Source: Qipengyuania vesicularis (lineage in GTDB: Bacteria; Pseudomonadota; Alphaproteobacteria; Sphingomonadales; Sphingomonadaceae). Taken from it: 64,000 nucleotides of DNA. The stretch spans positions 310,001-374,000 of the forward strand of contig NZ_JAIGNJ010000003.1 in NCBI RefSeq assembly GCF_019711415.1, written 5' to 3'. The position numbers were made by a program, and so were the translations under genes. This document shows positions 1 to 64,000 of this stretch, in pieces; positions within the stretch are counted from its first letter, which is position 1; every line of letters begins with the position of its first letter. Below the pieces are notes generated by a model, which saw nothing but the letters and a program-made list of their open reading frames with translations, was not told the DNA's origin and did not search any database.

Positions 1-124
1 CGGCACCGGGAAGTTCGGAACTGAGAGATACCCTCCCCGAAGTGAGCTCCGCAAATGAGAATTCGGAAGCGGTCGCGGGGACCGCGCTTGCGGCCAATGC
101 AAGCGCGAACAGAGAACGAAACAT
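1..124 (-). CDS. Secreted protein, N-terminal 41 codons only (runs off the left edge)
   Basis: An ATG at 124-122 on the minus strand opens a frame that stays open to the window edge. The first 20 residues read MFRSLFALALAASAVPATAS: a basic N-terminus, a hydrophobic core and an A-T-A site typical of Sec signal peptidase cleavage. The ATG lies 8 bases after the guaA stop codon, so it is probably translated from the same transcript as guaA. The mature part visible here (about 20 residues) is too short to assign a family. The product is likely periplasmic or outer-membrane associated. The reading is direct; co-transcription and export are inferred. Confidence 0.55.
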   Translation of the reverse strand, partial: MFRSLFALALAASAVPATASEFSFAELTSGRVSLSSELPGA

Positions 125-132
125 CCGGGGAC

Positions 133-1707
133 CTATTCCCACTCGATCGTGCCGGGCGGCTTCGAGGTATAGTCGTAAACCACACGGTTGATGCCCTTCA
201 CCTCGTTGATGATTCGCGTGGCCACGCGGCTGAGGAAGGCGGCGTCGAAGGGGTAGATGTCGGCGGTCATGCCGTCGGTGCTGGTAACGGCGCGCAGGGC
301 GCAGACGCTGTCATAGGTGCGCCCGTCGCCCATCACGCCGACGGTCTTGACCGGCAGCAGGACGGCGAAGGCCTGCCAGATCGCGTCGTAGAGGCCGGCG
401 TTGCGGATTTCCTCGAGATAGATGGCGTCGGCCTTGCGCAGGATGTCGCAGCGTTCCTTGGTGACCTCGCCCGGGATGCGAATTGCTAGGCCGGGTCCGG
501 GGAAGGGATGGCGGCCGACGAAGACGTCGGGGAGGCCGAGTTCGCGGCCGAGATCGCGCACTTCGTCCTTGAACAGTTCGCGCAGCGGCTCGACCAGCTC
601 CATGTTCATGCGCTCGGGCAGGCCGCCCACATTGTGGTGGCTCTTGATCGTGACCGAGGGCCCGCCGGTGAAGCTGACGCTTTCGATGACGTCGGGATAG
701 AGCGTGCCTTGCGCGAGGAAATCCGCGCCGCCGATCTTCTTCGCCTCGGCTTCGAACAAATCGATGAAGGCGCCACCGATGAACTTGCGCTTCTTTTCGG
801 GGTCGGTCTGACCTTCGAGGCCGCCGAGGAACATGTCCTCCGCATTCACATGGACGAGCGGGATATTGTAATGGTCGCGAAACAGGGTGACGACCTGTTC
901 GGCCTCGTTCATCCGCATGAGGCCGTGATCGACGAAGACGCAGGTCAGCTGGTCGCCGATGGCCTCGTGGATGAGGACCGCGGCAACCGCGCTGTCGACG
1001 CCGCCCGACAGGCCGCAGATGACCTTACCGTCACCCACCTGCGCGCGGATTTCCTCGATCTTGGTCTTGCGGAACTCGGCCATCGTCCAGTCGCCCTTGA
1101 GGCCGCAGACATGGCGTACGAAATTGGCGAGCAGCTTGCCGCCGTCGGGCGTATGGACCACTTCGGGGTGGAACTGCGTGCCGTAATAGCGGCGCTCGTC
1201 GTCGGCGATCAGCGCGAAGGGCGCGCCGGGGCTGGTGGCGACGATGCGGAAGCCTTCCGCGATGCGGGTGACCTTGTCGCCATGGCTCATCCACACCTGG
1301 TGCGTCTCACCCGGCTTCCAGAGGCCGTCGAACAGCACGCATTCCTCGGTCACTTCGCAAAAAGCGCGGCCGAACTCTCCGCCTTCACCGGTTTCGTGAC
1401 CGGGACGAACCTCGCCGCCCAATTGCTCGGTCATGACCTGCTGGCCATAACAGATGCCGAGGATCGGGACCTTGCTTTCGAAGATCACCTCGGGCGCGCG
1501 CGGACTGTCGCGGTCGGGCACGCTGGCCGGGCTGCCGGACAAGATCACGCCCTTTGGCCTGAGGCGATGAAATGCCTCTTCCGCCTGGGTGAAAGGGGCG
1601 ATCTCCGAGTAGACACCGGCTTCGCGCACGCGGCGTGCGATGAGCTGGGTTACCTGGCTGCCGAAATCGACGATGAGGATGGAATCGGGGAGGTGCGCGC
1701 TGTCCAT
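133..1707 (-). CDS. guaA: GMP synthase (glutamine-hydrolysing)
   Basis: Converts XMP to GMP using ATP and glutamine, the last step of guanine nucleotide synthesis, in the cytoplasm. From the ATG at 1707 ([10 protein letters not shown]) the protein has 524 residues, the usual size; a longer in-frame start at 1767 would add 20 unconserved residues. An N-terminal class I glutamine amidotransferase domain carries GICYGQQ with the nucleophile Cys86, and His180/Glu182 in FHPEVVHT. The ATP-pyrophosphatase P-loop SGGVDS is near residues 234-239, and the C-terminal dimerisation domain ends in KPPGTIEWE. The domain set is complete with no sign of damage. A partial secreted-protein gene follows after 8 bases. 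Confidence 0.97.
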
Positions 1708-1770
1708 GCGGGCGGCGTTAGAATTGCCGGGCCACACTGTCCAGCCACGCGCACATGCTCCCAACACCCA

Positions 1771-1793
1771 CGCGCCGACGCATCACCGGCGCG
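1771..1793. terminator. GC-rich stem-loop between the TIR cassette and guaA
   Basis: A perfect 7-bp inverted repeat CGCGCCG / CGGCGCG (1771-1777 and 1787-1793) encloses a 9-base loop. It lies just past the stop codon of the last cassette gene (1815) and upstream of the guaA start (1707), where transcription from the cassette would need to end. No T-run follows on either strand, so it is not a standard intrinsic terminator. It could equally lie in the guaA 5' leader. Function inferred. Confidence 0.35.
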
Positions 1794-1814
1794 CGGGTAT
1801 TTGGTCATTGCATC

Positions 1815-2150
1815 TCAGCCGTTGACGCGGTCGCGGATGACGGGATCCCAGACCATGGGATTCTGCTGGCCGGCCCTGGTGAACCGCAGCTGGTACTTGT
1901 GCTCGGGGATCCGGCCGCGGTCTTGCTCACTATCGTACACCTGGAGTTCGGAGCCCGAAGTGCGGGTGATGGTGAAGTCGGTGGGGTTCGTTATGATAAT
2001 CGGCCGATCCTCGTCGAACACCCATCCATGCCCGCTATTGTCCTGCAGCGTGAAGACGATGTTGTTGCTTGTGTCGGGCGTCACCGGGTCCGGCGATGCC
2101 GAGACATCGTCATTGGCATCGATCGTTATCGTGCAAGCTCCATCTGTCAT
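1815..2150 (-). CDS. Small beta-rich protein, last gene of TIR-TPR cassette (unknown function)
   Basis: A 111-residue protein starting MTDGACTITIDANDD, preceded by a purine-rich ribosome site (AAGGAAGGAA). I do not recognise a named family. It has no signal peptide or membrane segment and is rich in alternating hydrophobic/polar stretches (NIVFTL, PIIITN, FTITR, KYQLRF), suggesting a beta-sandwich fold. Its C-terminus, KYQLRF..G....MVWDPVI, resembles the end of the 184-residue protein at 4440-4994 (KYSFVV..G....LIEDPKI). The two are therefore probably distant paralogues or share a domain. It sits 111 bases after TIR-TPR gene B on the same strand, mirroring the pairing of the other copy. A role as partner or ligand of the TIR-TPR protein is inference from position only. 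Confidence 0.6.
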   Translation of the reverse strand: MTDGACTITIDANDDVSASPDPVTPDTSNNIVFTLQDNSGHGWVFDEDRPIIITNPTDFTITRTSGSELQVYDSEQDRGRIPEHKYQLRFTRAGQQNPMVWDPVIRDRVNG

Positions 2151-2261
2151 TTCGAATTCCTTCCTTCACATTTCAATGCGCGGCGGAATGCCACTTCGGC
2201 CCGTCCCCTGATTGCTTCAGGTGTTGCTCCTTTGGTCTGCTCTTGCTGTTATTCCTTGGTT

Positions 2262-4307
2262 TCAGCTCCTCGTGCCGAGCATGTCATCGATAATGGGATC
2301 GATCCCGAGCTTCCTCAGACGCTGGCGGATCGCTTCTGCATCCCCAGTCCGACCCATTCGCTCTGCCGCTGCAGCCCGCAGTGCAAGCGAGCGCACGTCG
2401 ACCCTCTCGCCCTCGGCATCTGGATAGGAAAATGCCTTGGAGAAGGATTCCCGCGCCGCTTGTCGATCGCCTTCGCGTTGCGCTGCCAGCCCGGCGAGGA
2501 GGTAAGAAGCCACATGGAGCCATTCGTGTTCGGGGTTCGCGCGGTCCAAGCGCGAGAGCCATCGGTTGGACAAGGCGCGCAGGGCAGCGGGGCGGGAATC
2601 GAGCTGGTCGGTGAGCGCGCGGTACATGGCGAGCTCGCCCGGACTGGTCACATTCCAGTCGTGATTCTTAGGATCTCGTTCCTGCAGCGACGCCTGCAGT
2701 TCCTCCGCCCTTGAATACAGGTCTCTTGCAAGTTTCGCATTGCCATCGGACCAGGCGATCAGCGCGCGATCGCGCAATGCGCCGCGAGCCAGTTCCTTGA
2801 CCAGAGTGTCTTCGGGATCGGCAGCGATCTGCTCCTCGGATTCGCGGATCGCCTCCTCCAGGATCCGGTCGGCATCCCGCTTGCGGCCTTTCAGGGCGAG
2901 GATCCTTCCCAGGCTGCTTATCGCATACATCCGCGCGCGGCGCGCTTCGTTGTGCCCTGGTTCCTCGGCGATGATCCGATCGTAGATCTCGATCTCTGCC
3001 CTTCGGGTTTCCTCGGCTTTCTCGACTTCTCCAAGAAGCACCTGGGTGGTCGATATCCAGGAATGTGCCTCGCCGAACTCCTTGCGTCTGGCGCTCGGAT
3101 TGCCTTCGGCGCGAGCGACGGCGCCGGTCATGTCCTTGCTCCGTTCAAAGAGATCCAGAGCGCTGCGCAGCTTGCCTTCCTCGAAATCCATCGTTCCGAG
3201 ATTGCTCAGCGAATAGGCTTCTTCCATCTGCCATTCGAGATTGTTGCGGTCCATCGCAGCCAGCCTGGAGGAGATGTCGGCATAGCGCTCCATCGCCGAA
3301 CGCGCCTCTTCCATCTTGCCGTGTTGCCAGGCGACGTAGCCGACCCAGAACAGGCTTTGACCGTGATTGAACAGGCGTTCGGGATCGTCCGGCTTGCGCG
3401 CCAGCAATTCTTCCGTCGTACGCGCGGCCTGCTGGAAAGCGGGGAGCGCGCCTTCGTTGTCGCCGCGCAGGTTCTGGACCTCGGCGACCAGCTGCACGGC
3501 TCTCACACGCCGCCCCAGTTCGCTCGCCGACAGGTCTTCCAGCTTCTGCCGGGCATAATAGTCCATCGCCCGGTTCCCGACCCCGTCGAGGAGGTCGAGC
3601 CGCCCGACCGGCTCCAGCTGCTGGCGCAGGTCGGTGAGCATGTATTCGATCAGCCCGTCGGCCTCTGCCCGCTGCTCGCGCGCATCGTTGCGCTGATCGA
3701 TGGCGAAGAGGGCAAGTCCTGATGTGCCGACCATGCCCACCACCGAGGCGGCAGCCACGAGTGCGAGGCGTCGCTGCCTTCGCGCCGCATCGCGCTGGAC
3801 CAGCCCGTCGAGGTCGACGCCGGCAAGGCCGGCAACGAGCTTGAGCTTGCCGAGCTTGCGGCCGTCCGCATGTCGCCGGAGGTCTGCCGCAATCGGCTCT
3901 GCCGCTTCGTCGGTCGGTTCGCCATTCTCGTAGCGCTGGAGGAGAGGGGCGGGGAAATTGCCCGGGGGATCACCCTCGACGATGACCGGGAAGACCGCAT
4001 GATCGCCGTTGATCCGCTTGTAGAGGTCGACCTCGCGCGCGATCCAGGGTGACTGTGCTGCGGCAGGCGAGCACAGGACGATCAGCGCGTCGCTGCATCG
4101 GATCGCCTGCTCGATGGCCTCACCGAGGCTGTCCGCCGCGGGGAGTTCTTCCCGGTCCTTGAATATCGGGTGCAGCCGGGCGGGCTTGCCCTCGGCCACG
4201 GCCTTGGGCGGCAGCCTGTAGGTTTCCAGCGCAGAATGCAGCCAGTTCGCGATCCGCTTGTCACGGTGCGAATAACTGATGAATGCCCTGTATCGCCGAT
4301 CGGCCAA
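2262..4307 (-). CDS. TIR domain-transmembrane-TPR protein (copy B)
   Basis: From a TTG start at 4307 the protein has 681 residues. Residues 4-110 form a bacterial TIR domain (YRAFISYSHRDKRIANWL, FKDREELP, CSDALIVLCSP, SPWIAREVDLY); Glu92 lies where NAD-hydrolysing TIR domains keep their catalytic glutamate. A basic RRQRR stretch and one membrane helix (about 181-203) follow, then a helical C-terminal half with TPR-like repeats (DNEGALPAFQQAARTTEELL, YSLSNLGTMDFEEGKLRSAL). By the positive-inside rule the TIR domain is cytoplasmic and the TPR half periplasmic. The TTG is preferred because it is preceded by GGAGAG at good spacing and matches the start of copy A. A longer frame from 4394 exists. 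The function is unknown; sensing/signalling or NAD-based defence is inferred from TIR proteins generally. Confidence 0.8.
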   Translation of the reverse strand: MADRRYRAFISYSHRDKRIANWLHSALETYRLPPKAVAEGKPARLHPIFKDREELPAADSLGEAIEQAIRCSDALIVLCSPAAAQSPWIAREVDLYKRINGDHAVFPVIVEGDPPGNFPAPLLQRYENGEPTDEAAEPIAADLRRHADGRKLGKLKLVAGLAGVDLDGLVQRDAARRQRRLALVAAASVVGMVGTSGLALFAIDQRNDAREQRAEADGLIEYMLTDLRQQLEPVGRLDLLDGVGNRAMDYYARQKLEDLSASELGRRVRAVQLVAEVQNLRGDNEGALPAFQQAARTTEELLARKPDDPERLFNHGQSLFWVGYVAWQHGKMEEARSAMERYADISSRLAAMDRNNLEWQMEEAYSLSNLGTMDFEEGKLRSALDLFERSKDMTGAVARAEGNPSARRKEFGEAHSWISTTQVLLGEVEKAEETRRAEIEIYDRIIAEEPGHNEARRARMYAISSLGRILALKGRKRDADRILEEAIRESEEQIAADPEDTLVKELARGALRDRALIAWSDGNAKLARDLYSRAEELQASLQERDPKNHDWNVTSPGELAMYRALTDQLDSRPAALRALSNRWLSRLDRANPEHEWLHVASYLLAGLAAQREGDRQAARESFSKAFSYPDAEGERVDVRSLALRAAAAERMGRTGDAEAIRQRLRKLGIDPIIDDMLGTRS

Positions 4308-4351
4308 GCTTGTCTCTCCGAATGCGACCTCGGAAAACGACTCGGCAACCC
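4305..4351 (-). promoter_or_regulatory. Conserved leader and TTG start region of TIR-TPR copy B
   Basis: The 44 bases before the TTG contain the 17-base block GGGTTGCCGAGTCGTTT (4351-4335), identical to the leader of copy A, followed by a near-identical GG(T)CGCA..CGGAGA and the start AGC-TTG-GC. The two leaders differ by single-base gaps that put the block in different reading frames relative to the downstream gene. The conservation is therefore of nucleotides, not of an extended protein. It contains the ribosome site GGAGAG and may be a regulator or RNA-structure element. Seen directly; role inferred. Confidence 0.5.
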
Positions 4352-4358
4352 CTTCTCG

Positions 4359-4377
4359 TTGCGAAAGAATGTCGCAA
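4359..4377 (-). promoter_or_regulatory. Inverted repeat upstream of TIR-TPR copy B
   Basis: TTGCGA (4377-4372) and TCGCAA (4364-4359) form a perfect 6-bp inverted repeat with a 7-base spacer, 52 bases upstream of the TTG start. A possible promoter overlaps it: TTGCGG, 17 bases, then CATTCT (4371-4366). It could be an operator. The match to a promoter consensus is weak. Confidence 0.3.
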
Positions 4378-4439
4378 ACTCGCCTTTGCCGCAACTTTGT
4401 TCGCCAGGACGGCCCTAGGCGAAGTCGTTCGCGGGCCCG

Positions 4440-4994
4440 TCAGCTGTTGGCGTTGGTGCCGGGAGGTGGGGCGCCAATCGGCTTGTGGCGAGGCTTGCCG
4501 GGAGCCATGCGCGGCTTGATGGTCTTGTTGATGATCTTCGGATCTTCGATCAGCAAGGCGCCGCCCCCGATCTCGAGATGGACCACGAAAGAGTATTTGT
4601 ATCTCTTGTCGAGGTCGTTCCTGTCCTTGAGGGTCAGCGAGCGCTTCGCAGGCCCGTCGGGCACGGTGATGTCGTGGTCTCCGTCGGGCGGGGCCTTGTC
4701 GCCCTCGCCAGGCTCGCTGTCTTCTCCGGGCAAGACCCAGATGCTGTCGTTGTGAGGCGTGCAGTAATACGCTTCATAAAGCGCATCATCGATCTCCACC
4801 GCGTCGGAGACCCAGTTGAATGTTATCGCAAGATCATCGGGCGCCTTGAACGCGTCGATGTTCCCGTTCTTCTTCACATAGATCTCCTCCAGCGGCTCGA
4901 CCTGCTGGAAGTGGAATTTGCCCTTGTAGGTAGGATGGTTCTTCCTCTTCTTCACCTTCGTCACCGAGACGTTCACTGTGACATTGGTCGTCAT
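4440..4994 (-). CDS. Small beta-rich protein between the two TIR-TPR genes (unknown function)
   Basis: A 184-residue protein (MTTNVTVNVSVTKVKK...) with a very strong ribosome site, AGGAGAGGAAA, directly before the ATG, 29 bases after TIR-TPR copy A; the two are almost certainly co-transcribed. There is no signal peptide or membrane helix. It has beta-strand-like segments, an acidic, Gly/Pro-rich linker near residues 90-108 and a Pro/Lys-rich tail (KPRHKPIGAPPPG). Its region around KRYKYSFVVHLEIGGG and IEDPKIIN resembles the C-terminus of the 111-residue protein after copy B. I do not recognise the family. The tight coupling suggests it works with the TIR-TPR protein, for example as a sensor, ligand or inhibitor; this is inference. 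Confidence 0.65.
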   Translation of the reverse strand: MTTNVTVNVSVTKVKKRKNHPTYKGKFHFQQVEPLEEIYVKKNGNIDAFKAPDDLAITFNWVSDAVEIDDALYEAYYCTPHNDSIWVLPGEDSEPGEGDKAPPDGDHDITVPDGPAKRSLTLKDRNDLDKRYKYSFVVHLEIGGGALLIEDPKIINKTIKPRMAPGKPRHKPIGAPPPGTNANS

Positions 4995-5023
4995 TTTCCT
5001 CTCCTCTATTAGCGGTTTCGCGA

Positions 5024-7051
5024 TCAGCTGAGGGGCAGCCGATCATCGTACGAGGGGTCGATCTTCAGCTCTGCCAGCCTGCCCCTCAGCTGGCTTGCAA
5101 GCGCGGTCTGGCCAATGCGCTGGGCGGCAACCGCCCTGAGCGAAGTGGCCCCGATACTGTCGGTCTCGATGGAAATGGCGCGGGCGTAGGCGGCCGCCGA
5201 CCCTGCCCGGTCGCTTTCCCGCGCAAGGGCTGTCCCGTGGAGGAAATGGGCCGCCACGATCAGCAGCTGATGCCTTTCACGATTGGGGTCGAGCAGGCCG
5301 AGCCACTTGGCAGCCAGCCGCTTCATTCGCGCCGGCGCCATGGCATTCCTGTCGGTGAGCGCACGGGTCAGTTCGAGCGAGGCACGTGTGTCGATTGCCC
5401 AATCCTGGTTTTCCGGGTCCCGTGCCGTGAGGTCGGCGAGCAATTGCTCGACCCGTTCGAAATCCTCGGTGGCGCGACGGTCGAGACCCCGCCTCCAGTA
5501 ATGGCGCGCCCTTTCGGCGTAGACCGTGATGGCCATTTCGGTGGTGACCGTATCGTTCGGGTCCCGTTCGCGCAGGAGGCGGGCGAGCCGGGCGGCATCA
5601 TCGAATGCCATGCGCGCTTCACGGTCTCGCCCGAACAGAGACATCAGCCAGCCCAGACGACCCTTGGCAAACAGGGCGGCCTGCTGCGCCTCGCTATTGC
5701 CGGGGTCTTCCGCGAGCACCTCGTCGTAGAGAGCGATCTCCTCGCGGCGCGTCTTGGCCGAGCCCTCGAAGTCGAACAGTTCCTGGCGCGTTGTGGCGAC
5801 CCAGCTGAGGCCCAGCCCGAGCTCGACCAGCAGGTTCGCCGGACGGCCCTCTTCTTCCGCCACGCGGCGGGCGATCGCGACGCTCTTCTCGAACAGCGGC
5901 AGGGCGTCCTCGTGCCTTCCCTCATCTCCTGCCAACGTGCCGAGGTTGGAAAGGGCATAGGATTCCTCCAGCTGCCAATCGAGATTGGTCGGATCCATCG
6001 CCGTGAGCCGCGATGAAATGCGTGCATATTCCTCCAGCGCGGTCCGGGCGGTTTCGTTCTCGCCGCGCTGCCAGGCGATGTAGCCGACCCAGAATTCGCT
6101 CTGGCCATGCGCGAAGAGGGCATCGGGATCGTCGGGATTGCGGGCGAGGAGTTCGCCGGTCGTGCGCGCCGCTTCGCGGAATGCAGGGAGCGCCTGCTCG
6201 TTGTCGCCGCGGCGATTGTGCATTTCGGCGACCAGTTGGACCGCGCGGGAGCGGCGCGCGAGTTCGTCGGTCGTGAGGTCTTCGAGGCGCTGGCCTGCGT
6301 AATAGTCCATGGCCCGTTCGCCGACTGTGTCGAGCAGGTCCAGCCGGCCGACCGGTTCCAGCTCCTCGCGCAGGTCGGTGAGCATGAATTCAATGAGGCC
6401 GTTGGCCTCACCGCGCTCGGCCCGTGCGGTGTCGCGCTGCTGGATCGCATAGAGAGCAAGGCCGAGCGCAAAGACCATGCCGATGAAGAAGACCCCGGCA
6501 ATGATCGCCATCCGGCGATGGCGTTCCTGTCCGTGGCGGTCGACCAGCTCGTCGAGCGGGACGCCGGTGAGGCCCGCGACCAGCTTCTGCACGCCCAGCT
6601 TGCGCCCGTCTTCATCGGGCCTGAGATCGGCCGCGATCGGTTCGGCGAGTTCCTCCGTCGGCGTGCCGTCCTCATAGTGGACCAGCAGCGGCGGCGGCAT
6701 GTTGTAGGGTGGATCGCCATCGACCACTGCGGGATAGACGCGCGCATCGCCGTTGAGGCGCTTGAACAGGTCGATCTCCTTCGCGATCCAGGGCGAGATC
6801 GCCGCATTGGGCGAACACAGGACTATGAGCGCGTCGCTGTTTGCCAGCGCCGCCTCCAGCTCGGCGCCGAGATTATCGGAGGCAGGCAACTCCTCGCGGT
6901 CCTTGAAGATCGGGCGGATCCCACTGCGGAAATCTGGCAGGTCGATCCCTGCCGGCAGCCTGTAATTCTCAAGCTGGCGGTGCAGCCACTCCGCGATCCG
7001 CTTGTCGCGATGCGAATAGCTGAGGAATGCCTTGTAGCGCCGTGCAGCCAA
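5024..7051 (-). CDS. TIR domain-transmembrane-TPR protein (copy A)
   Basis: Starting at TTG 7051 the protein has 675 residues. It aligns to copy B without gaps over the first 210 residues, about 60% identical by hand count. The TIR domain (YKAFLSYSHRDKRIAEWL, FKDREELPASDNLG, NSDALIVLCSP, SPWIAKEIDLF) keeps the putative catalytic Glu92. A single membrane helix lies at about 181-203 after a basic stretch. The C-terminal half is helical with TPR-like repeats (DNEQALPAFREAARTTGELL, YALSNLGTLAGDEGRHEDAL). The in-frame start at 7171 adds 40 residues not shared with copy B, whereas the shared leader puts GGAG 7 bases before the TTG. It is the first gene of the cassette. Bacterial TIR proteins often degrade NAD or make signalling nucleotides in phage defence; that role is inferred here. 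Confidence 0.8.
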   Translation of the reverse strand: MAARRYKAFLSYSHRDKRIAEWLHRQLENYRLPAGIDLPDFRSGIRPIFKDREELPASDNLGAELEAALANSDALIVLCSPNAAISPWIAKEIDLFKRLNGDARVYPAVVDGDPPYNMPPPLLVHYEDGTPTEELAEPIAADLRPDEDGRKLGVQKLVAGLTGVPLDELVDRHGQERHRRMAIIAGVFFIGMVFALGLALYAIQQRDTARAERGEANGLIEFMLTDLREELEPVGRLDLLDTVGERAMDYYAGQRLEDLTTDELARRSRAVQLVAEMHNRRGDNEQALPAFREAARTTGELLARNPDDPDALFAHGQSEFWVGYIAWQRGENETARTALEEYARISSRLTAMDPTNLDWQLEESYALSNLGTLAGDEGRHEDALPLFEKSVAIARRVAEEEGRPANLLVELGLGLSWVATTRQELFDFEGSAKTRREEIALYDEVLAEDPGNSEAQQAALFAKGRLGWLMSLFGRDREARMAFDDAARLARLLRERDPNDTVTTEMAITVYAERARHYWRRGLDRRATEDFERVEQLLADLTARDPENQDWAIDTRASLELTRALTDRNAMAPARMKRLAAKWLGLLDPNRERHQLLIVAAHFLHGTALARESDRAGSAAAYARAISIETDSIGATSLRAVAAQRIGQTALASQLRGRLAELKIDPSYDDRLPLS

Positions 7052-7093
7052 GCTCCTTCTCCGTTTGCGACCACGGAAACGACTCGGCAACCC
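7049..7093 (-). promoter_or_regulatory. Conserved leader and TTG start region of TIR-TPR copy A
   Basis: Contains the same 17-base block GGGTTGCCGAGTCGTTT (7093-7077) as copy B, then CCG.GGTCGCA, a GGAGAAGGAG ribosome site and the TTG start at 7051. A possible promoter lies further upstream (TTGCGC at 7136-7131, TACAAC at 7117-7112), but its 15-base spacing is short. The shared block indicates common regulation of the two copies or recent duplication of promoter plus gene. Confidence 0.5.
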
Positions 7094-7559
7094 ACTGTTT
7101 TTCGGCAAGGTTGTAGCACAGATGCATAGCGCGCAACCGCCTCCCCCGGAGAGAGAGCGCCAAGAGGCCATGCCTCACTTGCGCAGAACGCAACAAAGCC
7201 TGACCTTTTCTCACTTTAGTTCAGTGATTGGCAACATTATTACAAGCCTCACAGCCGACGCGGGATGTCCCTCCCAATCTACTCCCCGCCGGCAACGAGA
7301 TGGCGACAGTCCCTCCTCCAAGCGAGCCTGTCGTCGCCTTCCTCCGGGCCAGCGGCCCAGCAATGCTGATCCTGCGACTCTCCTGACGCAGGTGGCGGCT
7401 CCCCCGGAGGCGATATGGCAGCGAGTAGAGACGCGGCCGCCGACACCTCCTCTCCCCTCCCCCTAGTGTCGGGGTCGCGTCTCGAACCGCCGCCGAGCGC
7501 GTGTAACCTTCGCAAAGCTACGCGCGTATCTTCTTGCGCAAACACGTAAGGAACCTCTC
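7094..7559. other. Gene-poor region upstream of the TIR cassette
   Basis: About 470 bases between the start of TIR-TPR copy A and a 27-codon frame. The first part (about 7200-7255) is AT-richer than its surroundings and may carry the cassette promoter on the minus strand. The middle part shows no convincing coding sequence on either strand; an 88-codon minus frame at 7279-7545 has no family features. The last part contains the long stem-loop at 7428-7483. Nothing else recognisable. Confidence 0.5.
7428..7483 (+). other. Long stem-loop with CU-rich, anti-Shine-Dalgarno-like loop (candidate sRNA)
   Basis: GAGACGCG (7428-7435) pairs with CGCGTCTC (7476-7483), GCC (7436-7438) with GGT (7473-7475, one G-U), and CCGACAC (7440-7446) with GTGTCGG (7466-7472). 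This makes an 18-bp helix with one bulged G at 7439. The 19-base loop is almost pure C/U and contains CTCC, CCTCC and CCCCT. Alphaproteobacterial sRNAs with CCUCC-type loops are known to target ribosome sites. No T-run follows on either strand, so it is not a simple terminator. Transcription and strand are inferred; plus is chosen because of the loop sequence. Confidence 0.4.
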
Positions 7560-7643
7560 ATGAGCACACTCTTTGGCCGGATGGCCGTTCTCATCTTCGC
7601 GACTGGCCTTTCGGGCATGATGCTGTCGCCGGCATTCGTCTGA
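7560..7643 (+). CDS. Possible 27-residue hydrophobic peptide
   Basis: An ATG at 7560 with AAGGA 7-8 bases upstream opens a 27-codon frame ending in TGA: MSTLFGRMAVLIFATGLSGM followed by MLSPAFV. Most of it is one hydrophobic segment, so the product would be a small membrane peptide, or the frame could be the remnant signal peptide of a decayed gene. It lies 77 bases downstream of the stem-loop and converges with the ligase gene ending at 7678. No family recognised; existence as a gene rests only on the ribosome site and composition. Confidence 0.3.
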   Translation: MSTLFGRMAVLIFATGLSGMMLSPAFV

Positions 7644-7677
7644 TCCCATTCGCGATCGATACCCGGCAGGCCGAGGC

Positions 7678-9219
7678 CTAGCCGGGCATCCCAAGCCGCG
7701 CAGCCTCTTCGCGGAGCTCGCTCTTGAGCAGCTTCCCGATATGGCTGCGCGGCATTTCCATTATGGGCGCAAGCGCAGCTAGCCGCTGGGTCTTGCCGAG
7801 CCGCGCATTGACCGCATCGCGCACCTCTTCCGCTTCGCGCCCGCCTTCGGCCAGCCGCACGAAGCCGACCGGCGTCTCGCCCCACTGGCGCGACGGCATT
7901 CCGATCACGGCAGCTTCGAGTACATCCTCCTCTTCGAGCAAGGCATTTTCCAGGTCGACCGGATAGATGTTGAATCCGCCCGAGATGATCATGTCCTTGG
8001 CGCGGCCGACCAGTTCGACGAAGCCCTCTTCGTCCACCCGCCCGATATCGCCCATGCGCTGCCACACGTCGCCCGTTGCGGGATCGGTCCAGTACCCCTC
8101 GCGGGTCTGTTCGGGCCGGTTCTTGTAGCCGCTCATCATCGTATGGCTGCGGCCGATGAGGTTGCCCGGTGTACCGGGTTCGACCGGGCGATCCTCGTCG
8201 TCGAGCACCCTCAGTTCGCTACCCGGCGCAGGCCTGCCCACCGTGTGGAGCTTGTCGGGGAATTTATGCGCTTCGAGCAGACAGACGACGCCCCCCTCGG
8301 TCATCGAATAGATCTCGATCAGCGCGCCCGGCATGCGGGCAAGAACCTCGCGCTTGAGCTCGGCCGAGAAAGGTGCGGAAGTGCAATATTTGAGCACCAG
8401 CGAAGAGAGGTCGAACTCCTCGAAGCGCGGCTCGTCCATCAGGCGCTGGTATTGGACCGGGACCAGCATGGTGATGGTGCTGCGGTCGGATTGCGCGTGG
8501 TCGAGCCAGCGCATGCAATCGAACTTGCCCATCACCCGCACCGTGCCGCCCGCAAGCAGCGCGGGCAGGAAGGCGACCATCGTGGTGTTCGAATAGAGCG
8601 GGGTCGAGGCAAGGGTGCGCACCTCCAGCCGAGCCTCGAGCCAGCTCGCCGCCGTAACCGCGAATTGCCGCCAGCGCATCTGATGAGAATGAACGATGCC
8701 CTTGGGCGTACCGGTCGTGCCCGAGGAGTAGATGATATTGAACGGGTCGGAGGGCTGGTGCTCGACCGCGGGAGCCGTGGTTCCCTCAGGCGCCATCCAC
8801 TCATCCAGTTCCTCGTCGAGCACGATGCGGGTCAGGCCGGGGAAGCAATCCTCGCCCAGTTCGGCAAGCTTCGCCCGGTCGATGAAGATATGCGCCGCCC
8901 CCGAATCCTGTGCCATGCCCGCGAGCTGGTCGGCGCTGGCGCTGGTCGTGAGCGGAGCAGCCACGCCGCCCGCCCGCACGGCTGCGAGGAACACCAAGGC
9001 GTAGGCCACGCTGGAATAGCCAAGGATTGCGACCGACTGGCCGCGCTCCAGCCCATCTTCGAGCAGGCGGGCAGCGACGCGCTCCACCCGGTCACCGAGC
9101 TCGGCCCAGCTGATCTCACCACCGTCATCGCGCATCGCGATCCGGTCGGGCTGGCTCTCAGCCCAATTCGCCAGAATCTGCGGGAACGAGCCGAATGCGG
9201 CCTGCAAATTCTCAAGCAT
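7678..9219 (-). CDS. AMP-binding acyl-CoA synthetase (fatty or aromatic acid-CoA ligase)
   Basis: A 513-residue member of the ANL superfamily, which activates a carboxylic acid with ATP to an acyl-adenylate and transfers it to CoA. The P-loop-like motif YSSGTTGTPKG lies in the first third, GYKNRPEQT and the hinge/A8 region GGFNIYPVDLENALLEEEDV in the last quarter, and the A10 lysine in SHIGKLLKSELR near the C-terminus; all are intact. There is no N-terminal targeting signal. The ATG at 9219 follows GGGGAGAG. It lies 27 bases after the marR gene and is probably the last gene of the nitroreductase-marR operon. The substrate cannot be read from the sequence; an aromatic or medium-chain acid is a reasonable guess given the regulator. 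Confidence 0.85.
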   Translation of the reverse strand: MLENLQAAFGSFPQILANWAESQPDRIAMRDDGGEISWAELGDRVERVAARLLEDGLERGQSVAILGYSSVAYALVFLAAVRAGGVAAPLTTSASADQLAGMAQDSGAAHIFIDRAKLAELGEDCFPGLTRIVLDEELDEWMAPEGTTAPAVEHQPSDPFNIIYSSGTTGTPKGIVHSHQMRWRQFAVTAASWLEARLEVRTLASTPLYSNTTMVAFLPALLAGGTVRVMGKFDCMRWLDHAQSDRSTITMLVPVQYQRLMDEPRFEEFDLSSLVLKYCTSAPFSAELKREVLARMPGALIEIYSMTEGGVVCLLEAHKFPDKLHTVGRPAPGSELRVLDDEDRPVEPGTPGNLIGRSHTMMSGYKNRPEQTREGYWTDPATGDVWQRMGDIGRVDEEGFVELVGRAKDMIISGGFNIYPVDLENALLEEEDVLEAAVIGMPSRQWGETPVGFVRLAEGGREAEEVRDAVNARLGKTQRLAALAPIMEMPRSHIGKLLKSELREEAARLGMPG

Positions 9220-9246
9220 GCGCGTGCTCTCCCCTTGCGCGATAAT

Positions 9247-9693
9247 TCAGTCGCGCATGTGGTCGAGGATTTCACGCAGCCGCGTCAAGCGCGGAAGCAA
9301 TTCTTCGAGCAGATCCTCGGGCACCTGCGACTGGAGTTCGGCCAGCGGCTCGCCAAGCCGGGCGATACATTCTTCGCGCATGGCGCGGCCCTTCGAGGTG
9401 ATCGAGACCCGCTTGCCGCGCCCATCCTCGGGATCGGGCTTGATCGACACGAAGCCGCCGCGTTCGAGCCGTGCGAGCGTGTTGCTCATGGTCGGGCGGC
9501 TGACCTGGAAGGCACTCGCGAGCTGGGCGGGCGTCCGCCACTCGTGGCCCAACCGCACAAAGTGGTTGAGGATACCGAATTGCGCATTGGTCATTGCGCC
9601 GGGCAGCGCCTGCGTTGCCGCGTGGGTGGCAAGCTGGTCGATGATCCCGATTTCGTTGAACACGCGAAAGGCAAGCGGGTCTTCCGATGTCAT
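9247..9693 (-). CDS. MarR-family transcriptional regulator
   Basis: A 148-residue protein with a winged helix-turn-helix: helices around FGILNHFVRLGHEW, the recognition region QVSRPTMSNTLARLERGGFV and the beta wing with GRGKRVSITSKG, all characteristic of MarR. The family usually binds palindromic operators as dimers and releases them on binding phenolic or acyl-CoA ligands. Its ATG overlaps the nitroreductase stop (ATGA, 9690-9693), so it is translated with that gene. A perfect inverted repeat at the operon promoter (10832-10849) is the likely operator, giving autorepression. The ligand may be a substrate or thioester product of the neighbouring ligase (inference). Confidence 0.9.
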   Translation of the reverse strand: MTSEDPLAFRVFNEIGIIDQLATHAATQALPGAMTNAQFGILNHFVRLGHEWRTPAQLASAFQVSRPTMSNTLARLERGGFVSIKPDPEDGRGKRVSITSKGRAMREECIARLGEPLAELQSQVPEDLLEELLPRLTRLREILDHMRD

Positions 9694-10817
9694 GCAATAT
9701 GGCTCTCAAGCGGCCAACGCGGCGTCGGCCCGGTCTCGGGGCCATAACCCACTCGCGCGAGCATTTGCACCCGTTCGCCTGCCCCGACCCCCAATAGCTC
9801 GTGGACGCGGGCGAACATCGGCTGGACCGCACGATATTCCTGCAGGCTCTGGCTCATCGGATGCATGCCGAGGCCAAGCGCGGTTGCCTGGAGATTTGCC
9901 CGAACATACTGGCGCCCGGCCTCCAGCTGGTCCTCGCGCGAGTTGCTCAATGTAGCGATCCAGATCAGCGCGGGGATCGAACCATAGGTTGCGCGCATCA
10001 TTTCAAGCCCCTGCTGGAAGCCCGTGCTGTCCGTATCGGCGAGAGCCTCGCGATTGACCATGCCGGCAAGCTTGCCCGCTTCGATGATCGGCCCGTAGAG
10101 CTCGATCCCGTCGGGATTGGCATCGACTTCCCGATGCCCGATCCGCATCAGTTCGACGCTTTCCATATTCGCGGCATGAGTGGTCATCTCGGTCTCGATG
10201 GCTGTGACGATTTCGTCGCGGAGGACCGACACTCGTTCCGGGTCGTTCGTGTAACCACCCCCTGCCGCAACGATCTGCGACAGGTCGGTATCGGCGACTG
10301 CACGCGACAGGTCGTATTCTTCCTTGTTCGAACGTCGCCTGACAATCTGTCCGAACAGCGGATCGCGCGCGGCCCCATTCTCGACGAATCGCAGCGCCGC
10401 GACCGGCCGGGCATCGAGCACGGCATCGTCGGACCCGTGGGGGAAGGGATCGATCTCCATCGCCACGCCGCGTTCTTCGGCAGCGATCCGGGCAGTCTCC
10501 AGAAAGGTGCCGAAACCAATCGTCGTCTGCCGATCGAAGGGGTCGGTAACGGGCAGACGGCGGTCGAGATCGCAGGTGATAATCGCTTCGTCCTCTCCGA
10601 CCAGCCGGATAACCCACGGCTGGCGATTATGCGGATTGGGAGCGAGGATTGCGTGCCGGAAGGCGTCGAGACGAATATCGGTTGGCGGAGTGGGGTCCAG
10701 ATCCCACGGTTCGAATGCCGTAGTCGGCAGCCGGGTGACCCGCCAGGCCCCACCCGCGGCGACAAGCGCCAACCCGCCAAAACCTGCCGCCAGCACCGTC
10801 CTGCGCGAAACACCCAC
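9690..10817 (-). CDS. Acg-family/nitroreductase-like FMN-binding protein with Tat-like signal
   Basis: A 375-residue protein from a GTG start at 10817 with AAGGAG 7 bases upstream. The N-terminus MGVSRRTVLAAGFGGLALVA has a twin-arginine motif (SRRTVL) followed by a hydrophobic core, suggesting Tat export of a folded flavoprotein. The remainder resembles Acg-type nitroreductases: NPHNRQPWVIRL near residue 60, RRSNKEEYDL near the middle, and GLGMHPMSQSLQEY with the final ARVGYGP. These proteins are usually FMN-dependent or FMN-sequestering; the substrate is unknown. First gene of the operon with marR and the acyl-CoA ligase, under a promoter with a palindromic operator. Confidence 0.8.
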   Translation of the reverse strand: MGVSRRTVLAAGFGGLALVAAGGAWRVTRLPTTAFEPWDLDPTPPTDIRLDAFRHAILAPNPHNRQPWVIRLVGEDEAIITCDLDRRLPVTDPFDRQTTIGFGTFLETARIAAEERGVAMEIDPFPHGSDDAVLDARPVAALRFVENGAARDPLFGQIVRRRSNKEEYDLSRAVADTDLSQIVAAGGGYTNDPERVSVLRDEIVTAIETEMTTHAANMESVELMRIGHREVDANPDGIELYGPIIEAGKLAGMVNREALADTDSTGFQQGLEMMRATYGSIPALIWIATLSNSREDQLEAGRQYVRANLQATALGLGMHPMSQSLQEYRAVQPMFARVHELLGVGAGERVQMLARVGYGPETGPTPRWPLESHIA

Positions 10818-10831
10818 ACTCGCTCTCCTTT

Positions 10832-10849
10832 TAGTTAGTTATCTAACTA
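10832..10849. promoter_or_regulatory. Palindromic operator, probable MarR binding site
   Basis: TAGTTAG (10832-10838) and CTAACTA (10843-10849) form a perfect 7-bp inverted repeat with a 4-base spacer, 15 bases upstream of the nitroreductase GTG. It is AT-rich in a GC-rich genome and overlaps the predicted -10 element. Size and symmetry are typical of MarR operators, and a marR gene lies in the operon. Confidence 0.75.
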
Positions 10850-10872
10850 TATACAGAGATCCCTATCGTCAA
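10844..10872 (-). promoter_or_regulatory. Predicted promoter of nitroreductase-marR-ligase operon
   Basis: TTGACG (10872-10867) is followed after 17 bases by TAGTTA (10849-10844); TATAGT two bases earlier is an alternative -10. The -10 lies inside the palindrome, so bound regulator would block polymerase. Confidence 0.55.
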
Positions 10873-10898
10873 GATCGCATAGAGGGAGGGTCAGCCAG

Positions 10899-12284
10899 TC
10901 AGCATTCGATGACGTTGACCGCCAGTCCGCCCTGCGAGGTTTCCTTGTACTTGCTGCTCATGTCGAGCCCGGTCTGGCGCATGGTCTCGATCACCTGGTC
11001 GAGGCTGACTGTGCTCTCCGCCCCTGTGCGGTGGAGCGCGAGCCGTGCGGCATTGACCGCCTTTACCGCACCGATGGCATTGCGCTCGATACACGGCACC
11101 TGCACCAGACCGCCAACCGGATCGCAGGTCAGGCCAAGATTGTGCTCCATCCCGATCTCCGCCGCGCTGGCGACCTGTGCCGGGGTCGCGCCCCAAAGCG
11201 CGGCGAGCCCGCCCGCCGCCATCGAACAGGCCACACCGACTTCGCCCTGGCATCCCATTTCCGCGCCCGAAATGCTCGCGCGCTGCTTGTAGAGAAGGCC
11301 GATCGCGCCCGCCGTCAGCAGGAACGTCCTGCGGCTGTCGCGGCAAGGCTGCTCGTCATTGGTAACGCAGTAGAAGCGGATGACCGCAGGGATGATCCCC
11401 GCCGCCCCATTGGTGGGGGCGGTGACCACCCGGCCGCCCGCAGCATTCTCCTCATTCACCGCCATGGCATAGCAATTGAGCCAGTCGAACAATTGCTCGC
11501 GCTCGTTCGATTGCGGGTTGGCGGAAAGCTTGTCCCACAAGTCGGGCGCGCGTCGTTCGACCTTAAGGCCGCCGGGAAGGATACCGCGCTGCGTGAGCCC
11601 GCGCTCGATGCACTGGTCCATCGCCTGCGCCACGCGGTCGATCCCGGCGAGTGTCTTCTCGCGCGGGCGGAAGGCATCCTCATTGGCGAGTACCAGCTCT
11701 GCAATCGACATGCCGGTCGCCTCACAGCTGGCGAGCAACTCCCCGGCTGAACCGAAATCGAACGGAGCAAGCGCGCCGGTGTTGATCCGGTCGCCCTTGG
11801 GCTTGCGCTTCAGCTGCGCTTCCGATGCCACGAAACCGCCGCCGGTCGAATAATAGGTCCGCTCAGCAAGCTTCACCCCTTCGCCATCGAAGGCGGCAAG
11901 CGTCATTCCATTGGGGTGGAGGTCGGGAATGATGTGTCCGGCAAGCTCGATGTCCGAGGCAGGGTCGAAGGCAAGCGGACGCTTGCCGCATAGCTGCAGA
12001 TGCTTCTCTTTGCGCACGGCTTCGAGGGCCCGTGCCGCCTCATCCGGGCAGCTCGTGTCGGGCGCGAAGCCCATCAGGCCTAGGATCGTCGCGTCGACGG
12101 TGCCGTGTCCGATGCCCGTCAGCGCCAGCGACCCCTGCAGTTCGACCGCAAGACGGCAGACCTGATCCAGCTTTCCTGACTTCGCCAAGGATCGCACGAA
12201 TGTCCGCGCTATTCGCATCGGCCCCACCGTATGCGAGGAAGAGGGACCGATCCCGATCCGGAAGATGTCGAGCACCGAAAGCAT
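10899..12284 (-). CDS. sdaA: L-serine ammonia-lyase, single-chain iron-sulfur type
   Basis: Deaminates L-serine to pyruvate and ammonia in the cytoplasm with an oxygen-sensitive [4Fe-4S] cluster. At 461 residues it is the fused form containing both beta and alpha domains. The N-terminus has the family signature [15 protein letters not shown]. Cluster-binding cysteines are visible in [20 protein letters not shown] and [18 protein letters not shown] sequence lies only two bases before the ATG at 12284, unusually close; the GTG at codon 4 would have better spacing, but the ATG fits the family N-terminus. Divergent from the PIG-L deacetylase gene with about 95 bases between. Likely a single-gene unit. 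Confidence 0.95.
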
Positions 12285-12379
12285 AGCCTCCTCATTGCCA
12301 TATCTGGTTGCAATTGTAATCGGAAATTGCTGTTGATTTGCCCCCGCCCGGCCCTAGGGTCATGCCAAGGGAGATCGCC

Positions 12380-13168
12380 ATGAAGCGAATGATGGCCGTG
12401 GCTTTGGCATGCGTTGCGGCGAGCGCATTGGCGCAGGAGGCTCCGCAAGAGCAGCCGCGCAGGGTGCTCGCAATCTTCGCCCATCCCGATGACGAGATTT
12501 TCATAGCTCCCGCCCTGGCCAATGCGGCGCGGCAGGGGGACGAGATCATGCTCGTTCTGGCCACGAGCGGTGACAGGGGGCCCGGCGTCTCCGCTTTTGA
12601 GCCGGGAGAAGAGCTGGCCGAAGCGCGCCGCGAGGAGGCCCGCTGCTCTGCCACGGCGCTCGGGCTCGCAGGCACGACCTTCCTCGATTACGGCGATGGC
12701 ACGCTGGGCGAGATGCCGCGCGCTGCGGAAAGTCCGGCGCGCCTGCTCACTGCCGATCTGACCGAACTCATCAAAGACTGGCAGCCCGACCTCGTCGTCA
12801 CCTGGGGTCCCGACGGCGGCTATGGCCATGGCGATCACCGGATGGTGCACGCGCTTGTCACGCAGGTGGTACAGTCCATGGCAGAAGGCCGGCCCGCGCT
12901 GGTCTATCCCGGTATACCCAAGGGTACCTTGCCGCCAATCCCGCAGATGCAGGACTGGGCGGAAACCGATCCTGCGCTGCTGCCGATCCGTCACGAATAT
13001 GGCGACGCGGACCTGGCCGCCTCACGAGCGGCAATCGACTGTCACGCAACACAATTCGACGAGGCATCGCGCGCGCAGATCGCAGACCTTTTCCACGCGA
13101 CGATCTGGCAAGGCGCAGTGCATTTCCGTGCCGCATTTCCGGCCTCGCCCCGGGCAGTGGAAAAATAG
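12380..13168 (+). CDS. Secreted PIG-L (LmbE-like) family deacetylase
   Basis: A 262-residue protein starting at the ATG 12380 (MKRMMAVALACVAASALAQ), preceded by AAGGGAG at good spacing; a start 14 codons earlier lacks a ribosome site. The N-terminus is a Sec signal peptide with an A-L-A cleavage site. The zinc-binding motif AHPDDE follows near residues 37-42, and the second metal-site region GHGDHRMVHALV lies in the middle; both match PIG-L/LmbE N-acetylglucosaminyl deacetylases. Export to the periplasm is unusual for a family best known from cytoplasmic GlcNAc-PI, mycothiol and bacillithiol pathways. The substrate is unknown, perhaps an N-acetylated sugar of envelope glycans. Followed after 47 bases by gyrB. 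Confidence 0.85.
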   Translation: MKRMMAVALACVAASALAQEAPQEQPRRVLAIFAHPDDEIFIAPALANAARQGDEIMLVLATSGDRGPGVSAFEPGEELAEARREEARCSATALGLAGTTFLDYGDGTLGEMPRAAESPARLLTADLTELIKDWQPDLVVTWGPDGGYGHGDHRMVHALVTQVVQSMAEGRPALVYPGIPKGTLPPIPQMQDWAETDPALLPIRHEYGDADLAASRAAIDCHATQFDEASRAQIADLFHATIWQGAVHFRAAFPASPRAVEK

Positions 13169-13185
13169 CGCGCGAACTGGCCTGA

Positions 13186-15756
<2,571 letters not shown>

Positions 15757-15778
15757 TCACACTGCAAGGGGGCAAGCG

Positions 15779-16846
15779 ATGGATGACACCGGCAAGCTGC
15801 GTATCGAGCACGGCGGGTTTCTGCTCTTCCTTGCGCTGGTCAGCATTGCGGCCTTGCTTGTGGTGCTGCCCTTTTGGGGGCCACTACTGTGGGCGACGCT
15901 CGCCGCGATCCTGTTCCAGCCGCTATACGGCTGGTTCCTCAAGCGGCGCCCGGGCAAGGAATCGCAAGCGGCAGGCCTGACCCTGCTCGTCATCTTCATC
16001 GCGGTGATCATCCCGGCCATGTGGATCGGCAGCCGCGTAGTTGCCGAGGCGGCGCGGCTGGTGCTCGCCTTCCGCGAAGGGCGGATCGACGTCGCCATGT
16101 ATTTCGAGCAGGTCTTTTCCGCATTGCCGGCGGGTCTTCAGGCCAACCTCGACGAAAGCGGGTTCGGCAATTTCGGCGAGCTGCTCCAGCGCGCACAGGA
16201 ATTTCTGCAGGCCAGCCTCGGCCTGATTGCGCAGCAGGCGATCGCCATTGGCGGCAGCGTGTTCGGCTTCGTGCTGGCCTTCGCCATCGGGCTTTACGTC
16301 AGTTTCTTCCTGATCCGCGACGGCCGCGCGATCGGGGAAACGGTGCTCAAGGCTCTGCCGATGGACCGCAGCGTGGCGGATCGCCTCGCCGAACGGTTCC
16401 TCGGTATCGTGCGCGCGACGATCAAGGGATCGGTGGTCGTGGGCCTCGTCCAAGGCGCATTGGGCGCGGTCACCTTCTGGATTGTCGGCATTCCTTCCGT
16501 GCTGCTGCTCGGGGTCATCATGGCGATCGCCTCGCTCCTGCCCGCGCTTGGCCCCGCCATCGTCTGGGGGCCCGCAGCCATCTACCTGCTCGCTACCGGA
16601 GCGATCTGGGAGGGCGTGGTGGTGCTCGTTTCCGGCGTGGCGCTGATCGGCATGGCAGACAATGTCCTGCGCCCGATCCTCGTCGGCCGTGACACGGGCA
16701 TCCCCGACTGGCTCATTCTCGTGACAACGCTGGGCGGCATCGCGCTGATGGGCCTGTCCGGCATCGTCGTCGGCCCGCTGGTGGCAGGCTTGTTCCTTGC
16801 CGGTTGGGGCATCCTCGCCGAGCAGCGCGAGAAAGCTGCCGCCTAA
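15779..16846 (+). CDS. AI-2E family transporter (PerM/YhhT-like permease)
   Basis: A 355-residue inner-membrane protein. Hydrophobic segments flank residues 12-45 (LFLALVSIAALLVVLPFWG), 60-80, 155-180 and four more in the C-terminal half; this distribution and motifs such as FPL-like QPLYGWFLKRR, VPSVLLLGV and ALGPAIVW fit the AI-2E transporter family (PF01594). The family name comes from a proposed autoinducer-2 exporter, but most members are uncharacterised and some move ions. It follows gyrB closely. Its TAA stop shares bases with the TAG of the convergent putA (CTAA, 16843-16846). Confidence 0.88.
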   Translation: MDDTGKLRIEHGGFLLFLALVSIAALLVVLPFWGPLLWATLAAILFQPLYGWFLKRRPGKESQAAGLTLLVIFIAVIIPAMWIGSRVVAEAARLVLAFREGRIDVAMYFEQVFSALPAGLQANLDESGFGNFGELLQRAQEFLQASLGLIAQQAIAIGGSVFGFVLAFAIGLYVSFFLIRDGRAIGETVLKALPMDRSVADRLAERFLGIVRATIKGSVVVGLVQGALGAVTFWIVGIPSVLLLGVIMAIASLLPALGPAIVWGPAAIYLLATGAIWEGVVVLVSGVALIGMADNVLRPILVGRDTGIPDWLILVTTLGGIALMGLSGIVVGPLVAGLFLAGWGILAEQREKAAA

Positions 16847-19800
16847 CTTGCCAGCAGGCTCGCGTTGCCGCCCGCAGCCGTCGTGTCGATACAGACGACG
16901 CGCTCGGTCGCGAAGCGCGCGACATAATGCGGACCGCCCGCTTTCGGGCCCGTCCCTGATAGCCCCTCGCCGCCGAAGGGCTGGCTTTCGACCACGGCAC
17001 CGATCTGGTTGCGATTGACATAGAAATTGCCGACCCGCGCCCGCGCCTCGACGAATTCGCGCATGTCGTCATTGCGACTATGGAGGCCGAGCGTGAGGCC
17101 ATAACCGGTGGCGTTGATCTCATCGACCACTCGCCCGATTTCGGATGCCTTGTACTTCACGACGTGGAGCACCGGCCCGAAGTTCTCACGCTTGAGGTCG
17201 AGGATTGAATCAAGCTCGATGATCGTCGGGGCAACATAACAGCCCTTCGACGAGCCGCGATGGAGCTTGCGACGCCACACCTGCGCTCCACCCGTCTTGC
17301 GGCGCGCAACATGGCGTTCGAGTGCGGCCTTGGCATCAGGATCGATGACAGGGCCGACGTCGGTCGGAAGCTGTTCCGGGTCGCCGATCGTCAGCGCCTC
17401 GAATGCGCCGCGGATCATGCGCATCATCTCGTCATAGACATCTTCCTGGATGTGCAGGACGCGCAGCGCCGAACAGCGCTGGCCCGCGCTCTGGAATGCG
17501 CTGGCGACGACATCGCGCGTGACCTGTTCGGGCAGAGCAGTGCTATCGACGATCATGGCGTTCTGGCCGCCGGTCTCTGCAATGAAGGTCGCGATCGGGC
17601 CATCGCGCATGGCGAGGCTGCGGTTGATCGCCTGCGCCGTCTGGGTCGAGCCGGTGAAAGCCACCCCCGCGATGCGCGGATCGGAAGTGATCATCTCGCC
17701 CACATCGCCCGCGCCGGGGAGTAGCTGGAACACCTCTTCGGGAATACCTGCCTTGTGACACAGCTCGACCGCGAGGGCTGCGATCAGCGGCGTCTGCTCG
17801 GCGGGCTTGGCCACGACCGTATTGCCCGCGGCGAGTGCAGCAGCGGGTGGGCCGATGAAGATGGCGAGCGGGAAGTTCCACGGACTGATGCAGGCGAACA
17901 CGCCCCGCCCGTTCAGGCTCAGGCGGTTTTCTTCCCCGGTAGGTCCGGGAAGCGCGAACGATCCTTCGCACAGGCGCCGGGCCTCGCCCGCGTAGAAGCG
18001 CAGGAAATCGACCGCCTCGCGCAGTTCGAGAACCGCGTCCTGAAGCGTCTTTCCGGCCTCGCGCTGGCACAGCGAGAGGAATTCGTCGGTGTGCTCTTCG
18101 AACAAATCGGCCGCCGCTTCGAGCAGGAGCGCGCGCTTGGCGCCTCCGAGCGCATTCCAGCCAGGCTGGATCTCTTCGGCACGCGAGATCGCTTCCTCGA
18201 CCTCGAAATCGAGGCTGTCGCGGCGCGTTCCGACCTGCGCCGTCAAATCGTGCGGCTTGTTGATCGGAGCCGTCTCGCCTTCCGCGCCCGACATGAACGA
18301 CGGCTCGGCGCGCCACTGCTTCGCTTCCAGAGCTTCGAGGCGCTCGAGCAGGGGTTCGCGCACGAGCGGATCGCTGAGATCGATGCCTGCAGAGTTCACC
18401 CTGTCGGGGAAGATATCGGTCGGCAGCGGGATCGCCGGATTGCGATGGGGTTCGAGCGCGCGCATGTCGGCGATGGGGCAAGTAACCAGCTCTTCCACCG
18501 GGACCTCGGCATCGGCCATGCGATTGACGAAGCTGGAGTTGGCCCCGTTTTCAAGCAGGCGGCGCACGAGATAGGCGAGCAGGTCCTTATGCGTGCCGGT
18601 GGGCGCGTAGATGCGCACATTGGTCCGCGAATTTCCCTCGGCCTGCGCGAGCGCGTCGTACACGTCCTCGCCCATGCCGTGGAGGCGCTGGAACTCGAAA
18701 GGTTTTGAACCAGCCAGCACCTTCACCGCGCCGATCGTATAGGCATTGTGCGTGGCGAAGGCGGGGTAGATCGCATCGTCGCAGGCGAAGAGCTTTTCCG
18801 CGCAGGCGAGGTAGCTGACATCGGTGCCGAGCTTGCGCGTGAAAACGGGATAATCGGTAAAGCCGCCAACCTGGCTGAGCTTGATCTCGGTGTCCCAATA
18901 GGCGCCCTTCACCAGCCGGACGAAGAACTTGCGATCGTATTTGCGGGCCAGCCGTGCGATCCAGTCGCACATCGGCAGGCCGCGTTTCTGATAGGCCTGG
19001 ATCGCAAGGCCGAAGCCTTCCCACTGGCTGCCATCTTCGCGGGTGAAGAGGCTGTCGTCACGCGCCAGTGCCTCGATGATGTCCATCGACAGCTCGAGCC
19101 GGTCGGCTTCCTCGGCATCGATGGTGAAATGGATATTCGCATCGCGCGCCTTGGCGGCGAGATCGCGCAGCACGGGCAGCAGGTCGGTGACTGCCTTGTC
19201 GGCGTGGAAGAAGGTGTATTTCGGATGGAGCGCGGAGAGTTTCACCGAAATGCCGGGGCTGGTCGAAACCTTGCCCGAGGCCTCTCGCGCCAGCCGGTCG
19301 ATCGCGCGCTCATAGGCCTGCCGATAGCGTTCGGCATCCTCATAGGTCATCGCCGCTTCGCCAAGCATGTCGAAGCTATGCGTCAGCCCCTTCGCGCGCT
19401 CGGGCGCGGCACGCTTGACCGATTCATTGATCGTGCGGCCATAGACGAACTGCCCACCGAGGATGCGCATGGCCTGCAAGGTCGCCTTGCGGATCACGGG
19501 TTCGCCAAGGCGGTTGACCGTGCGCTTCAGCGTCTTGCCCATGCCGCGCTGTGCTTCTTCGGGCCGTTCGAGCACTTCGCCGGTCAGCATCAGCGAAAAG
19601 GTGGCGGCATTGACGAAGGTGGAGGAGCTTTCGCCCATATGCTCCGCCCAGTCGATATCGCCGATCTTGTCGCGGATCAGCGCATCGGCGGTCGGCGCAT
19701 CGGGTACGCGCAGCAAGGCTTCGGCAAGGCACATCAGCGCCACGCCTTCTTCGGTCGCGAGGCCATATTGCTGCAAGAAAGCATCGATCCCGCTCGCCTT

Positions 19801-19980
19801 CTGGCGGCGCGCGCCTTCGATCAGCCGCGTGGCCAGTTTCGCCGCCTCGCCGTGCAGTTTTTCCGCCCCCGATGCCTGCGCCATGCGATGGGCGACGCAG
19901 GCGTTTTCCTCCGCGCGATAGGCTTCGCGCAGGTTCTGGCGGGAGATAGGGGTGAGACGGACTGGATCGTGCAGGGCCAT
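16843..19980 (-). CDS. putA: Bifunctional proline dehydrogenase / glutamate-semialdehyde dehydrogenase
   Basis: Oxidises proline to glutamate in two steps at the inner membrane: an FAD-dependent proline dehydrogenase and an NAD-dependent aldehyde dehydrogenase. The ATG at 19980 (MALHDPVRLTPISRQNLREA) gives 1045 residues, with CGGAG before it. The PRODH barrel shows SVKLSALHPKY, RLVKGAYWDTEIK and NAYTIGAVKV. The ALDH domain shows SPWNFPLAIF, the general base Glu in IAETGGQNAMIVDS, and the catalytic Cys in SAGQRCSALRVL. There is no N-terminal ribbon-helix-helix domain, so this form should not repress its own gene, and no extra C-terminal domain. The stop overlaps the convergent permease stop by four bases. 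Confidence 0.96.
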   Translation of the reverse strand: MALHDPVRLTPISRQNLREAYRAEENACVAHRMAQASGAEKLHGEAAKLATRLIEGARRQKASGIDAFLQQYGLATEEGVALMCLAEALLRVPDAPTADALIRDKIGDIDWAEHMGESSSTFVNAATFSLMLTGEVLERPEEAQRGMGKTLKRTVNRLGEPVIRKATLQAMRILGGQFVYGRTINESVKRAAPERAKGLTHSFDMLGEAAMTYEDAERYRQAYERAIDRLAREASGKVSTSPGISVKLSALHPKYTFFHADKAVTDLLPVLRDLAAKARDANIHFTIDAEEADRLELSMDIIEALARDDSLFTREDGSQWEGFGLAIQAYQKRGLPMCDWIARLARKYDRKFFVRLVKGAYWDTEIKLSQVGGFTDYPVFTRKLGTDVSYLACAEKLFACDDAIYPAFATHNAYTIGAVKVLAGSKPFEFQRLHGMGEDVYDALAQAEGNSRTNVRIYAPTGTHKDLLAYLVRRLLENGANSSFVNRMADAEVPVEELVTCPIADMRALEPHRNPAIPLPTDIFPDRVNSAGIDLSDPLVREPLLERLEALEAKQWRAEPSFMSGAEGETAPINKPHDLTAQVGTRRDSLDFEVEEAISRAEEIQPGWNALGGAKRALLLEAAADLFEEHTDEFLSLCQREAGKTLQDAVLELREAVDFLRFYAGEARRLCEGSFALPGPTGEENRLSLNGRGVFACISPWNFPLAIFIGPPAAALAAGNTVVAKPAEQTPLIAALAVELCHKAGIPEEVFQLLPGAGDVGEMITSDPRIAGVAFTGSTQTAQAINRSLAMRDGPIATFIAETGGQNAMIVDSTALPEQVTRDVVASAFQSAGQRCSALRVLHIQEDVYDEMMRMIRGAFEALTIGDPEQLPTDVGPVIDPDAKAALERHVARRKTGGAQVWRRKLHRGSSKGCYVAPTIIELDSILDLKRENFGPVLHVVKYKASEIGRVVDEINATGYGLTLGLHSRNDDMREFVEARARVGNFYVNRNQIGAVVESQPFGGEGLSGTGPKAGGPHYVARFATERVVCIDTTAAGGNASLLAS

Positions 19981-20077
19981 GCGACTCCGGATAATTGGCG
20001 TTACCAAGGCTGCGCACTTGGACCCGACGCACTGCCCTTTCAAGCTTTGTGAATTCCGCGCCGGGGCGCAGCGTTCG

Positions 20078-21565
20078 TCAGGCGCGATCGGCGAACCAAC
20101 GCTCGAGCACCTGATGCGCTTCCTGCGGCAGGTGGAGCCCGAGCTTGCTGCGCCTCCACAGCACGTCATCGGCGCTGCGGGCGAATTCCTCTGTCACGAG
20201 ATACTCGACTTCCGCCTCGTAAAGATCGCCGCCGAAGCACCGCCCCATGTCGCCAAGCGAGCGCGCAGTACCCAGCACATCGTCCACACGCGTTCCATAG
20301 GCGCGGCAGAGCCGGAGCAGGAGCTCGGGGGGTAGCCAGTCGAACCGGTTGGAGGCTTCCCACAGGAAGCGCGCAAAATCGGCGTCCTCGATGTCGCCGC
20401 CGGGCAGCGGAGCCGCGGCAGTCCAGGCCTCGCCCGGAATGTCCATGTGCCGCGAAAGCTTGGCGAGCGCGTGCTCTGCCAGCTTGCGATAGGTGGTGAT
20501 CTTGCCGCCATAGATCGACAGGATTGGCGCACCGCCTTCGCTGTCGATCTCGAACACATAGTCGCGCGTGACGGTGGAATTGCTTGCCGCCTTGTCCTCG
20601 TAGAGCGGGCGCACGCCGGCATAGGTGTGGACGATATCCTCTTCGGTCACGCCGCTCTTCAGATATTGGGTGACTGCCTTGCGCAAGTAGCTGCGCTCCT
20701 CCGCCGTGATCTCCACCCGGTCGAGATCGCCTTCATAGAGCAGGTCGGTCGTGCCGATCAGCGTGAAATCGCGTTCATAGGGGATGGCGAAGACAATCCG
20801 GTTGTCGGCCTGCTGGAAGATATAAGCGTGGTCGCCGGCATAGGCGCGCGGCACGATAATATGGCTGCCCTTGACCAGCCGCAGGTGCGCAGGCGTTCCC
20901 TGCCCCAGCGCCGTACTGGCAACGCGGTCGACCCATGGGCCGGCGGCGTTGACGACTGCCCTTGCCGCAACGACGCGCTCGCCCTGCCCGTCGCGCAGGG
21001 TCGCGAGCCAGTGATCGCCGTGCCGCGCAAGCCCGATGCATTCGGTGCGCGTGGAGATCGTTGCCCCGCGCAGTTTCGCATCCATCGCGGTGAGGACCAC
21101 CAGGCGCGAATCCTCCACCCAGCAATCGGAATATTCGAAGCCCGCAGTCAAATGGTCCTGCAGGATCGCGCGATGCGGCGCGACCTGGAGGCTGACCTTC
21201 TTCGAGCCGGGCAGCGTCTTGCGTCCGCCCAGCCGGTCGTAGATCGCGAGCCCCACGCGCAGCATCCATTTCGGCCGCATGCTTGGTTCATGGGGCAGGA
21301 CGAAGCGCAGCGGCCAGATGATATGCGGCGCATTGGCGAGCAGCACCTCGCGCTCGCGCAGGGACTCGCCCACCAGCCGGAACTCGAATTGCTCGAGATA
21401 GCGCAGCCCCCCATGGACCAGCTTGGTGCTGGCCGAGGAGGTGTGCGAGGCAAGATCGTCCTTTTCGACCAGCTGCACGCTCAGGCCGCGCCCGGCCGCG
21501 TCGCGAGCGATCCCGGCGCCATTGATGCCGCCACCAATGACGAGAAGGTCGAGAGTATCGGTCAT
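20078..21565 (-). CDS. glpD: Aerobic glycerol-3-phosphate dehydrogenase
   Basis: Oxidises sn-glycerol-3-phosphate to dihydroxyacetone phosphate and passes electrons to quinone at the inner membrane. The 495-residue protein opens with the FAD dinucleotide-binding motif VIGGGINGAGIARDAAGRG and contains the family segments STKLVHGGLRYLEQFEF, NAAGPWVDR and YGGKITTYRKLAE; the C-terminal helical domain is present. Its ATG overlaps the stop of mtnP (ATGA, 21562-21565), so the two genes are translated together, an unusual pairing of glycerol-phosphate oxidation with methylthioadenosine salvage. No glpK or glpF is nearby. Confidence 0.95.
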   Translation of the reverse strand: MTDTLDLLVIGGGINGAGIARDAAGRGLSVQLVEKDDLASHTSSASTKLVHGGLRYLEQFEFRLVGESLREREVLLANAPHIIWPLRFVLPHEPSMRPKWMLRVGLAIYDRLGGRKTLPGSKKVSLQVAPHRAILQDHLTAGFEYSDCWVEDSRLVVLTAMDAKLRGATISTRTECIGLARHGDHWLATLRDGQGERVVAARAVVNAAGPWVDRVASTALGQGTPAHLRLVKGSHIIVPRAYAGDHAYIFQQADNRIVFAIPYERDFTLIGTTDLLYEGDLDRVEITAEERSYLRKAVTQYLKSGVTEEDIVHTYAGVRPLYEDKAASNSTVTRDYVFEIDSEGGAPILSIYGGKITTYRKLAEHALAKLSRHMDIPGEAWTAAAPLPGGDIEDADFARFLWEASNRFDWLPPELLLRLCRAYGTRVDDVLGTARSLGDMGRCFGGDLYEAEVEYLVTEEFARSADDVLWRRSKLGLHLPQEAHQVLERWFADRA

Positions 21566-22434
21566 TCGACGCGGAACAGGCGCCCAGCCACCGCGTCGAG
21601 CTTGGACATCAATTCGCGGTCATGCTTGTCAGGCGCTGTCAGCACGCTGTCGTCCAGGGCCCGGTCGATCGGCGATGGGGTGCGCTTCTTGGGTAGGCCC
21701 TTACAGAATTTCTCGACCGTCTTGACCGCCAGCTCCGAGTTCTTGCCCATCTGTTCGATGATTTCGGCCACGTCTACGGCAGCCTCCTGCTCGCGCCAGC
21801 TGTCCCAATCGGTGACCATTGCGAGCAACGCGTAGGGCAGTTCCGCCTCGCGCGCGAGCTTGGCTTCGGGCATGCCGGTCATGCCGATCACCTCCGCGCC
21901 CCAATGCCGGTAGAGCTTGCTTTCTGCCCGGGTCGAAAACTGCGGGCCTTCCATGGCGAGATAGGTCGCGCCCTGCGTCACTTCTCCGCCAGCACGTTCG
22001 ACGGACTTGGCCGCAAACTTCGACAACCGCTCGCACACCGGATCGCCCATCGACACATGCGCCACGAAGCCATTGTCGAAGAAGGTGGAGGGACGTCCCT
22101 TGGTATTGTCGATGAACTGGTCGACGCAAACGAAGCGGCCCGGCGGCAGGTCTTCCGAAAGCGAACCAACCGCGCTGATCGCCAGGATATCGGTGCAGCC
22201 AGCACGCTTGAGGGCATCGATATTGGCGCGCGCATTCACCTTTGACGGAATGACGGAATGCCCGCGCCCATGCCGCGGCAGGAATCGCACGCGTACATGG
22301 CCGATCGTCCCGCACAGGATCTTGTCCGAGGGCTTGCCCCAGGGCGAAGTGACCTCGATCCACTGGCGATCCTCTAGGGCATCCATCGCATAGAGGCCCG
22401 AGCCCCCGATAATGCCGATGGTCCATTCGCTCAT
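21562..22434 (-). CDS. mtnP: S-methyl-5'-thioadenosine phosphorylase
   Basis: Cleaves methylthioadenosine with phosphate to adenine and 5-methylthioribose-1-phosphate, a step of methionine salvage. The 290-residue protein has the phosphate-binding N-terminus IGIIGGSGLYAMD, PRHGRGHSVIPSKVNARAN, the base/ribose site region EGPQFSTRAESKLYRHW and GMTGMPEAKLAREAELPYA, all typical of the MTAP branch of purine nucleoside phosphorylases. First gene of an overlapping pair with glpD; divergent from the PEP-carboxylase-like gene across 223 bases. Adenosine-type substrate preference is from the family. Confidence 0.93.
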   Translation of the reverse strand: MSEWTIGIIGGSGLYAMDALEDRQWIEVTSPWGKPSDKILCGTIGHVRVRFLPRHGRGHSVIPSKVNARANIDALKRAGCTDILAISAVGSLSEDLPPGRFVCVDQFIDNTKGRPSTFFDNGFVAHVSMGDPVCERLSKFAAKSVERAGGEVTQGATYLAMEGPQFSTRAESKLYRHWGAEVIGMTGMPEAKLAREAELPYALLAMVTDWDSWREQEAAVDVAEIIEQMGKNSELAVKTVEKFCKGLPKKRTPSPIDRALDDSVLTAPDKHDRELMSKLDAVAGRLFRVE

Positions 22435-22461
22435 ATCTATGCCCCTTGATGCCCCACGCCT

Positions 22462-22477
22462 GCCTTGGCCCCAAGGC
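22462..22477. promoter_or_regulatory. Palindrome in the mtnP / ppc-like divergent region
   Basis: GCCTTGG and CCAAGGC (7 bp each) flank two bases at 22462-22477, 28 bases upstream of the mtnP ATG. As RNA it could form a 5-bp hairpin with a 6-base loop. It may be an operator or a leader hairpin for mtnP. No regulator is assigned. Confidence 0.3.
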
Positions 22478-22574
22478 TGTCACCGCAGGGTTGGCGCTTT
22501 GGGTTAACGATATGGCAGGGTTGGAGAAATGCCGCCGACAAGTAAAGCACCAGCTTCGGCGCAATCCTATTCAT

Positions 22575-22587
22575 GCTGCAATGCAGC
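22575..22587. promoter_or_regulatory. Palindrome GCTGCA-A-TGCAGC upstream of ppc-like gene
   Basis: A perfect 6-bp inverted repeat with one central base, immediately upstream of a TTGACT (22596-22601) that could be the -35 of the ppc-like gene. Its core ATGCTGCAATGC recurs upstream of gltB (42703-42714). The position would suit an activator. Confidence 0.3.
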
Positions 22588-22657
22588 GCGCCTGCTTGAC
22601 TCCGCTGGCACTTTCCCGCGCAATTGGCCTATTGGAGAGGACAGGAGGATTTCCGAC

Positions 22658-25432
22658 GTGCCAGAGCTGCAACCGCTTACTTTCGCAACGCTCACGCACC
22701 GGCTGCGCGAGCTGCACAAGCGGACCCAGGAAACGCCGCTCTTCAATCCGGTCTTCCAGCTCGCGCACGACCTTTCGCGCGAATTGGAAGCGGGCGAGCA
22801 CACTTTGGAAGATTTCTCTGCCCTGATCGGCGAACTCGAGACACGTTCGCTCGAAGCGCGCGCGGACCGGATGTGCAACCTCGTCACCCCGCAGGACACG
22901 CAGAAGCGCATGACCGCGTTCTGCCAGGATACCGGCGGTTTCGAGGCCTTTCGCGAGCATTGGTCGCACCCGCAGCTACACGTCGTTTTCACTGCGCACC
23001 CGACATTCCTGCTGGCCCCTGCACAGACCGAGATCGTCGCCGAGGCAGCTGCCGGAGGCAAGGCGGTTGCGCCGGTCGACCCGCAACGGCCCGAGATCAC
23101 GCTGCAATTCGAGCACGAACGCGCGATGGCGGCGATGGCCAATGCGCAGGATGCGCGCGACGCGATCAATGCCAGCCTGTTCGGCTGCGCGGCTGGCAAC
23201 TGGCCCGATCGCTGGCGCGAGCTCGAGCCTTTGCCTTTCCGCTTCGCCAGCTGGGTCGGATACGACATGGACGGGCGGACCGACATCAAGTGGTACACAT
23301 CGATCGCCTTCCGCCTGTCGGAAAAGGCGCAGCGGCTCGGTCGCTATGCCGACCAGCTCGAAGCCATCGATCCGGCGCACAGCCTCCTCGCCACACTGCG
23401 CAAGGCGCAGAAGCGCACCGCAGCGAGTGCCGAGGAGTTTGCGGGCGACCTGTCCGACCATGCCGATCTTTCCGCCGCCGCCAATCGGCTGACGGCTAAT
23501 GGCGACGACAAGCTGCTCAGCCTGGCGCCCGTCATCTCGCAGCTCGAGGAAGAGGCGCTTTCGGCTGACCAGGACAAGGCCGTCGCACTCAAGACGCTGG
23601 CTGCCGCCATGCGCGCCGACGGGCTGGGCATGGGCCTCATCCATTTCCGCGTGAACGCCAAGCAGCTGCACAACGCCATCCGCAGCCGCATCGAGGGCGG
23701 GGCCGATATCGATCTAGGCAGCCAGGGCGCGCTCGGTGCACTGCGCGATCTGGTCAAGAATGCCGATCCGCTGTCTGCCAATTTCGCCTCGCTTGCAGTC
23801 GAGAGCAGCACGGCCGTTCGCCAGTTCCTCGCCATGGCGCAGATCCTCAAACACGTGGATGCCGATGCGCCGATCCGCATGCTGGTGGCCGAATGCGAAC
23901 AGCCCGCCACCGTGCTGTCCGCCCTCTATTTCGCCAAGCTGTTCGGGATCGAGGACAAGGTCGATGTCTCGCCGCTGTTCGAGACCGAGACCGCGCTCGA
24001 ACACGGCGGGCGCTTCCTCGATGCCCTGCTGCGCGAGGACGCCTATCAGGACTATGCGCGCAAGCGCGGACGTATCGCGATCCAGACCGGCTTCTCGGAC
24101 GCGGGCCGCTTCGTCGGGCAAATCCCGGCCAGCCTCGCGATCGAGCGCCTCCAGGGCCGCCTTGCAGGCGCGATGGTTGCGAACGGCCTGACCGATGTCG
24201 CGGCGCTCGTGTTCAACACCCACGGTGAAGGCATGGGTCGCGGTGCCCACCCCGCGAGCTTCAAGGACCGTCTTGAATGGCCGATGAGTCCCTGGGCGCG
24301 CCGCCGCTTCGCACGCGCCGGCATCCAGCTCGAACCCGAAGCCAGCTTCCAGGGCGGCGACGGCTATTTGTTCTTTGCAACGCCCGAGCTCGCACGCGCT
24401 ACGCTCTCGACCATCGCCGAACTTGCTCCAGCGGATACCGACCCGGACGCACCGACTGATCCCTTCTACCGGCGCACCGATCTCAGCCTCGATTTCTACC
24501 GTGCGATCAAGGATCACCAGCAGGATCATCTCGCAAGCCGGACATACAGCCGCGCGGTGACGGCCTTCGGTCTCGGGCTGCTGAACACCACCGGCAGCCG
24601 GGTCTCGCGTCGCCAGTCCGATCTCAGCGCCGAGCGCGAGATGAGCCTGCGCCAGATCCGCGCCATTCCGCACAATGCCATCCTCCAGCAGCTCGGCTAT
24701 CCGGTGAACATCATCGCGGGCGTCGGCAGCGCGGCGGAGAGCAATTACGAGGACATCGCCGAACTGCTGCGCGAGAGTCCGCGCGGGCGGCAGATCATGC
24801 GGCTCGTTCGCGCCTCCAATGCGCTCGCCAGCATCAAGACGGTCGCCGCCTATGGCGAGCTGTTCAATTCGGCCTATTGGGCCAGCCGCCCCTATCGCGG
24901 GACCGAAGAACATCTGGCGCGCGCCTGCGAAAACCTCGCCGAATATCTCATTACCGACGATCGCAACGGCGTATTCCGCCGCCTTGCCTCGCGCCTGCGG
25001 GTCGATGCGCTCAAGCTGCACCGCCTGTTCGAACTGGTCCCCAACGAGGACCCGCATCCCGATCGCGAGCAGCTCCGTCGCACCATCGGCGTGCTGCAAT
25101 CGCTACGCCTCGCATTGTTGCAGCACATGTTCCTCAAGGCAGTGTCGGTCCCCGCCTTCAGCCGCGCCAACGACATCAGCCGGCGCGACGTGCTGGAGAT
25201 GGTGTTCACCCTGCGCGTCGACGAGGCGCTGGCGCAGATGCGCCGTGCCTTCCCGGCGAGCTATCCGGTCACCGGCGATTTCGCGATGGACGAAAGCGCG
25301 CAGTATCCGCGGCAGGGCGGCGAGGGCTACGACGCGATCCGCCGCGACTTCATCGATCCCATCGAGGAAGCGCATGCCTTGAACCTCAGGATCAGCACGG
25401 CCATCGCCAATCTCTTCGGCGCGCACGGATAG
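22658..25432 (+). CDS. ppc: Phosphoenolpyruvate carboxylase-like protein, divergent
   Basis: From the GTG at 22658, preceded by AGGAGG 9 bases upstream, the protein has 924 residues, the usual PEPC length. The overall pattern is PEPC: FTAHPT with His114, a GFSDAGRF segment (479-485) where PEPC has GYSDSAKD, an FNTHGEGMGRGAHP segment (519-532) where PEPC has FHGRGG...RGG, GSAAESNYEDIAELL, and ASRPYRG. The lysine of SAKD and the first arginine of HGRGG appear absent, and the C-terminal QNTG motif is missing (it ends LFGAHG). PEPC makes oxaloacetate from PEP and bicarbonate; this protein may be a divergent active form or a PEPC homologue with another role. The symbol is given by overall similarity. 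Confidence 0.75.
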   Translation: MPELQPLTFATLTHRLRELHKRTQETPLFNPVFQLAHDLSRELEAGEHTLEDFSALIGELETRSLEARADRMCNLVTPQDTQKRMTAFCQDTGGFEAFREHWSHPQLHVVFTAHPTFLLAPAQTEIVAEAAAGGKAVAPVDPQRPEITLQFEHERAMAAMANAQDARDAINASLFGCAAGNWPDRWRELEPLPFRFASWVGYDMDGRTDIKWYTSIAFRLSEKAQRLGRYADQLEAIDPAHSLLATLRKAQKRTAASAEEFAGDLSDHADLSAAANRLTANGDDKLLSLAPVISQLEEEALSADQDKAVALKTLAAAMRADGLGMGLIHFRVNAKQLHNAIRSRIEGGADIDLGSQGALGALRDLVKNADPLSANFASLAVESSTAVRQFLAMAQILKHVDADAPIRMLVAECEQPATVLSALYFAKLFGIEDKVDVSPLFETETALEHGGRFLDALLREDAYQDYARKRGRIAIQTGFSDAGRFVGQIPASLAIERLQGRLAGAMVANGLTDVAALVFNTHGEGMGRGAHPASFKDRLEWPMSPWARRRFARAGIQLEPEASFQGGDGYLFFATPELARATLSTIAELAPADTDPDAPTDPFYRRTDLSLDFYRAIKDHQQDHLASRTYSRAVTAFGLGLLNTTGSRVSRRQSDLSAEREMSLRQIRAIPHNAILQQLGYPVNIIAGVGSAAESNYEDIAELLRESPRGRQIMRLVRASNALASIKTVAAYGELFNSAYWASRPYRGTEEHLARACENLAEYLITDDRNGVFRRLASRLRVDALKLHRLFELVPNEDPHPDREQLRRTIGVLQSLRLALLQHMFLKAVSVPAFSRANDISRRDVLEMVFTLRVDEALAQMRRAFPASYPVTGDFAMDESAQYPRQGGEGYDAIRRDFIDPIEEAHALNLRISTAIANLFGAHG

Positions 25433-25435
25433 GGC

Positions 25436-27043
25436 TTACTCGCTCTGCAGTCCCCATTGTTCGAGGGCCGGTGAGATAAAGACCCCCGCCCTATTGCCGA
25501 GCAGTGCCTTGCGCGTCGCGCGATAGGCATCCACTGCCGCATCGCCATACTGCTTGCGGATGGCCTTCGCGCCCATCTGCGCATCCTTGCCCCAATGCAT
25601 GGCGAAGGGAATACCGGCCTTGTCGAGCAGGTGCTGGAGCCGCTCGGCGGCCAGATGCGCGTCGGTGCCGAGGATGAAGTTCTTCGGCAGTCCGTCGATA
25701 TTGATGATCGCATTGTCGTCGAAACGCAGGAAACCCATGGTCGCCGGGCTCTTCTTGGCAAAGCGCACCGTGTAGACGAAGTCCTTGCTGAACTGGCGCA
25801 CGTTATTCTCGCCCTCGGCCATTTCGCGCGCGATCCGCATGACTTCGCCAAGCCGCTCGCGCGGGACGGCGAATGCCGCGTTGTAGACGTCCACGCGGAT
25901 GCCCATCAGCTTGTGCGGGTGCCATTCGGCGGTCAGCTGCGCCAGCGTGCGCGGCACCTCCGCCTCGTCGCAGGCGTCGTTCTCCTTGAAGTCGTCGAAG
26001 ATCATTTGCGGCACGTCGATCAAATCGCGCAGCCGCGCCTCGATCATCTCCGCGGCCAGCGGATTGCGCGTGACGTCGATGAAGCCCTGCGCGCCCCGCT
26101 CGCGGATTGCCTCGAGCGAGGTGTGGCGTACCTGTTCGCCCAGATTGTCGGGCTTGCCGCTGCTGTCGAGATCGAACCAGATCGTCTCGAGCACCTCGTT
26201 CGCAGCGCCGTCGAAGGGATCGAAAGTGAGTTCGTAATAGCGCGGGCTGCGACCCTGGGCGACATCGCCCATGGCCTCGGCGATCCTCCCCTGCTCGACA
26301 AGCTCGAACCAGTCGCCGGGCAAGACGCGCGCACGCTTGACCAGGCCGCAGTAGAACTCGTCGACCGCCTCGATCAGATAGGCGGAAACATAGCCCATGC
26401 CGCCAAGGTGTACGCGAGCATCGGCAAAGTGTACCGGATCGCCGATATCGGCGAAGTGCTCTACCCACTCGTCCCGCAGCACCTGCTTGGCTGGATCGCT
26501 AAGCCAGACCGACTTTTCGTTCCCGGTCGAAAGCTGGATGCCGTGTACATGTGTTTCGCAGCCGCTCTCCTCCCAGGTGGAACCATGCGAGCCGGTCCCT
26601 ACAAGGCCGGCGACACTCTGCCCCTTGTGCGATCCCGCTGTCCGCAGCGAGAGGTCACGGCCTGCCCTGCCGAGCCATTCCATCAGCGTGTGGATCTTGG
26701 TCCCGCCGGTGACCATGACATAGCGGTGTCGGCCCTCGACACCGTCGCGGAATGCCTCCTCCGGTACAGGCCAGATGCCCGTATCGCCTTCGCTATCCAG
26801 GTGGGTCGACAGATTATGGTAGAGATCGCTCTGCGACCAGCCCGATCCGGTCACGCAGAGCTCGCGATCCTTGCCCGCCTCATCGGTGATGAAGGCGCCC
26901 AATGCCTTGCCACGTTCGGCAAGGATGCCCGCGAGATCGCCCGTCCCATCCTCGAGAATTTGCGCCCGGCGGCGATGGAATTTCATCACCGAGCGATGCT
27001 CGTTCATCCACGGTCCGCCGAACTCGCGTTCGATCTTCGTCAT
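25436..27043 (-). CDS. FAD-linked oxidase, VAO/PCMH family (lactone/alditol oxidase-like)
   Basis: A 535-residue protein from the ATG at 27043 (MTKIEREFGGPWMNEHRS), with GGGGG upstream; a TTG 14 codons earlier is less likely. The N-terminal FAD domain has VTGSGWSQSD and AGLVGTGSHGSTW, the motif where related enzymes bind FAD, often through the histidine. The C-terminal domain ends with FAMHWGKDAQMGAKAIRKQY, whose HWGK is typical of aldonolactone and alditol oxidases. These enzymes oxidise sugar lactones or polyols, producing hydrogen peroxide or reducing an acceptor. The substrate here is unknown. It lies three bases after the convergent ppc-like gene and diverges from the patatin gene. Confidence 0.75.
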   Translation of the reverse strand: MTKIEREFGGPWMNEHRSVMKFHRRRAQILEDGTGDLAGILAERGKALGAFITDEAGKDRELCVTGSGWSQSDLYHNLSTHLDSEGDTGIWPVPEEAFRDGVEGRHRYVMVTGGTKIHTLMEWLGRAGRDLSLRTAGSHKGQSVAGLVGTGSHGSTWEESGCETHVHGIQLSTGNEKSVWLSDPAKQVLRDEWVEHFADIGDPVHFADARVHLGGMGYVSAYLIEAVDEFYCGLVKRARVLPGDWFELVEQGRIAEAMGDVAQGRSPRYYELTFDPFDGAANEVLETIWFDLDSSGKPDNLGEQVRHTSLEAIRERGAQGFIDVTRNPLAAEMIEARLRDLIDVPQMIFDDFKENDACDEAEVPRTLAQLTAEWHPHKLMGIRVDVYNAAFAVPRERLGEVMRIAREMAEGENNVRQFSKDFVYTVRFAKKSPATMGFLRFDDNAIINIDGLPKNFILGTDAHLAAERLQHLLDKAGIPFAMHWGKDAQMGAKAIRKQYGDAAVDAYRATRKALLGNRAGVFISPALEQWGLQSE

Positions 27044-27147
27044 CGGCCAAATCCCCCAAGCCCCGGAAATGTCGTCGGTCTCCAATAGGCGAAAAGCGGC
27101 AAATGCTATAGGCCGGAAACGACGGATGGGAATTCTGGGGGGAAGCC

Positions 27148-28509
27148 ATGCTGCAAGTCATCCTGATCGCGCTGGCCACGATCATAGTCATTGCCGCGAT
27201 AGTCTGGTTCCTGCGCAAGCGGCTCAACTGGGGCCCGCAGAAGATCCATGCTCCGCATTTTTCCGACCATATCCATGTCGCGCCGGCGAGCCGCTTCATC
27301 GCCGATATTCAGCGCGATGCGAAGGTCGACCACTTTGGCCCGCGCCGGGACCCGATGGCCTGGGAGTTGCGCCGCATGGTCAAGCGCGCGGCTGCCCCGG
27401 GCGGCAAGACCGTCCTCAAGACGAGCGCGCTCGAGGCCGCGAGATCGGACAATGAGAAGGTCCTGATGCTTTCGGGCGGTGGGCAATGGGGGGCCTATGG
27501 CGCTGGGCTGTTCAGGGCGCTCCACGACGCCAGTCCCGATGCGCTTGCGATGACCAACGTCAAGGTCATCACCGGGATCTCCACCGGATCGCTGCAAACC
27601 CTGCTGCTTATGGTGGCGCTCGACGGGAACGCCAATCCGCAGACGCGGCGCTATGCGATGGAGCGGCTCGAATGGGGCTATTCTCCCAAGCGGGAAAGCG
27701 ACGTGGTGGACAACCGGGGCATGATCCAGATGCTGCTGCGCGGTGCGCAGGCAGGCACGGCCCCGCTGCGCAGGCGCATCCGCGACGCGATCTACGAGAA
27801 CGGCAGCGCGCAGATCCTTGATGCCATCCGCAACAGCTCGATCGAAGGCTACATCGGCTTCGTCGAGGCCAATTGCGGGCACTTCCACTATGCCGACGTG
27901 CGCGAGCTCGCACGCACCGCACCCGACAATGAGGCCGCGGTGGAGGCGCTGACCGCCGCGGCCATGGCATCTTCCGCCATGCCGGTCTTCCACCAGCAAT
28001 TGCGCGTCACCGGGCTCAAGCAGGGTGACCGTTCACTTTATGATGGTGGCGTACGGCGCTCGGTATTCTTCGAGCGCGCGATGGAAGAGATGCAGGAGGA
28101 GATCAAAAAGCAGGCGGGCGATCCCGCCGATGCCAATCCTCCGGGGAATGAGCAGGCCAAGGTCGCGCCCGACTTCTTCGTGGTGCGCAACGGCCCGACC
28201 GTGCGCGACCTGGCCCCCCAACTCGATGCGAGCGACGGTCCGCTCGGCAATGGCAAGCGCGGCTACGACTTGCTGGTCAATGAAAGCGAGATCGGCGCGA
28301 TCGCAAACCTGCGCCTGCTCAATCCGCATGGCACGATCTGGGTGACGACCGCCGATGGCTGGGACGATTTCGACTGCCAGTGCGAGGATGGCGACTGCAG
28401 CAAGGATGACGAGATGTTCAAGCCGGGCTTCATGGCCTGCCTGCGCGATCTTGGCCGTCACAAGGTCCAGCGCAACGGCGGTCCCTGGTGGGAGATGAGC
28501 AAGCTTTAG
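27148..28509 (+). CDS. Patatin-like phospholipase with N-terminal membrane anchor
   Basis: A 453-residue protein. Residues 1-21 form a hydrophobic helix followed by RKR, so it is probably anchored with its catalytic domain in the cytoplasm. The patatin domain has the oxyanion-hole glycines (SGGGQWGAYGAG), the nucleophile elbow GISTGS and the aspartate of the dyad in YDGGVRR, all intact. Patatins are serine lipid acyl hydrolases. A Cys/Asp-rich stretch near the C-terminus (DDFDCQCEDGDCSKDDE) could bind metal or form disulfides. The ATG at 27148 follows GGGGGGAAGCC. Physiological substrate unknown. The stop codon is three bases from that of the convergent TPR/beta-barrel gene. Confidence 0.88.
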   Translation: MLQVILIALATIIVIAAIVWFLRKRLNWGPQKIHAPHFSDHIHVAPASRFIADIQRDAKVDHFGPRRDPMAWELRRMVKRAAAPGGKTVLKTSALEAARSDNEKVLMLSGGGQWGAYGAGLFRALHDASPDALAMTNVKVITGISTGSLQTLLLMVALDGNANPQTRRYAMERLEWGYSPKRESDVVDNRGMIQMLLRGAQAGTAPLRRRIRDAIYENGSAQILDAIRNSSIEGYIGFVEANCGHFHYADVRELARTAPDNEAAVEALTAAAMASSAMPVFHQQLRVTGLKQGDRSLYDGGVRRSVFFERAMEEMQEEIKKQAGDPADANPPGNEQAKVAPDFFVVRNGPTVRDLAPQLDASDGPLGNGKRGYDLLVNESEIGAIANLRLLNPHGTIWVTTADGWDDFDCQCEDGDCSKDDEMFKPGFMACLRDLGRHKVQRNGGPWWEMSKL

Positions 28510-28512
28510 AAA

Positions 28513-29853
28513 TCAGCGGCTGAGGGATATGCTGGCCAGCACGCCGCCCGCGCTGACGTCGCCCGCGATCCGCTCGCGCAGCTGGACATCGAAATCGACC
28601 CAGCCGCGATGGGCAACCGTATCCGTCTCATCGAAATGGAAGCGGATCGACAGGCCAGCACCCGCGCCGAGTGATCCTTCCTCGATCCGGCCCGTATCTA
28701 TGTCAGCTCTCGCTACGGCATAAGGGGTCAGCGACATGCCGTCTCCGATGGAGAATGCCCGACCATAGCGGGCCTCGGCGATCCCGTAGGTTACCTCGTT
28801 CTCGAACAGATATGAGACGTCGGAATAGACATGGAGATAGCTCCAGTTGCTGCGACCCAGTTCCGGCTCGACACCCTCGCTCGCTGAGAATGCGCCGCGC
28901 AGTGACCAGTCTTCGAGGCCCTGCGCGTCGAGACCGACCAGCCGGCTACCCTCGATGTTGAGATTGACCTTCGAGAAGGGCTTGTAGCGCGCCCCGACCC
29001 AGCCCTGCATTGCATTCCCGATAATAGCGTCGTCGCCGAGAAACTCGGAATGAAACGCGCGCACGAACAGGTTGAACGGCCGTCCATTGCGCCAGCCGCC
29101 GATCCGGCGCGAGAATTCGAGGCCCGACTGGAGCACCTCCTGATCGCCCAGTGGCGCGATCCCGTCAGGTCGCCCCGAGGAGCTGTAACTGGCCTGCCCG
29201 GCGATGGCCCAGCGCCGCCGCAACTCGCGAACCTCGCGACGGATATGTTCGCGCTGCGCTTCATCGAGGGGCTCCGGCTCGGATTCATCGAGCGCAAGGC
29301 CTGTTGCGAACAGGGTTGTCGCGCGATCATCCATACCGCGCCGCTTCGCGCTATAGGCCGCGTCCAGCGCCGGTTGCCGCGTGAAGCTAGCGTGCAGGTT
29401 CTTGTCATCGAGAATACGCTGGGCCGTTGCATCGTCCCCTGTGGCAATCGCGACCATCGCCCAGTCGAGCGAGTGGTCGATATCGAGACCTGGGTCCGCA
29501 TCCGCCTGCGCAAGCACCGCTCGCGCCTCTTCGACCAGGCCTGCACCGACGAGGGACAGCGTCTGAGCCCGCAAGTAGTAGCCTCGCTTTTCCGGATCTG
29601 TTTCGAACTTCGCTGCATGGGAAAACGCGTCGGCTGCATCGCGATTCTGTCCGAGCCTCGCCCGCGCCTCGGCGGCGAGCGCCCACCAGTTGGGATTCTC
29701 GGGATCACTCGCCAATGCAGCTTCCGCGCCCCGCGCCGCCTCGACATAGCGACCATCTTCGTAAGCCCCAAACGCGTCGTCCTGCACTTCTCGCGCCCAC
29801 ACAGACGTACTCGTGGCCATCGCCAGCGCGAGACCCCACGCAACCTTGCGCAT
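28513..29853 (-). CDS. Secreted TPR protein with predicted C-terminal beta-barrel
   Basis: A 446-residue protein with a Sec signal peptide (MRKVAWGLALAMATSTSVWA). Residues 25-200 are helical with TPR-like repeats (DDAFGAYEDGRYVEAARGAE, NRDAADAFSHAAKFETDPEK). From about residue 215 the sequence alternates as amphipathic beta-strands (QASYSSSGR, FNLFVRAFHSEF, GWVGARYKPFSKVNLNIEGS, YGIAEARYGRAF, VDFDVQLRERI), as in outer-membrane barrels. This TPR-plus-barrel plan recalls PgaA/NfrA-type export or phage N4 receptor proteins, but the barrel is short. It is probably an outer-membrane protein of unknown cargo. Single gene, minus strand. Confidence 0.6.
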   Translation of the reverse strand: MRKVAWGLALAMATSTSVWAREVQDDAFGAYEDGRYVEAARGAEAALASDPENPNWWALAAEARARLGQNRDAADAFSHAAKFETDPEKRGYYLRAQTLSLVGAGLVEEARAVLAQADADPGLDIDHSLDWAMVAIATGDDATAQRILDDKNLHASFTRQPALDAAYSAKRRGMDDRATTLFATGLALDESEPEPLDEAQREHIRREVRELRRRWAIAGQASYSSSGRPDGIAPLGDQEVLQSGLEFSRRIGGWRNGRPFNLFVRAFHSEFLGDDAIIGNAMQGWVGARYKPFSKVNLNIEGSRLVGLDAQGLEDWSLRGAFSASEGVEPELGRSNWSYLHVYSDVSYLFENEVTYGIAEARYGRAFSIGDGMSLTPYAVARADIDTGRIEEGSLGAGAGLSIRFHFDETDTVAHRGWVDFDVQLRERIAGDVSAGGVLASISLSR

Positions 29854-29956
29854 CTATTGCGACCCCTCCCGTTTGCACAGGAGCGTGGCCCAAGCATGCG
29901 CGATGCGCAAGTGGTTGATTCGATGATGTTTGATGCAGTTTCCGGTAGGGGACTGT

Positions 29957-30043
29957 TGGTGCGGTCGAGAAGACTCGAACTTCCACGGCCTTGCGGCCAC
30001 AACGACCTCAACGTTGCGCGTCTACCAGTTCCGCCACGACCGC
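29957..30043 (-). tRNA. tRNA-Leu (anticodon GAG)
   Basis: The minus strand folds as a class II tRNA. The acceptor stem is GCGGTCG / CGACCGC, the anticodon stem CAACG / CGTTG carries loop TTGAGGT with anticodon GAG, there is a long variable arm (GGCCGCAAGGCC), and the T loop is TTCGAGT on a GGAAG/CTTCT stem. The discriminator is A and CCA is encoded in the DNA (29959-29957). Reads CUC and, by wobble, CUU leucine codons. It stands alone, with no neighbouring tRNA. Confidence 0.97.
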
Positions 30044-30160
30044 ACACAGTCTGCATCGGAAGCGAATCTCGATAAGGAGATCGGCTGCTCCCGCCGGTAG
30101 GAGCGCGCCCCTAGCAGCGAGCCATGAACGCGGCAAGCACCAATTTTTTAGGCACGCGGA

Positions 30161-31081
30161 TTAGAGCGGGGCCCAGCCCACATCGGCATAGACCGCATTG
30201 CGCGGCACATCGGTGCGGACCTCGTCGATCGGCACGGTTTCGCCCGGGGCGATCGTCGGCTGCGGCGGCTGGACCACCCAGCTGTAGACCTGGTCCTCGC
30301 GCTCGTTGAGCATGACGATAAGCACCGGGGGAAGCCGCCGCGTCTCGCGCGAATTATTCGTCACCTCGACCCTTGCGGTGAACATCCAGGTGTCGTTTTC
30401 GAGCTGGCGCCAGCGCTGCGTATCCTGCGGGAAGGCGAGAGAGAGGTCAGGCGGCACGGCGCCAAAGAGCGGCTTTTCGACCGGCCACCAATTGGGCGTT
30501 CCGTAACGCTGGATTGCAAAGATGCCGCCCACGGCCAGGAGCGCGAAGATCGCCGCAGCCCAGGTCCAGATCTTGAGCCAGTTGCGACGAGGCCGGAACG
30601 GCGGGGAATGGTCGAAGCTGGATACGAGGTCGTCCTCGTGTACCTCGCCGTCGAAATTGGGTTCCGCCTGCGGGACTGGCTGCTCATCGAAGGACGGCGG
30701 ACGCGTCTCGTCGAAGTCCGGTGCCCGCTCGCGTGGCGTCTCATCCCCATCCGCGGAAGGCGGGACGATCGAGCGACGACGTCCGGGGATGGCCGGGGCC
30801 TCCGGCGCGTTTTCCTCAGGAGCCCCTGCAAATCCTTCGGCTGCCTGCGGCTCAGCGTAGTCCTGCTCGACGGGAGGAGGCGGTGGTGGCGGAGGAGGAG
30901 GAGGTGGCGCTGGCGGCGGCGGAGAGGCAGCGGCTTCGCTCGCGACGACGCCCTCTGCGCTTGCCCCGTCCTGGAACCACGAGTGCTTGCACTTGGCGCA
31001 GCGTACCGTCCGCCCATCGACACCGATGGCGTTGTCGGGGACGACATAGCGCGTGCTGCAGGCCGGACAGGCGATAATCAT
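30161..31081 (-). CDS. Zinc-ribbon (MJ0042-type) membrane protein, DUF3426-like
   Basis: A 306-residue protein from the ATG at 31081 ([16 protein letters not shown]). Two CxxC pairs (CPAC at 5-8, CAKC near 28-31) form an MJ0042-type zinc ribbon. A run of prolines near residues 55-73 and an acidic, disordered stretch follow, then one membrane helix ([19 protein letters not shown]). The C-terminal domain ([36 protein letters not shown]) resembles DUF3426, predicted to be an extracytoplasmic beta-sandwich. Function unknown. It diverges from ftsE across 158 bases, a neighbourhood common in alphaproteobacteria, which hints at a division or envelope role (inference). Confidence 0.82.
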
Positions 31082-31239
31082 GGTGAAAGCTGGCTTACCC
31101 AGCCACACGAATCTCGACAAGCGGCGTAGCTGTGCGCGAAAGGCTGGGACCACTTTTTTCCCCAGCGAAGGCCCGTTATAGGCGCAAATCGTACGATGGC
31201 GTCAGCATTTCCCTTCGAAACCACCCCGGTCCGGGCCAA

Positions 31240-31974
31240 ATGAGCGCGCCCGAACAGGAGATCGTGCAGTTCGACAATGTCGGCCTGCGCTATGGAACCG
31301 AGCGCGAAGTGCTGTCGAACGTCTCCTTCTCGCTGTTCTCCAGCCGCTTCTACTTTCTCACCGGTGCGAGCGGTGCGGGCAAGACCTCGCTGCTCAAGCT
31401 GCTCTACCTCGCCCAGCGCCCTTCGCGTGGTGCGATCCGCATGTTCGGTCGCGACGTCATCACGCTGCCGCGCGACAAGCTGCCCGCCTATCGCCGCCGG
31501 ATGGGTGTGGTGTTCCAGGATTTCCGCCTCGTCGATCACCTTTCTGCGTTCGACAATATCGCATTGCCACTGCGCGTCTCGGGAGTGCGGGAAGCGGATC
31601 TGCGCGAACCCGTATCCGACATGCTCGAATGGGTCGGCCTCGCCCATCGCGCCGAGGCTCGCCCAGCAACGCTTTCGGGCGGCGAGCAGCAGCGTGTTGC
31701 CATTGCCCGGGCCGTGATCGGGCGGCCGGAAATTCTCATCGCCGACGAACCGACCGGAAACGTCGACCCCGAAATGGCGGTCAAACTTCTGCGGCTGTTC
31801 GAGGCGCTCAACCGTCTCGGCACGACGGTGGTGGTGGCAACGCACGACATCCAGCTGCTACGCAAGGTGCCCGACAGCATGATCATGCGGTTGTCGAAAG
31901 GCATGCTGTCCGATCCGACGGGCGCGCTCAAATATCCGCCGCGGCGCGAATCCGGTGCTGGAGGCAATACGTGA
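31240..31974 (+). CDS. ftsE: Cell division ATP-binding protein FtsE
   Basis: ATPase of the FtsEX complex, which couples divisome assembly to activation of septal peptidoglycan hydrolases. The ATG at 31240 ([19 protein letters not shown]) gives 244 residues. The ABC elements are complete: Walker [11 protein letters not shown]-loop [19 protein letters not shown], signature [14 protein letters not shown], Walker [13 protein letters not shown] and the switch histidine in ATHD. No strong ribosome site is visible before the ATG. The stop overlaps the GTG start of ftsX (GTGA, 31971-31974). Confidence 0.96.
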
Positions 31975-32903
31975 AGCGCCCTCCGACAATCGGACGCGCC
32001 GTCGATCGCGGGCTCGCGCCTTTCCGCGGTCGCCGCGCTGCCCGGCTCCTGCCGCAGACGCGCCTTGGCGGGCCGATGCCCTGGGTCATCGCGATCATGG
32101 TCGCTCTGACCGTGGTCGCGGCAAGCGGCGCCCTGTCGCTGTCGAATATGGTCTCCACCGCGCGCGGCGAACTGGCCGGCACCGCGACCGTCCAGGTGGT
32201 CGAGCCCGATCCCGAGCTGCGGCAGGAACAGGTGGAGGCAGTCGGCGACGTGCTCGGGCGCGATCCCGCAGTGGCCGGTTTTCGCATAGTGCCGCAGGAA
32301 GATATTGCCGAGCTTCTCGAACCGTGGCTCGGATCGGGCGAGGAGATCGAAGGCGTTCCGATTCCCGCGCTGATCGATGTCGAGATGCGCAAGGCCGACG
32401 ATGGCGAAGCACTCGCCCGGATTGAGAATGCCTTGCGCGAAATTGCGCCACGCGCCCGCATCGACGCGCAATCGGTCTGGCTGGCCCCCGTGCTTTCCGC
32501 CCTCTCTGCGCTGAAAATCACCGCATTGGCGCTCATCGCGATGCTCGCTTTCGTGGGCGCAGCTGCGGTCTGGCTGGCAGCCCGCAACGCCCTGGGCGGC
32601 AATCGCGACACGATCGAGATCGTCCATCTGCTCGGGGGTAGCGATGACCAGATCGCGCGTATCTTCCAGCGCTCCATCCTGCTCGACGCGGCGGTCGGTG
32701 GCGTACTGGGGCTTGTTATTGGCGTGGCGGCGATGAGCTTTCTCGGCAGCCAGTTTGCCGCCCTTCAGTCCGGGATGGTTGCGGGAGGGTCACTGCTTGC
32801 GGTGGATTGGGTGCTGATCCTGCTCGTCCCACTTTTCGCGATTGCAATTGCCGTCTACACCGCCCGCATGACCGTGCTTTCATCCTTGCGGAAAACGCTG
32901 TGA
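31971..32903 (+). CDS. ftsX: Cell division protein FtsX
   Basis: Permease-like partner of FtsE. The start is GTG 31971, overlapping the ftsE stop and preceded by GGAGG at 6-base spacing, giving 310 residues; the frame stays open further upstream inside ftsE, but that part is not FtsX-like. After a basic N-terminus come TM1 ([20 protein letters not shown]), a periplasmic domain of about 110 residues and three more membrane helices ([20 protein letters not shown] and two near the C-terminus), the FtsX topology. Sequence conservation in FtsX is low, so the call leans on topology and on ftsE. The stop overlaps the next GTG (32900-32903). Confidence 0.92.
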
Positions 32904-33499
32904 TCCTGCGCCTGCTTGCCGCCATCTTCCTGGTCTACGCTTTCGGCTTCATCGGTTTCGCGATGACGCTGCCGGGCCCGGCTGCGAAGACCACGACCGA
33001 CGCGGTGATCGTGCTTACCGGCGGGCCCGGCCGCATCGCGCGCGGGCTCGAAGTGGTCGAGCAGGGCCTCGCGCGGGAAATGTTCGTCTCCGGCGTCGAC
33101 CCGGAGGTCAAACCTGCCGAATTCGCCGAAGAATTCGAGGTGTCCCGCCGCATGATGAATTGCTGCGTCACGCTGGGCTACCTCGCGGTCGATACGCGAA
33201 GCAATGCCGGCGAAGTGGCGCAGTGGATGAAGGAGAAGGAATTCGACTCCGCTCGTCTGGTCACCACAAACTGGCACATGGCGCGGGCCTATTCGGAAGT
33301 GGCGAGCTCGCTGCCGGAAGGCACGACCCTGATACGCGACGCTGTGGGGGCGCATCCCGACCTTGCAACGCTGTTCCTCGAATATAACAAGTTGTTGGCC
33401 TCCGAGGTCTCGCAGGGCGTGCCGGACAATCAGGCCGATGGAGAGGCTGAGGCGTCAGCCGAAGAAATGCCGGACCAGATGGATGCTCCTGCTTCGTAA
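32900..33499 (+). CDS. YdcF/SanA-family (DUF218) membrane protein
   Basis: A 199-residue protein from GTG 32900, overlapping the ftsX stop (GTGA). An N-terminal membrane helix (LRLLAAIFLVYAFGFIGFAM) anchors a DUF218 domain: DAVIVLTGGPGRIARGLEVV, LFVSG-like MFVSGVDPEV, NAGEVAQWM and RLVTTNWHMARA. The domain follows the anchor and is probably extracytoplasmic. DUF218 proteins (ElyC, SanA, YdcF) affect envelope integrity and peptidoglycan-precursor use, though their chemistry is unclear. The tail is acidic (EAEASAEEMPDQMD). It is translated with ftsEX and overlaps plsC by 17 bases. Confidence 0.85.
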   Translation: MILRLLAAIFLVYAFGFIGFAMTLPGPAAKTTTDAVIVLTGGPGRIARGLEVVEQGLAREMFVSGVDPEVKPAEFAEEFEVSRRMMNCCVTLGYLAVDTRSNAGEVAQWMKEKEFDSARLVTTNWHMARAYSEVASSLPEGTTLIRDAVGAHPDLATLFLEYNKLLASEVSQGVPDNQADGEAEASAEEMPDQMDAPAS

Positions 33500-34163
33500 C
33501 CTCCTGTTCTATCCGCTTTTCTATCTCGGCTCCTTCCTGATCACGGCGGCGTCGCTCGCCAGCGCGCCCTTCTCGCTCGCAGCTTTCCGCAGACGGGTTC
33601 GCGATTGGGGCCGGTGGCAGCGCTGGTGCCTGAAACATTTTATCGGCGCAGACCTGGTCATCGAGGGTAAGCCACAGGAAGAACCGGTTCTCTACGCCAT
33701 AAAACACGAGAGTTTCTTCGAGGCGATCGATGCCCCGGCGCTGCTCGGCGCGCCCTCGGTCTTCGCGAAGAAGGAGCTTTTCGCGATACCCGGCTGGGGC
33801 CACGCGGCGCTTGCTTACGGGCTGATCCCGGTTGCGCGTGACCAAGGCGCCAGGATGCTCATGGCGATGATCCGAAGCGCGAAGAGGATGGTGGCGGATG
33901 GTCGCCCTCTGGTCATCTTCCCCGAAGGAACGCGCGTGCCGCACGGGGAACGACGGCCGCTGCAGGCCGGCTTTGCAGGCCTCTACAAGATGCTTGGCCT
34001 GCCGGTCGTGCCCGTCGCCGTGCGCAGCGGGCCGGTCTACCATCACTGGCTCAAGCGGCCCGGCACGATCACCTACCGGTTCGGGGAACCGATCCCGCCT
34101 GGCCTGCCGCGTGCCGAGGTCGAGCAGCGCGTAGTCGACGAAATCAACGCGCTCAATTCGTAG
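33483..34163 (+). CDS. plsC: 1-acyl-sn-glycerol-3-phosphate acyltransferase
   Basis: Acylates lysophosphatidic acid to phosphatidic acid at the inner membrane. The ATG at 33483 (MLLLRNLLFYPLFYLGSF) gives 226 residues and overlaps the end of the YdcF-like gene. An N-terminal hydrophobic segment is followed by acyltransferase blocks: block I is KHESFFEAID (KH-x4-D-type, here HESFFE) where most enzymes have NHxxxxD, block II includes KKELFAIPGWG, block III FPEGTRVPHG, and block IV VPVAVRSG. The HxxxxE variant (Glu for Asp) at block I is common in alphaproteobacterial homologues as far as I recall. Last gene of the ftsEX run. Confidence 0.88.
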   Translation: MLLLRNLLFYPLFYLGSFLITAASLASAPFSLAAFRRRVRDWGRWQRWCLKHFIGADLVIEGKPQEEPVLYAIKHESFFEAIDAPALLGAPSVFAKKELFAIPGWGHAALAYGLIPVARDQGARMLMAMIRSAKRMVADGRPLVIFPEGTRVPHGERRPLQAGFAGLYKMLGLPVVPVAVRSGPVYHHWLKRPGTITYRFGEPIPPGLPRAEVEQRVVDEINALNS

Positions 34164-34165
34164 CG

Positions 34166-35071
34166 CTAGTGATCCTTCCGCCCGAAGTCAGGGCGATTGT
34201 CGTCCTGTCCTTCTTCGATCACCTCGCGGCGAATGGCGCGGGTACGCGTGAAGAGATCGAACAGCTTATCGCCATCGCCCGTACGGATCGCGCGCTGGAG
34301 TGCCGTGAGGTCCTCGGTAAACCGCCCCAGCACCTCGAGCACTGCCTCGCGATTGGTCAGGAAGACATCGCGCCACATGGTCGGATCGGAGGCGGCAATA
34401 CGGGTGAAATCGCGAAAACCGCCGGCGGAATATTTGATGACTTCGCTGCGGGTCACATCCTCAAGGTCCGACGCTGTGCCGACGATGGTGTAGGCAATCA
34501 GGTGCGGCAGATGGCTGGTCACGGCGAGGACGAGGTCGTGATGCGCGGCATCCATTACCTCGACCTTTGCGCCGAGCGCTTCCCAGAAGGCGGAAAGGCG
34601 TGAAACCGCCTCGCGGTCGGCGTCTTCGGCAGGCGTCAGGATACACCAGCGATGGCGGAACAGTTCGGCGAAGCCCGCATCGGGTCCGCTCTTCTCGGTC
34701 CCGGCCACGGGATGCGCCGGAATGACCTGCGCGCCGGGCAGCGCCTTGGCCAAAGCCCGTGCGACATGCGCCTTCGAGGAGCCGACATCGCTTACTATCG
34801 CACCCTCGGGCAGGCTCGAGGCGATGGCATGGCCCGCCTCTTCCATCGCACCCACGGGTACGCAGAGGATCACCAGATCTGCTTCGGCAACCGCCTCCCC
34901 GGCAGTCTCGTATACACGCCCCACGAGGCCGCGTCCGGCTGCCCGCTCGCGCGTCTCGGGATCGTGATCCCAGCCGCTGGTAGCGACGTGAGGCAGTGTC
35001 TCTTGCACCCCGAGGCCCACGGAGCCGCCTATCAGGCCCAGCCCGATGATCGCGACATGCGAAATGGTCAT
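34166..35071 (-). CDS. tyrA: Prephenate/arogenate dehydrogenase
   Basis: NAD(P)-dependent oxidative decarboxylation of prephenate or arogenate in tyrosine synthesis. The 301-residue protein has the Rossmann motif [14 protein letters not shown] at the N-terminus, [34 protein letters not shown] with the catalytic-type histidine, and [11 protein letters not shown], all family hallmarks. There is no fused chorismate mutase domain. The ATG overlaps the hisC stop (ATGA, 35068-35071). Pairing with hisC, whose aminotransferases often also act on prephenate or aromatic keto acids, suggests an aromatic amino-acid unit (inference). Confidence 0.94.
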
Positions 35072-36171
35072 CCGGCGCGCTCTGCCGCTTGTCTTAGAAT
35101 GGCTGCGATGTCGTCCATCTGCTCTGCCGTGCCGATCGTTATCCGCAGGCCATGCGGCAGTCCCTGACCGGGCAGGTGGCGCACGGCATAGCCCCCGTCA
35201 GCCAGCGCGCCCAACGCCGCCTCGGCCGTAAGCTTTCCCTCGAACAGGACCAGCAGGAAATTCGCCTTGCTCGGAACGGCGCGCAAGCCGTGGTTGCCCA
35301 TGCCCGCAATGGTTTCGGAAAAGCGCGCAAGCTCGCGGTTGTTGGCCTCTCGTGACTTGGCAACGAAATCCTGGTCGCCGAGGCCGGCAATCGCCGCTCT
35401 CTGGCCTGAATTCGTAACGTTAAAGGGCCCGCGAATGCGGTTGAGCGCATCGACGAGATGCGGCGCACCGGTCGCCCAGCCGATCCGCTCGCCCGCAAGC
35501 CCGTAGATCTTGGAAAAGGTCCGCGTGACGAGGACATTGTCGTGCGCCTCGGCCAGCGCCAACGCTCCATCATCCTCGCCCGCTTCGAGATATTCGCCAT
35601 AGGCCTGGTCGACGACCAAGAGGACATCCGACGGCAATCCGGCGTGCAGCCGCTCAATCTCCGCGCGAGGAAGGAAGGTGCCTGTCGGATTGTTGGGATT
35701 GGCGAGGAAGACGACGCGGGTGTTGTCCGTCACCGCGCCGAGCAACTGGTCAACGTCGGTGGCATAATCGACATCGGGGGCCTCGACGGGCGTCGCCCCG
35801 CAGCGCCGCGCTGCAATCTCGTAGACCACGAAAGAGAAGCGCGCGTAGAGCACCTCGTCGCCCGGTCCGGCGAAGCCTTGCGCCGCCAGGTTGAGCAACT
35901 CGTCGGAGCCCGTGCCGCAGACGATCCGCGCAGGATCGATCCCGTGAACTTCGCCTATCTTGGCGCGAAGGGCGTTGGCGTCGGGATCGGGATAGCGCGC
36001 GGGTCCTGCAGGCTCGGCCAGGGCAGCCAGCGCGGCCTCGCTGCAGCCGAGAGGGTTCTCGTTCGCAGAGAGCTTGACCAGCTCGCGCCCGTCTGCCCCC
36101 TTGCTCTTGCCGGGGACATAGGCGTGGATCTTTTCGATCCAGGGTTTCATCTGGGGAGCTTGCTTTGACAT
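35068..36171 (-). CDS. hisC: Histidinol-phosphate aminotransferase (class I/II PLP)
   Basis: A 367-residue fold-type I PLP aminotransferase. Visible are [19 protein letters not shown], the PLP-phosphate region [35 protein letters not shown] and the Schiff-base lysine in [16 protein letters not shown]; the end has [12 protein letters not shown]. These match HisC, which makes L-histidinol phosphate. In alphaproteobacteria a HisC next to tyrA can also serve aromatic amino acids, so dual specificity is possible. Upstream lies an extragenic palindrome pair shared with divergent metX. Confidence 0.92.
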
Positions 36172-36200
36172 CTGCGCTTCGTCGCATGAAAGAAATACGG

Positions 36201-36271
36201 CCCTTCGACAAGCTCAGGGCGAACGGATAGAGAGCACACTCCTAAACCCGTTCGTGCTGAGCCTGTCGAAG
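36201..36271. repeat. Pair of inverted REP-like extragenic palindromes
   Basis: CTTCGACAAGCTCAGGGCGA (from 36203, continuing to ACGG at 36226) and, on the other strand, CTTCGACAGGCTCAGCACGA (36271 downward to CGGG at 36247) match at about 21 of 24 positions and face each other across 20 bases. Sequences of this type recur between genes in sphingomonad genomes as far as I recall. The pair lies between the divergent hisC and metX starts and could form a large cruciform or hairpin. No transposase is present nearby. Confidence 0.7.
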
Positions 36272-36301
36272 CACTGTTTTTTCTTTTGGACAAAGATTGG
36301 T

Positions 36302-37393
36302 TTGAGCGCGACCTCCCGGACAATCGAATTGCCCAACCCGCTCGCCCTCGATGGCGGGGGTGAGCTTGCGCAGGCGCGACTGGCCTACGAAACCTATGGC
36401 GAGCTCAACGACAACCGCTCCAACGCCATCCTGTTGTGCCACGCGCTGACCGGTGACCAATATGTCGCCTCCACCCACCCGGTGACGGGCAAGCCTGGAT
36501 GGTGGGAACGCATGGTCGGCCCCGGAAAGCCGATAGACACCGACCGCTTCCACGTCATCTGCGCGAATGTAATCGGCAGCTGCATGGGCTCGTCCGGCCC
36601 GGCCAGCGAAGCGCCCGACGGCACGCCCTATGCGATGCGCTTCCCGGTGATCACGATCCGCGACATGGTCCGTGCGCAGGTCGCACTCCTGGACGAACTG
36701 GGGATCGAGAAGGTCCACGCCGTCGTCGGCGGGTCGATGGGCGGGATGCAGGCGCTGAGCCTTGCCGCCAACTGGCCTGAGCGCGCTGCCCGCGTGCTCG
36801 TGATTGCCTCGACCAGCCGCCATTCGGCGCAGAATATCGCCTTCCACGAGCTTGGGCGGCAGGCGGTGATGGCCGATCCGAATTGGGCCCAGGGCAACTA
36901 TTACGCCACCGAGCTGCAGCCGGATAACGGCCTCGCGGTGGCGCGCATGGCGGCGCATATCACCTATCTGTCCGAAGAGGCGTTGACCGAGAAATTCGGC
37001 CGCAACTTGCAGGACCGTGACGCGAAGAGCTTCGGCTTCGATGCCGATTTCCAGGTCGAAAGCTACCTGCGCTACCAGGGCAGCGGCTTCACGCAGCGTT
37101 TCGATGCCAACAGCTATCTCTATATCACCCGGGCGATGGATTATTTCGACCTGGCCGAAGAGCATGGTGGCAAGCTGGCCGATGCCTTCGCGGGGACCGA
37201 GGCCCGCTTCTGCCTTGTCAGCTTCGACAGCGACTGGCTATATCCCACATCGGAGAGCCGTCATGTGGTGCGCGCTCTTAACGCGGCGGGCGCGGCGGTA
37301 AGCTTCGTCGAACTGTCGGCCCCGCATGGCCACGACAGCTTCCTGCTCGACGTGCCCGCGCTCGACCGCGTCGTGAAGGGGTTTCTCGGGTAA
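36302..37393 (+). CDS. metX: Homoserine O-acetyltransferase
   Basis: Transfers an acetyl (or succinyl) group to L-homoserine, the first committed step of methionine synthesis. The alpha/beta hydrolase shows the nucleophile Ser in [12 protein letters not shown], the Asp in [10 protein letters not shown] and the His in [11 protein letters not shown]. The start is uncertain: the TTG at 36302 ([18 protein letters not shown]) gives 363 residues and best fits the family N-terminus, whereas the GTG at 36254 lies inside the extragenic palindrome. The stop overlaps the metW ATG by one base. Whether the donor is acetyl- or succinyl-CoA cannot be read with certainty. Confidence 0.92.
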
Positions 37394-38004
37394 TGCGCTT
37401 GTACACCCCCGCCACGAATTACGGCCTTAGGCCGGACCTCGCGGTCATCGCGAAGAGCATCGAGACCGAGTCTCGCGTCCTTGATATCGGATGCGGTGAT
37501 GGCGCGTTGATGGATGTGCTCGTGGAAAACCGCAGATGCGATGCGCGGGGCATGGAAATCGACGGTGCCTGCGTCGAGCGCTGTGTGGCGCAGGGGCTGT
37601 CGGTTGTGCAGGGCGATGCCAATCGCGACCTTGCCGATTATCCCGACAAGGGCTTCGATTACACGGTCCTCAGCCAGACTTTGCAGACGGCAACGCGACC
37701 GGACGAGATGCTAGACCAGCTGCTGAGGGTGGGCAGGCAGGCCTTCGTCAGCTTCCCGAATTTTGCCCACTGGCGTACGCGGGCGGCGCTGATGTTCGGT
37801 GGCAAGATGCCGGTGACGCGTGCGATTCCCGTGAGCTGGTACGAAACGCCCAATATCCACCACGTGACGGTGAAGGACTTTCGCGAACTGGCCCAGGAAA
37901 AGGGCGCGAAGATCGAGCGGGAATGGTTCTTCAGCAGCGGGCTGCCGGTGACGGCAGGAACCAACTGGCGCGCCGAATTCGCGGTCTTCCAGCTCAGCCG
38001 CTAG
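37393..38004 (+). CDS. metW: Methionine biosynthesis protein MetW
   Basis: A 203-residue class I SAM-dependent methyltransferase fold with motif I in RVLDIGCGDGALMDVL, acidic residue in GMEIDGACVERCVAQG and YTVLSQTLQTA. MetW occurs directly after metX in many proteobacteria and is reported to act with MetX as one functional acyltransferase unit. The start shares one base with the metX stop (TAATG). The 3' end overlaps the convergent DUF4126 gene by 11 bases. Confidence 0.93.
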   Translation: MRLYTPATNYGLRPDLAVIAKSIETESRVLDIGCGDGALMDVLVENRRCDARGMEIDGACVERCVAQGLSVVQGDANRDLADYPDKGFDYTVLSQTLQTATRPDEMLDQLLRVGRQAFVSFPNFAHWRTRAALMFGGKMPVTRAIPVSWYETPNIHHVTVKDFRELAQEKGAKIEREWFFSSGLPVTAGTNWRAEFAVFQLSR

Positions 38005-38605
38005 CAGGCGGCTGCGGCTCCTTGCCGGCCCCGAAGAAACTGCGCACGAGCCGCCGGGCCAGCCAGATCAGCCAGATCACGAAGGCGAGCAGCGCGAGCG
38101 CGATCACGCCCGCGATCACCGGATACTCATAGGCAAGGTAGAGCAGCCCCACTGTAGCCACATCCTCGACAGTCGAGACCGCCATATTGCTCACCGGCTC
38201 AGGGCTGGCATTGACCACGCCGCGCGCGCCGGCCTTGCCGGCATGCGCGGTAAGCGCCGCGCCGCCACCGAGCAGGAAGGCCACGACCTGCGTTGCCGGA
38301 TCGGCCGGATCGATGATGGCGAGTGCCAGCAGCGCCCCACCGATGGGCCGAACGAAGGTATGGATCGCGTCCCACGCGCTATCGAGCCACATCACCTTGT
38401 CGGCGAAGAACTCGGCGATAGCGGCCACGGCAGCGATGCCCATGACCCACGGATTCGCCAGCACGTCGAGGCTCTGCAAATGCTCGGGGATCGGAATGGC
38501 ATCGAGCCGCATCGCGAGGCCCGTCGCGAATATGCTGAGATAGAGCCGCCAGCCCGCCAGCAGGCTCACGCTTCCGGCAATCCCGATGATTTCCATGATA
38601 CCCAT
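37994..38605 (-). CDS. DUF4126 family membrane protein
   Basis: A 203-residue integral membrane protein with about four to five hydrophobic segments (IIGIAGSVSLLAGWRLYLSI, IAAVAAIAEFFADKVMWLDS, GALLALAIIDP, VAFLLGGGAALTAHAGKAGA, VIALALLAFVIWLIWLA). The ADKVMWLDSAWD segment and small-residue-rich helices are characteristic of DUF4126. Function unknown. ATGs at 38605 and 38596 are both possible. Last of a four-gene minus-strand run (MaoC, thiolase, DUF5996, DUF4126) with short gaps; its end overlaps metW. Confidence 0.8.
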   Translation of the reverse strand: MGIMEIIGIAGSVSLLAGWRLYLSIFATGLAMRLDAIPIPEHLQSLDVLANPWVMGIAAVAAIAEFFADKVMWLDSAWDAIHTFVRPIGGALLALAIIDPADPATQVVAFLLGGGAALTAHAGKAGARGVVNASPEPVSNMAVSTVEDVATVGLLYLAYEYPVIAGVIALALLAFVIWLIWLARRLVRSFFGAGKEPQPPASG

Positions 38606-38641
38606 GGCGCGAAGATGCGCCGATACAGGGCGTTAGGCAAG

Positions 38642-39595
38642 TCAGCCCGTCCGCTGCGCCTCCACGTCATAGGGCTCTCCGTAGGCACCGCGCGGGATTT
38701 CCAGCGCCTCGCGATCCCAGCCGCCGCGATCGGCAACCGCGGCATAAGTGCTTTCGAGGAACTGCATGAGAGCGCCCTCCGGGTCCTCCGCCTCGCGGAC
38801 GGCGGCGTAGGGAAGGATGAATTCGCCGAGGCTGTCCAGCCAATAGGCGGCATCGGGTGCGACCTCGGCCTCGCCGAAACCTTCTGGCGTGGGATAGCCA
38901 TAGGCATAGAAGGCCGCTTCATCGACGCCGCCGCCGCCAAGCCAGAAACCGGCGCTGGCGACTTCGTGGCTATAGGCTTCGCGCGTCACGCGGTCGGGCA
39001 GGTTGGGAAATCCGCCCGGATGCAGCGGCGCCTCTCGGCCGGAAAAGCGGGTGACGGCGAGGTCAAAGCTGCCCCAGAACAAATGGCTGGGGCTCGACTT
39101 GCCGACGAAGCCCGAGCGAAAGCGCTCGAAGACGCGGTTGGCGTCTGAGAATGCGCGGTGAATGCGGGTCAGTGCGGCCTCGTCCCACGCGCGTTCGGCC
39201 GTGTCCTCGCGGAAGGGAATGGCCTCTTCGACCTCGTTGGGCGCACCCGCGATGGAGGTCGTTACTCCGGCGTGTGAGAGTAACTCTGAAAGCTGTTTGT
39301 GAAATCGCGCGACCGTCTGGCCGGTGACTTCGAAACCGTCGGCAAAGCCGGTCGATGTCTCTATAGCGACGGCGCTCGAAAGGCAGTCGAAGATGACTTC
39401 CGCCTCGCCGCCAGGCATTTCGACCGGATAGGTGCGGAAGCCGCGGGGCACGACACGCAAGGCAAGGTGCCAGCTATGGTTGCACCATGGCAGGGCGCGG
39501 GTGGGCAGTTTGCCCAGCACCTGGACATAGGCGTGCAGGCTCTCGATGACCGGGCGGTCGGCCTCGTAATCGAGTTTGGGCCACCGCTCGGTCAT
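38642..39595 (-). CDS. DUF5996 family protein
   Basis: A 317-residue soluble protein, start MTERWPKLDYEADRPVIESL. Conserved stretches include LPWCNHSWHLALRV, GFRTYPVEMPGGEAEVIFDC, LFWGSFDLAVTRFSGR and EVASAGFWLGGGG, which I associate with DUF5996, a widespread bacterial family of unknown function. There is no signal peptide or membrane helix. It lies 17 bases after the thiolase stop and is probably co-transcribed with it. No catalytic motif is evident to me; the many conserved His, Trp and Asp residues would suit an enzyme. Confidence 0.75.
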   Translation of the reverse strand: MTERWPKLDYEADRPVIESLHAYVQVLGKLPTRALPWCNHSWHLALRVVPRGFRTYPVEMPGGEAEVIFDCLSSAVAIETSTGFADGFEVTGQTVARFHKQLSELLSHAGVTTSIAGAPNEVEEAIPFREDTAERAWDEAALTRIHRAFSDANRVFERFRSGFVGKSSPSHLFWGSFDLAVTRFSGREAPLHPGGFPNLPDRVTREAYSHEVASAGFWLGGGGVDEAAFYAYGYPTPEGFGEAEVAPDAAYWLDSLGEFILPYAAVREAEDPEGALMQFLESTYAAVADRGGWDREALEIPRGAYGEPYDVEAQRTG

Positions 39596-39612
39596 CGAAA
39601 ATTCCTTTCAGC

Positions 39613-40791
39613 TTAGAAAATCTCGAACAGGCCCGCTGCGCCCATGCCGCCGCCGACGCACATGGTGACGACGCCGTACTTCGCCTTGCGGCGCTGGCCT
39701 TCGCGCAGGATGTGACCGACGCAGCGTGCGCCGGTCATGCCGTAGGGATGGCCGATCGAGATCGAGCCGCCGTTGACGTTGAGCTTGTCGTTGTCGATGC
39801 CCAGCTTGTCGCGACAGTAGAGTACCTGCACGGCGAAGGCTTCGTTCAGCTCCCACAGGTCGATGTCTTCGATCTTCATGTCGAAGCGTTCGAGCAGCTT
39901 GGGGATGGCGAAGATCGGGCCAATCCCCATTTCGTCGGGCTCGGTACCGGCAACCGCCATGCCGATGTAACGGCCGAGCGGGTTGAGGCCGCGCTTTTCA
40001 GCTTCCTTGGCTTCCATCACCACGACCGCTGCCGAACCGTCAGAAAGCTGGCTGGCGTTACCCGCCGTGATCGTGGTACCCGGACCCATGACGGGCTGGA
40101 GCGAGGCGAGGCCTTCGAGCGTGGTCGAGGGGCGGTTGCCTTCGTCCTTGGCGATCGTCACGTCCTCGTCGGTGATCTCACCCGTTTCCTTGTTCTGCAC
40201 CTTATGCTTGGTGCTGACCGAGACGATCTCGTCGTCGAACAGGCCCGCCTCCTGCGCGGCGGCAGTGCGCTGCTGGCTCTGGAGCGCGTATTCGTCCTGC
40301 GCTTCGCGGCTGATGCCGTAGCGCTGGGCGACGGTTTCGGCGGTCTGAAGCATGGGCATATAGATGGCGCCGTGCATCGCGATCAGTTCCGGATCGGGCA
40401 TCACGCGCATTTCCTTAGTCTGCACGAGGCTGATCGATTCCTGGCCGCCAGCAGCGACGATCTGCATGCGGTCGGTAATGACCTGCTTGGCCGCGGTGGC
40501 GATGGTCATCAGGCCCGAGGAGCACTGGCGATCGATGGTCATGCCCGAAACGCCGATCGGGCAACCGGCGCGCAGCGCGACCTGGCGGGCGAGGTTGCCG
40601 GCCTGTGCGCCCTGCTGAAGCGCGGCGCCCCACAGCACATCGTCGACTTCGCCGGCATCGATGCCGGCACGCTCGATCGCGGGCTTCAGCGCATAGGAGC
40701 CGAGCGTAGCGCCCGGGGTCGAATTGAAGGCGCCCTTGTAGGCCTTGCCCATACCGGTACGGGCGGTGGAAACGATGACTGCGTCACGCAT
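39613..40791 (-). CDS. Acetyl-CoA C-acyltransferase (thiolase)
   Basis: A 392-residue thiolase. The acyl-accepting Cys is in [16 protein letters not shown], the His in [17 protein letters not shown] and the second Cys in [16 protein letters not shown]; substrate-loop and N-terminal [14 protein letters not shown] are typical. Thiolases either cleave 3-ketoacyl-CoA in beta-oxidation or condense two acetyl-CoA. The acyl chain specificity cannot be set from sequence alone. The neighbour is a MaoC hydratase, supporting a role in beta-oxidation or (R)-hydroxyacyl-CoA metabolism. AAGGA precedes the ATG, and a small GC-rich hairpin lies in the leader (40824-40838). Confidence 0.9.
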
Positions 40792-40823
40792 GGGGTATTC
40801 CTTGAATTGCTAGAACTGTCTGA

Positions 40824-40838
40824 TCCTCCGGGGGAGGA
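40824..40838. promoter_or_regulatory. Perfect small hairpin between MaoC and thiolase genes
   Basis: TCCTCC, GGG, GGAGGA forms a 6-bp stem with a 3-base loop in the 56-base gap, 33 bases before the thiolase ATG. In the minus-strand transcript it may moderate read-through or mask a purine-rich stretch. No T-run follows, so it is not a canonical terminator. Confidence 0.3.
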
Positions 40839-40847
40839 GAGGGGAAA

Positions 40848-41297
40848 TCAGACGAAGTACATGGTCATCCATTCGCAGATCAGCGCGGGCTTGTCCTCGC
40901 CTTCGATCTCGATGGTGATTTCCATGGTCTGCTGCCACTGGCCGGGACGCTTCTCGATCATTTCGAGCAGTTTCCAGCGGCCGCGGATTTTCTTGCCCGA
41001 GCGAACGGGGTTGATGAAACGCGTCTTGTTGCCGCCGTAGTTCACGGCCATCTTGATGCCGTCGACGCGCGGGACATCGCTGTTCGCGGTGAGGTAGGGG
41101 ATCATCGACAGGGTCAGGAAGCCGTGGGCGATGGTGCCGCCGAACGGCGTCATCTTAGCAGCTTCTTCATTGATATGGATGAACTGGTGGTCACCGGTGG
41201 CATCGGCGAACTGGTTGATCCGTTCCTGCGTCATCTCGACCCATTCGCTGGTGCCGACCTGTTCGCCTACCTTGGCTGCTACGTCCTGGGGGCTCAT
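40848..41297 (-). CDS. MaoC-family (R)-specific enoyl-CoA hydratase
   Basis: From the ATG at 41297, preceded by GAGGAG at 9 bases, the protein has 149 residues and a single hot-dog domain. The hydratase-2 motif is intact: DATGDHQFIHINEEAA with the catalytic Asp/His pair, followed by FGGTIAHGFLTLSMIP. MaoC-type enzymes hydrate 2-enoyl-CoA to (R)-3-hydroxyacyl-CoA, feeding PHA or other lipid pathways. An in-frame extension to 41366 lacks family similarity. First gene of the run with thiolase, DUF5996 and DUF4126. Confidence 0.88.
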   Translation of the reverse strand: MSPQDVAAKVGEQVGTSEWVEMTQERINQFADATGDHQFIHINEEAAKMTPFGGTIAHGFLTLSMIPYLTANSDVPRVDGIKMAVNYGGNKTRFINPVRSGKKIRGRWKLLEMIEKRPGQWQQTMEITIEIEGEDKPALICEWMTMYFV

Positions 41298-41537
41298 TGC
41301 TCGCTCTCCTCGAAGATACTGGGATACGCGACTCCGGTCGCGTGTGCGGGCGGAGTCATGGCGCAAGGAAGAGGGCCGCGCAACCGCCGGAAAACTGCCG
41401 TTACGGCATGGCGGGCGGACCGATTGTGAAAGTTGCCACTCGCCGCGAGAAGGGCCATAATTATTGGGAAGTTAACCAAGTGGGGCCTAGCGCTTCGCAT
41501 CGGACCTCCCCGCGGGTTCGAAACGGACAGGAACCGA

Positions 41538-42668
41538 ATGAGCGACAGCTTCGACACACCGGGCATCATTGGCCGCAGCTGGTTCAGGCCGGCCGTTGCG
41601 GCATGGTTCGGCGTGCTTGCGGCAGCCGGGATGTGGTTCATGCCGCCATCGGTGCATGCCACAATCATGCAAACAACGGGTCTTGCGCAGCTGTCCCCGC
41701 TCTTCGCACCGCCAGTATCCAACGCCGGGGTTCTGCTCGTCTGTTCCATTGCAGCTATTGTCGGCGCACTGCTGGGGTTCCTGATCGCAAGGAGCTTTGC
41801 CAGGATCGCCGCGCCGCGCGCCTTCGCCCCCGGCTTCGAGTTCCATGACGAGAGCTCGTGGGAGGATGGCAGGCAATCGGAAGAAGAAGAACCGTTTCGC
41901 CGCCGCCGTGTGTTCTCGGCGCGCGAGGACATCGGTGAAGAAGGCATCGCCATTAGCGCACCGGTCGACGAGGACGGCAGCTACGAAGACGAATTTTCGA
42001 TCGAGGATGTGCCCCCTGTCACGCCCGAAGAAGACTTCGATGCAGTCTATGCCGAGATGGAACCGGACTATGTGCCGGCAAGTGAGCAGGACCCGGTGGT
42101 CGAGGACTATGACCCGGTAGAGCTCGAAAACGAGCCGGTCGTCGAAGAGGCCGAGTTCGTCGAGGTGGATGACGCCGAATACGAGCCTGCTCCTGCCGAT
42201 GAGCCGGAACCGGTGCGCTTGTCGGGAGCCGATTGGTCGGAGCCCGAGCAAACGCTCGATACCGAAGATGTCGCCACCCCCGAGGTTCCTTTGGGCGACA
42301 TGAGCCTCGATGCTTTGCTGGACCGTCTGGAAGGAGCGCTAGAGGCACACAAGTCGATGGTCGCGACGAGCGAGGAGGCTTCCGAGCAGGCACCACCTCG
42401 AACAGTGCCGATGGCGCGCGAGACCGCCGAGCTGGAAGACGAAGCGGACGAGAGCGGACTACCCGAGGCTTCGGATGACGATCCCGTTATCGCCTTCCTT
42501 CGCCGCGAAGCCCGGCGTCGCATGCCGCAAAAGGCGGCGAATGAGGAACTTCCCGAATCCGAACCCGAGCCTGAGCCGAAATCCTCCGCAAGACCATCTC
42601 AGGCCGAGGCGTACGCCGCCTTGAGGAGTGCGCTTGACCGCCTTGGCCAGTCGGGAGGCCGCGAATAG
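41538..42668 (+). CDS. Two-TM membrane protein with long acidic tail (unknown function)
   Basis: From ATG 41538 (MSDSFDTPGIIGRSWFRPAV), preceded by AGGA, a 376-residue protein. Two hydrophobic helices (PAVAAWFGVLAAAGMWFM and GVLLVCSIAAIVGALLGFLI) lie in the first 90 residues. The remainder is very acidic and low-complexity (about residues 105-250), with a possible short helix LGDMSLDALLDRLEGALEAH near 255-275 and EAYAALRSALDRLG at the end. The tail is likely cytoplasmic and disordered, perhaps a docking platform. I do not recognise a family. Its composition is unlike its neighbours. Confidence 0.65.
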   Translation: MSDSFDTPGIIGRSWFRPAVAAWFGVLAAAGMWFMPPSVHATIMQTTGLAQLSPLFAPPVSNAGVLLVCSIAAIVGALLGFLIARSFARIAAPRAFAPGFEFHDESSWEDGRQSEEEEPFRRRRVFSAREDIGEEGIAISAPVDEDGSYEDEFSIEDVPPVTPEEDFDAVYAEMEPDYVPASEQDPVVEDYDPVELENEPVVEEAEFVEVDDAEYEPAPADEPEPVRLSGADWSEPEQTLDTEDVATPEVPLGDMSLDALLDRLEGALEAHKSMVATSEEASEQAPPRTVPMARETAELEDEADESGLPEASDDDPVIAFLRREARRRMPQKAANEELPESEPEPEPKSSARPSQAEAYAALRSALDRLGQSGGRE

Positions 42669-42674
42669 AGCACC

Positions 42675-42691
42675 ATCCGGCGACTCCGGAT
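42675..42691. terminator. Short hairpin after the acidic membrane protein gene
   Basis: ATCCGG / CCGGAT (6 bp) with a 5-base loop, starting 7 bases after the stop codon at 42668. Position suits a terminator, but there is no T-run. Confidence 0.35.
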
Positions 42692-42704
42692 ACGAATTCG
42701 TTAT

Positions 42705-42717
42705 GCTGCAATGCGGC
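42705..42717. promoter_or_regulatory. Imperfect palindrome upstream of gltB
   Basis: GCTGCA-A-TGCGGC, one mismatch from the perfect palindrome upstream of the ppc-like gene (22575-22587); the 12-mer ATGCTGCAATGC is identical in both. It lies about 200 bases before the gltB ATG. A shared regulator is possible, but coincidence is not excluded. Confidence 0.25.
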
Positions 42718-42914
42718 ATCAATCGGGAATTCTTGGCTCGCGTGAAATTTTGCTTCACTGCCGAGCCATTGCCAATCCGCAATCTTGCCTTCAAAGAGGC
42801 TCTTCGCGACATTTTGCAGGCGCGCTTGGGTTGCGCTGCACAAATTCGCCCGCTTCGGTGAGGGCTGCCCCGCTGCCCTGACGGAAACGGGCCAGTTGGA
42901 GGACGCTTCGGCGA

Positions 42915-45900
42915 ATGCACGGTACCGCTTCTCTCGCACCTGATAATCAGGGCCTCTACGATTCGCGCAACGAACACGATGCCTGCGGCGTCGGCATGGT
43001 CGCGCATATCAAGGGTGAGAAAAGCCACGCGATTATCGAACAGGCGCTCACGATCCTCGCCAATCTCGACCATCGCGGCGCAGTGGGTGCGGACCCGCTG
43101 CTGGGCGATGGTGCCGGCATCCTGATCCAGACGCCCGATCCGCTCATCCGCAAATGGGCCGAGACCGAAGGCCACGAACTGCCTGGCGAAGGCGATTACG
43201 CGATCGCCATGTGTTTCCTTCCCCAAGAGGATGAAGCCCGCACCTTCGTAGAGAAGCAGCTCGAACGTTTCTCCGAGAAGGAGGGCCAGCGCGTCGTCGG
43301 CTGGCGCGACGTGCCGACCACGCTCGATGGGCTGGGCGATGCCGTGATCGCCTCCATGCCCGTGATCCGCCAGTGCGTGATCGCCCGCGGCCAGAACTGC
43401 CTCGATCGCGATGCCTTCGAGCGCAAGCTGGTCGTCATCCGCAAGCAGACACTGAACCCGCTCGCCGCGCTCGAGGAGAAGCACGGCATCCCGGGCCTCA
43501 GCCGCGCCTATATCCCGAGCTTTTCCAGCCGCACCGTGGTCTACAAAGGCCTGCTTCTGGCGAACCAAGTCGGCAGCTTCTACGACGATCTGCGCGATCC
43601 CGATTGTGTGAGTGCGCTCGGTCTCGTGCACCAGCGGTTCAGCACCAATACCTTCCCCAGCTGGCGGCTCGCCCACCCCTATCGCTTCATGGCGCACAAT
43701 GGCGAGATCAACACGGTCCGCGGCAATGTGAACTGGATGGAAGCACGCCGCCGCACAATGGAAAGCGAGCTGCTGGGCGCCGACCTCGACAAGATGTGGC
43801 CGCTGATCCCGCATGGCCAGTCGGACACGGCCTGCCTCGACAATGCACTCGAGCTGCTGCTGACCGGCGGTTACAGCCTCGCGCATTCGATGATGATGCT
43901 CATGCCGGAAGCCTGGGCGAAGAACGAGCAGATGGAACCCGCGCGCCGCGCATTCTACGAATACCATGCCGCGCTGATGGAGCCATGGGATGGCCCTGCT
44001 GCCGTGTGCTTCACCGATGGTCGTCAGATCGGCGCATGCCTCGACCGCAACGGCCTGCGCCCTGCTCGCTGGTGCACGACCAAGGACGACCTCGTCGTGC
44101 TCGCTTCGGAAAGCGGTGTGCTGCCGTTTGCTGAGGAAGACATCACCCGCAAGTGGCGTCTCCAGCCGGGTAAGATGCTGCTGATCGACCTTGAAGAAGG
44201 CCGCATCGTCGAAGACGAGGAACTCAAAGCCGATCTCGCCGCTGCCGAACCTTACGAGGCATGGCTGGAAAGGGCGCAGTACAAGCTTGAGGACCTCGAT
44301 CATATCGATCCCGAGCTGTCAGAGATTCCGCAGAGCGAACTTGCGCTCCTGAAGCGCCAGCAGGCCTTCGGATACACGCAGGAAGATCTCTCGCGCTTCC
44401 TCGAGCCCATGGCGGCCACGGGCGAGGATCCGATCGGTTCGATGGGCACCGACACGCCGATCGCCGTGCTCTCGGAGAAGAGCCGCCTGCTCTACGACTA
44501 TTTCAAGCAGAACTTCGCGCAGGTAACCAACCCGCCGATCGACCCGATCCGCGAGGAGCTGGTCATGAGCCTGCTCTCGATGATCGGTCCGCGCCCGAAT
44601 CTGTTGGGGCGCGATGGCGGCACGCACAAACGCCTCGAGGTTAAGCAACCGATCCTTACCAACTCGGATCTGGCCAAGATCCGTTCGGTCGAGGTGGCAC
44701 TCGATGGTGCATTCCGTACCGCCACAATCGATATCACCTGGGATGCCGGCACGGGTGCCGACGGCCTCGCCATGGCGCTCAAGGAAATGTGCTGGGCCGC
44801 GACCGAGGCGGTCCTCGGCGATGCCAATATCCTCATCCTGTCGGACCGCAATCAGGGGCCGGAGCGGATTGCCATGCCCGCGCTGCTTGCCACCGCGGCC
44901 GTCCACCACCAGCTTGTCCGCCAGGGCCTGCGCATGCAAACCGGCCTCGTCATCGAAACCGGCGAAGCGCGCGAGGTGCATCATTTCTGCGCTCTCGCGG
45001 GCTATGGCGCGGAAGGCATCAACCCCTACCTCGCTCTCGAAACACTGGAAGATCTACGCGCGCGAAAGCTGCCGGATCTCGATCCTGCGGAAGTCCAGCA
45101 GAACTATGTGAAGGGCGTCGGCAAGGGCATTCTCAAGGTCATGTCCAAGATGGGCATCTCGACCTACCAGTCCTATTGCGGCGCGCAGATCTTCGATGCG
45201 GTCGGCCTTTCGAGCGATTTCATCGAAACCTATTTTAAGGGCACCGCGACCACCATCGAAGGCATCGGCCTCCAGGAGGTCGCACGCGAAACGGTGAAGC
45301 GCCACGCGCAGGCTTTTGGCGACAGCCCCTTGTACAAGGGCATGCTCGATGTGGGCGGCATCTACCAATATCGCATCCGCGGCGAGGACCATGCCTGGAC
45401 CCCGCAGAATATTGCCAGCCTGCAGCATGCAGTGCGCGGCAATAATCCGAAGAACTACGAGGAATTCGCGGCCTCAATCAACGAGCAGTCCGAACGCCTT
45501 CTGACGATCCGCGGGCTGATGGAGCTGAAGAAGGCAGAACGCCCGCTCGAGCTTTCCGAAGTCGAACCGGCAAGCGAAATCGTGAAGCGTTTCAGCACTG
45601 GCGCGATGAGCTTCGGCTCGATCAGCCACGAGGCGCATTCGACGCTCGCCATCGCAATGAACCGTCTCGGCGGCCGCTCGAACACGGGCGAGGGCGGCGA
45701 GGAGCCCGAACGTTTCAAGCCGCTCGACAATGGCGATTCGATGCGCAGCCGGATCAAGCAGGTGGCTTCAGGCCGCTTCGGCGTGACAGCCGAGTATCTC
45801 GTGAACTCCGACGACATCCAGATCAAGATGGCGCAGGGCGCAAAGCCCGGCGAAGGGGGCCAGCTACCCGGCCACAAGGTCGACAAGCGTATCGGCAAGG

Positions 45901-47576
45901 TGCGCCATTCGACCCCGGGCGTGGGCCTGATCTCGCCGCCGCCGCACCACGACATTTACTCGATCGAGGATCTCGCGCAGCTGATCCACGATTTGAAGAA
46001 CGTCCAGCCCGAGGCGCGGATATCGGTGAAGCTGGTATCCGAAGTCGGTGTCGGCACGGTGGCCGCAGGCGTGTCCAAGTCAAAGGCCGATCATCTTACG
46101 ATCTCGGGATATGAAGGCGGCACGGGCGCAAGCCCGCTGACCAGCCTCACCCATGCCGGGAGCCCGTGGGAAATCGGCCTTGCCGAGACGCAGCAGACGC
46201 TGCTCCTCAACGATTTGCGCAGCCGTATCGCGGTCCAGGTCGACGGCGGACTACGTACCGGACGCGATGTCGCTATCGGCGCGCTGCTGGGTGCGGACGA
46301 GTTCGGCTTTGCCACTGCCCCGCTGATTGCGGCGGGCTGCATCATGATGAGGAAGTGCCACCTCAACACTTGCCCGGTTGGCGTGGCGACACAGGACCCG
46401 GTGCTGCGCAAGCGGTTCACCGGTATGCCCGAACACGTCATCAACTACTTCTTCTTCGTGGCCGAGGAATTGCGCCAGATCATGGCCGAGATGGGCTTCC
46501 GCACCGTCGAGGAGATGGTCGGCCGCGTCGACAAGATCGACATGCGCCGCGTCACTCGCCACTGGAAGGCGCATGGCGTGGACCTGGCGCGCATCCTGCA
46601 CGAGGTCCCGCTCGATGAGGGCAAGGCGCTCTACCATACGGAGACGCAGGATCACGGGCTCGCTGCGGCGATGGATGTCGAGCTGATCGAGGCCTGCAAG
46701 CCGGCCATCGAAAGCGGGCAGGCCGTCCAGGTTTCGCGCACCATCCGCAATGTGAACCGCACCGTAGGCACCATGCTTTCCGGCAGGATCGCCGAGGCGC
46801 ATGGTCATGCCGGCCTGCCGCGGGACACGATCCGCATCGACCTGACGGGCGTAGCCGGACAAAGCTTCGGTGCATGGCTGGCGCATGGTGTGACGATGAG
46901 CCTGACCGGCGATGCCAACGACTATGTCGGCAAGGGTCTTTCGGGCGGGCGCATCGCAGTTCGTCCGCCGGAAAACATCGGCCGCGAACCGACCGACAAC
47001 ATCATTGTCGGCAACACGGTGCTCTATGGCGCGATTGCGGGCGAAGCCTATTTCGCCGGCGTTGCTGGCGAGCGTTTTGCCGTCCGCAATTCTGGAGCGG
47101 TTGCCGTGGTCGAGGGCACGGGAGACCACGCGCTCGAGTACATGACCGGCGGCGTAGTCTGCATCCTCGGCAAGACCGGGCGCAATGTGGCGGCCGGCAT
47201 GAGCGGCGGCATCGCCTATGTCTACGACCCCGAGGGCGAGTTCGAGAAGCTCGTCAATCACGCGCAGGTCAATGTTCTGGACCTGAAGCCGGGCGATGGC
47301 GAAGGCGCGGAGAAGAGCTGGGGCAAGCCGCAGCAACGCGCCGTCAATGTCGACAATCCGGGCATGGGCGATCCGCTTTACCACGATGCCGAGCGGCTGA
47401 AGGTGCTGGTCGAACGCCACCACCTCCACACCGGATCGGCACGCGCCAAGGCGCTGCTCGATGACTGGGCGAATGAACTGAAAAACTTCCGCAAGGTGAT
47501 GCCGCGTGATTACGCGCGCGCTCTCAAGACGCTCGAAGACGAGCGCGAGGAAGCGGCCATGGAAGCGGCGGAATAA
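42915..47576 (+). CDS. gltB: Glutamate synthase, large (alpha) subunit
   Basis: The 1553-residue alpha subunit of NADPH-dependent GOGAT, which makes two glutamates from glutamine and 2-oxoglutarate. The first 23 residues are a propeptide; Cys24 in [11 protein letters not shown] would become the N-terminal nucleophile of the amidotransferase domain. The central and FMN-binding domains follow, with [20 protein letters not shown] and [12 protein letters not shown], and the cluster cysteines in [15 protein letters not shown]. The C-terminal beta-helix domain is glycine-rich ([20 protein letters not shown]). GGAGG lies 12 bases upstream of the ATG, rather far. Followed after 11 bases by gltD. Confidence 0.98.
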
Positions 47577-47587
47577 GGGTCTAGGAT

Positions 47588-49024
47588 ATGGGCAAGGAAA
47601 CCGGCTTTCTCGAATACGAGCGCGAGGATCGCACCTACACCGATCCGAAAGAGCGGCTGAAGAACTACAAGGAATTCGTGGTCCCGCACGACCCCGAGGC
47701 GCTGCGCAAGCAGGCGGCGCGGTGCATGAACTGCGGCATTCCTTACTGTCACAACGGCTGTCCGGTGAACAACATTATCCCGGACTGGAACCACCTCGTC
47801 TATGAAGACGATTGGAAGAACGCGCTCGAGGTCCTGCACTCGACGAACAACTTCCCCGAGTTCACCGGTCGCGTCTGCCCCGCACCGTGCGAGGCGGCAT
47901 GCACGCTCAACATCGTCGATGCGCCAGTGACGATCAAAAGCATTGAATGCGCGATCATCGACAAGGGCTTCAAGGAAGGCTGGGTCAAGCCCGAGCCTGC
48001 AGCCAAACCGACCGGCAAATCGGTCGCAGTCATCGGCAGCGGCCCCGCTGGCCTTGCTGCAGCGCAGCAGCTCGCCCGCGCAGGCCATGCGGTGACCGTG
48101 TTCGAGAAGTCGGACCGGATCGGCGGATTGCTTCGTTACGGCATTCCCGACTTCAAGATGGAGAAGCACCTCATCAACCGCCGCGCGGTGCAGATGGAGG
48201 CCGAGGGTGTGCAGTTTCGCACTTCGAGCGAAGTCGGCGTCGAAGTGAGCTTCGACGCGCTCAAGGAGAATTTCGACGCGGTGGTCCTCGCCGGAGGCGC
48301 GGAAGAAGCGCGCATGCTCGACATTCCCGGTTCCGAGCTTGCCGGCGTGCGGCTGGCGATGGAATTCCTCACCCAGCAGAACAAGCGCAATGCAGGTGAC
48401 GACGAAGTGCGCGCTGCTCCGCGCGGCTCGCTCACCGCGACCGGCAAGCATGTGATCGTCATCGGTGGCGGCGACACCGGCAGCGACTGCGTAGGCACGA
48501 GCAACCGCCAGGGCGCGGCCAGCGTGACCCAGCTCGAAATCATGCCCAAGCCGCCCGAACACGAGGACAAGGCACTGACCTGGCCCGATTGGCCGGTGAA
48601 ACTGCGCACCTCGTCGAGCCACGAGGAAGGCGTCGACCGCGACTGGGCCGTGCTGACCAAGCGCGTGGTCGAAGAGAACGGCGATGTCGCCGGGCTCGAA
48701 TGCGTGCGGATCGAATGGGTCGATGGCAAGATCAAGGAAGTGGAAGGCAGCGAATTCACTCTGAAGGCCGACCTCATCCTCCTCGCCATGGGCTTCACCG
48801 GCCCCAAGCGCCGCGGCCTATTGGACCGCGCTGGCGTGGAATTGGACGCACGCGGCAATGTCGCCGCCGACACGCAATGGTACCTCACCAGCGAACCCAA
48901 CGTCTTCGCCTGCGGCGATATGCGCCGCGGCCAGAGCCTGGTCGTCTGGGCCATCCGCGAAGGCCGCCAATGCGCACGCGCGGTGGACGAGGCGTTGATG
49001 GGGGTTAGCGAACTGCCGCGTTAG
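47588..49024 (+). CDS. gltD: Glutamate synthase, small (beta) subunit
   Basis: A 478-residue flavoprotein that oxidises NADPH and passes electrons to GltB. The N-terminal cluster-binding region has [19 protein letters not shown] and [12 protein letters not shown]. The FAD dinucleotide fold [20 protein letters not shown] and the NADPH fold [18 protein letters not shown] follow, with the final FAD contact [17 protein letters not shown]. Complete and in an operon with gltB. Confidence 0.97.
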
Positions 49025-49034
49025 TCTGCTGCGA

Positions 49035-50528
49035 TCACAATCCCCTAACCCGCGGGCTGCGGTTGCCGTGCCGCACCAATGCGACCACTTCGCCTGAAGC
49101 ATTGCGCTCGAAAGTCACGATTTCGCGTTCCTGGCCCTTGTCGGTAATGATCTGGAAGCGATCCCCGCCGAGCGGTTTTGCACGCCACATGCGCGCGCCC
49201 GGTTCATCGGCGTTGGGCGAAAGCCATGTCAGCCCGCCGGCCCATGGCACGAGGTAAAACCCCGTACTCCACGGCTGACTGTCATAGAAGCCGGTGTAAT
49301 CAGCGAGCGACATATCCTCGCCCTCGGGTGCATCGAAGTCCTTCGCATCCATGCGCGACTTCATCAGCCCGCCAATGCCCATGGCGAAGTCCGAAGGGTT
49401 ATCCATCGCGTTCATCGCCACCGCGATGCCAACCTCCTGCTCGGGCACGGTCATAAGGCTGCTGCGATAGCCAGGGCAACTTCCGCCATGGCCGACCGTG
49501 GTCATGCCGTCCTGGTTGCGGACCGCAAAGCCGAGGCCCCAGGTGGTCTCCCAATCGGGCGTGATATAATGCACGCGCTGCATCTCGCGCAGGGTCGAAG
49601 CGCGCAGCACCTCTTCCTCGCCTGATTTGGCAAGGCGGAACATCCAGCTGGCAAAGCGCGCAAGGTCATTCACGCTCGAGCTGAAGCCGGCTGCCGGCGT
49701 GATCCCGGCCGGGTCGAACAGCTTGACCGCGGGCCGCGTACCATCGGGCTTCAGCGCGCCCCAGCCGACGGCGAGCTGGCCGTCGTAAAGATCGCGCGGC
49801 ATGCCCGGCCTGGTGTCATCGAGGCCGAGGGGTTCGAGGATTTCGGCAGTCACATAGTCGCCGAACGGCTGTCCGCTGACCGCTTCCACCGTTTCCCCCA
49901 CCAGCGTGAGGCCGAGGTTCGAATACTGAAAGGTCGTCGACGCGGGATAGAGCGGGGATTGCCCGCTGATCCGTTCGCGGATTTGCGCCTGAGTGGGGAA
50001 AGGGAAATCGGGACCGGTCCAATAGGGATGATCGGATTCGCGCGGGAGCCCGGCAGAATGGGTCAGCAGGCCGCGCAAGGTCACGGGCACGCTTTCGCGA
50101 TCGTCGGGCTGCAGCTGAGCCCAGGGCAGGTAATCGGTCACCGGAGCGTCCAGCCGCACCTTGTCGGCTTCCCACTGCTGCATGAGCGCGACAGAGGTGA
50201 ACAGCTTGGAGATCGAGCAGATCGAATAGAGCGTATCGGGCGTTGCCGCGCGGCTCATGGCGCGGTCGCTATGGCCGAAGCCCTTAGCCCAGACCGTCCG
50301 GTCCCCCTGTGCCACCGCAACCGAAAGGCCCGGGATCTTGCGGAACTGGCGCTGGCCCTCGATCCACAATTCGGCCGCGCGCATGGCCTCGCCCATCGCA
50401 GCGGCCTGCTTGGCCTGTTCCTCCGCAGAAGGCGCTTCGCTATTTGCGTGGTCATCTCCGCCCGAAATCGCCGGAACCGCCATCGCGATCGCCGCCAGAG
50501 CCGCACTTGTCTTGAACAAAGCCCGCAT
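49035..50528 (-). CDS. Exported serine hydrolase, class C beta-lactamase/esterase family
   Basis: From ATG 50528 with GGAGG 6 bases upstream, a 497-residue protein with a Sec signal peptide (MRALFKTSAALAAIAMAVPA). The SxxK motif is in YSICSISKLFTS, the YxN motif in FQYSNLGLT and the H-x-G motif in TVGHGGSCPG, so the active site of the beta-lactamase/D-alanyl-aminopeptidase fold is intact. A C-terminal beta-rich domain follows from about residue 390. Such proteins include esterases, peptidases and cell-wall hydrolases; resistance function is not implied. The long in-frame extension to 50798 is not coding, since it overlaps the DksA-like gene. Confidence 0.88.
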   Translation of the reverse strand: MRALFKTSAALAAIAMAVPAISGGDDHANSEAPSAEEQAKQAAAMGEAMRAAELWIEGQRQFRKIPGLSVAVAQGDRTVWAKGFGHSDRAMSRAATPDTLYSICSISKLFTSVALMQQWEADKVRLDAPVTDYLPWAQLQPDDRESVPVTLRGLLTHSAGLPRESDHPYWTGPDFPFPTQAQIRERISGQSPLYPASTTFQYSNLGLTLVGETVEAVSGQPFGDYVTAEILEPLGLDDTRPGMPRDLYDGQLAVGWGALKPDGTRPAVKLFDPAGITPAAGFSSSVNDLARFASWMFRLAKSGEEEVLRASTLREMQRVHYITPDWETTWGLGFAVRNQDGMTTVGHGGSCPGYRSSLMTVPEQEVGIAVAMNAMDNPSDFAMGIGGLMKSRMDAKDFDAPEGEDMSLADYTGFYDSQPWSTGFYLVPWAGGLTWLSPNADEPGARMWRAKPLGGDRFQIITDKGQEREIVTFERNASGEVVALVRHGNRSPRVRGL

Positions 50529-50604
50529 AACCGTCCTCCCTGTTTTGTGACACTTCATGGCACGGGGCGCGGAAATCGCAAAACTGGTGGTATCGCAGCG
50601 CTTG

Positions 50605-50931
50605 TTACCCCGCACACTCCACACACTTTGCCACGCTTGGGTCATGCGCCAGCCGTTTCTCGGCGATCTCATTCCCGCAGGCGGTGCACCAGCCCCATTC
50701 GCCCTCGTCGACCCGTGCCAGCGCCGCTTCGATCCGTGCGCGTTCGGCCACGCGTCGCCGCGCGGTAGCCTGCGCCATCGCCTGCTGCTGAAGCGCATCC
50801 ATCCGGCTGAGGCGGCCTACGCTGTCCTGTTGCAACTCTACCACCTCGCGCGCATCCGCATTGGCCGCGTCTCCGGCATCGAGCGCCGCGCGGCGGGCCA
50901 GCAGGCGATCACGGGCTTCGTCCTCCGTCAT
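50605..50931 (-). CDS. DksA/TraR-type zinc-finger protein
   Basis: A 108-residue protein with a helical N-terminal two-thirds (RDRLLARRAALDAG, RRRVAERARIEAALARV) and a C4 zinc finger CTACGNEIAEKRLAHDPSVA followed by KCVEC. This is the DksA/TraR layout: a coiled coil reaching into the polymerase secondary channel plus a zinc module. It is shorter than E. coli DksA (151), so it is more like TraR or the short DksA homologues. It lies 18 bases after the unknown membrane protein gene and upstream of the serine hydrolase, probably in one transcript. Confidence 0.85.
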   Translation of the reverse strand: MTEDEARDRLLARRAALDAGDAANADAREVVELQQDSVGRLSRMDALQQQAMAQATARRRVAERARIEAALARVDEGEWGWCTACGNEIAEKRLAHDPSVAKCVECAG

Positions 50932-50949
50932 CCCAACCGCACCTCCGGT

Positions 50950-51681
50950 CTATTCCTCGACATTGCGCTGGTAGGTGTTCTGGAAGTAGTCCTGAAGGAC
51001 TTCGGTCTGCCCTCCCGACGCGAGGATGAGATCCTCGTCGAGAATATCGACCCGGAATCTCCAACCCTCGGGAAGGGCGAGCCTGCTCCCGAGATCGTCC
51101 AGTCTTTCGATCGTCTGATCGGGATCGACGGCCCTCGTTGCCGACTGCATGGTATAGACCTTCCCTTCCGGATTGATCAGTCGATAGACCTTCGACCCTG
51201 CGAGATAGGTATAGACCGTATCGCGATCGACAGTGGTCGGGCGATAGGGCTCGCGGTTGAGCAAGTCCCAGACCGACAGGCTGACGAAAGCGGGAATCAG
51301 GAATTCGTGACCACCCAACTTTCGCTTGGGCACGACGCGTGTGCTCTCGATCCTATCGAGCACCCAGTAGCGGCGCCCGTTGGGAATGACGAAGCTCGCC
51401 CCGGTCTCCTCCTTGATCGCATCCAGATCGAGCGCGTCGAATTCCTCGTCGGTCAGGACATCATTGAGATCGTTGTAGACGATCACCTTGACATCGAACC
51501 AGGAACGATAGGCGAGCAGGACCTCGTTATAGGGGATGGGCCTGCCGCTATAGCCGCCCGGCGTGCTGGCCTGCCCGAACTCGGGATAGGGGATGTCGTC
51601 TTCGGGCACGCCGCGCAGGAGATAGAGTCCTCCTGCAAGGATGAGGCACGCGGCGAACATCGCGGCCAGGCGACGCCTCAT
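50950..51681 (-). CDS. Membrane-anchored or secreted protein of unknown function
   Basis: A 243-residue protein with an N-terminal hydrophobic segment (MRRRLAAMFAACLILAGGLY) that could be a signal peptide or anchor. The mature part contains IPNGRRYWVLDRIESTRVVP, VYRLINPEGKVYTMQS, LGSRLALPEGWRFRVDIL and LQDYFQNTYQR. The last two recall the conserved end of secreted proteins seen in many bacteria, but I cannot name the family. No catalytic motif is apparent. It is the first gene of a probable operon with the DksA-like protein and serine hydrolase, divergent from the methyltransferase. Confidence 0.6.
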   Translation of the reverse strand: MRRRLAAMFAACLILAGGLYLLRGVPEDDIPYPEFGQASTPGGYSGRPIPYNEVLLAYRSWFDVKVIVYNDLNDVLTDEEFDALDLDAIKEETGASFVIPNGRRYWVLDRIESTRVVPKRKLGGHEFLIPAFVSLSVWDLLNREPYRPTTVDRDTVYTYLAGSKVYRLINPEGKVYTMQSATRAVDPDQTIERLDDLGSRLALPEGWRFRVDILDEDLILASGGQTEVLQDYFQNTYQRNVEE

Positions 51682-51848
51682 GCCATGCCTGCTGTCGAAA
51701 CGCGCATCTCATTTCCCCTCATGCGAACCGAACCTTCAGACTTGTGCGCCAGAATGTCCAGAACCCGCGGGAAAAGGAGCGAATCGCATCTTCCGCAAGC
51801 ACCGCAATCGGGCTAAGGCCTGCGGGTCATTTTCAGGGACTTCACGAC

Positions 51849-52532
51849 TTGGCTACCGTCGAAAAACAGAACCATCACATCGATCTCGACTTCATGCAGA
51901 AGATCAAGAGCCTGCCGTATCATGCGGTGACGGCGCGGATGGCGGAAAAATATTCGCAACCGGGCGACCAGCTGCTCGACGTGGGAACCGGGGCAGGAAG
52001 CATTCCCGCGCTCTACCCGCAGGACCGGCTGATCGACGTGGCCGATGCCTACCAGTCGTGCCTCGACACGGCTTCCAAGCGTGCCAAGGTACGCAACACC
52101 TACCTGCTCGACGAAACCGATTTCGATATCGAGAAGCTGCCGCAAAACAACTACACCGTGGTCACCATGTCGCATGTGCTCGAGCATTTGCGTGATCCGG
52201 TAGGTGCGATTTCCAAGGTGATGAACCTGGTGAAGCCCGGTGGCCACCTGGTCCTCGCCGTACCCAATCCGGTGCGCCCGCTGGTGATCGCATCGGCGCT
52301 ACTGAGGCGCGACTATGTCAACCGCGGTCACATCGTCGCCTGGGACCGCTCGCACTTCATCAACATGCTCGAACGCATCCTCGAACTCGACGTGGTCGAG
52401 TATCCGACCGACTTCGTCCAGCTTGTTCCGGAGAAGGGCGGCAAATGGCTCCGCGGCTTCGAGAAATGGCTCGCCAAGCCGTTCCCGCATCTCAGCTATT
52501 CGAATATGGCGGTGATCCGCAAGCCTGCCTAG
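51849..52532 (+). CDS. Class I SAM-dependent methyltransferase
   Basis: A methyltransferase-fold protein with motif I in [16 protein letters not shown], acidic loop DVADAYQSC, motif IV-like [18 protein letters not shown] and motif V/VI in [18 protein letters not shown]. The start is uncertain: TTG 51849 ([16 protein letters not shown], 227 residues), 9 bases after AGGGA, is favoured; a GTG at 51744 would add 35 less convincing residues. Substrate unknown; the HVLEHLRDP motif is common in methyltransferases of small molecules, lipids and surface glycans. Its TAG stop overlaps that of ung (CTAG, 52529-52532). Confidence 0.75.
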
Positions 52533-53218
52533 AGGCTCCAGTCGATCGCACCGCGACCGTTCTCGGTCAAGAATGCGTTCGCGCGGCTGAACGGTTTCGA
52601 GCCGAAGAAACCGCGATGCGCCGAGAGCGGGCTCGGATGCGGGCTTTCGATAATGTGGTGCCGGCCATCGCGCAGCCCCGCGATCCTCTTGGCCTTGGCT
52701 TGCGCATGACTTCCCCAGAGGATGAAGACGCTGGGCACCTCCCGCGCCGCCACCGCAGCGACACAGGCATCGGTTACCAAATCCCAGCCTCGTCCGGCAT
52801 GGCTGCCTGCCTGACCCGCCCCTACCGTTAGAGTGTTGTTCAGCAGAAGGACCCCCTGCCGCGCCCATGATGACAGGTCGCCATGCGATGGGCGGGGGAT
52901 GGCAAGATCGGCCTCCAGCTCCTTGTAGATATTCACGAGGCTGGGCGGCACTTTCACACCTTCGGGCACGGCAAAGCACAGTCCCATCGCCTGTCCCGGT
53001 CCGTGGTAGGGATCCTGCCCCAGGATGACGACCTTGACCTCTTCCAGTGGCGTCAGCTCGAGCGCCTTCAACCGGGTCCCGCGCGGAGGGTAGACAAGCT
53101 TGCCCGCAGCCTCCTCCGCGCGCAGCCAACCACCCAGCCGCCGCGCCTCTTCGCCTGTCAGCACCGGGTCAAGGACGGGCTTCCAGCTTGTCGGGACTTG
53201 TTCGCTCATGACGCTCAC
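52529..53218 (-). CDS. ung: Uracil-DNA glycosylase, family 1
   Basis: Removes uracil from DNA to start base-excision repair. The 229-residue protein has the water-activating Asp motif [20 protein letters not shown], the uracil-recognition block [19 protein letters not shown] and the DNA-intercalation loop [20 protein letters not shown], all intact. The GTG/ATG region at 53218 reads MSVMSEQVP; the second ATG (four codons in) is an alternative. Divergent from rnd across 72 bases. Confidence 0.96.
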
Positions 53219-53290
53219 CTTGCGCCTCGTATCGGCCGGGGACCAGTGGCCCCTTCCCTCCTATCCCCATTCCGCCTAAGGCGAGCCCCT

Positions 53291-53914
53291 ATGGCAGTGC
53301 ATTTCCACGAAGAAGACCTCCCAGAAGGCGTGCTCGCCGATGGCCCGGTGGCCGTCGATACCGAAACCATGGGCCTCGTCACGATCCGCGACCGGCTGTG
53401 CCTCGTGCAGATCAGCGATGGCAATGGCGACGAACATCTCGTCCGCTTCGGACCGGACAGTGACTACGATGCACCCAACCTCAAGGCTGTGCTGGGCGAC
53501 CCGGAGCGCCTCAAACTGTTCCACTTCGCGCGGTTCGACCTCGCAGCGATCGAATATTACCTCGGGGTGACTGCAGCGCCCTGCTATTGCACCAAAATCG
53601 CCAGCAAGCTGGTGCGCACCTATACCGACCGCCACGGCCTCAAGAACCTCGTCGAGGAACTGCTCGGCGAAAGCATGTCCAAGGTCCAGCAGAGCAGCGA
53701 CTGGGGCGGCCCCGTTCTCAACGATGCCCAACGGGACTACGCCGCCAGCGACGTTCGCTTCCTGCACCGGATGAAGGAAGAGCTCGATCGCAGGCTGGAA
53801 CGCGAAGGTCGCACGGAACTGGCGCAGGCCTGTTTCGATTTCCTTCCTGCACGCGCGCATCTCGACATTCTCGGCTGGGACGATCACGACATCTTCAGCC
53901 ACGCGTCAGCCTGA
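53291..53914 (+). CDS. rnd: Ribonuclease D-like 3'-5' exonuclease
   Basis: From ATG 53291, preceded by AAGG, a 207-residue protein consisting of a single DEDD exonuclease domain: Exo I in VAVDTETMGL, Exo II in KLFHFARFDLAAIEYYLG and Exo III in YAASDVRFL (DEDDy type, tyrosine four residues before the Asp). It lacks the HRDC domains of E. coli RNase D (375 residues), as in other alphaproteobacterial short forms. Probably trims tRNA or small RNA 3' ends. Followed by lptC after 18 bases, a linkage often seen in this class. Confidence 0.88.
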   Translation: MAVHFHEEDLPEGVLADGPVAVDTETMGLVTIRDRLCLVQISDGNGDEHLVRFGPDSDYDAPNLKAVLGDPERLKLFHFARFDLAAIEYYLGVTAAPCYCTKIASKLVRTYTDRHGLKNLVEELLGESMSKVQQSSDWGGPVLNDAQRDYAASDVRFLHRMKEELDRRLEREGRTELAQACFDFLPARAHLDILGWDDHDIFSHASA

Positions 53915-53932
53915 CAGGAGCATTAGGCCACC

Positions 53933-54601
53933 ATGGTATTCCGCAAGCGCAGGATCGAAACGCAGGAGGCGAAGCAATTGCGCTCGCGCCGCCAGCATTT
54001 CGCGGCGCCCGGCGGAAGCCATGACAAGCTCGTCGGCTTTCTTGCGCGCGCGCTGCCGATGGCGGTGGGAGTGGTCGCGGCGCTGATGATCATCACGCCG
54101 CTTTCCCCGCGTGGCGAGATCAGCTTCCTGCTCGACCGCAATGAAGTGGCGGTCATCACCGAGCGTTTGCGCGTCGATAACGCGCTTTACCGCGGCCAGG
54201 ACCGGCAGGGGCGCCCCTTCTCGCTGACAGCGGGCGAAGCGGTCCAGAAATCCAGCGCCGAGGGGATCGTGCGGATGGACGATCTCGTTGCACGCATGCT
54301 GATGGCCGATGGCCCGGCAAGGGTCGAGGCATCGGGTGGCCAATACGACATCAACGCCGAGGTGGTTTCGGTGACCGGGACCATGCGCATGGAGGCAGCC
54401 GATGGCTATCGCATGCGCGCGAGCGGCGTATCGCTCGACCTCAAGGACAAAACGCTCGAAGGAGCCGGCGGGGTCGAAGGCGCGATCCCTGCAGGGACTT
54501 TCAGCGCGAACCGGCTCGATGCGGATTTGACCGAGCGCAGGATCACACTATCGGGCAATGCGCAGCTGCGCATGGAGCCCGGCAAATTGAGGATGCCGTG
54601 A
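53933..54601 (+). CDS. lptC: LPS export protein LptC
   Basis: A 222-residue bitopic protein: a basic cytoplasmic N-terminus, one membrane helix (PMAVGVVAALMIITPL) and a periplasmic beta-jellyroll (EVAVITERLRVDNALYRGQD, GQYDINAEVVSVTGTMRM, LSGNAQLRM). LptC receives LPS from the LptB2FG transporter and hands it to LptA. Sequence conservation is low; the call rests on topology, the jellyroll repeats and the following lptA. Its stop overlaps the lptA start (TGATG). Confidence 0.85.
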   Translation: MVFRKRRIETQEAKQLRSRRQHFAAPGGSHDKLVGFLARALPMAVGVVAALMIITPLSPRGEISFLLDRNEVAVITERLRVDNALYRGQDRQGRPFSLTAGEAVQKSSAEGIVRMDDLVARMLMADGPARVEASGGQYDINAEVVSVTGTMRMEAADGYRMRASGVSLDLKDKTLEGAGGVEGAIPAGTFSANRLDADLTERRITLSGNAQLRMEPGKLRMP

Positions 54602-55152
54602 TGAAAAAGCACCTTCCCACCATGGCCAGGAGCGCTCTTTTCGGCTTCGCCCTTACTGCGGCGGCGCTGGGCGGTATCCAACTTTCCGCGCAAGCCATTG
54701 CCGGGCACAATTCGAACGCCCCGGTTTCCTACGCCGCCGACCGGATCGAGTTGCAGGACAATCAGAACCGCGTGGTCCTCTCGGGCAATGTGCGGATCAC
54801 CCAGGCCGGGCTCAATCTCAATGCCGCGCGCACAATCGTGAACTATTCCGACGCTGGCACTTTGCGGATACAGCGGATCATGGCCACGGGGGGCGTCAAC
54901 GTGACGCGCGGTAACGAACGCGCCAGCGGCGATACGGCGGTCTACGACTTCAACCGTCGCGTCATCACCATGGCCGGGAATGTCCGCCTCAACCGTGGCG
55001 GCGACACGCTCAATGGCGGGCGGCTCGTGATCGATCTTGCCAGCGGCGTGTCGAGCATCGACGGCCGTTCCAGCGGATCCTCCTCGGTCACCGGCGAAGG
55101 AAACACCTCAGGTGGCCGCGTCAGCGGGACCTTCTCCGTCCCCGAGAACTGA
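54601..55152 (+). CDS. lptA: LPS transport periplasmic protein LptA (OstA-like)
   Basis: Periplasmic bridge protein that carries LPS between LptC and LptD. From ATG 54601 (a GTG one codon earlier is possible) 183 residues: a signal peptide (MKKHLPTMARSALFGFALTA), then OstA-type repeats VSYAADRIELQDNQNRVVLS, GNVRITQAGLNLNA, DTAVYDFNRRVITMAGNVRL and INGRRLVIDL-like GGRLVIDLASG. The C-terminus is Ser/Gly-rich. It is in a tight operon with lptC. The next gene is not lptB as is common in other alphaproteobacteria, but a nucleotidyltransferase-family gene. Confidence 0.9.
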   Translation: MKKHLPTMARSALFGFALTAAALGGIQLSAQAIAGHNSNAPVSYAADRIELQDNQNRVVLSGNVRITQAGLNLNAARTIVNYSDAGTLRIQRIMATGGVNVTRGNERASGDTAVYDFNRRVITMAGNVRLNRGGDTLNGGRLVIDLASGVSSIDGRSSGSSSVTGEGNTSGGRVSGTFSVPEN

Positions 55153-56306
55153 TGGACGACGCCCGGTTCGGGCGGGCGCTGCTGGCGCTATGCGGGCATC
55201 GCGCGCGCGAGTTGCAAGCGCTGTCACCGGGCGAGTGGAGAGAGCTTGGGCATCTCGCCGATATGCTCTTGCTCGAACCAATTCTGCATTGGCGCGATAC
55301 TCGCGGCGAACTCGGCAGGGTCGCGGAGGACCTTCGGGGCAAGTGGGCTGAAGCCTACCGAGAAAATGCAATAAGGGTGCTCGCCCAGCGCCGCGCCCTC
55401 CTCAAGGCGGTGACAGCATTGGGCGAGGCAGGCATTGGGGCGGTGGCACTGAAAGGCTCCGCGCTCGCCTGGACGGTTTACCCGGCACCGGCGGCGCGGG
55501 CGATGCGCGATATCGACCTGCTCGTCGACGAAACGGCTGCCCCGGAGGCGTACCTTACGTTACAAGACGCGGGCTGGGCGGGTCCGCAGCAGTCGCCGGA
55601 TATGCTGGCGGATTTCTCTGCGGAGCACACCCATTTGCCGCCGCTGCTCTCGGCCGAAAAGATCGTGTGCGAAGTCCACTCGCACGTCTGGCTCAGGCCT
55701 CCGCTGCCCGGCGCTTCCATGCCCCTGTCTGATGGCAGGCGCATGCTGTCGAACGCCCGCTATGATGAGAAGCTGGGCGCGGCAGTTCCTTCGCGCGAAG
55801 ACATGCTCGCGCACCTCGTGGTCCATGCCGTGAACGCACATCTGCTCAATGTCGGACCGATGGCGCTGATCGATGTCGACTTGCTGTGCGCTAAGAAGCC
55901 GATCGATTGGCCCGCATTTTGGGATCGCGCAAGAGAAGAGCGGTTCGATCGCCCTGCCGCGCTGTTGTTCGCACTTGTCGACCGCTGGCGCAGGCCAGAC
56001 TTTCTCGAGCAATCGGGCTGCCCCCACACTGTCGCAAGCGAACTCCTCGACGAGACGGAGCTGTTGCTCGTCCAGACCCCCGAGCAGCTCAAAGACGTCA
56101 GCGCGATCGCATCGCTGCGTCGGGGAAGGACAGGCGGGCGGATTGTCCAGCACCCGCTCGAAAGGGCCGAAAATCCTGTCCGCGCAGGCACGCGCATACG
56201 GCAGCTTGCAGGCCGCGCCACCTCGGTTGCGGGAAGCCTGCTCTCCGGAAAGTCACGGCGTGCCGGCCTCGCCACAGCGCGACTTCAGAGGTGGATCGAG
56301 ACCTAG
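55152..56306 (+). CDS. Nucleotidyltransferase-family protein (NTP_transf_5-like)
   Basis: A 384-residue protein whose ATG shares one base with the lptA stop. The motif ALKGSALAWTVYPAPAARAM followed by RDIDLLVDETAAPEAY is the polymerase-beta-type signature of the 'uncharacterised nucleotidyltransferase' family (PF14907): Lys-Gly, then Asp-x-Asp metal ligands. The following helices include HTHLPPLLSAEKIVCEVHSH and MLAHLVVHAVNAHLL. The family is often found near peptide-modification or exopolysaccharide clusters; no function is established. Translational coupling to lptA is striking, because lptB is expected here. The stop overlaps that of convergent holA (CTAG, 56303-56306). Confidence 0.75.
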   Translation: MDDARFGRALLALCGHRARELQALSPGEWRELGHLADMLLLEPILHWRDTRGELGRVAEDLRGKWAEAYRENAIRVLAQRRALLKAVTALGEAGIGAVALKGSALAWTVYPAPAARAMRDIDLLVDETAAPEAYLTLQDAGWAGPQQSPDMLADFSAEHTHLPPLLSAEKIVCEVHSHVWLRPPLPGASMPLSDGRRMLSNARYDEKLGAAVPSREDMLAHLVVHAVNAHLLNVGPMALIDVDLLCAKKPIDWPAFWDRAREERFDRPAALLFALVDRWRRPDFLEQSGCPHTVASELLDETELLLVQTPEQLKDVSAIASLRRGRTGGRIVQHPLERAENPVRAGTRIRQLAGRATSVAGSLLSGKSRRAGLATARLQRWIET

Positions 56307-57346
56307 CGGCGGCCTGCGCCAGCGACCCGGGCGATTCCCGTCAGCCCCTGCGCCAACAGCAGTTCGGAAGACTGGCTGTTGGTCAGCAGCTCGCGGTGGA
56401 GTTCGGTGAGGCGCAGCGTCAACCGGTCGAGCTTCGGCCCGCGCCAACGCTGGAGCTGTTCGGCAATCTCGCGCTCTTCCTTCCAGAAGATGCCCAGCCG
56501 CGCCTTCTCGCCCTTATCGAGATCCTGATAGCGCCGATTGCCAAGCGCGGCAGAAATCCGCGCCAGTTGTGCCGCACGCCGCTCCACCGCCAACAGCGTG
56601 CCGACGGGATTGAGACCGATCTGCTTCATCCGCGCAATCTCGGTCGCGACCTTCGCGCCCTGCCCAGCCAGGACGGCGTTTACGAGGCTGGCAAAACCAT
56701 CCTCTTCGCTTGCCGCGCCGATGGCATCGAGGTGCTCCATCGTGGCGGGCCGAGGCGACTGCGGGCTGGCGTCGAGATAAGTGGCGAGCTTGGTCACTTC
56801 GCTCTGGGCCAGGCGCACGTCCAGGTTGGCATTGCGTGCAATCCGCTCCGCCACAGCGCCATCGAGCTTCAGTCCGGCCGCATCGCCCATGGCACGGACG
56901 CTCTGCGTGACCGAGCGCAGGTCGGGGGGGTAGAACATCGCCACCACCGCATCCTTGCGCTTCTCGAGCAGCTTCGCGGTGCGCGACTTGTCGGTAGCCG
57001 ACGTAGCCACAACGATGACCGGGCATGCCTCGCCCGCCCCCATGTCACCCGTTTCGAGAAGGGTCTTCAGCGCTTCGTGGGCCTCGTCGCCGACCACGCG
57101 CGACCAGATGTGGCGCTTGTCGCCGAAGAGCGAAGTCGAACGCGCTTCGTCGCCCAGTTTCGCCGGATCGCTGCGCAGGTCCGCTCCGGGGATTTCCACG
57201 CGTTCGCCCGGCTCGGGCAGCATTGCGGCAAGGTCGTTTGCGGCAGCGCTCGCGCCCGCTTCATCCTGCCCGCAGAAGAAAAATACCGTGCAGCTTTCCG
57301 CAGCGCTGCGCGCTTTGGCAGCGAAGTCGCGGCTAGTTAGCTTCAC
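56303..57346 (-). CDS. holA: DNA polymerase III subunit delta
   Basis: Opens the beta clamp during clamp loading. The 347-residue protein has the divergent AAA-like delta domains: VFFFCGQDEAGASAAANDLA at the N-terminus (clamp-binding region), LFGDKRHIWSRVVG, VIVVATSATDKSRTAKLLEK, MFYPPDLRSVTQSVRAM and the C-terminal collar helices. Conservation is low in this family, but linkage to leuS and lptE is usual. The ATG overlaps the lptE stop (ATGA, 57343-57346). Confidence 0.88.
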   Translation of the reverse strand: MKLTSRDFAAKARSAAESCTVFFFCGQDEAGASAAANDLAAMLPEPGERVEIPGADLRSDPAKLGDEARSTSLFGDKRHIWSRVVGDEAHEALKTLLETGDMGAGEACPVIVVATSATDKSRTAKLLEKRKDAVVAMFYPPDLRSVTQSVRAMGDAAGLKLDGAVAERIARNANLDVRLAQSEVTKLATYLDASPQSPRPATMEHLDAIGAASEEDGFASLVNAVLAGQGAKVATEIARMKQIGLNPVGTLLAVERRAAQLARISAALGNRRYQDLDKGEKARLGIFWKEEREIAEQLQRWRGPKLDRLTLRLTELHRELLTNSQSSELLLAQGLTGIARVAGAGRR

Positions 57347-57828
57347 TTGGCGCGAAGCGTCAGGGCGACGCGCGTGACGATCCGGTCGGCAATTTCGCGG
57401 GAGAGATTTTCGAGCGCGGTATTTTCGGCCGCGATGGTGGCATATTCGCTCGAGACCACATCGATACCGGCATCGGTGCCTTCAGTTGCGTCGAGCAGGA
57501 TTTCGCCGGTCGACGCATCGACCAGCTGGTATCGCGCGCGCAGCGTACGGCGTTCACGGCTGACGGTATCATCTGCCAGCACGGCGAGACCTTCGAGGCT
57601 ATCGTCGAGCCGCACGTCGAGGCGGTAGCGGAATTCACTCACCCCTGCCGCGCCGAGCTTGTCGTTCAGCGCATTGCGCACAAGCCAACCAGCCTTGCCC
57701 GGAATGGGTGGGACGTCGATCGCGGCGAGCCCCTGCGCCACCGAGCCGCTGCCGCCACCCGCATACATGGGCTGCAGCGAGCAACCGACGAGGGCGAGCG
57801 AGGCAGTGAGGGCGACGAGACTCCGCAT
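57343..57828 (-). CDS. lptE: LPS assembly lipoprotein LptE
   Basis: Outer-membrane lipoprotein that plugs the LptD barrel. From ATG 57828 a 161-residue protein with a lipoprotein signal [20 protein letters not shown] (lipobox LVGC, Cys16) and strands FRYRLDVRLDDS, RRTLRARYQLVD and helix IAAENTALENLSREIADRIV typical of LptE. The ATG shares one base with the leuS stop and the end overlaps holA, so leuS-lptE-holA is one translational unit. Confidence 0.9.
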   Translation of the reverse strand: MRSLVALTASLALVGCSLQPMYAGGGSGSVAQGLAAIDVPPIPGKAGWLVRNALNDKLGAAGVSEFRYRLDVRLDDSLEGLAVLADDTVSRERRTLRARYQLVDASTGEILLDATEGTDAGIDVVSSEYATIAAENTALENLSREIADRIVTRVALTLRAK

Positions 57829-60341
57829 CAGGTGACGATATTCACCAATCTGTCTGGCACGACAATGACCTTGCGGATTTCTGCACCGTCGAGTGAGCGC
57901 TGAACCTTCTCGCTCGCCAGTGCCATGGCTTCGAGATCTTCTTTCGAAGCACCCTTGGGCGCGGTCAGCGTATCGCGCAGCTTGCCCTTGTGCTGGACCG
58001 CGATGGTGACTTCGTCCTCGACCAGAAGCGCAGGATCGACTTCGGGCCATGCAGCGTCTGCGACCATGCCGCTTTCCCCGAGACCAGCCCAGGCCTCTTC
58101 GGCGAGGTGCGGCATCATCGGCGCGACGAGCTGGACTAGGCTGCGGATTGCGTGGCTGCGGCTGGACGAGGGCTCAGCCTTCTCGGTCGCACCGGTCAGT
58201 TCGTAGATCCGGGCAACTGCCTTGTTGAAGCCCAGCGCCTCGATATCCTCGGCAACGGCGGCGATGGTCTGATGCGTCTTGCGGGCGAGCGCCTTGTCCT
58301 CGCCCTCGGCTCCGGCATCATAGGCAGCAAACAGGCGCCACAGACGGTGGACGAAGCGCGAGCAACCCTCGATCCCCGCCTCGGACCACGGCAGGTCGCG
58401 TTCGGGTGGGCTATCGGACAGCATGAACCAGCGCACCGCGTCGGCACCATAGGTGTCGACGATCGTGTCGGGGTCGACGACGTTCTTCTTCGACTTCGAC
58501 ATCTTGATCACGCGGCCAATCTCGACCTCGCCGCCATCGGAGGTTAGCAGGGCGCGCTCGGCTTCGCGGCTGATCTCGTCGGGCGCATAATAGACTGTCT
58601 TGCCGCCCTCGCGACGCGAGTAGGTCTCATGCGTCACCATGCCTTGCGTGAACAGCGATGCGAAGGGCTCCTTCACCTCGATCTGGCCCATGTGCGCGAG
58701 CGCGCGGGTCCAGAAGCGGGCGTAGAGCAGGTGCAGGATGGCGTGCTCGATGCCGCCGATATATTGCTCGACCGGGAGCCACTTGGCGACCTCTTCGGCG
58801 TCGAAGGGCTTGTCATCGGGCTGGCTGGCGAAGCGCAGGAAGTACCAGCTCGAGTCCACGAAAGTGTCGAGCGTGTCGGTCTCGCGCTCAGCCTTGCCGC
58901 CGCATTTAGGGCAATCGACATGCTTCCACGTCGCATGGCGCAGCAGCGGGTTCCCCGGGGTCTGGAAATCGACGTCCTCGGGCAGCGTGATCGGGAGGCT
59001 GTCCTTGGGCGCGGGAACGACGCCGCAGGCATCGCAGTGGATGAAGGGAATGGGCGTGCCCCAGTAACGCTGGCGCGAAACGCCCCAGTCTCGCAGGCGC
59101 CAGACGGTCTTGCCTTCGCCCCGGCCCTGGTCCTCGATCCGGCGGATGATCTCGCGCTTGGCGTCCTCGACTTCCATGCCGTCGAGGAAGTCGGAATTGA
59201 CGATCACGCCGTCACCTGCCTCGGCTTCGCCGTCGAAAGGCTTGCCCGCATCCTCGACACTCGGAGCGACGACACGCGGGATCGGGAGGCCGTATTTGGT
59301 CGCGAACTCGTAATCGCGCTGGTCGTGGCCCGGCACTGCCATGATGGCGCCGGTGCCGTAATCCATCAGCACGAAGTTCGCGATGTAGACCGGCAGGTCC
59401 GCCCCGGTGAACGGGTGCTTGGCGGTGATGCCAGTGTCGAAACCGAGCTTCTCTGCAGTCTCCAGTTCGGCAGCGGTGGTGCCGCCCTTCTTGCACTCGG
59501 CAATGAAGGCGCGCGCCTCGTCGCTATCGAGCGCTTGCGCTACCGGGTGATCGGCAGCGACCGCAACGAAGCTCGCCCCGAAAATCGTGTCGGGACGCGT
59601 AGTGTAGACCGGCAGTTTCTCGCCGTTCGACAGGTCGAAGCTGAACTCCAGCCCCTTGGACTTTCCGATCCAGTTTTCCTGCATCAGGCGGACCTTGTCG
59701 GGCCAGTTCTCGAGACTGCCGAGCCCTTCGAGCAGTTCCTCGGCGAAATCGGTGATCTTGAGGAACCACTGGTTGAGCTTGCGCTTCTCGACTTCCGCGC
59801 CGCTGCGCCAGCCCTTGCCGTCGATGACCTGCTCGTTGGCGAGCACGGTCATGTCGACCGGGTCCCAGTTGACCTCGCTTTCCTTGCGATAGACGAGGCC
59901 GGCTTCATAGAGGTCGATGAAGAGCGCCTGCTCGTGACCGTAATAATCGGGCTCGCAGGTCGCCAGCTCGCGGCTCCAGTCGAGTGCGAAGCCGAGGCGT
60001 TTGAGCTGCGCCTTCATGTGTTCGATATTGTCGCGGGTCCAGCCACCCGGGTGCACGCCCTTCTCCATCGCGGCGTTTTCTGCCGGCATGCCGAAAGCGT
60101 CCCAGCCCATCGGGTGCAGGACCTCGTGCCCGGTCGCCTTCTTGTAGCGCGCCAGCACGTCGCCCATTGTGTAGTTGCGCACGTGGCCGATATGGATGCG
60201 CCCGCTGGGATAGGGGAACATCTCGAGCACGTAGCTCTTGGGCTTGTTCGAATTGCTGTCGGCGCGGAAGGTCTGCGCCTGTTCCCAGGCGGCCTGCCAG
60301 CGCGAGTCGGCACTTGCCGGATCGAAACGGGTATCACTCAT
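57828..60341 (-). CDS. leuS: Leucyl-tRNA synthetase
   Basis: Charges tRNA-Leu. From ATG 60341 ([16 protein letters not shown]) 837 residues. The class I signatures are present: HIGH in [16 protein letters not shown] and KMSKS in [14 protein letters not shown]. The CP1 editing domain shows [18 protein letters not shown], and a zinc-type motif [13 protein letters not shown] lies in the leucine-specific region. An in-frame start at 60368 is less likely. It belongs to the DUF3576-leuS-lptE-holA run. Confidence 0.97.
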
Positions 60342-60399
60342 GGTCACGCCTGTAAGGATTTCAGGCACGAATGGAACCCGCTTCGCGCGGGTTCGGCGC

Positions 60400-60849
60400 C
60401 TAGTCTGCGATGGCCTGGCGGCGAAGCTCGCGAGCCTTGGTCAGGATGATGTCTTCCAGCTTCTGGACCGTGGCGGCCTGCACCGGGGCATCGACCCAGC
60501 TTCCGTCCTGGTTGACCTGGCGGTTGGCGGCGACGCGCAGGGCATCGGCACGCAGGTCAGTGTCGAGGATCGCGATGGTCATTTTTACCCGCTCGCCCGG
60601 ATTGCTGGGATTGGCGTACCAATCGGTGACGATCACGCCGCCATTGCTGTCGGCCTGCAGCAGCGGAGCGAAGCTGACGGCTTCGAGCGAGGCGCGCCAG
60701 AGGTAGGAATTCACCCCGATCGTCGAAACCTGCGCTGCAGCAAGATCTGCACGCGGGCGACTGTTGCCACCGCATGCCGCAAGGCCGATGCTGGCCACGC
60801 CGAGCAGGGCGATGGCGGCTGGACGGCGAAGATTACGGAATGCGGTCAT
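60400..60849 (-). CDS. DUF3576 lipoprotein
   Basis: A 149-residue protein with a lipoprotein signal ([20 protein letters not shown], lipidated Cys26). The mature domain has [32 protein letters not shown] and [20 protein letters not shown], characteristic of DUF3576, which in alphaproteobacteria lies directly upstream of leuS. It is probably anchored in the outer or inner membrane facing the periplasm. Function unknown. First gene of the leuS run. Confidence 0.88.
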
Positions 60850-61181
60850 GAAGGGTCCTGTCGATCCTGAAACTGTCGTGCTGCGGCTCTATAGAGGCTG
60901 GGCGCAAAGGGGCAAGCGTTGGCTTTTGCGACACCATCCCGGAATACCTAGACAGCCCCCGGCGCGTGAACCGGCGCTTAATCGTGGTTCGGCTTGTGTG
61001 CATCGGGCAACACTTGCATTCGCATCGCCTTTGGACCCTGTGGAAAAGCTGGAAATAGCTGCGCGCAAGGCCTACGTTCCAATCCTGATCGGAGTCGTTT
61101 GGCGTCGCCGTTCGGGAACCATTAAGCGGGGGTGCCCTTGAATAGGCACTCACATTGTCATTTCGAGGTGCAGAGGAAACG
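60850..61181. other. Divergent intergenic region
   Basis: 332 bases between the DUF3576 gene (minus) and the secreted protein at 61182 (plus), so both promoters should lie here. I see no frame of coding character and no tRNA. A DnaA-box-like CTGTGGAAAA occurs around 61040, but it is isolated and not persuasive. The only structure of note is the hairpin at 61130-61151. Confidence 0.5.
61130..61151 (+). promoter_or_regulatory. Leader hairpin of the 61182 gene
   Basis: GGGTGCC (61130-61136) pairs with GGCACTC (61145-61151), 7 bp with one G-U, around an 8-base loop CTTGAATA. It ends 30 bases before the ATG, so it would lie in the 5' untranslated region or overlap the promoter. Confidence 0.35.
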
Positions 61182-61949
61182 ATGGGCAAGATGATCGGCA
61201 ACAGGGGCAAGGGACGGTTTACGCCGGCCATGCTGGCTGTGGCTGGCCTCGCCCTTGCGGTGCCCGGCGTCGGCCTGGCGGTATCTTCCGCCCCCGACAG
61301 CATGAGGTCGACCGCTTCCTCCGAATTCCTCACCTTCACGCCGGCCGGCGCAGATCCGGAGCTTGCGCAGAAAGTCGCCTCGCTCGTCGGCGAAGACGCG
61401 CTGCGTTTCACGCCCGCCAGCAAGCCGACGCCGCAGCGTGAGCGGACGGTTAATTTCGCAGTTCGCGTCGATGCGGCAACCGCGCGTACGCTCTCGGGCC
61501 GCAACACGCTCGAACCGCTGACAAAGGGTAGCCCGGTCGAAGCCGCGCTGCCCGTCGCGCCCACGCGCTACAACCTCGGGATAGCCCGCGGTTACCAGAG
61601 CTTCGCCCAGCCGACCCGCAGCGTTTCCGCCGCGGCGGTGGCCGAAGGTCTGAAAGATATCGCCATGCCCGACCTGTCGAGCTTCGACAGCAAGGAAGAC
61701 GATGGCAAGCCCAGCCGCTTCCAGTCGCGCATCGCGCTCGAGCGCCAGGGCAATGCCGGCAGCTCGCCGCTCACGCTCGAAGGTGCCGGTTCGCAGCGCG
61801 TCGATCTCGGTGGTTCCTACCGTCTCAGCCGCAATCTCGATGTGACCGCTGGCGTCCGCATCAAGCAGGATCGCGACCGACTCGGTCCGTTGACCGATGG
61901 CATGGAAGACGATCAGGCCGTCTACGTCGGAACGCAGATCCGGTTCTGA
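61182..61949 (+). CDS. Secreted protein of unknown function, possible outer-membrane protein
   Basis: From ATG 61182 with GAGGAAA upstream, a 255-residue protein. The N-terminus has a signal peptide (TPAMLAVAGLALAVPGVGLA). The middle is low in recognisable motifs (EFLTFTPAGADPELAQKVAS, LRFTPASKPTPQRERTVNFA). The last 70 residues alternate as beta-strands (FQSRIALERQ, RVDLGGSYRLSRNLDVTAGV, AVYVGTQIRF) and end in phenylalanine, as outer-membrane barrels do. I do not recognise a family; such proteins are often restricted to one bacterial family. Single gene before phaB. Confidence 0.6.
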   Translation: MGKMIGNRGKGRFTPAMLAVAGLALAVPGVGLAVSSAPDSMRSTASSEFLTFTPAGADPELAQKVASLVGEDALRFTPASKPTPQRERTVNFAVRVDAATARTLSGRNTLEPLTKGSPVEAALPVAPTRYNLGIARGYQSFAQPTRSVSAAAVAEGLKDIAMPDLSSFDSKEDDGKPSRFQSRIALERQGNAGSSPLTLEGAGSQRVDLGGSYRLSRNLDVTAGVRIKQDRDRLGPLTDGMEDDQAVYVGTQIRF

Positions 61950-62016
61950 TCCGGTCCCGCGCGGGCCAATCTCCAAAGAATACGATTGAGCGGATGATCC
62001 GAATGCCGGATTGTCT

Positions 62017-62042
62017 TTACGCCTGCGCATCCGCGTGCGTAA
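62017..62042. promoter_or_regulatory. Inverted repeat upstream of phaB
   Basis: TTACGC (62017-62022) and GCGTAA (62037-62042) are perfect 6-bp arms 14 bases apart, ending 40 bases before the phaB ATG. Candidate operator or hairpin; no regulator is linked. Confidence 0.3.
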
Positions 62043-62082
62043 GACAGGCCTAACGCTACGGAAAAGCCGCAGGAGAGTATGC

Positions 62083-62808
62083 ATGGGACGTGTTGCTATC
62101 GTAACCGGGGGAACCCGCGGAATTGGTCGCGCAATCTGTGAGCGCCTGCGCGACGAGCGCGGTTGCACGGTGATCGCCAACTATGCGGGTAATGACGAGG
62201 CAGCGAAGAAGTTCACCGAGGAAACGGGAATCGCGACGGTTAAGTTCGACGTCGGCGACTACGATGCGGTGCAATCCGCCTGCAAGCAGGTCGAAGACGA
62301 GCACGGCGCGATCGATATCGTCGTGAACAATGCAGGTATCACGCGCGACGGCACGCTCCTGAAGATGAGCTATGAAGACTGGGATGCAGTCATGCGCACC
62401 AATCTCGGCGGCTGCTTCAACATGGCCAAGGCAACCTTCGCAGGCATGAAGGAGCGCGGCTGGGGCCGGATCGTCAACATCGGCTCGATCAACGGGCAGG
62501 CGGGCCAGTACGGCCAAGTGAACTATGCCGCAGCCAAGAGCGGCATCCACGGTTTCACCAAGGCGCTCGCGCAGGAAGGCGCGCGCTTCGGCATCACCGT
62601 CAACGCCATCGCGCCGGGCTATATCGACACCGACATGGTCGCCGCAGTGCCCGAACCGGTGCTGGAGAAGATCGTCGCCAAGATCCCTGTCGGCCGCCTC
62701 GGCAAGGCCAGCGAGATCGCCCGCGGCGTCAGCTTCCTGTGCTCCGAACACGCCGAATTCGTGACCGGTTCGACCATGAGCATAAATGGCGGCCAACATA
62801 TGTATTGA
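62083..62808 (+). CDS. phaB: Acetoacetyl-CoA reductase (SDR family)
   Basis: From ATG 62083 with AGGAGAG, a 241-residue short-chain dehydrogenase. Cofactor motif VTGGTRGIGRAICERL, structural NNAG in VVNNAGITRDG, catalytic Ser/Tyr/Lys in IVNIGSINGQAGQYGQVNYA and AAKSG, and IAPGYIDTDMV. The SINGQAGQYGQVNYAAAKSG-type stretch is characteristic of PhaB, which makes (R)-3-hydroxybutyryl-CoA with NADPH for polyhydroxybutyrate; the related FabG is the alternative. No phaC or phaA is adjacent. Confidence 0.9.
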   Translation: MGRVAIVTGGTRGIGRAICERLRDERGCTVIANYAGNDEAAKKFTEETGIATVKFDVGDYDAVQSACKQVEDEHGAIDIVVNNAGITRDGTLLKMSYEDWDAVMRTNLGGCFNMAKATFAGMKERGWGRIVNIGSINGQAGQYGQVNYAAAKSGIHGFTKALAQEGARFGITVNAIAPGYIDTDMVAAVPEPVLEKIVAKIPVGRLGKASEIARGVSFLCSEHAEFVTGSTMSINGGQHMY

Positions 62809-62845
62809 TAATGCGGGGGTGGTTTTTCGCCGCTAGGGGCAGCGC

Positions 62846-63133
62846 ATGAACACTCCATACCACCCACCCGTCAAATATTCGGTTCGCATCGATGGGCACC
62901 GGACTTCCGTCAGTCTCGAGCCCGTTTTCTGGAACCTGCTGCGGGCTGCTGCAGCCCGGCGCGGCATTGCCGTCAATACGCTTGTTGCCAGCATCGATGC
63001 CGAACGCATCCGCAGTGAAACGCCGCCGGGACTTGCCGGGGCCATCAGGGTCTGGCTGGCAACGCACGAGCTTGTCGCCAGGCATGAAAAGGGCGACGGA
63101 ATCGCTTCCGCCGCCCTTGCCAAGGTCGGTTAG
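62846..63133 (+). CDS. Ribbon-helix-helix domain protein
   Basis: A 95-residue protein (MNTPYHPPVKYSVRIDGHRT). The KYSVRIDGHRTSVSLEPVFW strand-helix, followed by LLRAAAARRGIAVNTLVASI, fits a ribbon-helix-helix fold of the RHH_4 type, common as small DNA-binding proteins in alphaproteobacteria. It is not paired with a toxin gene. It follows phaB after 37 bases and may share its transcript; targets unknown. Confidence 0.7.
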   Translation: MNTPYHPPVKYSVRIDGHRTSVSLEPVFWNLLRAAAARRGIAVNTLVASIDAERIRSETPPGLAGAIRVWLATHELVARHEKGDGIASAALAKVG

Positions 63134-63142
63134 GCTTTAGCC

Positions 63143-63367
63143 CTAGTATTTCGCAGTGGCATCGCTGGCCGGATAGGTCTCGTCGAGCGCTTCATCGGTC
63201 GAACTCATCCGGTCATGTGTGGCGGTCGATTCCGATCCGGCATTGCGGAAATTGCCCTCGGGTTCCCCGTTGGCAAAGGCGACGCCATTCTTGTCGGCGC
63301 GGTTCTTTTCATAGGTGCGATAGCCGAGGTAGCCGAGCGCTCCGAGAGCTGCGAGCTTGAGGATCAT
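63143..63367 (-). CDS. Small membrane-anchored protein (unknown function)
   Basis: A 74-residue protein (MILKLAALGALGYLGYRTYE) with a single N-terminal hydrophobic segment followed by a charged hydrophilic tail (TEKNRADKNGVAF-like start, then SSTDEALDETYPASDA). AGGGAAG precedes the ATG. The layout resembles YtxH-like small stress-associated membrane proteins, but the similarity is only in plan. A candidate EcfG-type promoter lies upstream. Confidence 0.6.
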   Translation of the reverse strand: MILKLAALGALGYLGYRTYEKNRADKNGVAFANGEPEGNFRNAGSESTATHDRMSSTDEALDETYPASDATAKY

Positions 63368-63404
63368 TGTGACTTCCCTTTCGAATTAAGAACCTACGAC
63401 CAAA

Positions 63405-63430
63405 CAACGGTCATCAGCATCGAAAGGTCC
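63405..63430 (-). promoter_or_regulatory. Candidate EcfG (general stress sigma) promoter
   Basis: On the minus strand GGACC (63430-63426) is followed after 16 bases by CGTTG (63409-63405). Sphingomonad EcfG promoters have GGAAC(C) and CGTT with 16-17 bases between; the -35 here deviates. A start point about 10 bases downstream would give a leader of roughly 30 bases before the ATG at 63367. Confidence 0.35.
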
Positions 63431-63441
63431 GGAGCCCTGCC

Positions 63442-64000
63442 CTAATCGTCGCCAACCCGTTCGATATCCGCGCCGACAAGCTGGAGCTTCTCCTCCAGCC
63501 GTTCGTATCCGCGATCGAGGTGATAGAGGCGGCGCACGGTGGTCTCGCCCTTGGCGGCCAGGCCGGCGATGACAAGGCTCATCGAAGCGCGCAGGTCCGT
63601 CGCCATCACTTCGGCACCGGTCAGCTCGACCGGGCCGCGCACGACAGCGGTTCGACCGGTCGTCTCGATATCCGCGCCCATGCGCGCGAGTTCGGGCACG
63701 TGCATGAAGCGATTCTCGAAAATCGTTTCCTTCAGCACGCTGGTGCCTTCGGCCTTGCACAACAGGCTCATCAGCTGCGCCTGCATGTCGGTCGCGAGAC
63801 CCGGGAAGGGTGCAGTGGTCAGATTGTGCGCCTTCAGCTTGCCGTTTGCGGCAACCCTTACGCCTTCCTTCACGGTCTCAACCTCGACCCCGATGTTGCG
63901 CAGCGCGTGGAGGGTCGAGCCCATGTCGCCCGCATCGGCACCCTTTAGCAAAACCTCGCCGCCCGTAATCGCTGCGGCGCAAGCATAGGAGCCTGCTTCG
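63442..64000 (-). CDS. murA: UDP-N-acetylglucosamine 1-carboxyvinyltransferase, C-terminal part
   Basis: Catalyses the first committed step of peptidoglycan synthesis, adding enolpyruvate from PEP to UDP-GlcNAc. Only the C-terminal 185 or so codons are in the window; the frame stays open to the right edge (reading [20 protein letters not shown] there), so the true start lies outside. Family segments seen are [60 protein letters not shown] and [20 protein letters not shown]. The catalytic cysteine would be upstream, beyond the edge. Confidence 0.95.

Follow-up and report, generated by a model that had tools for sequence, protein, structure and literature searches.

What do two adjacent genes for TIR proteins, each followed by a gene for a small protein, contribute to the cell that carries them? 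The question is raised by a 64,000-nt stretch of the Qipengyuania vesicularis genome (GCF_019711415.1, NZ_JAIGNJ010000003.1, positions 310,001 to 374,000 of the forward strand), referred to here as the window. The initial annotation had described a two-gene unit, present in duplicate, in which a protein with a TIR domain, a membrane helix and a TPR half (TIR-TM-TPR) precedes a small protein. The open reading frames and their order confirm this arrangement, as the minus strand reads TIR-TM-TPR protein A, a 184-aa protein, TIR-TM-TPR protein B, a 111-aa protein and guaA. The best start codons of A and B are TTG, at 7051 and 4307, each with a purine-rich stretch upstream. Both small proteins contain an Asp-Pro (DP) pair. 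The features, in window coordinates, are:

133..1767, minus strand: guaA (GMP synthase), one of the two conserved genes flanking the slot
1745..7178, no strand: block missing in sister genome G239, where guaA adjoins the ligase gene
1815..2150, minus strand: short 111-aa DP protein, partner of B
1842..1847, minus strand: Asp102-Pro103 of the 111-aa protein (motif W-D-P-V-I-R-D)
2262..4307, minus strand: TIR-TM-TPR protein B, 681 aa, from its TTG start through the stop codon
2265..3692, minus strand: TPR half of B
3705..3761, minus strand: single hydrophobic helix of B
3813..4307, minus strand: TIR domain of B
4440..4994, minus strand: 184-aa beta-sandwich DP protein, partner of A
4539..4544, minus strand: Asp151-Pro152 of the 184-aa protein (motif I-E-D-P-K-I-I-N)
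5024..7051, minus strand: TIR-TM-TPR protein A, 675 aa, from its TTG start through the stop codon
5069..6436, minus strand: TPR superhelix of A, residues 206-661 (first part conserved, last part divergent)
6452..6508, minus strand: single hydrophobic helix of A, residues ~182-200
6557..7051, minus strand: TIR domain of A (Trp88 and Glu92 invariant in 45 of 45 aligned proteins)
7678..9219, minus strand: AMP-binding ligase gene, opposite conserved flank of the slot

Domains of the two units

The similarity of A and B, also noted at the outset, amounts to 54% identity over residues 2-672 and 65.5% in the TIR part; the first TPRs are 67% identical and the last 37%. Both proteins carry a TPR module shared with relatives (294.9 and 303.1 bits), with the DP partner at +29 nt (A) and +111 nt (B).

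The TIR domains of A and B score above the cut-off of Pfam TIR_2 (PF13676; 56.2 and 59.7 bits, cut-off 28). The glutamate of NADase-type TIR domains is retained, as had been claimed, because Glu92 is kept, like Trp88, throughout the aligned TIR proteins and aligns with the W-x-x-x-E glutamate of TIR structures 9m0n, 3jrn and L6, which we take to be the catalytic residue. By Pfam score and Glu92 the two domains are of the NADase type, and NAD+ hydrolysis is predicted. They are also related to ThsB_TIR of Thoeris (32.3 and 35.7 bits, cut-off 21.2), but the window proteins differ from Thoeris in having a membrane helix and a TPR half. They fall far below the cut-off of the NCBIfam Thoeris model NF058526 (14.6 and 17.7 bits versus 220), and no Thoeris effector gene lies beside the window units. 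The PADLOC systems gave only weak TIR matches, the best to a SAVED-TIR model (25-29 bits), and were set aside. The best PDB match to the window TIR is 9m0n/9umd (1.4e-05), an 824-aa protein named tetratricopeptide repeat protein with an N-terminal TIR as in the window, but the alignment is limited to the TIR part. Among the matches listed in the open-licence literature we found no paper on this structure.

One hydrophobic helix (about residues 182-200) separates TIR and TPR, consistent with the single membrane helix originally described. Positive charge is in excess on its TIR side in most relatives, though not in A. Protein B exceeds the cut-offs of two Pfam TPR models and A of none; the AlphaFold2 model of A is nevertheless a helical TPR superhelix over residues 206-661, with block pLDDT values of 63-87 as far as residue ~280 and values that mostly exceed 90 beyond it, and it resembles partner- or peptide-binding TPRs such as those of LGN, RapI and NprR.

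The 184-aa protein, described earlier as beta-rich, has an all-beta core in its model (mean pLDDT 88.6). This model matches the beta-sandwich of SO1698 (VIA Z 10.9 over 118 residues; Foldseek E 1.9e-4), the next-best families being PixA (Z 8.5) and MakD (Z 8.4). SO1698 is a DP-EP protein (PF08985; PDB 3n55, 3njf-3njn; Osipiuk et al. 2012), termed "aspartic peptidase" in PDB titles, and likewise has an Asp-Pro near its C terminus. The Pfam score of the 184-aa protein (12.9 bits, gathering 25) was by itself too weak to establish the DP-EP lead, which the fold search upheld; the 111-aa protein had no match to PF08985. Profile comparison linked the cluster of the 184-aa protein to DP-EP at 83.8% over 48 C-terminal columns and that of the 111-aa protein at 84.5% over 102 columns, with all reversed controls at 20% or less. 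For three partners standing alone (L013, L020, L045) and for the cluster of partners matching PF20301, the profile link to the window cluster likewise did not exceed 20%. The window proteins differ from DP-EP proteins in length as well as in their sub-threshold Pfam scores. A SPATA48 Pfam match of the 184-aa protein was dropped as too weak, and cadherin and PrtH matches of the partner profile (E of at least 0.036) were attributed to beta-sandwiches resembling one another by chance. PixA genes had no match in 120 genomes, in a search that lacked a positive control.

Pairing, slot and divergence among relatives

We identified 66 distinct TIR genes with the TPR module (class 1), 64 of them with readable downstream DNA. 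The next gene downstream encodes a small protein bearing Asp-Pro in its C-terminal part in 53 of the 64, a His-Pro variant, found by a loose pattern, in 6, and neither in 5 (L024, L029, L103, L122 and L128). Among TIR-TPR genes lacking the module (class 2), a DP protein follows in 0 of 20 readable cases and a PEP-CTERM protein in 14 of the 20. The contrast between 53/64 and 0/20 indicates that the TIR-TPR and DP layout exceeds chance. The suggestion that the small proteins are conserved beside TIR-TM-TPR genes is thus upheld across Alpha-, Beta- and Gammaproteobacteria, and the idea of a module is not refuted. Coupling is tight, with overlaps or few-base gaps in many loci and usually one partner per TIR gene, and the correspondence between partner type and TIR clade is not strict. 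The source genome itself has a third paralogue (~G000:C1:16.7-19.8 kb), which belongs to class 2 and precedes a PEP-CTERM protein. Such pairs share the TIR, membrane helix, TPR and single downstream partner of the window units, but their TPR half lacks the conserved module and their partner (about 345-420 aa) has a PEP-CTERM end.

Before counting, we removed partial or broken TIR genes (L016, L018, L019, L020, L022) and a duplicate (L028); a DP partner was read at L016, L018, L020 and L022, and DP-motif ORFs at L019. Loci with less than 500 nt downstream were treated as unreadable (class 1, L014 and L117; class 2, L140), and eight weaker matches were left out. ORFs whose frame opens far upstream were resolved by hand (L013, L034, L035, L038, L047 and the His-Pro variant L027). 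A short DP-pattern ORF behind the class 2 gene L136, seen with the looser pattern only, is probably spurious.

The slot beside guaA is common to 8 of 8 closest loci (L004-L011) and to G078. Against L005, identity is 86% for guaA, 85% for the ligase, 82% for the TIR, 46% for the last TPRs and 32% for the partner; the TIR and the flanks are conserved, and the TPR end and partner diverge fast. Sister genome G239, with 99% identity in guaA, lacks a 5.4-kb block; the distribution is patchy and the block has been gained or lost. A dispersed repeat at the slot was ruled out for the 101-bp stretch 7400-7500, which is single copy in the genome. The search of 50,697 phage records gave no match, viral contigs gave two weak matches to the TIR only, and four plasmid records matched. 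A mobile defence island is not supported by these searches.

In 9 of 9 loci picked for their DP-EP gene, that gene lies behind one for a wHTH-nSTAND1 protein whose C-terminal end is again this TM-TPR module (the Pfam scan covered two of the nine upstream proteins). When genomes were instead selected by the TPR module, leaving out weaker matches in G306 and G371, the wHTH-nSTAND1 version followed by DP-EP was found in 5 of 7, and four of these also figure in the set of nine. Since these proteins pair with DP-EP and lack a TIR, the DP protein accompanies the TM-TPR module and not the TIR, and together with its partner the module resembles a cassette for sensing to which different outputs can be attached.

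A receptor-partner mechanism and its alternatives

We propose, with belief and doubt in balance, that a membrane-anchored TIR receptor holds a dedicated DP partner through its TPR half and, driven by a cue, consumes NAD+ or makes a signal and stops growth. The proposal draws on the gene pairing, the common domains, the fold of the 184-aa protein, the conserved Glu92 and Asp-Pro, the fast change of TPR end and partner, and the gain or loss of the block. Each unit would consist of a receptor and its own partner, the TIR being the cytoplasmic output, tied by the membrane helix to a TPR superhelix that would hold the small beta-sandwich protein and read its conserved C-terminal Asp-Pro tail. Infection or damage to the envelope, the likeliest cues, would alter the TPR-DP complex; the TIR domains would then cluster, and their putative NADase or signal-making activity would halt growth, possibly in defence. 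A TPR half outside the cytoplasm, as predicted, is consistent with the sister TIR-TPR class, which mostly pairs with a PEP-CTERM protein. However, a crude hydrophobicity scan with inspection found neither signal peptide nor TM segment in 40 of 46 DP partners (the other six comprising three lipoprotein-like, one with an N-terminal and two with a C-terminal helix; L017 was added by eye and partners of L099-L128 were left out). TPR and partner may therefore occupy different compartments, and by this crude scan a periplasmic TPR would conflict with mostly signal-less partners, whose meeting with it would need an unknown export route. The proposal is also weakened by the five class 1 genes that have no partner, by the lone partners and PF20301 cluster that lack a profile link to the window cluster, by the loose match of partner type to TIR clade, and by the phage, viral-contig and plasmid searches that gave no hint of a mobile defence island.

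Instead of defence against phages, the task of the same architecture may be surface signalling or envelope homeostasis, with the TIR making a regulatory signal, a tenable though tentative reading. It would fit the constant guaA slot, the lack of a phage link in phage records and viral contigs, the transcription-factor output of the sister version and the PEP-CTERM partner of the sister class, but against it stand the patchy presence, including absence from G239 despite its near-identical guaA, and the fast divergence, which is typical of conflict genes. Tight coupling to a single small, fast-evolving partner would also suit a toxin-antitoxin pair, in which a labile DP inhibitor binds the TIR toxin directly and its loss frees the NADase. 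We consider this unlikely, as DP-EP also pairs with TIR-less wHTH-nSTAND1-TM-TPR proteins, the TIR is conserved whereas partner and TPR end diverge, and TIR genes without the module have a different kind of partner.

In a self-processing switch, the DP protein would cleave itself between Asp and Pro, and the state of the TIR would be set by the released tail or the newly formed end once held by the TPR. Besides the shared fold, this draws on the SO1698 structures: wild type, Y26F, K98A, P115A and Q118A align to residue 116 only and the D37A, S114A, D116A and P117A chains to 123, a pattern that cleavage between D116 and P117 would produce, and the C-terminal Asp-Pro is present in 31 of 31 jointly aligned DP-EP and partner proteins. 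The positions at which a substitution leaves SO1698 uncut are not conserved, however; Ser114 is Ile or Val in both window proteins, and Asp37, where the alignment is uncertain, varies even within the DP-EP set. Cleavage may occur but is unlikely to be general, and we judge the switch improbable.

More improbable still is that the small protein is an enzyme whose nucleotide product signals to the TIR-TPR protein, a role implied for one partner cluster by the name pNTSase1. The name of this Pfam family (PF20301) stands for predicted novel nucleotide synthetase, and the family was reportedly placed with TPR-S (PF20308) in predicted conflict systems by Burroughs and Aravind in 2020. It matches 8 of 41 partners (E up to 0.5, best 1.1e-65), and 5 of 10 partners picked mostly from its cluster lie above its cut-off. 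TIR-TM-TPR relatives of ~540 aa often have such a partner, sometimes with a TPR-S-like gene in a row; a TPR-S gene adjoins the locus in two relatives, in one fused to a cyclase domain. Yet neither window protein matches PF20301 (gathering 25 bits), the model of the 184-aa protein shares the all-beta sandwich of SO1698, and in the 41 aligned partners Pro152 is the sole invariant, with Met1, Pro34 and Asp151 reaching 90%. No TPR-S gene adjoins the window units, whose neighbours are guaA and the AMP-binding ligase gene; pNTSase1 had no match in 240 genomes of the class, in a search without a positive control. This case covers the window proteins and not the PF20301 cluster, because the two clusters are unlinked above 20%. 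Among the matches listed in the open-licence literature, none dealt with the layout or the partner families. The statement that no described system has this layout was too strong, since PF20301 already covers one partner cluster and TPR-S adjoins two relatives.

Returning to the receptor-partner proposal, we tentatively extend it to a modular cassette, in which a TM-TPR receptor and a paired, fast-evolving DP ligand would drive swappable outputs (TIR or wHTH-nSTAND1), SO1698-type DP-EP proteins being ligands and the Asp-Pro tail the trigger. To our knowledge these DP-EP proteins are known as peptidases only, and they would thereby gain a role. One common sensor would link a TIR effector and a transcription regulator, and a TIR receptor could be tested in a simple system of two genes in which the partner is known. 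Many bacterial TIR-TPR proteins may each act as the receptor of one dedicated protein of the DP or PEP-CTERM kind, and if so, what they sense becomes directly testable.

The units of the window and their pairing

The window (G000:C3:310001-374000) belongs to a 2.7 Mb genome, to which Qipengyuania and an Erythrobacter MAG are the closest named relatives. It carries two units, each a TIR-TM-TPR gene with a small partner gene:

5024-7051, minus strand: TIR-TM-TPR protein A
4440-4994, minus strand: 184-residue protein, behind A
2262-4307, minus strand: TIR-TM-TPR protein B, behind the 184-residue gene
1815-2150, minus strand: 111-residue protein, behind B and followed by guaA

Both A and B passed the Pfam cut-offs of TIR_2 and ThsB_TIR. 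The AlphaFold2 model of A comprises a TIR domain, a long helix (residues 166-201, low confidence, containing a hydrophobic stretch) and a TPR superhelix that is confident from about residue 290 onward. A third TIR-TPR gene lies on another contig, G000:C1 (35% identity over residues 2-404).

Relatives were drawn from genome contigs (19 loci), from 249 family genomes (65 with TIR-TPR relatives) and from a phylum-wide draw in which the TPR module matched 21 of 299 genomes. As a direct query, the 184-residue protein was found in two of the 249 genomes (its own and G078), both times beside TIR, and the 111-residue protein in three (its own; G077, beside TIR; and G234, a short weak match); the matches are few because the small proteins diverge fast. 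Reading the downstream DNA revealed a small ORF immediately 3' of the TIR gene in nearly all loci, ending in Asp-Pro-x-Ile/Val-x-Asn/Asp or similar. This pattern was derived from the partner proteins themselves and was therefore tested on other ORFs: its strict form falls within the C-terminal 60 residues in 39 of 46 partners, compared with 4 of 679 other ORFs (length 100-280 codons); three of the four resemble further Asp-Pro (DP) proteins (loci L017 and L019).

The TIR genes were split by a TPR-module profile, A4, built blind to the partners, whose scores leave a gap between two classes (122.6 versus 24.9 bits). Class 1 comprises 66 distinct genes; for 64 of them, 500 or more bases can be read downstream. 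The initial annotation had proposed the small proteins as partners of TIR-TPR genes, and class 1 bears out their conserved neighbourhood: a DP partner follows 53 of the 64 genes, a His-Pro (HP) variant follows 6 (L027, L114, L120, L124, L126 and L127) and 5 have no partner (L024, L029, L103, L122 and L128). The count combines 39 strict and 14 loose script matches (9 DP, 5 HP) with hand additions of five DP and one HP.

In Sphingomicrobium lutaoense (L007:8074-9029), two DP proteins, one of the 111 type and one of the 184 type, follow a single TIR-TM-TPR gene. Two consecutive DP proteins lie behind one TIR gene in L032, and the first of them has a membrane helix at its C terminus. The TIR-TPR gene of Sphingomonas sediminicola (L018:5896-8113) is split in two frames, and its DP partner is intact.

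The small partner and its chromosomal slot

The model of the 184-residue protein (pLDDT 88.6) matched SO1698, a Shewanella oneidensis protein of the DP-EP family (PF08985), in Foldseek (E 1.9e-4) and in VIA-align 2 (Z 10.9, rmsd 3.1, 118 of 122 aligned; best other family, Z 8.5). Profile comparison linked the 184 cluster to the 164 cluster (98.8%), a lipoprotein cluster (87.4%) and DP-EP (83.8%, 48 columns), and the 111 cluster to DP-EP (84.5%, 102 columns); the 184 and 111 clusters reached only 53.6% directly, and no reversed control exceeded 20%. The sole profile link of the PF20301 (pNTSase1) cluster is to one other cluster (52.5%), and comparison of the lone partners L013, L020 and L045 with the partner clusters gave no link.

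PDB titles call SO1698 an aspartic peptidase. Its VIA-align 2 aligned range ends at residue 116 for the wild type and reaches 123 for D37A, S114A, D116A and P117A, which we read as putative cleavage at D116-P117. The Asp-Pro is kept in the 184- and 111-residue proteins; Ser114 is not kept and the Asp37 position is variable even inside the DP-EP set, and therefore we do not class these proteins as self-cleaving peptidases.

Units occupy the same slot, between guaA and an AMP-binding ligase gene, in L004-L006 and L008-L011, and the L007 unit adjoins guaA. Identity to L005 is 86% for guaA and 85% for the ligase, 82% for the TIR domain, 77% for the first TPRs, 46% for the last TPRs and 32% for the partner. 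The slot is empty in G239 (guaA 99% identical), where positions 1589-1744 and 7179-9113 of the window map to adjoining bases 2-156 and 186-2125. G146 also lacks a unit, G198 has a transporter-like gene in the slot, and G078 has a transporter-like gene plus one unit. A clusters with four other units, every one of the 184 type; B clusters with two 184-type and two 111-type units, so partner type can switch. About 85 bases between A and the ligase (7400-7500 of the window) have 87-92% similar counterparts close to the slot in three sister genomes but occur only once in this one.

Association of the partner with the TM-TPR half

Class 2, without the TPR module, comprises 21 distinct TIR genes, 20 of them readable. 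A pattern scan of downstream ORFs found no DP partner behind any of the 20; a different loose pattern matched one short ORF, behind L136. For 14 of the 20, the protein that follows ends in PEP-CTERM (10 recognised by pattern, L003 via its longer copy L148, and L135, L137 and L139 added). The L134 sequence is cut at the motif, L143 was assigned to no group, and neither partner was found downstream in L129, L130, L132 and L149. Nine of ten scanned class-2 partners pass NCBIfam PEPxxWA-CTERM, and the tenth passes TIGR02595. The third TIR-TPR gene of this genome (L148, G000:C1:16500-20600) is of class 2; the PEP-CTERM protein behind it has a signal-peptide-like start, and the genome also encodes an exosortase (113.7 bits against a cut-off of 105.55).

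A search in one order of the phylum found ten DP-EP genes in 9 of 99 genomes, one with two consecutive copies. In all nine loci, selected by DP-EP, the gene immediately upstream encodes 1,051-1,112 residues. Two of these proteins were scanned and contain Trans_reg_C, nSTAND1 and TPRs, the other seven are similar by eye, and the TPR-module alignment with the TIR proteins includes five of the nine. When selection was by TPR module, a DP-EP gene was present in five of seven wHTH-nSTAND1 genomes (G603, plus G406, G436, G263 and G398, four of the nine above); G608 and G487 have none within 600 bases on that strand. The partner thus goes with the TM-TPR half instead of the TIR domain.

Distant nSTAND1 versions with a TIR or DUF4062-like start (L104-L108; L104 and L106 domain-scanned) have no DP gene where readable. 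L104 (scanned), L105 and L108 (by eye) are TIR-nSTAND1-TPR proteins with a distant form of the TPR module. A gene for a PAS-GGDEF diguanylate cyclase adjoins the wHTH-nSTAND1-TPR/DP-EP pair in L071 (2046-3140, scanned) and, by eye, in L057, L058 and L062.

Known families, topology and proposed function

The initial statement that no described system has this layout holds in part. PF20301 covers some of the partners (passed by 5 of 10 scanned, chosen mostly from one cluster), and TPR-S (PF20308) is the next gene after the partner in two relatives (L013:8552-10351, fused to an adenylate/guanylate cyclase domain, and L100:98-2047); this part of the system is already in public libraries. Both families reportedly stem from Burroughs and Aravind in 2020. 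A TPR-S-gene sequence pattern, which misses L013, matched at 6 of 34 class-1 genes below 640 residues versus 0 of 32 longer ones, many loci being too short to show the gene. Open-licence literature, among the matches listed, yielded no account of a link to SO1698, of a shared wHTH-nSTAND1 version or of a PEP-CTERM sister class.

Topology is the strongest objection to reading these proteins as receptors. With a single helix separating TIR from TPR, the TPR would be expected in the periplasm, and the PEP-CTERM sister class fits this; yet a crude scan with inspection detected neither export nor membrane signals in 40 of 46 DP partners. Lipoprotein-like signals occur in the DP partners of L016, L017 and L022, and one DP-EP copy (L068) has a signal peptide by eye. 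Either some partners use another export route, or the TPR is not periplasmic, or contact occurs only upon membrane failure.

The TPR model of A is similar to the peptide- or partner-binding TPRs of LGN, RapI and NprR. A and B are inferred to be receptors in which the TPR half would hold the DP protein and the TIR half would act on NAD+.
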